Part shown: positions 1 through 10,556 of the stretch, piece by piece
How the letters are laid out: every line of letters begins with the position of its first letter
Numbering within the stretch: position 1 is the first letter of the stretch
NCBI GenBank assembly: GCA_947175465.1
Contig: CAMWMY010000031.1
Coordinates: forward strand, 1-10,556
Reading direction: 5' to 3'
DNA: 10,556 nt
Origin: an uncultured Erysipelotrichaceae bacterium
Lineage (GTDB): Bacteria; Bacillota_I; Bacilli_A; Erysipelotrichales; Erysipelotrichaceae
The notes under the pieces: generated by a model
Told to the model about the DNA's origin: nothing
Databases searched by the model: none
Seen by the model: the letters and a program-made list of their open reading frames with translations, nothing else
Made by a program: the position numbers and the translations under genes

Positions 1-157
1 TGATAATATTCATCTCTACTACATCATATTCACGATTATTCATATAATGTGCTATTTTATAAACCTCTTTTTGTTCCTCTTCATTTAATAAAGCGATACG
101 TTGTTTATTTTCTATATGAATATAAAGTTCTTTCTTTTTCTCACTTTTTACTTTCAT
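1..157 (-). CDS. Unrecognised charged protein, N-terminal 52 codons (partial)
   Basis: An open frame starts with ATG at 155-157 and runs off the low-coordinate edge of the window after 52 codons. A clear GGAGGAT ribosome binding site lies at 161-167, about 5 bases ahead of the start and inside the 12-base gap after the aminopeptidase stop codon, so the two genes are probably cotranscribed. The visible protein begins MKVKSEKKKELYIHIENKQR. It is rich in Lys and Glu, with an acidic helix-like stretch (LNEEEQKEVYKIAHYM, about residues 24-39) followed by NNREYDVVEMNII. No signal peptide or membrane segment is visible. I do not recognise the family from this fragment and assign no function. That it is a real gene is supported by the ribosome binding site and the spacing. 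Confidence 0.7.
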   Translation of the reverse strand, partial: MKVKSEKKKELYIHIENKQRIALLNEEEQKEVYKIAHYMNNREYDVVEMNII

Positions 158-169
158 TCTATCCTCCAA

Positions 170-1486
170 CTATTTAACAACGCTTAAACTCCCACTTGCA
201 CTTTCTTTTACATGAGAACTATAAAATTCTTTTAAGACGTTAATCAAATATAATGTATCTTTAATTCCTGCTGTTTCATAAGAAGAATGCATTGCTAATT
301 GTGCAAGACCGATATCTACCATATTTACAGAAACTTTTGTAGATGATATATTTCCAAGCGTACTTCCTCCAGCTGCATCAGAGCGGTTGTGGAAATATTG
401 CACTGGAACATTAGCTTTTTCACAGTACCCTTTGAATAAAGCTTCACTTACTGCATCTGTAGTATATTTTTGATTTGCGCTAAACTTGATAACAATTCCT
501 TCGTTCATATATACACAATTTTTTTCATCTGTCTTTTCTGGGTGATTTGGATGAACTGCATGAGCATTATCAGCTGAAATCATAAAGCTTGATGCTATCG
601 CACGATAATATTCTTCTTGTGATTTTCCTAATGCTGTATTTATACGTTGTAAAGTATCGTATAAAAATGTCGAAGCTGCTCCTTGTTTTGTTCCTGATCC
701 TACTTCTTCATTATCAAAGCAACAGTAAACATTAATTGATTTATCTTGAGAGCTATCTAATAATGCTTTTAATGATGAAAAAGCACATTGTAAATCATCT
801 AATCGTGGAGAAGAAATAAATTCTTGATTTGCCCCCCAAATCGATGGGTGTGTTCGATTATATAAATATAGATCACTACCATAAATATCTTCCATAGCAA
901 CATTCAATTCTTTTGCCAATAATTGCTTATAAAGATTATCTTTCGTATCTGTACTAAATAAAGGAATCGTATCCACTTGCAAATTATATGCAAAACCATT
1001 ATTTACTTGTCGATTCATATGAATGGCAACATTGGGAATTAACAATAAATCGCGATCAATATTTACTAAACGTGTCTCATAAGTATTATCTTTTTTGACA
1101 ATAACTCTTCCTGCAATTGATAAAGGTCTATCTAACCAAGTTGAACATAGCATTCCCCCATACCCTTCTGTATTTAATTTAGTGTATTTTCCTTTTACTT
1201 CTAATTCAGCATTTTCTTTTATTTTAAAACAAGGAGAGTCTGAGTGAGATGCAACAATATTAAAACTGTAATCTTCTATCGTCTTTCCAATTTTAAATGC
1301 AATAATAGAAGATCCATTACGTACAACATAATAAGATTTTCCTGCTGCTAAAGACCATGATCTACCTTCTAATAATTCTTCAAATCCTGCATTTTCTAAT
1401 TCTTCTTTCATTGCTTGAATCGCATGAAAACAGCTAGGACTTTTTTGAAGAAAAGCTAATAATTCTTTTGAAACTTTTGTATGCAT
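170..1486 (-). CDS. M18 family metallo-aminopeptidase
   Basis: This encodes a 438-residue cytosolic exopeptidase of MEROPS family M18 (aspartyl aminopeptidase / aminopeptidase I type), which removes N-terminal residues from peptides using two bridged metal ions. The family signatures are present in order. The first metal-binding His is in VASHSDSP (His81). The bridging Asp is in SPRLDDLQ (Asp230). The catalytic and metal Glu pair is in FDNEEVGSG (Glu260-Glu261). A metal Asp is in SADNAHAVHPN (Asp306), and the last metal His is in AMHSSYETAG (His400). The length is typical of bacterial M18 enzymes. There is no signal peptide or membrane segment. The start at 1484-1486 is set by AGGAGG at 1495-1500, 8 bases upstream. 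The gene appears to have its own extended -10 promoter and to be followed, after 12 bases, by a small unknown gene. Substrate preference (acidic or neutral N-terminal residue) cannot be read from the sequence. Confidence 0.95.
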   Translation of the reverse strand: MHTKVSKELLAFLQKSPSCFHAIQAMKEELENAGFEELLEGRSWSLAAGKSYYVVRNGSSIIAFKIGKTIEDYSFNIVASHSDSPCFKIKENAELEVKGKYTKLNTEGYGGMLCSTWLDRPLSIAGRVIVKKDNTYETRLVNIDRDLLLIPNVAIHMNRQVNNGFAYNLQVDTIPLFSTDTKDNLYKQLLAKELNVAMEDIYGSDLYLYNRTHPSIWGANQEFISSPRLDDLQCAFSSLKALLDSSQDKSINVYCCFDNEEVGSGTKQGAASTFLYDTLQRINTALGKSQEEYYRAIASSFMISADNAHAVHPNHPEKTDEKNCVYMNEGIVIKFSANQKYTTDAVSEALFKGYCEKANVPVQYFHNRSDAAGGSTLGNISSTKVSVNMVDIGLAQLAMHSSYETAGIKDTLYLINVLKEFYSSHVKESASGSLSVVK

Positions 1487-1511
1487 ATTGTATACCTCCT
1501 ATATTAAATAT

Positions 1512-1540
1512 AGTATATCACATATTCTATCTTATGAACA
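1512..1540 (-). promoter_or_regulatory. Probable extended -10 promoter of the M18 aminopeptidase gene
   Basis: On the minus strand TATACT (1512-1517) is preceded by TG and one base (TG at 1519-1520), which is the extended -10 pattern. A weak -35 candidate, TGTTCA (1535-1540), lies 17 bases upstream. Transcription starting near 1505 would leave a short leader that still holds the AGGAGG at 1495-1500. No operator is recognised. Confidence 0.5.
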
Positions 1541-1559
1541 TAATTCCTTTATATAGAAT

Positions 1560-1614
1560 AAAAGAAGCCTATTATTTATATGAATATCTTCATAATCTAT
1601 AATTTGCTTCTTTT
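1560..1614 (-). terminator. Probable intrinsic terminator after the APC transporter gene
   Basis: A perfect 9-bp inverted repeat, AAAAGAAGC (1560-1568) and GCTTCTTTT (1606-1614), begins 7 bases after the transporter stop codon. On the minus strand the closing arm reads GCTTCTTTT followed by ATT, so the T-tract overlaps the stem. The 37-base interior is long for a terminator, but it contains its own small hairpin (ATGAA / TTCAT, 1580-1593), so a branched structure is possible. The plus-strand side also ends in T residues, which makes bidirectional function conceivable. Confidence 0.5.
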
Positions 1615-1621
1615 TATAATT

Positions 1622-3061
1622 TTATATATCTTTGTTTGTTCTCTTCGCAATCATAGGCATAATTAAACCTAATAAAATTAATATAAATGGTGTAAATATA
1701 TTTGCAAATAATCGGAAGTTAAATTCAGGTGACCACATAGGCATTGTGTCACTTACTGTAGGAATCATCCCGGCAATACAAGCAAAAGCTGTAAATAGGA
1801 AACACCATCCTCCTGCAATAATACCAATTGCCTTAGTTTTAGTGAATTTATATTCTGATGAAAACTTTTGTCCAGCTTTCTTCAATGCAATATAAGCTGT
1901 AAATACCCATAAATAACGAAGTGGCATACATACAGAGTTTAACTCAATTAGCCAGTCAAACATATCATTTACATTTCCAATTCCTAATGCAGGAATAATA
2001 ATCAAGATGGATACAAGAATCGTAACTAAGATATATCCATTGATATATACCCCTTTGCTATTTTGTTTTAATAAAGCATTTGGAATATATTTTTTATCTG
2101 CATTATCTAATAACATACGTAAAGGTGCATCGATAGATACGATTAACACAGACAATTGCCCAATTGTATTCGATAATGCATAAATAACTAAGAATAGATT
2201 TCCTACTCCATAGTATTCTCCTAATTGTTTGAAACAATAGTATGCTCCATTTAAAAGCAAGTCTTGTGGAATATTATCAGAACTGAACATCATTCCCATA
2301 GCAATTGTTCCTAAAATAGCTGTTATAGCAACCATCGCTGCTAATGCAATCATCCCTTTAGAAAATCCACGCGCAGGATCTTTCATTTTATTTACATAAG
2401 GTGAAATACGCTCACATCCCCCTACAGCGAATACTAAAATAGAAAGTGATGTGAAATAATTTAAATTAAAGTTTGGTGTAAATGTTTTCAAACTCCAATC
2501 AATAGAATTTACTTTATCTCCAGCAATTGCAGGTGCTGCCATCATTAAAATAATAAATAATATAGACATAACAAACATTGAAGATCCAGCAATGGTTGCT
2601 AAATTTTTCAATGGATTTAATCCACGTGTTGCAATAAAAACAAACACTAAAAATAAACCTAAACAACCAAGTTGTAAAACAAGAGGATCTAAGCTTGTAA
2701 AAAATTTACTATCTCCTGTGATAATCCAACTTAAAGCATTTAATGCAGCTTGTGGTTTTTGAGAAATATAAGGCATGTGAACTACCCAATATGTCCATCC
2801 CGCATAATATGCCATTTTTGGACTAATCGTTTCATGAATCCAAGAGCTTACTCCACCTCCTGAATTTTTAAATGCAGAACCTAACTCCCCTACCATTAAT
2901 GCATATGGTATAAAATAGAATGCAAACATTAAAATCCATGTAAATATAGCTTGCAATCCTCCATATTTAGCAAATCCATTTACTACGTTTGCAAATCCCC
3001 ATACAGAAGCAAATGCCATAAATGCCAGGTTATACCAAAGAATTTTCTTTGAATCTGTCAT
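1622..3061 (-). CDS. APC-superfamily amino-acid transporter, YjeM-like
   Basis: This is a 479-residue integral membrane protein of the amino acid-polyamine-organocation superfamily, probably an amino-acid permease or antiporter of the YjeM/GadC-like branch. About twelve hydrophobic segments can be followed, roughly at residues 10-30, 36-58, 83-105, 125-145, 159-180, 211-227, 246-270, 289-320, 353-372, 376-402, 421-445 and 460-473. The N-terminal half resembles E. coli YjeM as I recall it: SVWGFAN in the first helix, then YFIPYALMVGELGSAF and GGGVSSWI. The loop KMKDPARGFSKG (residues 225-236) is the conserved cytoplasmic APC loop. An ATG in the same frame 14 codons upstream is open, but the start at 3059-3061 is preferred because AAGGAGG ends 7 bases ahead of it and the upstream codons encode that site. 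Substrate is unknown; a peptidase next door fits amino-acid traffic. The gene has its own promoter region and a probable terminator. Confidence 0.88.
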   Translation of the reverse strand: MTDSKKILWYNLAFMAFASVWGFANVVNGFAKYGGLQAIFTWILMFAFYFIPYALMVGELGSAFKNSGGGVSSWIHETISPKMAYYAGWTYWVVHMPYISQKPQAALNALSWIITGDSKFFTSLDPLVLQLGCLGLFLVFVFIATRGLNPLKNLATIAGSSMFVMSILFIILMMAAPAIAGDKVNSIDWSLKTFTPNFNLNYFTSLSILVFAVGGCERISPYVNKMKDPARGFSKGMIALAAMVAITAILGTIAMGMMFSSDNIPQDLLLNGAYYCFKQLGEYYGVGNLFLVIYALSNTIGQLSVLIVSIDAPLRMLLDNADKKYIPNALLKQNSKGVYINGYILVTILVSILIIIPALGIGNVNDMFDWLIELNSVCMPLRYLWVFTAYIALKKAGQKFSSEYKFTKTKAIGIIAGGWCFLFTAFACIAGMIPTVSDTMPMWSPEFNFRLFANIFTPFILILLGLIMPMIAKRTNKDI

Positions 3062-3068
3062 TAAACGA

Positions 3069-3075
3069 CCTCCTT
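3069..3075 (-). promoter_or_regulatory. Ribosome binding site fixing the transporter start
   Basis: AAGGAGG on the minus strand lies 7 bases upstream of the ATG at 3059-3061. Choosing the longer upstream ATG would place this site inside the coding region, and that ATG has no comparable site of its own. Confidence 0.8.
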
Positions 3076-3083
3076 TTTTTATA

Positions 3084-3123
3084 TATACTATTTTAGTATA
3101 CAAAATATTATTCTACTATACAA
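3084..3123 (-). promoter_or_regulatory. Candidate transporter promoter with overlapping 17-base palindrome
   Basis: The perfect palindrome TATACTATTTTAGTATA covers 3084-3100 (7-base arms, 3-base centre). Its minus-strand half TATACT (3095-3100) can act as a -10 box, with TTGTAT (3118-3123) as a weak -35 at 17 bases spacing. An operator overlapping the -10 is possible, but an AT-only palindrome in AT-rich DNA can also arise by chance. Confidence 0.4.
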
Positions 3124-3131
3124 TAATAAAT

Positions 3132-3152
3132 TACTATTTTTTACCATTTTTT
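3132..3152. other. Two phased T6/A6 tracts upstream of the transporter promoter
   Basis: Two near-identical 11-base units, TACTATTTTTT (3132-3142) and TACCATTTTTT (3142-3152), place runs of six T residues exactly 10 bases apart, that is one helical turn. Phased A-tracts bend DNA and can act as UP-like elements. They sit just upstream of the candidate -35. The rest of 3062-3212 is AT-rich, and I see no clear terminator for the deacetylase gene in it. Confidence 0.4.
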
Positions 3153-3212
3153 CACATAATTTACCGTAATTTTATAACTAAAAATAATAATATAAATATA
3201 TATTTAGGAGCT

Positions 3213-4511
3213 CTATGGTGCTGCTATTGTATCAACTGTTTGAAATGTATAACCTAAAGCTTTCATATTCTTTATAAATGTATCCATAGCTAAATAATTT
3301 CCTTTATTGCTTGGATGTAATAAATAAATTGCTCCATTATGATAATGATCCATCATCGTTTTTAAAACCTCTTCTTTTGATAAATCAGGGCCATAATCAT
3401 AGAAAGCATGAGACCATGCATACGTACGATATCCTAAATCTTGCATAATTTTCAAAGAACGTAAAGAACTCCCTCCTTTAGGAAAACGAAAAATCTTTTT
3501 CATCTCCTGACCTGTAACTTGCATAAATGCTTTTTCTGTTTCTGTAATTTCTAATACAAATTTATCAATATCATTAGCATTCGCTAAAGTAGGCATATCA
3601 TAATGATGCCACGTATGATTCGCTACTAAATGTCCATTTTCTACTAATTCATTCATAAAATCTGGTTCATTTAAAATATAATTTCGCGTCAAAAAAAAGG
3701 TTGCATCTACATCATTATCATCAAGTACTTTAGTAATTTCTTTAATATAGGTAATATCATTTCCACCCTCATCAAAAGTAAGATAAATCACTTTTTCATC
3801 AGGACCTTGATGATAAGCATCATATGTGTGAAGTACTTCTTCATCTATCGCCCCTTTTACACGTTCATGATTTTTACTTTTCTCAAACCACCATTCCTCT
3901 GCCTTATTATCATAAGAATCATGGTTATAATATAATTTTACGTTAGTAGGATCTTGACAAACATTCACATTTCTTATAATTTCAGAAGTATTTCCTGCAC
4001 GATCACTCAAAGAATACGTTATTTGATATTCTCCTTGCTTACTCATATCCACATTGCTTTTTATATGAATTTGATCACTGATATCTCCATCATAATTATC
4101 CATTCCTTTAACCCCAGGCTCTTCGTATACTGTATTTTCAAAAACACGTATCGAAGTAGGTCCTTGTAACTGAAGGTTAGGTGGTGTAGTATCTACTACT
4201 TCTACCTTTCTTGTTACTTGCTTATGATAATCTTTTAAAGAATAAACTACTTCATACGTTCCTGTCTTTGTAATATCTACATTGTTATTAACTTCAATGT
4301 ATTGGCTATAATCCAAAAAGCGATACCTGGCAATTGCTCCTTGATCATCATAAGGTTGATTTACCTCTACCTTGATATGATCTTCTCCTTTTACTTTTAA
4401 TAATGGAACAAATAAGCCACTGAAAAATAAAATTTTTATAACACCAATAGCAATACATATGCACAACATAGAAATAAGAGCAACAATAACTCTTTTACAC
4501 TTTTTACTCAC
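3213..4511 (-). CDS. Membrane-anchored PdaA-like polysaccharide deacetylase with two Ig-like (DUF5011-type) repeats
   Basis: A carbohydrate esterase family 4 enzyme of 432 residues that probably removes N-acetyl groups from peptidoglycan outside the membrane. Residues about 8-33 form one membrane-spanning signal anchor after a basic start (SKKCKR). Two Ig-like repeats follow at about 42-107 and 108-186; the second opens with DTTPPNLQLQG and has the GEYQITYSLSDRAGNT signature. The NodB fold covers about 241-429. Its motifs are TFDEG (Asp247, with Glu248 in place of the usual second Asp), HTWHH (His299, His303), RFPKG (Arg342), SHAFYDYG (Asp372) and LLHPSNKG (His399). The pattern WWFEKSKNHE before the domain and WSHAFYDY within it resemble B. 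subtilis PdaA more than PgdA. I chose the GTG at 4509-4511 because GAGGTG lies 6 bases upstream. An ATG at 4542-4544 and a GTG at 4572-4574 are in frame but lack a ribosome binding site. Confidence 0.87.
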   Translation of the reverse strand: MSKKCKRVIVALISMLCICIAIGVIKILFFSGLFVPLLKVKGEDHIKVEVNQPYDDQGAIARYRFLDYSQYIEVNNNVDITKTGTYEVVYSLKDYHKQVTRKVEVVDTTPPNLQLQGPTSIRVFENTVYEEPGVKGMDNYDGDISDQIHIKSNVDMSKQGEYQITYSLSDRAGNTSEIIRNVNVCQDPTNVKLYYNHDSYDNKAEEWWFEKSKNHERVKGAIDEEVLHTYDAYHQGPDEKVIYLTFDEGGNDITYIKEITKVLDDNDVDATFFLTRNYILNEPDFMNELVENGHLVANHTWHHYDMPTLANANDIDKFVLEITETEKAFMQVTGQEMKKIFRFPKGGSSLRSLKIMQDLGYRTYAWSHAFYDYGPDLSKEEVLKTMMDHYHNGAIYLLHPSNKGNYLAMDTFIKNMKALGYTFQTVDTIAAP

Positions 4512-4516
4512 TTCTT

Positions 4517-4524
4517 TCACCTCT
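4517..4524 (-). promoter_or_regulatory. Ribosome binding site supporting a GTG start for the deacetylase
   Basis: AGAGGTGA on the minus strand matches the anti-Shine-Dalgarno sequence well and leaves 6 bases between GAGGTG and the GTG at 4509-4511. The resulting N-terminus (few residues, Lys/Arg cluster, then a hydrophobic helix) is that of a signal anchor. The longer frame would add a second short hydrophobic stretch without a binding site. Confidence 0.7.
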
Positions 4525-4563
4525 ATACAAAATACGCTTTTCATAATAAAAAAATGTATACAT

Positions 4564-4600
4564 AAAAAAATCACTTCCCTAGAAGTATATAAGGGAAATG
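4564..4600 (-). terminator. Intrinsic terminator at the end of the murF-ddl-alr-oxidoreductase unit
   Basis: On the minus strand CATTTCCCT (4592-4600) pairs with AGGGAAGTG (4572-4580) as a 9-bp stem with one U-G wobble around an 11-base loop. One A and then seven T residues (4564-4570) follow. The structure begins about 40 bases after the oxidoreductase stop codon. It is the best terminator in the window, yet it ends only about 52 bases before the deacetylase GTG start. Confidence 0.8.
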
Positions 4601-4641
4601 AATTTTAAGTATGAAATATAAGAGCAAAAGATATAACAAAC

Positions 4642-6225
4642 TTATTTTTTATATTGTTCAATAATCTTTTCAGCACAGCGTAAGCCATCAATAGCTGCCG
4701 AAACAATACCTCCTGCATAACCTGCTCCTTCTCCACATGGATATAATCCAATGACATTGGAAGATAACAATGTATCATCTTCTCTTAAAATTCGAATTGG
4801 TGAACTAGAGCGTGTTTCAATAGCTGTCATAACAGCACTTTTGGCAAAGCCGGGAATTCTTCTATCAAAATCAAGAATTCCTTCAATTAACGCTTCTGTA
4901 ATTTCTTTTGGAAATAACTCCTGTAAATTACAATAAGTAACCCCAATAGAATAACTTGGATTAATTTCTTTAAAATGTGTACTAGCTCTATTTTGTAAAA
5001 AATCTTCTACTAATTGAGCAGGAGCTTTGTATGTTCCTCCTCCCATATGGAAAGCTTTTTCTTCTAATTGTTCTTGAAACTTCATTCCTGAAAGAGGGTG
5101 GGTTCCAAAATCTTGAGGGGATACTTGTACAAGTAAAGCACTATTCGCATTTTCTTGATTGCGTGCATGTTCACTCATTCCATTAACAACAACTTTTTGA
5201 AACGAAGAAGAACTAGGCACAACAGTTCCTCCAGGGCACATACAAAAAGTATAAACTCCTCTTCCATTTTGGGCTTTATGTACGAAACGATATTCTGCAG
5301 CTCCTAATCTAGGATGGCCTGCAAATTTCTTAAATTGAGCTTGATCAATAAAACTTTGCTTATGTTCAATTCTAGCTCCAATAGCAAAAGCCTTAGCTTG
5401 CATATTGACCTTTTTTTCGTACAACTTCATAAAAGTTTCACGCGCACTATGACCAATCGCTAAGATTACTTGTTCACATGGATACCATGTATCATTTACA
5501 TGAATAGAACATATTTTATCCCCTTTTATTTCAAAATCATCTACCATAGATTCAAAATGAACTTCTCCACCAAGTGAAATAATTTCTTCTCTTATACGTT
5601 TCACAATCCCTCGTAAAAGGTCGGTTCCAATATGTGGATGTGCTTCATATAAAATTTCTTTTGGAGCACCAAAACGTACAAATTCTTCTAATACTTTTCT
5701 TGAGCGTAAATCTTTTACCCGCGTTGTAAGCTTTCCATCTGAAAAAGTTCCCGCGCCTCCTTCTCCAAATTGCACATTACTAGATGGATTTAATATACCT
5801 TTTTCCCAAAAATCTTGTACACTTTGAAAACGTTTATCTACACATTCTCCACGTTCAAAAACAATTGGGCAATACCCCATCTGTGCTAATAAAAGAGCTG
5901 CAAAAATTCCCGCTGGTCCAAACCCAATCACAATAGGACGGTGCTTTAACTCTTTCTCTCCACATACAGGAAATTGATATTCTAAAAGAGGAGTTAAAGA
6001 AATATCTTTCATCCCTTTTTTTAAAATTTTTTGTTCATCGACTACTTCACAATCTACACAATAATTAAAATATACTTGACTTTGATCTCTTGCATCAATA
6101 CTTTCTTTAAAAATATAATAATTTATTAATTCTTGTTCTTTAATTTTAAGTTTCTTTAATATTACCTTTCTTAATTGCTGTATTGGCTGATCAATCGATA
6201 GTTTACATTGATGAATTCTAATCAT
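4642..6225 (-). CDS. FAD-dependent oxidoreductase of the COG2509 type, substrate unknown
   Basis: A 527-residue cytosolic flavoprotein. After an N-terminal domain of about 90 residues comes a Rossmann FAD-binding motif, IVIGFGPAG (98-106), with the ribose-binding acidic residue in IVFERG (Glu124). Family-specific blocks follow: VQFGEGGAGTFSDGKL (151-166), LAIGHSARE (255-263), a Cys-containing CMCPGGTVVPS (328-338), and the C-terminal FAD motif LYPCGEGAGYAGGIVSAA (494-511). This architecture is that of the uncharacterised FAD-dependent dehydrogenases of COG2509. The reaction is not known to me. The ATG at 6223-6225 has AGGAGA about 6 bases upstream. It is the fourth gene after murF-ddl-alr, separated from alr by about 63 bases that hold a hairpin, and no convincing promoter is seen there, so it is probably read through from the cell-wall operon. 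A cell-wall role is only suggested by position. Confidence 0.85.
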   Translation of the reverse strand: MIRIHQCKLSIDQPIQQLRKVILKKLKIKEQELINYYIFKESIDARDQSQVYFNYCVDCEVVDEQKILKKGMKDISLTPLLEYQFPVCGEKELKHRPIVIGFGPAGIFAALLLAQMGYCPIVFERGECVDKRFQSVQDFWEKGILNPSSNVQFGEGGAGTFSDGKLTTRVKDLRSRKVLEEFVRFGAPKEILYEAHPHIGTDLLRGIVKRIREEIISLGGEVHFESMVDDFEIKGDKICSIHVNDTWYPCEQVILAIGHSARETFMKLYEKKVNMQAKAFAIGARIEHKQSFIDQAQFKKFAGHPRLGAAEYRFVHKAQNGRGVYTFCMCPGGTVVPSSSSFQKVVVNGMSEHARNQENANSALLVQVSPQDFGTHPLSGMKFQEQLEEKAFHMGGGTYKAPAQLVEDFLQNRASTHFKEINPSYSIGVTYCNLQELFPKEITEALIEGILDFDRRIPGFAKSAVMTAIETRSSSPIRILREDDTLLSSNVIGLYPCGEGAGYAGGIVSAAIDGLRCAEKIIEQYKK

Positions 6226-6257
6226 ATGATCTCTCCTTTTACTATAAAAATATATTT

Positions 6258-6282
6258 AAAAATAGCTAATACCTTAGCTATT
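6258..6282 (-). terminator. Intercistronic hairpin between alr and the oxidoreductase gene, possibly a leaky terminator
   Basis: AATAGCTAA (6261-6269) and TTAGCTATT (6274-6282) are a perfect 9-bp inverted repeat with a 4-base loop, beginning shortly after the alr stop codon. On the minus strand the stem ends TATT and continues TTT before AAATATATTTTT, so there is a short U-tract. The stem has only two G-C pairs. It may act as a partial terminator, a processing site or a 3' stabiliser that lowers expression of the fourth gene. Confidence 0.5.
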
Positions 6283-6288
6283 CCTTTC

Positions 6289-7440
6289 TTATTTATAAAT
6301 TCTTGGCACTCTAGCGCTAATACGACATACCATTTCATTATTAATCGTATCAGCTAATTTTGATAATTGATCAATTCCAAGAAAGCGGCTACCATCTTGT
6401 CCAAAAAGAGTGACAATATCTCCTTCTTGTACATCTGGAATATGTGTAACATCAATCATCAGTTGATCCATACATATATTCCCTACAATCAAAGCCTCTT
6501 CTCCTTTAATTAGTACTTTTGCCCCAAGATTTGAAATATTGCGAGGAATTCCATCGGCATATCCTATACTAATAGTAGCAATTTTTCTTTTTTGGGCGCA
6601 AATATAATGCCTACCATAACTAACACTACTTCCTGGATCAAGCCATTTAACCAATGAAACATTAGCCTTCAATGACATAATCGGTAAAAGATTAGGATGT
6701 GTTATCGTTTTTATATCACAATGGCTATAAATACCTAAAAACAATAAACCAGGGCGAACATAATCATACTCTAAATCTGGAAAATTTAAAATACCATAGC
6801 TATTTTGTAAATGAACTACTCCAGGATGAATACCTTCTTCTTTAATTTCATGAAGAACTTGATTAAAAAGTTTAATCTGTTGATGCGTAAAAGAAAGATC
6901 TTCTTGTTTTTCAAGACTATCCGATACAGCAAAATGAGAAAAAATCCCTTCTACTTTCACATGATGAAAACTATATAATTTTTTAATATCCTGAATCATC
7001 CATTTATTTTCAACACATGAAATTCCTAATCTTGACATCCCCGTATCTACTTTAATATGTGCCTTTATTTGCACATTGTTTGCTTTTCCATATTGTTCTA
7101 ATTTATTAGCATATTCTACACTCATTAAAGTTTGTATCAAATCAAAACGATGTAAATAGTGAAAATGCTCAATAGGAGTATAGCCTAAAATTAATATTTT
7201 TTCACGGATTCCACCTGTACGTAGTTGAAGTGCTTCATCCACACTGGATACTCCAAAAAAATCAACACCACATTTCACTAGTTCTTGAGCAATTGTGACA
7301 TCACCATGCCCATAGGCATTGGCTTTTACAATTCCCATAACCTTGGTTTTTTTAGGAATTAATTTACGAATCTCTTCCATATTATGATGTACTTTCTTTA
7401 AGTCTATTTCTACCCATGCTCGACTACTACAGTTCATCAT
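6289..7440 (-). CDS. alr: Alanine racemase with an Asn at the VanT-like serine-racemase position
   Basis: A PLP-dependent fold type III racemase of 383 residues that interconverts L- and D-alanine in the cytosol, supplying D-Ala for peptidoglycan. The PLP lysine is Lys39 in IVKANAYGHG. VDTGMSRLG contains Arg137, SSVSYG contains the opposite catalytic base Tyr275, and NICMDQ holds Met324-Asp325. IGYADGIPR and the C-terminal RVPRIYK are also typical. The odd point is TINNEM (365-370). Ordinary alanine racemases read TINYE, with the Tyr (354 in Geobacillus Alr) lining the substrate pocket, while VanT serine racemases have Asn. Asn368 therefore suggests that serine may be accepted. No VanT-like membrane domain is present. 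The ATG at 7438-7440 is chosen because AAGGG lies 10 bases upstream; a GTG at 7447-7449 is too close to that site. The gene begins 18 bases after ddl. Confidence 0.95.
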   Translation of the reverse strand: MMNCSSRAWVEIDLKKVHHNMEEIRKLIPKKTKVMGIVKANAYGHGDVTIAQELVKCGVDFFGVSSVDEALQLRTGGIREKILILGYTPIEHFHYLHRFDLIQTLMSVEYANKLEQYGKANNVQIKAHIKVDTGMSRLGISCVENKWMIQDIKKLYSFHHVKVEGIFSHFAVSDSLEKQEDLSFTHQQIKLFNQVLHEIKEEGIHPGVVHLQNSYGILNFPDLEYDYVRPGLLFLGIYSHCDIKTITHPNLLPIMSLKANVSLVKWLDPGSSVSYGRHYICAQKRKIATISIGYADGIPRNISNLGAKVLIKGEEALIVGNICMDQLMIDVTHIPDVQEGDIVTLFGQDGSRFLGIDQLSKLADTINNEMVCRISARVPRIYK

Positions 7441-7450
7441 GAAAAACACA

Positions 7451-7455
7451 CCCTT
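7451..7455 (-). promoter_or_regulatory. Ribosome binding site deciding the alr start
   Basis: AAGGG (within AAAGAAGGGTG) lies 10 bases before the ATG at 7438-7440 and 13 before the next ATG at 7435-7437. It nearly touches the in-frame GTG at 7447-7449, which is therefore an unlikely start. The spacing is on the long side, so the second ATG remains possible. Confidence 0.55.
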
Positions 7456-7458
7456 CTT

Positions 7459-8526
7459 TTAATTTTCTAATGCGAATGCGATCAATGCGTCAATTAAATC
7501 TGCAAAAGATACTCCTACTTCTTTCATCATACTTGGATAACGTGAAGTTGCAGTAAAACCTGGAATTGTATTGACTTCATTAAGAATAATTTCTTCCTTA
7601 GGAGTTACAAACATATCGATTCTTGCCAATCCTTTACAATTTAATGCACGATATACTTTTTGTGCAATTTCTTGTGCTTCTTTGATAAGCTCTTTTGAAA
7701 TACGTGCTGGACAATGAATACAAGAATTTAACATTTCATATTTTCCTTGGTAATCAAAAAAGGCTGCCGAAGTTTCAACTTCATCTACACTTCCAACAGT
7801 TAAAGTTTGATTTCCCATGATTGAACATCCAATTTCAAAACCTTCAATCGTTTTTTCTAAAATAACTTTTCCTTTTCCATCGTGTAAAAAAGCATCTTCT
7901 AATCCTTGTATGAATTCTTCTAATGTTTGAATTTTACTAATCCCAAAACTACTTCCAGCATTCGCTGGTTTTATAAAAATAGGAAGTCCTAATTCTTGTT
8001 TTGCATGTTCAAATAAAGCATTATAATCCATCTTTGGTTGTTGGTAAACACAAAGATAAGGAGAACATACAATGTTCGCATTTTCACATACAATATGCGT
8101 CATTTCTTTATCCATACAAATACTAGAACTCATATGTCCACATCCAACATAAGGGATACCTATTAATTCAAATAGTCCTTGTATTGTCCCATCCTCTCCA
8201 TTTTTACCATGTAAAATTGGAAAAATACAATCTACTTCTATTAACTCATAGCTTCCATCTTTTTTTAACTTTAAAAATCCTTTATAAGCTTTTGAACTTG
8301 ATAAGGTAACTTCTTCACAGCTTTCATGTTGCCACCATGTATCATCTTCAATAGATGCTATATCTCCATTATAAGTATACCATTTTCCTTCTCTTGTTAT
8401 TCCTATACATACAATATCATATTTAGATGCATGAATACTATGCAAAAAAGACCCTGTACTATGTAAAGAAACAGGATATTCACTTGATTCTCCACCAAAA
8501 ATAACAGCTAATTTTATTTTTTTCAT
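7459..8526 (-). CDS. ddl: D-Ala:D-X ligase of the VanG-like clade (D-Ala-D-Ala or D-Ala-D-Ser ligase)
   Basis: An ATP-grasp ligase of 355 residues that joins D-Ala to a second D-amino acid for the peptidoglycan pentapeptide. It has GGESSEYPVS (Glu16, binds the first D-Ala), PILHGKNGEDG (103-113), IFIKPANAGSSFG (193-205), the omega loop FFDYQGKYEM (256-265, Lys262-Tyr263), the Arg in LARIDMF (Arg302) and NEVNTIPGFT (316-325). The whole sequence, including IGITREGKWYTY and SRYPSMM near the end, resembles VanG as I recall it. The reported D-Ser determinants of VanG (Asp243, Phe252, Arg324) match Asp248, Phe257 and Arg329 here, with identical spacings of 9 and 72 residues; common Ddl proteins have a hydrophobic residue instead of that Arg. 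The start is 2 bases after the murF stop, and its GAGGTG site lies in the last two murF codons, implying translational coupling. D-Ser use is inferred. Confidence 0.95.
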   Translation of the reverse strand: MKKIKLAVIFGGESSEYPVSLHSTGSFLHSIHASKYDIVCIGITREGKWYTYNGDIASIEDDTWWQHESCEEVTLSSSKAYKGFLKLKKDGSYELIEVDCIFPILHGKNGEDGTIQGLFELIGIPYVGCGHMSSSICMDKEMTHIVCENANIVCSPYLCVYQQPKMDYNALFEHAKQELGLPIFIKPANAGSSFGISKIQTLEEFIQGLEDAFLHDGKGKVILEKTIEGFEIGCSIMGNQTLTVGSVDEVETSAAFFDYQGKYEMLNSCIHCPARISKELIKEAQEIAQKVYRALNCKGLARIDMFVTPKEEIILNEVNTIPGFTATSRYPSMMKEVGVSFADLIDALIAFALEN

Positions 8527-8528
8527 CT

Positions 8529-9908
8529 TTACACCTCTTTTAACCCTTCAATAATTTGTTCCATTTGTAAGCCACGACTTCCTTTTATAAGTATCATACA
8601 AGCTTTTAAACGATAAGGCTTTAAATACGATATCAACTCTTGCTTATCTACAAAATGGCGAATATATGCATTTTTGATCATCTGATTAGCACCTTGTGTT
8701 ATATAGCGTGCCATATCACCAAAAGTTAATACTTCATCTATTTTATACTGAGAAAGTTGTTTCCCTAAAGTATAATGGATCGTATCACTTTGTGGCCCTA
8801 AATCTAGCATATCTGCTAATACTACTATTTTATAAGGAGCTTGTAAACTCTCCATAGTATCTAAGGCTGCGATAACACTTTGCGGATTAGCCTTATAAGT
8901 ATCATTTAAAATTTGACAATTTCCTATACATAATAATTCATTACGCATACCCGTCTTTTCAATATGTAATAATCCTTGCGCGATAGCTTCTTCTTTGACA
9001 CCTAACTCTTTCGCTGCAATGATTGCTGCTAAAGCATTAATTGCTTGATGTTTTCCTAACATGTCCATTTGAAAGCTAAGCTTACTTCCATTTACGCTAA
9101 AATTTAACCCTTGCGATGTCTGAGAAAGAGAATGAACAAACATATCATTACTTCTTTTTTCTCCAAACGTTTTAATACGAATACTTCCTTTAATTTGCTC
9201 ACGTATAACAGCATCTTGTAGCAATTTTTGATCACCATAATATATAAATAATCCATGAGGGTTCATTCCATGAATAATTTCTAATTTTGCCTTTGCAACA
9301 TTTTCTAAAGTTTGCAAGTTTTCTAAATGAGCCGTTCCAATATTCGTTACAATGGCAATATCTGGTTTTACTAAATGCGTTAATAAATCCATCTCTCCAA
9401 GATTTTCCATTCCCATCTCAATCACAGCTACTTGTGTTTGCTCACTAAGTGATAATAAAGTAAGAGGTACTCCAATTTCATTATTAAAATTTCCTAATGT
9501 TTTTTGTGTAATATAGGTTTGGGATAAAATTGAGGCTAATATATCTTTAGTGCTTGTTTTTCCATTGCTTCCTGTAATTCCTACAATTTTCAATGATAAT
9601 TGAGAGCGATATATAGCTGATAATGTTTGTAAACCTACTAAGGTATCTTTTACTAGAATAACTGTAATTTCTGTAGGAGGATTGGGTTCATCTTCATTCC
9701 ATAAAGTAGCTACTGCCCCATTTTCAATCGCTTGTGCAACATAATGGTGCCCATTATAACGATTTCCTTTAATAGGAATAAATAAATTACCCTGTACAAC
9801 TTTACGAGAATCTATACATACCCCTTTAATTTTTTGTTCAATATTATTATTTTCGATATATTTAGCATCTAACATCTGAATAATCGCGTCTATAGAACGT
9901 ATAATCAT
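8529..9908 (-). CDS. murF: UDP-N-acetylmuramoyl-tripeptide--D-alanyl-D-alanine ligase (MurF)
   Basis: A 459-residue cytosolic Mur ligase that adds the D-Ala-D-Ala (or D-Ala-D-X) dipeptide to UDP-MurNAc-tripeptide using ATP. The N-terminal domain has the MurF-type IDSRKVVQGNLFIPIKG (32-48). The ATP loop is GITGSNGKTSTK (110-121). VIEMGMENLGEM (162-173) and TNIGTAHLE (178-186, His184 region) carry the metal and catalytic residues of Mur ligases. NDTYKANPQS (335-344) and IKGSRG (441-446) close the active site and identify MurF rather than MurC, MurD or MurE. The length is typical. The ATG at 9906-9908 has AAAGGGA 7 bases upstream. It is the first gene of the unit with ddl and alr and is preceded by an extended -10 promoter. 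Since it would act on the product of the VanG-like ligase, it should tolerate D-Ser if that is made, as known MurF enzymes generally accept such dipeptides. Confidence 0.96.
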   Translation of the reverse strand: MIIRSIDAIIQMLDAKYIENNNIEQKIKGVCIDSRKVVQGNLFIPIKGNRYNGHHYVAQAIENGAVATLWNEDEPNPPTEITVILVKDTLVGLQTLSAIYRSQLSLKIVGITGSNGKTSTKDILASILSQTYITQKTLGNFNNEIGVPLTLLSLSEQTQVAVIEMGMENLGEMDLLTHLVKPDIAIVTNIGTAHLENLQTLENVAKAKLEIIHGMNPHGLFIYYGDQKLLQDAVIREQIKGSIRIKTFGEKRSNDMFVHSLSQTSQGLNFSVNGSKLSFQMDMLGKHQAINALAAIIAAKELGVKEEAIAQGLLHIEKTGMRNELLCIGNCQILNDTYKANPQSVIAALDTMESLQAPYKIVVLADMLDLGPQSDTIHYTLGKQLSQYKIDEVLTFGDMARYITQGANQMIKNAYIRHFVDKQELISYLKPYRLKACMILIKGSRGLQMEQIIEGLKEV

Positions 9909-9934
9909 AGATTCATCCCTTTCATCATAAAATT

Positions 9935-9943
9935 ATTATAACA
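9935..9943 (-). promoter_or_regulatory. Extended -10 promoter of the murF-ddl-alr operon
   Basis: The minus strand reads TGT followed by TATAAT (9935-9940), a perfect extended -10. No good -35 exists 17 bases upstream (TAGGAT), which extended -10 promoters tolerate. Transcription starting a few bases downstream gives a leader of about 20 bases that holds the murF ribosome binding site at 9916-9922. Confidence 0.7.
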
Positions 9944-9959
9944 TAAGCTTTTTGCTTAT
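9943..9959. repeat. Palindrome in the spacer of the murF promoter
   Basis: ATAAGC (9943-9948) and GCTTAT (9954-9959) form a perfect 6-base inverted repeat around TTTTT, directly upstream of and touching the extended -10. The position suits an operator for a repressor or activator. It has no U-tract in the minus direction, so it is not a terminator for the upstream gene. Confidence 0.4.
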
Positions 9960-9964
9960 CCTAT

Positions 9965-10000
9965 GGAATTCATAAATTTACAAACATATCTATGAACTCC
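9965..10000 (-). other. Stem-loop between the nucleoid-associated gene and the murF promoter
   Basis: Arms 9965-9974 and 9991-10000 pair over 10 bases on the minus strand (GGAGTTCATA with TATGAATTCC, one G-U wobble) around a 16-base loop. It lies between the stop codon at 10024-10026 and the murF promoter. Without a following T-run it is a poor intrinsic terminator, but it could mark a 3' end or a processing site for the upstream transcript. Confidence 0.4.
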
Positions 10001-10023
10001 TATATTTTTTCATAACTGTTCTT

Positions 10024-10556
10024 TTATTTACTTATTAATTTATTAATATTTTTTAACTGTATAGAAATCGTTCCATCACTTGCTGTTGAAAACTCAATAT
10101 ATTCTTTACTATCCATAAAGTGAATAGGAACATTGATTTCAATTCCATTATCTGCTTTTATTTTCTGCATTTTTTCTGCTTTAGTAGTTTTTCCATGCTC
10201 CATAGAAATCGTATCAATCCCACTTTTTAAAAGCTCTTCCTTAAACTCTGTTTTGATCATTGGCTGATTTTCAAATAAAATCGATGCTACGGTATCTGTT
10301 TCAAGATCAGTATTTGATTCAACACTTTCTACAATTAATTGTTTCATCTTCGGTAATATTTTCATATCATCGAGCTCATATTTTTCTGCTATAGCTTTAC
10401 ATGCTTGTTGAACAGCTTTGGTACCCTCTTTAAAAGAAGGCTTTGTCTCACATTCTAAAATATAGTTTGTATATAAAAGACAAGTTTCTCCTTCTATTTC
10501 TACTGATGATTCAATAACTCCTATTTGTAAATCTGATAACTCTATCGTTATAGCAT
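10024..10556 (-). CDS. Probable nucleoid-associated protein (NdpA-like), C-terminal part
   Basis: The frame is open from the window edge (first full codon at 10552-10554) to a TAA at 10024-10026, so 176 C-terminal residues are seen and the start lies outside. An internal Met at 10363-10365 is not the start, because the upstream 63 codons are open and protein-like (they include LLYTNYILECETKPSFKEG). The end, with KADNGIEINVPIHF followed by EYIEFSTASDGTISIQLKNINKLISK, resembles the C-terminal strand region of Firmicutes proteins of the 37-kDa nucleoid-associated family (COG3081). Such proteins bind DNA or the nucleoid, but their role in Gram-positive bacteria is poorly known. It ends 115 bases before murF, which has its own promoter, so a shared transcript is not required. 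The assignment rests on recalled similarity of the C-terminus only. Confidence 0.65.
   Translation of the reverse strand, partial: AITIELSDLQIGVIESSVEIEGETCLLYTNYILECETKPSFKEGTKAVQQACKAIAEKYELDDMKILPKMKQLIVESVESNTDLETDTVASILFENQPMIKTEFKEELLKSGIDTISMEHGKTTKAEKMQKIKADNGIEINVPIHFMDSKEYIEFSTASDGTISIQLKNINKLISK

Follow-up and report, generated by a model that had tools for sequence, protein, structure and literature searches.

We propose that the window, by which we mean the whole 10,556-nucleotide stretch of DNA analysed here, carries a chromosomal three-gene D-Ala-D-Ser module such as is held for [Clostridium] innocuum, and from the sequence we put the probability of this reading at about 0.72. 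Its observed basis is the gene order, the residues of the ligase, the placement of the proteins in their families, a second ligase elsewhere in the genome and the single racemase found; the substrates, expression and vancomycin phenotype of the module are what we infer from these. The racemase would make D-Ser, and D-Ala too as the only racemase found, the ligase would produce D-Ala-D-Ser and perhaps some D-Ala-D-Ala as well, and the murF product (MurF1) would add the dipeptide to the wall precursor, presumably with a preference for the D-Ser dipeptide. A canonical MurF2-Ddl2 pair is encoded elsewhere in the genome and would lead to mixed precursors, and these could confer an intrinsic, low-level tolerance of vancomycin like that of C. 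innocuum. D-Ser ends of wall precursors weaken vancomycin binding, and David et al. in 2004 reportedly described a chromosomal D-Ser pathway in C. innocuum. In the sections available to us, later papers on this organism presume that resistance comes from two chromosomal genes giving a precursor that ends in serine (PMC8888209), report precursors with a C-terminal serine (PMC7018531), and name vanB-like elements (PMC4980698) and vanRS (PMC9942572).

The three genes are closely spaced on the minus strand. murF (8529..9908, 459 aa) is of the MurF1 type and matches TIGR01143 with 414.2 bits (cut-off 288.6). The gene for a Van-type D-Ala:D-X ligase (7459..8526 including the stop codon, 355 aa) has an ATG start 2 bases beyond the murF end and a candidate ribosome-binding site, GAGGTG (8532..8537, minus strand), predicted within the end of murF. 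Nine bases separate the ligase end from the listed start of a predicted soluble VanT-type alanine/serine racemase (6289..7449, up to 386 aa), although the position of the ribosome site favours an ATG at 7440 or 7437 over the GTG at 7449. All eight main ORFs of the window are on the minus strand and are overlapped by three short ORFs of 61-87 aa on the plus strand. The spacings agree with the murF operon setting given in the original prediction, which was also right that the gene is not in a resistance island: there is no Van island in the window, and the NCBIfam matches of the eight window proteins include neither VanXY nor VanRS. The order murF, ligase, racemase is kept across many genera. 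Upstream of murF, positions 10024-10365 encode a 113-aa protein with no NCBIfam or Pfam match, and similar stretches are seen there in several relatives; positions 3213-4574 encode a polysaccharide deacetylase related to PdaA, below that model's cut-off, and several relatives have it downstream of their operons too.

The original prediction was built on Asp248, Phe257 and Arg329 of the ligase, spaced 9 and 72 residues apart. These residues are present as claimed and align with Asp243, Phe252 and Arg324 of VanG (4fu0), which we take to be its determinants of D-Ser selectivity. The same triad, D/F/R, occurs in all of the 120 nearest proteins (the best 120 of 7986 matches), indicating that it is more than chance, and in 91 of 111 further proteins among the matches listed around an Erysipelothrix ligase. 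When aligned together with the window ligase, VanA, VanB, VanO, VanC1 and VanG all read D/F/R; E. coli DdlA and an Aerococcus Ddl read G/Y/M at these columns, as do five of six Clostridia relatives (the sixth is D/F/R), and the canonical second ligase of the window genome reads E/L/gap. The use of the triad as a mark of D-Ser was thus correct as to the residues but not as to their meaning; because the D-Lac ligases VanA, VanB and VanO also carry D/F/R, the triad does not single out D-Ser, and as judged from these alignments it is a mark of the whole Van superclade. A D/F/R triad should accordingly be read with caution, since on its own it establishes neither a VanG identity nor the acquisition of a resistance gene.

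Among the references compared here, the omega loop appears to separate D-Ser from D-Lac ligases. The window loop, FFDYQGKY, is like those of VanG (FFDYTEKY) and VanC1 (FFDFEEKY) and unlike that of VanA (IFRIHQE), and would be of the D-Ser kind, in keeping with the earlier recognition of this block as Van-type. The Tyr of its KY pair is kept, as it is in VanG and VanC1, and according to the available part of one study this Tyr is conserved in D-Ala-only Ddls (PMC7691350). VanG is the top NCBIfam match of the window ligase, at 468.4 bits against a cut-off of 495, and the C. innocuum ligase falls below the same cut-off with 454.8 bits. The window ligase also scores 372.7 with NCBIfam PRK01966.1-4, used here as a test for housekeeping D-Ala:D-Ala ligases (cut-off 262), which VanC1 passes too (341.3). 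An AlphaFold model (pLDDT 92.6) has VanA and VanG tied as its best fold matches, with DdlA close behind.

We constructed a ligase tree from 83 of 97 rows, dropping 14 near-duplicate or broken rows and removing the three triad columns. The Van superclade occupies one side of a branch (68 of 83 rows, support 100/99) and groups the window ligase with VanA, VanB, VanC, VanG and VanO apart from Ddl, which bears out the Van-clade placement originally proposed; the window ligase was not placed among verified D-Ala:D-Ala ligases that carry the triad. It lies in a clade with C. innocuum and other Erysipelotrichaceae (32 rows, 99/95), within a wider clade of 34 rows (97/97). VanG, VanC1, VanA and the vanG-like loci fall together in a separate set (18 rows, support 88/83, not starred), and in this tree the window ligase is not in the VanG subclade, both the 32-row and the 34-row clades excluding VanG. 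The ligases of Erysipelothrix, of a group with the triad F/Y-Y-L and of MurF1 fusions lie elsewhere in the superclade, except for the fusion in genome G053, which is within the window's clade. Five genomes have such fusions, with MurF1 and the Van-type ligase in one open frame of 808-814 codons, and these probably arose more than once because the tree separates G053 widely from G008, G055 and G056. Two metagenome assemblies titled Erysipelothrix rhusiopathiae contain ligases 52% identical to that of the window, and their titles are probably wrong; four named Erysipelothrix ligases are 28-38% identical to it.

The racemase, the most telling neighbour and one that the original prediction left out, passes both the NCBIfam vanT-G-Cterm model (465.9 bits, cut-off 460) and the plain alr model (358.3 bits, cut-off 168). 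Among solved structures it is nearest to the serine racemase VanTG (4ecl, 308 bits; the best Alr gives 250). It has two Ala_racemase domains only, and no membrane domain was found in its 386 residues. In a racemase tree made by a quick method with SH-aLRT support only (77 of 91 rows, 14 near-duplicate or broken rows dropped), it falls with VanTC and VanTG in a 56-row set (SH-aLRT 99), and 19 family Alrs and the C. difficile Alr stand apart. In this tree the Alrs are joined, on a long branch, by a racemase from a Paenibacillus plasmid (positions 3021-4175 of its locus) that is predicted to be vanT. Where the window racemase reads QNSYGILN, VanTC reads QSSYGILN and VanTG QSSYGLLN; 29 of the 67 racemases at Van-type loci match QNSYGILN exactly and 47 contain SYG, which none of the 19 Alrs fetched does. 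Sorted by the triad of the linked ligase, SYG is present in 46 of 57 racemases for D/F/R, one of two for D/Y/R and none of eight for F/Y-Y-L (one of them cut off). In Erysipelothrix, which has a D/F/R ligase, the racemase reads QNSPSILN, without SYG. Ligase and racemase identities diverge together over 66 loci (r = 0.935, from pairs that are not independent). The agreement of triad and omega loop with VanG and VanC1, the placement in the ligase tree, the VanT-type character of the linked racemase and its joint divergence with the ligase count for the D-Ser reading; the missed VanG cut-off, the passing of the alr cut-off by the racemase, the retained KY Tyr, the fit of the triad to D-Lac ligases and the vanB-like elements and vanRS named for C. 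innocuum count against it. On the sequence evidence as a whole, the window gene probably encodes a ligase capable of joining D-Ala to D-Ser, of the same kind as that of C. innocuum.

The window genome is a 1.4-Mb draft, 83% complete. The original prediction had asked whether a second, ordinary Ddl exists in it, and we found one, Ddl2, on contig C12, where it adjoins a MurF-like gene whose product has a hydrophobic start (judged by eye) and Mur ligase domains. Ddl2 passes two NCBIfam D-Ala:D-Ala subfamily cut-offs. The window ligase is therefore not alone in this genome, and the suggestion that it may be the housekeeping enzyme, read as the only one, is not supported here; it may nevertheless carry part of that function. 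The draft genome showed no further racemase, so that of the window probably provides both D-Ala and D-Ser. The draft gave no VanX (PF01427) protein, and its one VanY-domain (PF02557) protein is on another contig beside a gene resembling a glutamate racemase; nothing was thus seen that would clear D-Ala-D-Ala.

We then compared 116 genomes, 115 of them drawn from one family at a completeness of at least 90% and the other being the window genome, and scored Ddl2 as present from rows of 200 bits or more and MurF2 from rows of 187-260 bits, leaving out partial matches in G013 and G113. A Van-type ligase is present in 67 genomes and Ddl2 in 72; 29 have both, 38 the Van-type ligase only, 43 Ddl2 only, and six neither (G013, G014, G048, G072, G088 and G113). 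G014 and G048, although listed as 98-99% complete, yielded no ligase, racemase or MurF candidate, perhaps for technical reasons. All 29 genomes with both ligases have the D/F/R triad. The 38 with the Van-type ligase only divide into 28 with D/F/R, eight with F/Y-Y-L and two with D/Y/R, and neither the Ddl2 query nor a profile search gave a second ligase in them among the matches listed. The role of only housekeeping ligase, unsupported in the window genome, may hold in the 28 with a D/F/R ligase.

MurF1 is above cut-off in 57 genomes, every one of which has a Van-type ligase (57/57, including G025, where MurF1 is on another contig and the locus is vanG-like), and at 56 of 67 Van-type loci it is part of the stretch fetched. 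MurF2 accompanies Ddl2 in 71 of 72 genomes and occurs without it in one; the one Ddl2 genome lacking a counted MurF2, G074, has a MurF2 piece at a contig end. MurF1 and a Van-type ligase with no other ligase found characterise 37 of the 116 genomes, 28 of them with an intact D/F/R. For racemases the count was set to one in G029, G064, G066 and G094, where second matches score 18-28 bits, and in G061, where the gene is split over contigs. On this count a single racemase is present in 14 of the 20 genomes with MurF1, a Van-type ligase and Ddl2, that of the window included, and in 23 of the 28 sole-ligase D/F/R genomes, four Erysipelothrix and G101 having two. Genomes with both ligases surround the largest of the sole-ligase groups in the ligase tree (16 rows, 100/99); this nesting suggests that Ddl2 was lost, and at least five changes on that tree are needed to account for its presence. 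No paper that we found describes this family pattern of apparent sole use of the MurF1-Van-type module.

Two further groups of loci differ from that of the window. Eight sole-ligase genomes, under two genus codes, keep the operon with an F/Y-Y-L triad; this appears near the D-Ala pattern, and these loci would form a natural contrast set. Eight vanG-like loci, in genomes with Ddl2, have a racemase frame of 522-721 codons; in four of them ligase and racemase are separated by about 0.7 kb, a space that could accommodate vanXY, and in the other four there is no such space.

An alternative explanation is that the window gene encodes a D-Ala:D-Ala ligase of Van ancestry, which inherited the triad but makes mainly D-Ala-D-Ala as a spare or sole ligase. 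Genomes with a Van-type ligase alone still need a wall, eight of 38 have the near D-Ala F/Y-Y-L pattern in the same operon, and the racemase passes the alr cut-off as well; moreover, the VanC2 D-Ser ligase also made D-Ala-D-Ala at pH 8, a product not seen at pH 7.5 in an earlier report, according to the part of the paper available (PMC12004154). However, while these eight genomes point to a triad open to change, D/F/R is retained in 28, and together with the VanT-type racemase this makes the explanation unlikely in our view.

A D-Ala:D-Lac ligase would account for a triad common to VanA, VanB and VanO and for VanA being tied with VanG as best fold match, but it fits poorly with an omega loop that has K-Y as in VanG and VanC1 rather than the HQE of VanA, and with a linked gene that is a racemase, no vanH-like family being matched among the eight window proteins; we regard this as extremely improbable. 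It is also very unlikely, if slightly less so, that the window holds a transferred resistance cluster, whether silent or inducible. The vanG-like loci with long racemase frames in eight family genomes are consistent with such transfer, but the murF-ligase-racemase order is conserved in many genera, the stretches fetched at 26 of 67 Van-type loci include the same downstream FAD gene, and the window proteins lack the VanXY and VanRS of such clusters. A chromosomal D-Ala-D-Ser module thus remains our preferred interpretation of the window.

More tentatively, and at somewhat under even odds, we suggest that in the Erysipelotrichaceae the D-Ala-D-Ser module took over wall synthesis, such that the walls of Catenisphaera and Erysipelothrix would be obligately D-Ser-ended, with a separate MurF for each dipeptide. 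In the window's line the takeover would have been stepwise, the alanine racemase being replaced first and then the whole MurF2-Ddl2 pair; Erysipelothrix would have followed another order, because a second racemase is still present there. Catenisphaera adipataccumulans has this module alone, and Amedibacillus dolichus has both. A D/F/R ligase is the only one found in four of the five Erysipelothrix genomes drawn (G070, which is sp. HDW6C, G089, G102 and G108), and no ligase was found in the fifth, G113. The E. anatis and E. urinaevulpis ligases are D/F/R; that of E. larvae is V/F/F, unlike the three other named Erysipelothrix, which counts against a uniform genus trait. Erysipelothrix is called intrinsically vancomycin-resistant in the available parts of two papers (PMC4215627, PMC3388329). 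The accessible portion of a third gives an MIC of 32 mg/L for E. rhusiopathiae, cites an old D-Ala-D-Lac idea but argues for D-Ala-D-Ala, proposes a vex23-vncRS locus for the resistance, and lists no ddl in its wall-gene table (PMC9637936). The intrinsic resistance of E. rhusiopathiae is thus without an agreed mechanism. Among the matches listed, judged by titles and the starts of abstracts and with most subscription journals outside the search, no paper put forward a D-Ser wall, either for Erysipelothrix or for the family at large. If the takeover is true, it would explain the intrinsic vancomycin resistance of Erysipelothrix without any Van island.

Precursors ending in D-Ala-D-Ser are generally treated as an addition that confers resistance. 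If the pattern seen in the family holds, D-Ala-D-Ser would instead be a normal, and in places the only, wall route in gut bacteria, with the same route in a genus that includes a known animal pathogen. The pattern would also help to foretell the survival of particular gut bacteria under oral vancomycin, and would provide a chromosomal relative for comparison with the mobile van ligases.

Among known systems the closest is that of C. innocuum, whose ligase, only presumed here to be the gene of the 2004 study, is 67% identical to the window ligase, has the same triad and joins it in a 28-row clade (100/99). In contrast to VanG of Enterococcus faecalis (4fu0), the window ligase is below the VanG cut-off, outside the VanG clade, and murF-linked without VanXY or VanRS beside it. 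It is also distinct from the housekeeping ligases, being 35% identical to E. coli DdlA, which has G/Y/M at the triad, and 30-32% identical to Ddl2 of its own genome, which has E/L/gap. The window racemase resembles the VanT serine racemases VanTC and VanTG (4ecl) in its catalytic domain, SYG motif and tree placement, and differs from them in having no N-terminal membrane domain.
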